NCBI GenBank assembly: GCA_021827805.1
Contig: JAKAUG010000170.1
Coordinates: 1 to 14,477 of the forward strand
From: Bacillota bacterium
Lineage (GTDB): Bacteria; Bacillota; Sulfobacillia; RBS10-35; JAJYVN01
Direction: 5' to 3'
DNA length: 14,477 nucleotides
The position numbers and the translations under genes were made by a program. Positions 1-14,477 of the stretch are shown here, piece after piece. The notes under the pieces were generated by a model. That model saw only the letters and a program-made list of their open reading frames with translations. It was not told the origin of the DNA and made no database searches. The stretch's first letter is position 1, and each line of letters starts with the position of its first letter.

Positions 1-162
1 GATCTCTTCAATCTGCAGATATCCGGCCCTCTTCTTGATGACCGCGGCGACGCCACGGAAACCGTACACGTAGCGGGGGTCGTGCCCTTCATCGTCCTCA
101 AGGCGTTAGCCTACGATGAGCGGTTTGAAGAGAAGGACGCGTACGACCTGCTCGACGTACGT
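1..162 (+). pseudogene. 3' remnant of an AbiEii-like nucleotidyltransferase gene
   Basis: Frame 1 is open from the window edge. It reads VHVAGVVPFIVLKALAYDER and then FEEKDAYDLL, which resembles the C-terminal segment (VLKALA...KDAYDL) of nucleotidyltransferase-like proteins of the AbiEii/AbiGii toxin superfamily. In that family the KDAYDL helix is followed by more helical sequence. Here the resemblance stops near base 160, where the frame runs into the antisense of a TnpB remnant, so the C-terminus has been replaced. The 5' part lies outside the window, so I cannot tell whether the upstream protein is otherwise intact. The match is from memory of the family motif only, and the segment is short. 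The end coordinate is approximate. This is probably a disrupted gene rather than a working toxin. Confidence 0.45.
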
Positions 163-176
163 GGCGGCCGCGAACA

Positions 177-545
177 CAGGTGCTCACCAATCCAGGTCCT
201 GACCGCCCTTCGGCCTGTGGCGTCCACACTGCGCAGCCGAATGCTGTACCGCTGCAGTGCCGCGTCGGAGAACGCGTGCTGCTCCCGCGCCGCTCGAAAG
301 TGGGCCTGTCGCGCCTCCCGCGCCTCCCGCTGCTGCCGCGGCGTCGCCTGCGCCCACACCGACCGTCGTACCAAGCCGAGATGCCGCAGCGCCTTGCCCA
401 GGCAGGCGTTGTAGACCTGCCGCGCCGCCCCCAGTTTGACTGCAAGTTTCCTTCCCCGTGTCCACCCAGTCCGCAAGGGTAGCTCGCACGTGAAGGTGGG
501 CGTCTGGTTCTCGATGTATTGCCTGGTGACCGCAAGCGGCGCACC
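177..545 (-). pseudogene. N-terminal remnant of an IS200/IS605-type TnpB
   Basis: The minus frame reads QTPTFTCELPL, then KLGAARQVYNACLGKALRHL, then AFSDAALQRYS and WIGEHL. This is the N-terminal pattern of IS605-type OrfB/TnpB RNA-guided nuclease-like proteins, including the GAARQVYNACLGEAL helix and a WIGEHLD segment about 100 residues in. Full-length TnpB is usually about 350-500 residues, whereas this frame loses resemblance after WIGEHL at base 177 and stops at 111. The RuvC-like catalytic residues and the zinc finger are therefore missing. The frame is open from 545, just after a TGA at 546-548. No ATG precedes the conserved start; only a TTG at 476 lies inside it. It is a dead fragment with no flanking hairpin ends recognised, and its junction with the AbiEii-like remnant marks an old insertion or deletion. 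Confidence 0.65.
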
Positions 546-850
546 TCAGCCGCAGGCCAGTCTACGTGGAGGTCCACCCCAAAGCACAGCGACGGACTCT
601 TGCGCCACCATGACGCCACGGCGTACTGATGAAGGAGGACCTGGGCCGGGTCGTGGAGGAAGTACCAAGCAGCGTGCCCTGGCGCGTACCGCTACGGCGT
701 TGCGCGCGGACGTGGGAATGTGGCCGGGTGGAGCTGCCTCTAGGGCTTGACATCCCCAGCCATGGGTGGGACGCCAGGCCCACGCACGGACAGGATGCCG
801 TGCACCCGTGCGGGTGCTGTGGCCGGGCCTTGACCGTGCCCCAGTCGCGG
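546..850. other. Intergenic sequence upstream of the sulfatase
   Basis: No frame here looks like protein. A TTGACA hexamer at 747-752 on the + strand could be a -35 element for the sulfatase gene, but I see no credible -10 box at the expected spacing. Open frames on both strands lack recognisable motifs and overlap the neighbouring genes in the wrong phase. Confidence 0.4.
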
Positions 851-859
851 AGAGGAGGC
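851..859 (+). promoter_or_regulatory. Strong ribosome binding site of the sulfatase gene
   Basis: AGAGGAGGC lies 8 bases before the ATG at 868. It contains a near-perfect AGGAGG core. It decides the start, because the same frame is open 102 bases further upstream from 766 without any comparable site and without sulfatase-like sequence. Confidence 0.75.
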
Positions 860-867
860 CGATATCC

Positions 868-2088
868 ATGTCGCGTGGGCCCAACTTCATACTGGTGCTG
901 ATGGATGACATGGGGTACGGGGACATGGGCTGCTACGGGCCGACCCCCATCTGCACGCCGCACATGGATGAAATCGCCGCGCGGGGCATGCGCTTCACGC
1001 AGATGTACTCGCTGGCGCCGGTCTGCACCCCCTCGCGCTGCGGCCTGCTCACGGGGCGCTATGCGCAGCGCGTCGGCCTCCCTCGTGTGCTGTTTCCAAA
1101 GGACACCAGCGGGCTGGGCGCGTCCGAACGAACGGTGGCGGACTGCCTGAGGCCGCTCGGATATGCCACGTGTGCCATCGGCAAGTGGCACCTGGGCTGC
1201 CGACCGGAACACCATCCCTGCCGCCACGGCTTCGATCGCTTCTTCGGCCTGCCGTACAGCAACGATATGCAGCCGCTCCCGCTCTACCGCGACGAAGAGG
1301 TTCTCGAAACGGCGGTCGATCAGGCCAGCCTCACGCGCCGTTACACCGACTTTGCCATCGATTTCGTGCGGGACCATCGCGACGGGCCCTTCTTTCTCTA
1401 TCTTGCCCACACCATGCCGCACATCCCGCTGCATGTGGAGCCGGGGTTCCGCGGCCGGTCCGCGGCGGGCACTTACGGCGACACGATCGAGTGCATCGAC
1501 GCGCATCTGGGACGGCTCCTGGGGGAATTGCGCGCGCTGGGGCTTGAGGACAACACCCTGATCATGGTCACCTCCGATAACGGACCGTGGTTCGAGGGGA
1601 GCACGGGAGGCCTGCGCGGCCGGAAATTCGAGGTCTACGAGGGCGGGGTGCGCTCGCCGTTTGTTGCGCAATGGCCTGCGGTGATCGCTCCGGGCGCCGT
1701 GTGCGAGGAACCATCGTGCTTTCTGGACCTGCTGCCCACGCTGGTCGGACTCGCCGGGGGAACCGCGCCGCAAGATCGCGTCATCGACGGCCGGGACATC
1801 GGGCCGCTCATGCGCGGCCAGGGGGCTCCCACCCGCGATGCGCTCTACTTCTACACGGACAATAGCCTGAACGCGGTGCGGGAAGGCCACTGGAAGTTGC
1901 ACGTGGCGCGTGGCCCTGATGGCAAGAATCGGGCACAGATGCCCCAGCTCTTCAACCTGGGGATCGACCCCTCCGAGTCATACAATCTCGCGGATCGCCA
2001 TTCCGAGGTGGTGCATCGTCTCCGCGCGCTGATGGATGCCTTCGATGCCGCCCTCTCGGAAGACCGTTCCGAAGCGCTTGGACCCTGA
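868..2088 (+). CDS. Cys-type sulfatase (arylsulfatase family)
   Basis: This predicted 406-residue enzyme hydrolyses a sulfate ester; its substrate is not evident. It opens with PNFILVLMDDMGYGDMGCYG, where D13 and D14 are expected calcium ligands. The sulfatase signature CTPSR starts at C53, the residue converted to formylglycine by a maturase that is not in this window, and is followed by LTGRYAQR. Next come GKWHLG (K106, H108), a His at 181 in AHTMPHIPL, and TSDNGP with D237 and N238. GRKFEVYEGG has K253, the usual substrate-side lysine. All the core residues are therefore present. At about 400 residues it is slightly compact for the family. No signal peptide or lipobox is visible, so a cytoplasmic location is likely, whereas many sulfatases are exported. 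It is alone on its strand with over 300 bases upstream, so it is probably monocistronic. The family call is firm but the substrate is unknown. Confidence 0.93.
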   Translation: MSRGPNFILVLMDDMGYGDMGCYGPTPICTPHMDEIAARGMRFTQMYSLAPVCTPSRCGLLTGRYAQRVGLPRVLFPKDTSGLGASERTVADCLRPLGYATCAIGKWHLGCRPEHHPCRHGFDRFFGLPYSNDMQPLPLYRDEEVLETAVDQASLTRRYTDFAIDFVRDHRDGPFFLYLAHTMPHIPLHVEPGFRGRSAAGTYGDTIECIDAHLGRLLGELRALGLEDNTLIMVTSDNGPWFEGSTGGLRGRKFEVYEGGVRSPFVAQWPAVIAPGAVCEEPSCFLDLLPTLVGLAGGTAPQDRVIDGRDIGPLMRGQGAPTRDALYFYTDNSLNAVREGHWKLHVARGPDGKNRAQMPQLFNLGIDPSESYNLADRHSEVVHRLRALMDAFDAALSEDRSEALGP

Positions 2089-2290
2089 GGGGCCACATGC
2101 GGCCTGGGGGCGGCGGGTTCCATGAAGTCACGTTCGCACCCCCCTCCATGGCGCAACTCGCGAGGACCTGGGTGCCAGACGCGGTGCGGAATGGGTCGGC
2201 CTCGTCCGTTCGGGGAGCCGCAACCCGGTCTGTGGATGGACGCCCATCATCCCCCTGCCCATCAGGATGCAGGGGATTAGGGCGGCGGCG

Positions 2291-2639
2291 ACGACCATGA
2301 TGAGCGGCACATCCATTCCACGCCCGCTCGCGGCGGCGGCGGGCGTGGGCACCGCGCACTCGATCCTCCCGGACCGATGTGGCCCTCTGGGGTTTGGCGA
2401 CCGGTGCCCGGTGCTGGCAAGGGCTGCACCCGGCCGGATGAGCCGCCGGGAGACGGACGCGCGCAGGCTGACGCTGCGCGAGTGGATCAGGGCGCGGGTT
2501 CCCATCGCCCCCATGCGTGCATGGGTCGATGGGGAATGCGAGACGTTGGGGTGTGGGCCACCGGTCGGCAGGACGACCACGAGGGCCGTTGGAGCGACCA
2601 GCCCCGGTGCCGTCGCGGGGATACCCACGACCATGATGA
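2291..2639. repeat. Pair of 13-base direct repeats, 336 bases apart
   Basis: ACGACCATGATGA occurs at 2291-2303 and again at 2627-2639. The spacing is a multiple of three, and on the minus strand both copies encode IMVV at the start of a hydrophobic stretch. This may be a small duplication or chance. No larger repeat unit is visible around the two copies. Confidence 0.4.
2501..2533. repeat. Nested inverted repeat in the intergenic region
   Basis: The outer arms CCCATCG (2501-2507) and CGATGGG (2527-2533) are perfect complements. Inside them, CCATGC (2511-2516) and GCATGG (2519-2524) pair around a GT centre. The element is 33 bases with 13 paired positions per side and short asymmetric spacers (CCC and GT). 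It lies far from both gene ends, so it is not an obvious terminator of either gene. It could be a protein-binding site, a structured transcript or the relic of a mobile element. Confidence 0.55.
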
Positions 2640-2817
2640 CCGCCCATTGCGTATTTCGGTCCTGGCGGCCACCCTTGCCCCTCTCACCCCCGATGCTGCC
2701 CCTTGCCTTGTGTCCCAATGGCTCCGGCTCCGGCCGGCCGCGCCGAAATGGGCGTCCGGCGCCGACCGAAACAAGGGGCCGGCATGGTCCGAAGCGCGCA
2801 CGCCCATCGCCCGTTGC

Positions 2818-2850
2818 ACCGTCGTCGGGGTCCCCTGGACCGCCGACGGT
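2818..2850 (-). terminator. Terminator-like hairpin after jetD
   Basis: The outer arms ACCGTCG (2818-2824) and CGACGGT (2844-2850) enclose inner arms GGTCC (2829-2833) and GGACC (2837-2841) around a 3-base loop. The structure begins 26 bases beyond the jetD stop in the direction of transcription. No T-run follows, which is common for hairpin terminators in high-GC genomes. It is the natural end of the jetABCD transcript and may also serve convergent transcription. Confidence 0.5.
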
Positions 2851-2876
2851 CCTGAGCGAAGTGCTGCTCTCGCGCC

Positions 2877-4160
2877 TCACCACGCCTGCCGCAGGTCCCC
2901 CAGCAGCCGATCCACCAGGCGCTCCTGGTAGGCGGGCACGCCAGCCGCGGCGATCGCGCGTCCCGTGGCCGCAAGGGGCCCCTCCAGGGCCGCCAGCCAT
3001 TCCGCGTCCCGGGCCGGCACCACCGTTCCCCCCTCCATCCCACGGGCCGCCTCGGCGTAGTCGGCGGGCCCCATGCGCCACAACCGCAGATCCCCGTATC
3101 GCCGGCAGAGGTCGCTCGCGATGACCAGGCCGTTGCGGTCGAAGTCCCCCCCATACCACAGGGTGTGGCCGGCGGTCGCGAGGGCGTCGAGCAGCCGGAT
3201 GGCGGCGGCGCTGAGGAACCCGCTGGTGCACACGAGCACGGGACCGCCGGCCCCGACGGACCGCACCAGGTGCGCGAACACCTGCGGGTTCTCCACCACA
3301 AAGGCGCATCGCCCGCCGGCAGGTGTGAAGGCCAGGTCCCGCACGGCGGCCAGGGGCAGCGGCCAGCCGCCGCCCGCGGAGGCCATCGCCTCCAGGACGG
3401 GGTGCCGCGCGCCCTGCAGGTGCGCGGCCAGCACTGTGGACGAGACGTCGTCGACGTCGATCCCGGCCCGTGCCAGCACGAACGACCACGCCTCGGCGTC
3501 CGCCAGACCCCCGGGTGGGGCCCCCCCGAACTCGCGCAGCGCCGCATACAGCAATGCGCCCGCCCCACGGCCGCGATCGAAGGCGTGCGGGTCGCCCGTG
3601 ATGCCGGCAGCAAAGACGGCCAGCAGGCCTCCGCCGTCGGAGGCCAATGCGTCCACCGCCCGCGCCACAGACAACACGTCCCGCTCCGCGGCCGCCGCGT
3701 CCTGGTGGTACGCTCGCCTGTACCAGCGGCCGCAGGGACCGTCGGCGGTCAGCCCGTCCACCAGCCGACGCGCGGCCGCACCGACCCCCACAGACGCCCC
3801 GATGCGCCCGATCTGCCGGGTCCACGCCGCCTCCGCCTGCTCGCGTCGCGCGCGGTGGGTCACGACGGGCCCCCCGTCTGCCTCCAGCACCTCCAAGAGC
3901 CCCACCGCGAACCCGCTCCGGCGCAGAGCCGCATCCAGATCCGCCACCGGGATCCGTACCCCGTCGCTCTCGGAGCCCCTGCGCAGCCGCTGCCAGCCGA
4001 CGAGGTCGGCCAGGGCCGCGCGCTCCTCGCGGCCCAACGCGACGACGGCCACCCCCACGACCGCGTCGTTGGCCTCGATCCGCCGCCGCGCCTCCGCAAG
4101 AAGCGCGCCGAGCCCGGATGCCCGCAACCGCCGCGCCACCTCGCGCGCCTCGGCCCTCAC
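2877..4160 (-). CDS. jetD: JetD: Toprim-type nuclease subunit of a type II Wadjet system (DUF2399)
   Basis: This 427-residue protein is the predicted DNA-cleaving subunit. The C-terminal half carries a Toprim fold of the topoisomerase VI A-like type. FVVENPQVF has the metal-binding Glu at 290, GPVLVCTSGFLSAAAIRLLD follows at 307-325, and GGDFDRNGL has the Asp-x-Asp pair D339/D341. WRMGPADY follows at 361-368. This pattern matches the DUF2399 (TIGR02679) family, and the N-terminal 280 residues fit the accompanying DUF3323-like arm region. The length is normal. The GTG start at 4160 is chosen because it overlaps the jetC stop as GTGA, an arrangement typical of translational coupling; no good Shine-Dalgarno is visible. 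The frame stays open upstream to 4754, but that part is antiparallel noise inside jetC. In characterised Wadjet systems JetD cuts circular DNA held by the loop-extruding complex. All catalytic acidic residues are present. Confidence 0.9.
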   Translation of the reverse strand: MRAEAREVARRLRASGLGALLAEARRRIEANDAVVGVAVVALGREERAALADLVGWQRLRRGSESDGVRIPVADLDAALRRSGFAVGLLEVLEADGGPVVTHRARREQAEAAWTRQIGRIGASVGVGAAARRLVDGLTADGPCGRWYRRAYHQDAAAAERDVLSVARAVDALASDGGGLLAVFAAGITGDPHAFDRGRGAGALLYAALREFGGAPPGGLADAEAWSFVLARAGIDVDDVSSTVLAAHLQGARHPVLEAMASAGGGWPLPLAAVRDLAFTPAGGRCAFVVENPQVFAHLVRSVGAGGPVLVCTSGFLSAAAIRLLDALATAGHTLWYGGDFDRNGLVIASDLCRRYGDLRLWRMGPADYAEAARGMEGGTVVPARDAEWLAALEGPLAATGRAIAAAGVPAYQERLVDRLLGDLRQAW

Positions 4161-7100
4161 GGCTCCGGCCCCGCCGCCTGGGCGGCGTCCGCCTCGTCGT
4201 CCTCCGGCCCTTCGGCCAGCGGCTCCCGCGCTCGCGCGCCGTCCCACAGCACGGGGAAGGCCATGTGCACGTTGCCCCGCAGCGTCAGCCCGTAGGCCAT
4301 CGCCGCGGACAGCCCCGGCCCGTAGGGTAGCTCCTCCGGGCACGTGATGATCCAGGACAGCCCCAGGTCCCCGAGGAAGCGCAGGTAGTTCGCCTGGTTG
4401 TTGGGGTCGAAGCCCGCAAAGGCCTCGTCGAGCCCCACCAGCGCGGGCGCGTCCGGCCTGCCCGCGGCCCCGTACCGCGCCGCCACCCCGGCCAGCACGG
4501 GCACGGCCAGCGCCCAGGCCTTGGCCGACGTGGACCAGCGCCCGAACCCGCGGCTGCGCACCTCCACCGCCTGCGCGTTCCCCGCCGGCTGGCTCATCAG
4601 GCGGAACTCGTACCAACGGCGGTAGTCGAGGCCTCGGCGGATGGCCTCGTAGTACCCGAGAGCCTCCCCCGCGGCGGCCGCGTCCGACCGCACCCGCTCC
4701 ACCTCGCCACGGATCTGGCGCAGGAGCATCTCCCGCCGCTCCTGACTCAGCCACTCCCCGCCCTGGTCCAGTTCCTCCAGTGCGCGCCCCACCTCAGCCC
4801 CCGGCACGACCGCCGAGTCGCAGGTCGAGAGCCGCAGCGACAGGCGCTCCCCGCCCGACAGCCGCAGCCCCCGCAGCCGCTCGTTGGTGCGGCGGGTGAA
4901 GGACCGCGCGCGGCTGATCAGTTGCCGCAGCTCGTCGAGGACGCCGTGGTAGATGATCCGCTCATACAGCTCCCGCTCCTCCGCGGCGATCAGCTGCCGA
5001 TCCCGTTCCAGCTCGGCCTCCAGCCGCCTGCCGAGTTCCGCCGCCGCGAGTTCCTCCCGCTCGCGGTGGAAGCTCACCGTGTCCCAGGTCGCTGAAGCCG
5101 TGGGACGTACCTCGCCGAGCACGTCCATGTGCCGATGGACCGAGTTCTGGAGTTCGGCCTTCGCCTGTTGGGCGGCCTGGTCCAGCGCATTGGCCTCTCC
5201 AGGCTGGATGGGCCTCGGCAGCTTTGGCAGGGCCGCCACCGGCCCTTCGCGTTCCAGGGCCTCCGCGTGCTCTGTGAGGGACTCGTGGAGCGTGAGACGC
5301 TGCCTGAGGCGCTGGAGTCTGTCGGCGGCCGCGGCGCGCAGTTCGGCCTCCTGCGGAGCGAGTGCCTGCATGGTCGCGCGGTGGCTGGCCGCCTCCTCGC
5401 CCAAGTCCCTGGCCTGATCAGCCTCCGTCCTCCCGTCCGCCTCCAGCCGCTGTCGTTCCCCCTCCAGCCGCCCGATCTCGTCCCGCAGCCGGGCCACGTC
5501 CGGATCCTTCAGGCGTTCCTCCAGAGCCGTCACCTGGGCGCGGGCGGCCGCCACGGCGCGCTCCGCCGCGGCGACGTTCGGCCGCATCTCCTCGGCATGC
5601 TGGGCATCCCGCCCCCGCTGTTCGGACCGCGCCCGGTAGGCTCGTACAGCATCGAGGAGATCCTCGGGCCCGACCTCGCCGAGGCGCCGCACCACGCGCC
5701 CCAGGTCGTCCGCCCGCCCGCCGAGCCCCTCGGCGTCCAGCGGCCTGGCGTCAGGCAGGAGCGTCAGCGCCGCCTCGTACTCCCGGTGCGCCTGGTCGTG
5801 TGCGGCCCGCGCGGCGTCGTGTGCCGGCCGCGCCGCCGCCACCCTGCGTGCAGCCTCGTCCACCGCCCTCGCGGCAGCGTCCCGCGCCTGCAGGGACGAG
5901 AACAGGGGTTGCCAGGGCAGGGATCGCGCCGCCTCGACCTCGGCGTCCAGAGCGGAAGCCGCGCGTTCCGCGGCGGCCGCGCGGTCCAAGGCTCCGCCGC
6001 GGCGCGCCGCCGCCGCGAGCCGCGCGCGGCCGAGGGCCTCGAGACGGGCGCGCCCCGCGGCCTCGCGCCGCGCCTCTCCGACCACGCCGACAGCGTCCCT
6101 GAGCCAGGGCGCGACCTGACCGGCCGCCTGGCCGTGCCGCCAGTGCCCGTCAGGGGCGATCCACAAGTCGCCGGATCCCTCGCCCCAGCCCACGGCGGCC
6201 AAGATCTCGGTCACCACCGCCGGAGCCCCCGGTTCCGGCTCAAGGATGTCCAGCAGGCTGGCCCCGGCGGCGGGCCTCGCCGCCGGCACGGCCCAGGCAT
6301 CCCCGGCTCCCGGGTCCAGCAGCAGGTCGAAGAGCCCCGCCTCCAGCCCCGCCGCCTCCACGGCCGCGGCCGTCCCGCTGTCGACTCCCGCCCGGAAGCG
6401 CACGCAGCGGAACAGCGGCTGCACTCCGTCGGCTCCCGCCCGCGCGGTTCCGCGCAGGGCACCCCTGTCCGGCAGGACGCCACGGGTCTGGACCTCGGTG
6501 ATCTTCTCCTCCAACGACTCCTCCAGGACGGCCGCGCGCGCCGCATCCTCGAGCGCCTGGCGGCGCGTCTCGTCGAGCCGCGCCCGCCGCCCTTCCGCCG
6601 CCTGCCGCACGGGGCCCACGAGCCCCTCCGTCCCGTCCTCCGGCACCGCGTCCAGGACCGCGACCGCCATGGTCATCGGGCCGAGGGCCTCGGGCTCGAG
6701 CGCCAGCGCTCCGCTCGCGACGCGCCACGCCTCCAGGGCCTCCAGCAACCCCTCGCGACGCCGTCCCACTTCCTCCGACGCCGCCGACTCAGCGTCCACC
6801 GCCGCGGCATGCGCGCCGCGCAGCTCGGCCATGCGCTCCCGCTGCCGTTTGGCCTCTGCTTCCGCGGCATCCCGCGTCCGGCGGCGCCCCGCCGCGTCGC
6901 GGTATGCCCGCTCGAGCGCCTGCGCCTCGGCCGTCAGGCCGGCACCCGGCCAGACGCCGGACAGCGCAGCCTCCTCCTCCGTGACACCCAGCCGCTCAAG
7001 CGCCTGGACCGCCGTCTGCAGGGTCCGCACGCCGGCCCCCCAGCCCGCGTTTCCGGCGATGGTGGCCAGGTCCCGACCCACCGCGGCCACCCGGTCGCGC

Positions 7101-8308
7101 CTCCGGCGGAACAGCTCCTGGTCGCGCTGCAGGGCCGCGTCGTCCTCCCGCAGATCGTCCTGCTTCAGGGCCAGGAGGCGCGCCAGCTGCAGGGCGTGGG
7201 CCTCAGCCTTGCGCAGGACCTCCTGCACCTCGGCGACCTGGTGCGGCAGGTCCGCGTCCGGCCGCTCCCGGTAGGCCTCCAGGGCGGCCGCGATCTCCGC
7301 CTGCCGGGTCGCCCGGCGGTCCGCTCGCCCCCGCAGGCCGGCCAGCTGCTCCTCCGCCGCGGCCAACCCGGCCCGCGCCCTCTGCAGCCGCGCCGCCATG
7401 TTGCCCAGGCTCCCGGCCGCCTCCTGGTAGAGGTGCGCGGCGTCCTGCACCAGCACCTCCGCCAGTGTCCGCAGCCGCGCGTCCACCTCGGCGACGGCCT
7501 CCGCCCGCCGCGTGGCGGAGCGCAGGTTCCGCTGGTAGCGCTCGATGTTCTCCACGACCTCGGCCACGCGGTCGAGGCGCTCCGCCGCCACGCCGGGCAG
7601 AGAGTCCCGCAGCAGCTGGCAGACATGGTCCGGGCCCGCCTGCTCGCCGAGCTTGGGCCTCCGCGCCTGCAGCAGCATGGAGATCAGGGCCTGGTAGTCG
7701 TCGTCCTCCATGGCGAAGAGGTGGGCGTTCACCTGCCGCCGGTACTCCGCACGCTCCTCGGTCACGACGCACGGCGGTTGGAGAAGCTTCTCGATGTCCC
7801 GCGGTCCCAGGCAGTTGCCGTGCTCCTCGGCCCGCACGTCCCAGTCGCGACCCAGCCGCCGGTCGGGCACCACAAATCCCCACCACTCCCGCACCAGGCG
7901 CGGGTGGTTGCGCGCGGCGGCGACCCCCATGCCGATCGTCAGGTACTGGCCCGTCCCGCCATGACGGAGCTCAAGGGCGAAGTAGCCGGTGCGGGCCGTG
8001 TAGGCAAAGGCGTCCGGCTGCTCGGGATCGGCGTCGTCGTCGCCCAGCAGGTACCAGTGGAGGTGCCGGTCGCGACTCATGGCGGGGTCGAGGCGGTTGC
8101 CGGAGGTCTCGCCGTCCAGGAGTGTGGGAAGGCAGAGGCTGAGCAGAGTGGACTTACCGCTGCCGTTCTGCCCCGTGAGGGCGAGACGGCCGTGGGCGAA
8201 GCCGAGTTCGTGGTCGTGCCAGTGCCACCAGTCGCGGAAGATCAACCGCTCTGGCATCCAGCCCGCCGGGCCGCCGGAGATCCCCTGGCGGATGCGCTCG
8301 AGGCCCAT
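4157..8308 (-). CDS. jetC: JetC: SMC-like ATPase of a type II Wadjet system
   Basis: This 1383-residue SMC/MukB-like motor is the predicted DNA-loop-extruding ATPase. The head contains Walker A GQNGSGKS at 46-53, the ABC signature LSGGE at 1150-1154 and Walker B GLDEAF with D1294/E1295, followed by the D-loop FAGFD. Two long Ala/Arg/Glu/Leu-rich coiled coils, roughly 240-625 and 740-1130, flank a globular hinge-like segment at about 630-735. That segment includes LWIAPDGHWRHGQ. The arrangement matches the TIGR02680 family, and the length is typical. The ATG at 8308 lies 20 bases after the jetB stop but has no clear ribosome binding site. An in-frame TTG at 8341, overlapping jetB by 13 bases, has GGAGGG 6 bases upstream and is a serious alternative start, adding 11 residues. 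SbcC is a less likely identity given the neighbours and the absence of an SbcD. Confidence 0.92.
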   Translation of the reverse strand: MGLERIRQGISGGPAGWMPERLIFRDWWHWHDHELGFAHGRLALTGQNGSGKSTLLSLCLPTLLDGETSGNRLDPAMSRDRHLHWYLLGDDDADPEQPDAFAYTARTGYFALELRHGGTGQYLTIGMGVAAARNHPRLVREWWGFVVPDRRLGRDWDVRAEEHGNCLGPRDIEKLLQPPCVVTEERAEYRRQVNAHLFAMEDDDYQALISMLLQARRPKLGEQAGPDHVCQLLRDSLPGVAAERLDRVAEVVENIERYQRNLRSATRRAEAVAEVDARLRTLAEVLVQDAAHLYQEAAGSLGNMAARLQRARAGLAAAEEQLAGLRGRADRRATRQAEIAAALEAYRERPDADLPHQVAEVQEVLRKAEAHALQLARLLALKQDDLREDDAALQRDQELFRRRRDRVAAVGRDLATIAGNAGWGAGVRTLQTAVQALERLGVTEEEAALSGVWPGAGLTAEAQALERAYRDAAGRRRTRDAAEAEAKRQRERMAELRGAHAAAVDAESAASEEVGRRREGLLEALEAWRVASGALALEPEALGPMTMAVAVLDAVPEDGTEGLVGPVRQAAEGRRARLDETRRQALEDAARAAVLEESLEEKITEVQTRGVLPDRGALRGTARAGADGVQPLFRCVRFRAGVDSGTAAAVEAAGLEAGLFDLLLDPGAGDAWAVPAARPAAGASLLDILEPEPGAPAVVTEILAAVGWGEGSGDLWIAPDGHWRHGQAAGQVAPWLRDAVGVVGEARREAAGRARLEALGRARLAAAARRGGALDRAAAAERAASALDAEVEAARSLPWQPLFSSLQARDAAARAVDEAARRVAAARPAHDAARAAHDQAHREYEAALTLLPDARPLDAEGLGGRADDLGRVVRRLGEVGPEDLLDAVRAYRARSEQRGRDAQHAEEMRPNVAAAERAVAAARAQVTALEERLKDPDVARLRDEIGRLEGERQRLEADGRTEADQARDLGEEAASHRATMQALAPQEAELRAAAADRLQRLRQRLTLHESLTEHAEALEREGPVAALPKLPRPIQPGEANALDQAAQQAKAELQNSVHRHMDVLGEVRPTASATWDTVSFHREREELAAAELGRRLEAELERDRQLIAAEERELYERIIYHGVLDELRQLISRARSFTRRTNERLRGLRLSGGERLSLRLSTCDSAVVPGAEVGRALEELDQGGEWLSQERREMLLRQIRGEVERVRSDAAAAGEALGYYEAIRRGLDYRRWYEFRLMSQPAGNAQAVEVRSRGFGRWSTSAKAWALAVPVLAGVAARYGAAGRPDAPALVGLDEAFAGFDPNNQANYLRFLGDLGLSWIITCPEELPYGPGLSAAMAYGLTLRGNVHMAFPVLWDGARAREPLAEGPEDDEADAAQAAGPEP

Positions 8309-8328
8309 CTCGTGTTGCGTCCAGAGGT

Positions 8329-9630
8329 TCAGCCCGTCCAACCGGTGCCCTCCGTTCCGTCGAACAGGCTCCGCGCAGCGGCGGCGGGCGCCCGGGACAC
8401 CGCGTCGTCGTCCGCGTCGGCCCGCGGCGTGTCCACGTACGCCCCGCACAACTGGCCCGCCGGTGGCAGCAGCCAGCACCGCCCCAGGGCGTCCGGGCCG
8501 CGCAGGAACCCCATCTGCCGCATCTGGCGCCCGAGGCGTTCCCACACCTGCTCGGTGCCCACCTGCTCGCCGAGTTCGGTCCCCCAGTTGCGCCGGTGGC
8601 GGCGGTAGAGATCCATAAACAGGTCGTGGAGCGTGCCGTCGCCCACGGCCACCGTGCCGTCCGGCGCCGCGGCCAGCCGTCCGGCCGCCATGGCCTCGCG
8701 CACCGCCGTCAGGAGCAGCAGCACCGGATGGAAGACGTAGCGGACGTGCCGGTCTGCGGCGCCGTCGGCCCCCTCCGGTAGGAGGTCCAACAGCACGGCG
8801 GCGCCCGCCCCGCGCGCGGCGGCCGTGCGCCAGATGCGGGCATGGGCGCCCGCGAGCTCCAGGCCCCAGCCGAGGCCGTCTTCCAGGTCCCGACGGACAC
8901 CCTCCTCGGCCGAGGCGAGGGCGTCAAAGGCCTCCGGGTCGTCGCCGCGCCAGAGGGCGGGCCCCAGCAGCAGGGCGCGCCAGGCGCGCGCAGCGGGGGG
9001 CGCCATCTCTCCCGTGCGGGGGAGGACCGGGCCGTCGGCGGGGGGTGCGGCCAGCACGTCGAGCCCCGCGGGGTCGAACGCCGCCAGCAGGCGCGGCGCA
9101 TCCTCCGCGAACTCATACAGCACCTCGACGGCCTCACCGACCTCCGCCTCGCCGCTCGCCCAGCGCTCCACCTGCCCGTCGCGGTAGACGAGGGCGCCGA
9201 GGTCCACGAGGAGTTGCAGCGTGCGCACCAGGGCCTCGCGGTGCGGCCGCTCCCCCAGGCGGAAGGCGGGCCCAGCCGCCCGGGCGACCTCTCCCGCCAG
9301 CTCGGAGAGCACGAACCAGCGCTTGGGGTCGGCGGCGCGCGACTCCGCGTACCACAGCACCCAGCACAGACAGGCGTAGTCGAGCGGCGCGCGCAGGCGC
9401 GGCAGGCCGCGTTCCGCCAGGGCCTGGGCGGGCAGGCGCTCCAGTCGGTACGTGCCCTCGCCGCCGAGGAGCCGCCATCCCGGCCGCTGCTGGAACCACG
9501 CCCTCAGATACTCCTCATGCAGGTAGATGCGGCGGTAGGCCTCGGGCTGGGACGCCCGCTCGACCACGGGGCGGTCGAGGAGGTCCATGACTGCTATGCG
9601 CCGATCCTCCGCGCCGTTGCGGTCAGGCAT
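8329..9630 (-). CDS. jetB: JetB: KITE-like subunit of a type II Wadjet system (DUF2398)
   Basis: This 433-residue protein matches the pattern of DUF2398 (TIGR02678). Near the N-terminus it has YLHEEYLRAWFQQRPGWRLL, then an acidic LDYACLCWVLWYAES helix, then RTLQLLVDLGALVYRDG, a probable winged-helix segment at about 140-170. By analogy with MukE and type I JetB it should be the KITE-like dimer that binds the kleisin JetA; that role is inferred. The ATG at 9630 is preferred over a GTG at 9639, because AGAGGTG sits six bases before the ATG and the GTG lies within it. The first 8 bases overlap the end of jetA. No signal peptide or membrane segment is present, and the length is normal for the family. 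Confidence 0.87.
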   Translation of the reverse strand: MPDRNGAEDRRIAVMDLLDRPVVERASQPEAYRRIYLHEEYLRAWFQQRPGWRLLGGEGTYRLERLPAQALAERGLPRLRAPLDYACLCWVLWYAESRAADPKRWFVLSELAGEVARAAGPAFRLGERPHREALVRTLQLLVDLGALVYRDGQVERWASGEAEVGEAVEVLYEFAEDAPRLLAAFDPAGLDVLAAPPADGPVLPRTGEMAPPAARAWRALLLGPALWRGDDPEAFDALASAEEGVRRDLEDGLGWGLELAGAHARIWRTAAARGAGAAVLLDLLPEGADGAADRHVRYVFHPVLLLLTAVREAMAAGRLAAAPDGTVAVGDGTLHDLFMDLYRRHRRNWGTELGEQVGTEQVWERLGRQMRQMGFLRGPDALGRCWLLPPAGQLCGAYVDTPRADADDDAVSRAPAAAARSLFDGTEGTGWTG

Positions 9631-11227
9631 GGGCGGCACCTCTGGCGTCGCGCCCGCGATCGAGACGCAGGCGGAAGCGGGGCAGGATCAGCTCCCCGTC
9701 GGGTGCGGCCAGCGCGCCCAGCTCGCGCTGGGTCGGAGTCTCCACGATTACGGACCAGTCGCGGTAGCCGACGGCCGTTCTGCCGTCCTGCGCCAGGGCG
9801 CGGTAGAGCAGGCGCAGGAGGCGCTGGCGGTCCGCGCCGGCGTCCAGGCGCAGCCCGTCGAATGCGAGGCGCCCGTCGGGGCCGAACAGCCGGGCAAGGG
9901 CGAGGGCCGACCGCCGCCGCTCCTCCCGCTCCTCAAGCATCAGCGCAAGTTCCTCGACCGTGCGGTCCGCGGTTGCCTGGTCCGGCAGGCGCGGGCGGCG
10001 GCCCCGGCGGACGGCCTGCAGTGGCACCACCACGGGCGGACCCACCCAGGGACTGCCGTCGCGCGGTTCGGGCGCGACGCCCTTCCAGTGCAGCGGCAGC
10101 GTCAACCCGAAGGCCACCTGGGCGAGGCGCTCGGCGGCAGGCAGATCTGAACAGGAGACGAAGCGCCGCGCCAACTCGAGCAGGAGCCCGGCGCGCACGG
10201 TGCCCCCGCTGTTCTGCTCGCTGAGCCGGCGGGCGTGGCGTGTGATCTCGGCCACCCAGCCCTGGGCGCGGTCGAGGAGCACGTCCACATCGCCGCCGTG
10301 GGCGAAGTAGGCGTAGAGCGCCTCCACCTCTCGGCGCGCCTCCTCGCGCTCGGCGGCCTCGTCGGGGGTGGTGCCGTCAGCTCGCACGTGCCGGGCCCCC
10401 TCCCGCCCGATCACCTGCGCGATCGCATCCGCGGCCGGGCGGACCGTCAGCAGCAGGTGGCGCGCGTACTCGCGACGGTCGAACAGACGATGGGCGTACC
10501 CGTAGAGGTAGCGCGTCAGAACGTCGCGGTAGCCAAGGAACCCGAGGTAGTCGAGCGCCTCGCGGGGGCGGTGCCGCGGCAGGTCCCCCAGGTAGTCCTC
10601 CACACCCCGGGCGAAGGCGTCAAAGGCAGCATGGGCCGCACGCCAGCGCTCGAACGTCTGGGGCTCGTCTTCTGGTACGCCGGGCACGTGCCCCTCGGCA
10701 ACCCACGTCGCGAGCTCCTCGAGACGTCGCACCAACTGCTCAAGGGCCGTGGGGTTGAGCGTGGCGGCGCCGGATTCCGCATCCAGGCGCCGCCGCAGGT
10801 CCTCGAACTGCAGGGCCACGCGCTCGGCCTGGTATGTGCGCGGGCGGTTACGCAGTTCGAGCAGCGTCGCGGGGCGGCTCTGTTCGGGGAGCACGCGTAC
10901 CAGGCGCCACTCCTGGAGTTGGTCCATGTGGCGGCGGCAGGACGCCTCATCGTATTCCGGGAAGGTTTCGCGCACCCGCGCCACGATTTCATCGGAACGG
11001 ACGTAGTGCGCGTGCTCGCGGTGGCGCTCGTGGAAGTGGCGCATGATCAGCCGATAGTAGGGGCCATCGGGGTGGCCGACCAGGTAGTTGGCCTCCGGCA
11101 TGTCGGCGAGGTAGTGCCGTGGGCGCAGTGGGGCGGCCGGCGGCGTCAGATCGGACGCGGCTCCCAGGACGGGCACCCCCAGAGAGAGGAGTCGCAGGCG
11201 GGCGCAGTGCGCCGCCTTGTCCACCAT
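9623..11227 (-). CDS. jetA: JetA: kleisin-like subunit of a type II Wadjet system (DUF2397)
   Basis: This 534-residue protein is the first gene of the operon. The family match (DUF2397, TIGR02677) rests on the N-terminal YLVGHPDGPYYRLIMRHFHE, followed by a winged-helix-like stretch to about residue 115 (RRHMDQLQEWRLVRVLPEQ). Further support is YLGFLGYRDVLTRYLYGYAH near the middle and a C-terminal domain rich in Arg and Leu with WHKG-like content. By analogy with MukF and type I JetA it should bridge the JetC heads and bind JetB; this is inferred. The start is uncertain. The ATG at 11227 is chosen because codon use still looks coding down to there. The ATG at 11101 begins just before the conserved block (492 residues). 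The ATG at 11356, preceded by AAGGGGG, would add sequence that does not look like protein. No start has a strong ribosome binding site. Confidence 0.85.
   Translation of the reverse strand: MVDKAAHCARLRLLSLGVPVLGAASDLTPPAAPLRPRHYLADMPEANYLVGHPDGPYYRLIMRHFHERHREHAHYVRSDEIVARVRETFPEYDEASCRRHMDQLQEWRLVRVLPEQSRPATLLELRNRPRTYQAERVALQFEDLRRRLDAESGAATLNPTALEQLVRRLEELATWVAEGHVPGVPEDEPQTFERWRAAHAAFDAFARGVEDYLGDLPRHRPREALDYLGFLGYRDVLTRYLYGYAHRLFDRREYARHLLLTVRPAADAIAQVIGREGARHVRADGTTPDEAAEREEARREVEALYAYFAHGGDVDVLLDRAQGWVAEITRHARRLSEQNSGGTVRAGLLLELARRFVSCSDLPAAERLAQVAFGLTLPLHWKGVAPEPRDGSPWVGPPVVVPLQAVRRGRRPRLPDQATADRTVEELALMLEEREERRRSALALARLFGPDGRLAFDGLRLDAGADRQRLLRLLYRALAQDGRTAVGYRDWSVIVETPTQRELGALAAPDGELILPRFRLRLDRGRDARGAAHA
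9637..9643 (-). promoter_or_regulatory. Ribosome binding site deciding the jetB start
   Basis: AGAGGTG on the minus strand ends six bases before the jetB ATG at 9630 and lies within the last codons of jetA. It supports internal initiation of jetB by coupling and argues against the GTG at 9639. Confidence 0.55.
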
Positions 11228-11259
11228 GGTACCACTGTGGCCCTGGGGGTGCCGGGATG

Positions 11260-11308
11260 AGGGTCGGCGGTCAGACGAGACGTGCGCGTCTCCGCCCACC
11301 CCGACCCT
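11260..11308. promoter_or_regulatory. Compound palindrome just upstream of jetA
   Basis: The outer arms AGGGTCGG (11260-11267) and CCGACCCT (11301-11308) are perfect complements. Centred inside is GAGACG-TGCG-CGTCTC (11277-11292), also perfect. A further GGCGG (11266-11270) can pair with CCGCC (11292-11296). The 49-base element ends 33 bases before the chosen jetA ATG. It could be an operator for a dimeric regulator or a structured 5' leader limiting expression of the defence operon. If jetA instead starts at 11356, it would be internal to the gene. Confidence 0.5.
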
Positions 11309-11637
11309 GGGCCAGCCCAGCGGTTTCTGGCCGCTGTCGCAGTCCCGGCGTGCCATGGGGGCCCCCTTGATGGGCCTCTGCTGACCGTTGGATGCCGGCG
11401 ATGACTCAGCCCGCTCGCTCGTCGACCCGGGAGTCCCGCGGCGGATCACCTGCACGTGGCGCGGGTGGTGGTGTGGGTTGAGGAATCCGCCCACGCTGAT
11501 CGGCTGCGGGCACGGTTGGCCCAGGCGCCGGACCGGCGCGCGGACCCGGTGAAGGCGGGATCGGTGACCGTCACGTTGAGGTGGCCGAGGAGGCCGGTCT
11601 GGTGAGGGCAAGGCCCGTGAGCCAGGGCGACGGTCGT

Positions 11638-11661
11638 GGGCGCAAGGGCGCAAGGGCGCAA
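11638..11661. repeat. Triplicated 8-base tandem repeat
   Basis: GGGCGCAA is repeated three times without interruption and followed by GG. The unit is not a multiple of three, so a frame crossing it would shift if copies were gained or lost. It is probably a slippage tract in non-coding sequence. Confidence 0.7.
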
Positions 11662-12084
11662 GGTGTATGAGCTCACCGCCTCCGAGCGCGGCGTGTGCCT
11701 GCCTGGTTTGGCGACGTGACGCGGCCCGGACCGGCCGCGGCGGAGGAGCTCCACATCAAGCTCGTGGCGGCCGCCAGTGGCAGCCTGGCCGACCCGGTGC
11801 GCGTCACCGAGGCGCCGCGGCAGAACTCCCCTCCGGTAGGCGCGAGTCGCAGCGTGCGGCGCGCCGAGCCCGAAGGCTCGGTCACGGCCATCCGCATGAC
11901 GAGGCAGGCGGCCCACGAGAAGTCGCGCGCGGGTGGTCAGGGGGACTCCGCGGTCGGCGCGGGCTGGGCGAGCACTCGCGGCCCCAGGGGATACGGTGAC
12001 GCCACCTTCCGGGTCCTCCCCACCGACCTCCCGTTGTCGGCGTCCGTCACAGGGCGCGGTGGCCTGAGCCGAGCACGAGAGCGG

Positions 12085-12120
12085 CCGGGGCCGCCGAGCG
12101 CATCGCCGCGGCGGCCCCGG
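12085..12120 (-). terminator. Distal terminator-like hairpin after the glycosidase-like gene
   Basis: Perfect 12-base arms CCGGGGCCGCCG (12085-12096) and CGGCGGCCCCGG (12109-12120) enclose a 12-base loop. It begins about 80 bases beyond the stop of the glycosidase-like gene. The stem is almost entirely G:C and lacks a T-run. It would separate this gene from the jetABCD operon, which is transcribed in the same direction. Confidence 0.55.
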
Positions 12121-12128
12121 GCAGACCC

Positions 12129-12161
12129 CCGGAGGCCCCTGCGAGCCGCAGCTGCCTCCGG
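12129..12161 (-). terminator. Proximal terminator-like hairpin after the glycosidase-like gene
   Basis: The outer arms CCGGAGGC (12129-12136) and GCCTCCGG (12154-12161) enclose inner arms CTGCG (12139-12143) and CGCAG (12147-12151) around an AGC loop. This makes 13 base pairs with one small internal loop. It starts 40 bases after the stop codon at 12202 and lies directly before a second strong hairpin, so the two probably act as a tandem terminator. Confidence 0.6.
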
Positions 12162-12201
12162 CTTGGTCCAGGTGCCGTGCCACCGGCGCCCGCCCCGTGC
12201 G

Positions 12202-14298
12202 TCAGTGGGGAGTGCTTCCGCCGAAGACCACGACCACAACCTGTTCGGGGTCCACGTTTACCTCCGCCGGCAGTTGGACCGTCCGCGGAGCCGCCCCGGG
12301 CGTGAACACGGTGACCTCGCCGTTCGTGCGTCCGCCGATTTCGATGATGCGGGCCCGCTTGCTGACCTCTTCCCAGTGGTTGAGCACCACTGCAGTGGTC
12401 GCCCCGTCCGCGGACACGAACCGTCCGTCCAGAACGCCATCGTGTTCGATGCGGGTGCCGGGCACAGACGGCAACTGCATGCGGCCGTCCCAGAGCACAT
12501 GCCTCAGGGAATGCCGCAACTCCAGGACGGCGGCCGTGTATCGAGCCGTCACAGGCATGTCCTCGGATGTGCCGTGCAGGCACCGTCCCTCCAGGTTGAC
12601 GATGTGACCATACCGCAGGCAGTTGTTGACCATGTTGAAGTCGCTCGGGCCCGTGACACAGCAGGACTGGCGGATCTCTGGAAAGGTGTGGGCGAAGTCC
12701 GGGATGTGCCACTGGCCGAAGAAGCGCGAGTAGGTGGCGCTCATGAACGGCACCATCCGGTCCCAGTGCGACTCGCTGGCGATGTCGAAGTCGGGGACGA
12801 TGGTGCGTGCCTGTGCGGCAAAGCGCTCCAGGACCGCGACGATCGCCTCCTGGTGGGATACCCCGCGGCGAGCGGCCAGATCGGGATGGTAGTCCACCTC
12901 CGTGGGGTTGACCAGTTTGTCGACCTGGGTGCCCGGGGCTCCGAGCCGCGCGGTCTGCAGCAGTTGGTCCATCACGATCTCGGCGAAGCGGGGGTGCGCC
13001 GGGTTGGCTGGGACCATGCGCGGGACGGCCTCCCCCTGCAGGCCCAGGATCGTCCCGTACTCCCATCCCGCGCCATTGTGCCGGTTGCCGAAAGGGTCCT
13101 GGACGGCGTAGCGGTATAGTTCCTCCGCCCACCAGGAGGTCTCCAGGTTGACCACCTGCAGGTTGGAGAAGAGCATCACCTGCACGCCGAGATCCCGGCA
13201 CGCGGCGATGGCGGCGCGCAGTTCGTCCGCCGTTCCGAGACGTGGGTCGGGGGTGTACTGCGGATAGCCGCGGTCGATCCCGCCGATGTGCCAGCCGTCG
13301 ATCTGTAGAACACCGATACCGTGCTCTCGCGCGGTCCGCGCCATCCTGGGCAGATCGGCGAAGCGGTACCCGATGCTGTCCTCCGGGTAACTGATGATCG
13401 TCGACTGCCAGGCGTCGGCGGTATGCAGCCAGCCATCCGTCCGCGGCGCCGGCAGCGTTCGGTTATACCAGGCTCGGAAGCGGTCGGCACCCACGGACCA
13501 ATCGCCGTCGTGGAAGGCGAGCACCACGTCGCCGTTGTCAAAGGTGGAGCCGGGCTGAGCAAAGGAAAAGGTGGACCAGCCAAGGCTCGCCCCCACAGGT
13601 TCGCCGATCCGCTCAGCGCGTGGCCACACCTGACCGCGGGAGCCATAGTTGGTTCCAGGGGTGATCTCGGCGACCATGGCGGCGCGCCTCGGTTCGCTGC
13701 GGTGCACCCCGAAGTAGATGCCGGCCGCGATCCTGCGGTTGTACAGGTCGATCCAGGGCATGGACATCGAGCCGGGGTATGAGGTGGCCCACACAGGGTC
13801 GGCGGGGCCGAGATACGTGCCGGGGAACTGGCGGTAAAAGAGCCACTCCTGGCCCATGCCGCGGTTGTCCGGCCAGTGGAGCCGCCAGTCGTCCGCCTCC
13901 TCCGGTCGGAGCAGCCCTCCGATGATGGGTCCCCGCAGTTCCTCGACGGTGAACGCGCTCCGATTTTCGAGCACCCAGTGGAAGATGAGCTCAGGCCCGG
14001 AGACGGTCACATCCAGGGTGACCCCGATGTCGAAGTGACCCTGAGTGCTCTCCAGGCCCTGCCAGCTCAGACGCGCCCGGGTGCCGTCGGAGTTCACCTC
14101 ACGGTACGTCAGCCGCTGCTCATGGCCGCGGATGAAGTGCGCCCGCAGGTGGGGCAGGGGTACCAGGAGCGAGAAGTTGCGGGCCAACCGCCGCTCGCGG
14201 ACCAGTTCCACGCCTTGGCGCCGACTGCCGAGGCCGAGGATGCACCCGTACTGCTCATCCAGTTCGACCTTTGCGTCGGTGCCACCAATCTCGATCAT
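12202..14298 (-). CDS. Glycoside-hydrolase-like protein (DUF6259 / GH36-like)
   Basis: This 698-residue predicted cytoplasmic carbohydrate-active enzyme has an N-terminal beta-sandwich-like part (about 1-290), a central TIM-barrel-like part and a C-terminal beta domain (about 600-698). Barrel markers are ADAWQSTIISYPED (D295, W297), VLQIDGWHIGGIDRGYPQYT (D334, W336), VMLFSNLQVVNL near 375, VDKLVNPTEVDYHP (D460) and DFDIASESHWDRM (E509). This resembles alpha-galactosidase-like barrels (clan GH-D and relatives), and I would place it in the DUF6259 group. D460 or D334 as nucleophile and E509 as acid are guesses. The ATG at 14298 is chosen because the conserved sequence begins there. AAGGAGGGA near 14322-14330 is too far upstream to serve it, and the closer AGAG is weak. 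No signal peptide is seen. It is not in an operon within the window, and its substrate is unknown. Confidence 0.75.
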   Translation of the reverse strand: MIEIGGTDAKVELDEQYGCILGLGSRRQGVELVRERRLARNFSLLVPLPHLRAHFIRGHEQRLTYREVNSDGTRARLSWQGLESTQGHFDIGVTLDVTVSGPELIFHWVLENRSAFTVEELRGPIIGGLLRPEEADDWRLHWPDNRGMGQEWLFYRQFPGTYLGPADPVWATSYPGSMSMPWIDLYNRRIAAGIYFGVHRSEPRRAAMVAEITPGTNYGSRGQVWPRAERIGEPVGASLGWSTFSFAQPGSTFDNGDVVLAFHDGDWSVGADRFRAWYNRTLPAPRTDGWLHTADAWQSTIISYPEDSIGYRFADLPRMARTAREHGIGVLQIDGWHIGGIDRGYPQYTPDPRLGTADELRAAIAACRDLGVQVMLFSNLQVVNLETSWWAEELYRYAVQDPFGNRHNGAGWEYGTILGLQGEAVPRMVPANPAHPRFAEIVMDQLLQTARLGAPGTQVDKLVNPTEVDYHPDLAARRGVSHQEAIVAVLERFAAQARTIVPDFDIASESHWDRMVPFMSATYSRFFGQWHIPDFAHTFPEIRQSCCVTGPSDFNMVNNCLRYGHIVNLEGRCLHGTSEDMPVTARYTAAVLELRHSLRHVLWDGRMQLPSVPGTRIEHDGVLDGRFVSADGATTAVVLNHWEEVSKRARIIEIGGRTNGEVTVFTPGAAPRTVQLPAEVNVDPEQVVVVVFGGSTPH

Positions 14299-14477
14299 CT
14301 CTATGCGGCGCGGCTGCCGCTCCCTCCTTCGTGGGCACGATCGAACATCTGATTCGTGCCCGAAGCCCAAAGGCCTGTGCGTCCTTGGTCGGAGGGTTCC
14401 GCTCCGGCGAGGATGCGGCGGTGTCCGCCGGGGCTCCCGTGTTGGGCCCCGGGTCGTTGGAGAACCGATCCAGCTTG
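14299..14477. other. Upstream region of the glycosidase-like gene
   Basis: This non-coding stretch to the window edge should contain the promoter of the minus-strand gene. Besides the operator-like repeat it has a small perfect hairpin, CGGCGG-TGT-CCGCCG, at 14416-14430, which could be the end of a preceding transcription unit. No clear sigma-factor hexamers are seen. Confidence 0.4.
14333..14361. promoter_or_regulatory. Operator-like inverted repeat upstream of the glycosidase-like gene
   Basis: GGGCACGA (14333-14340) and TCGTGCCC (14354-14361) are perfect 8-base arms separated by 13 bases. The repeat ends 35 bases before the ATG at 14298. Position and size suit a dimeric sugar-responsive regulator, but no regulator gene is in the window. 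The spacing does not match a classic LacI-type operator with a central CG. Confidence 0.45.

Follow-up and report, generated by a model that had tools for sequence, protein, structure and literature searches.

Described systems with which the present locus can be compared include the type II Wadjet of Neobacillus vireti (nvJET; PDB 9qe0/9qe1), several type I Wadjet systems, and EptABCD from Mycobacterium smegmatis, which we take to be of type II. According to the available part of PMC12647877, a type II complex has been reconstituted, and the stoichiometry is (JetC2JetB1JetA1)2 for nvJET versus (JetC2JetB2JetA1)2 for type I. An earlier note on this DNA had proposed a JetA2B4C2 assembly, which fits neither of the stoichiometries given there, and had called type II less characterized than type I; it may still be the less studied of the two, but its complex has been both solved and reconstituted. 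The nvJET hinge is described without a central channel. The type I systems of Escherichia coli GF4-3 and Pseudomonas aeruginosa PA14, as well as MksBEFG of Corynebacterium glutamicum, comprise the same functional roles as the locus presented here, as far as the available text of PMC10586767 describes them. EptABCD is encoded by an operon homologous to JetABCD, and its loss raises the efficiency of plasmid electroporation (available part of PMC12287153).

The window, i.e. the whole stretch of 14,477 nucleotides analysed here, is an entire contig (C400). The genome it comes from is fragmented (2.47 Mb in 502 contigs, 82% complete, 2.8% contamination). Positions 2877-11227 carry, on the minus strand, a complete jetA-jetB-jetC-jetD operon of type II Wadjet. 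It is a well-preserved example of an already known type and not a novel system, and by analogy with its relatives it almost certainly encodes a complete anti-plasmid system.

Operon layout and family assignment

The open reading frames and the family profiles agree on four contiguous genes in the canonical order (Table 1), as the earlier note had read them, and all three of its tight junctions are reproduced: jetA and jetB overlap by 8 bases (9623-9630), jetB and jetC are separated by 20 bases (8309-8328), and the start of jetD overlaps the stop of jetC in a GTGA at 4157-4160. An alternative GTG start of jetB at 9639, three codons 5' of the ATG, would give a protein of 436 aa. The GC content is 75% in the operon and 68-69% in the flanks. 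At third codon positions it lies at 0.87-0.91 in each of the four genes, which fits genuine coding sequence.

Table 1. Genes and conserved elements in the window
Feature	Position	Strand	Remarks
Sulfatase (PF00884, 197.2 bits)	868-2088	plus	ordinary operon neighbour
jetD (type II; DUF3323 + DUF2399, Toprim nuclease)	4160-2877	minus	427 aa, GTG start
JetD D339-F340-D341, Toprim DxD	3138-3146	minus	D339 and D341 in 44/44 homologues
JetD E290, Toprim glutamate in invariant ENP	3291-3293	minus	44/44 homologues
jetC (type II; TIGR02680-like SMC ATPase)	8308-4157	minus	1383 aa, ATG start
JetC Walker B + D-loop, LVGLDEAFAGFD	4406-4441	minus	Walker B LVGLDE = residues 1290-1295
JetC ABC signature LSGGE (residues 1150-1154)	4847-4861	minus	
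JetC hinge + adjoining coiled coil (residues 580-800)	5909-6571	minus	
JetC Walker A, GQNGSGKST (residues 46-54)	8147-8173	minus	aligned with relatives
jetB (type II; DUF2398/TIGR02678)	9630-8329	minus	433 aa from ATG, KITE-like subunit
jetA (type II; DUF2397/TIGR02677)	11227-9623	minus	534 aa, ATG start, kleisin-like subunit
DUF6259 protein (PF19773, 39.8 bits)	12202-14370	minus	

The profile searches confidently placed three of the proteins above the cut-offs of their NCBIfam families: JetA in TIGR02677 (351.7 bits, cut-off 165.85, E = 6.5e-105), JetB in TIGR02678 (258.6 bits, cut-off 124.65, E = 9.7e-77) and JetD in TIGR02679 (297.2 bits, cut-off 196, E = 1.8e-88). The Pfam domains named in the earlier note were detected in the same proteins, with PF09660 (DUF2397, 266.9 bits) in JetA, PF09661 (DUF2398) in JetB and PF09664 (DUF2399), together with PF11796 (DUF3323), in JetD. 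JetC matches TIGR02680 with 393.7 bits (E = 2e-117), below the curated cut-off of 462.85 bits; all of TIGR02677-TIGR02680 are matched, three of them above cut-off. TIGR02680 is curated by NCBIfam as a hypothetical equivalog, and since JetC scores below its cut-off we file it as type II JetC only and not as a TIGR02680 equivalog; the relatives from genomes G036 (382 bits) and G169 (458.6 bits) likewise remain under the cut-off. The PADLOC models gave a uniform answer, with the type II model scoring best for each protein (JetA2, JetB2, JetC2, JetD2) and the type I models far behind (JetB: JetB2, 426.8 bits; JetB1, at most 22.1 bits; JetC: JetC2, 515.4 bits; best JetC1, 48.6 bits). Sequence searches against the PDB matched JetA, JetB and JetC to nvJET, but distantly (JetA: 9qe0_E, E = 1.6e-17; JetB: 9qe0_D, E = 9.9e-15; JetC: 9qe0_A, phmmer E = 8.3e-56, best stretch residues 15-340 only). 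A literature search found no paper on Wadjet together with DUF2397 and DUF2398.

At least 32 JetB homologues are found among the matches listed. A counterpart of the type I 'IFDR'-like JetD-binding motif was considered in JetB, which has LLDR near its N-terminus; we make no claim on it, because several relatives carry other letters at the same place (LLEQ, LLNR, LLGQ).

JetC and JetD

Walker A, the ABC signature and Walker B of JetC and the acidic Toprim residues of JetD, all reported earlier as present, are indeed intact. The JetC hinge, in a predicted model of the monomer, fits the 9qe0 hinge far better than it fits the other chains compared and is of the N. vireti type, at a sequence identity of 16%. 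Acidic residues outnumber basic ones in the hinge in all 12 rows counted (of 35 rows), which has little meaning without the dimer.

For JetD, a single-sequence search against PDB sequences matched no solved chain, and the profile search yielded 33 matches up to E of 10, the best of which (E 0.043) is unrelated. The tie to type I JetD therefore rests on the predicted fold: the model resembles type I JetD (7til, 8b7f) and topoisomerase VI-A, with low Foldseek TM-scores against JetD chains (0.25-0.41) and a large VIA rmsd (7.8 Å for 8b7f, 13.1 Å for 7til). H192, D195, D237 and S240, located N-terminally to the Toprim domain, are present in 44 of 44 type II JetD homologues. One JetD relative of 632 aa (P0045) is extended at its N-terminus by a stretch of some 200 residues rich in Pro and Ala.

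Genomic neighborhood

Outside the operon, Pfam recognized the sulfatase and the DUF6259 protein, which we presume may be a glycoside hydrolase; apart from these, the search of nine flank ORFs returned only sub-cut-off matches (best E 0.014). A fifth operon gene or a defence island was considered and rejected, as PADLOC found no other defence gene among six flank ORFs and PHROG no match for five. A blastn search (E 1e-5) with the window outside the operon revealed no match in 100 related loci, and neither ARAGORN nor Rfam at gathering scores reported any RNA feature in the window. Two flank stretches carry no recognized gene (11228-12200, ~1 kb, and 2089-2876, ~0.8 kb). A frame at 111-545 (minus strand), which is not a full gene, resembles the N-terminus of IS605-type TnpB/OrfB (PF12323, sub-cut-off E 0.18) and could be a piece of a decayed transposase.

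Distribution and phylogenetic position

TIGR02680-type JetC genes are not rare. The genome of the window itself has one TIGR02680 match; among 61 genomes (this one and 60 relatives) there are 13 with a match at E <=1e-3, nine of them with more than 200 bits and the other four with weak best matches (18.6-41.6 bits), and in a sample of the phylum, probably Bacillota in the wide sense, 128 of 398 match, 58 of them above the cut-off. Scanning contigs with only JetC as query yielded no relatives; scanning with a JetD alignment did. Of 80 loci from the latter scan, 77 are Bacillota by their titles, two are Chloroflexi and one is named only 'bacterium'. Gene order was compared in 100 related loci (L038-L137), picked for matching JetC or JetD and including at least two contigs entered twice (L041/L059, L046/L062). 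The full A-B-C-D set occurs in 72 loci, always on one strand and in 71 cases with gaps below 300 nt; 22 loci are partial (10 with CD, 6 with D, 3 with BCD, 3 with A, B and C only) and six have extra or split jet fragments, and none contradicts the order. In L047 (G152:C1:870000-889900) jetC, at 7388-12274, is broken into two ORFs with one TGA inside the match, and in L089 (Lacrimispora xylanisolvens CP070896.1) the jet genes are fragmented (AAABBCCCCCD), perhaps because of decay or sequencing frameshifts. A tblastn search with JetC in 72,556 plasmid records matched 18, none with at least 80% query coverage and all below 60% identity.

A tree was built from the C-terminal regions of 51 JetC proteins, with midpoint rooting only. 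In it, the window JetC groups with four metagenomic proteins (support 100/98) within a clade of 22 rows (100/100) that includes Desulfocucumis palustris and other Bacillota and is separate from the type II JetC of Lachnospiraceae, Alicyclobacillaceae and actinobacteria. The window JetC belongs to a divergent, well-supported type II sub-clade. In the taxonomic family of the window, five of six genomes have a TIGR02680-type JetC above 200 bits. Only one of these operons resembles that of the window, namely L044 (G003), with 73.6% identity in JetA, 75.4% in JetB and 72.3% in the first 480 residues of JetC, where its contig stops inside jetC, short of any jetD; blastn found no match to it outside the operon. 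The segments of A, B and C from G001/G004 are 29-39% and those from G002 28-29% identical to the window; G001 and G004 share 62% in JetB and 43% in JetC, and G002 stays below 31% to all same-family operons. With identities this low, the type II systems of one family fall into three dissimilar lineages, which points to horizontal exchange. Defence genes usually show such exchange and turnover.

Few of the type II JetC proteins examined share the canonical LSGGE signature of the window. From 8000 candidates scored, the best 120 of 177 matches were used, so that the counts are no census: excluding the query, [LF]SGG[EQ] is present in 4 of the 30 closest homologues (one being the window's own record) and in none of the 90 others, LSNGE or LSSGE in 15 of the 30, and TSTGM or TSSGL in 41 of the 90. 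The named loci show SGG[EQ] in 0/62 and TSSGL in 44/62, with three rows apparently misaligned. An altered signature, e.g. TSSGL or TSTGM, is found in most of the other type II JetC proteins inspected. A brief literature search found no paper on Wadjet and the ABC signature motif. We consider it doubtful that the window represents a type II sub-lineage, seen here chiefly in uncultured Bacillota, in which an nvJET-type hinge goes together with a signature that is canonical or nearly so (LSGGE, LSNGE, LSSGE).

Predicted mechanism and alternative explanations

How the complex assembles, extrudes DNA, senses size and cleaves, and what it does in vivo, is inferred from the characterized relatives. 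JetA (kleisin), JetB (KITE) and JetC (SMC ATPase) would form the motor, probably as two joined C2 B1 A1 units like those of nvJET. Once loaded on DNA, the motor would extrude it at the expense of ATP; with a small circle it would exhaust the DNA and stall, upon which JetD, as a dimeric Toprim nuclease, would cut independently of sequence, and the plasmid would be lost.

The same extrude-and-cut chemistry might serve mainly against other targets, e.g. phage or other circular intermediates, which we regard as improbable. To our knowledge, no member this close to the window system has been tested. The JetC sub-clade stands apart from many type II sequences and its canonical signature is unusual, which leaves room for such a target, but nothing in the window points to one, and the known mechanism senses the size and shape of a circle and not its sequence (available parts of PMC10586767 and PMC12647877).

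Less probable still, and very unlikely, is a decaying type II locus with non-working products. The two gene-free flank stretches and the possible transposase piece would agree with decay, as would jetA, in front of which we see by eye no well-placed ribosome-binding site. Against it, all four frames are full-length with complete motifs, and jetB has a ribosome-binding-site-like AGAGGTG six bases 5' of its ATG (by eye). Comparison with L044, covering jetA, jetB and the initial third of jetC (480 residues, as the L044 contig stops inside this gene), gave dN of 0.20, 0.17 and 0.22 and dS of 0.84, 0.74 and 0.71, respectively, i.e. dN/dS of 0.23-0.31; with dN well under dS, these regions are under purifying selection.

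A chromosome-organizing MukBEF or a repair SbcCD/Rad50 complex, the misassignment against which the earlier note had wanted its reading checked, has a negligible probability: JetC carries an SbcC/RAD50-like Walker B domain (PF13558, 57.4 bits) and weakly matches Rad50 (22.7 bits) and SMC models (21 and 16.6 bits), but the best profiles are those of the Wadjet families, with 393.7 bits for TIGR02680, and such an origin was rejected on these scores. Strong hits to all four families, the canonical order and the intact active-site motifs bear out the reading as a complete, apparently intact type II Wadjet operon.

Implications

The general picture of how Wadjet works is left unchanged by this operon. 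What the window adds is an intact, divergent operon of type II, a group in which the PDB searches matched one solved complex (9qe0/9qe1). With its N. vireti-like hinge and canonical signature, it offers a fair natural comparison for working out how extrusion is controlled by the parts of JetC. If the proposed sub-lineage were real, and if the signature sets the rate or processivity of the ATPase, its members would be expected to extrude DNA at a higher rate or over a longer distance, and to restrict larger circles, than the type II complex studied; a separate profile and subtype would then be warranted. The presence of three dissimilar type II lineages in a single bacterial family illustrates the turnover of defence genes.
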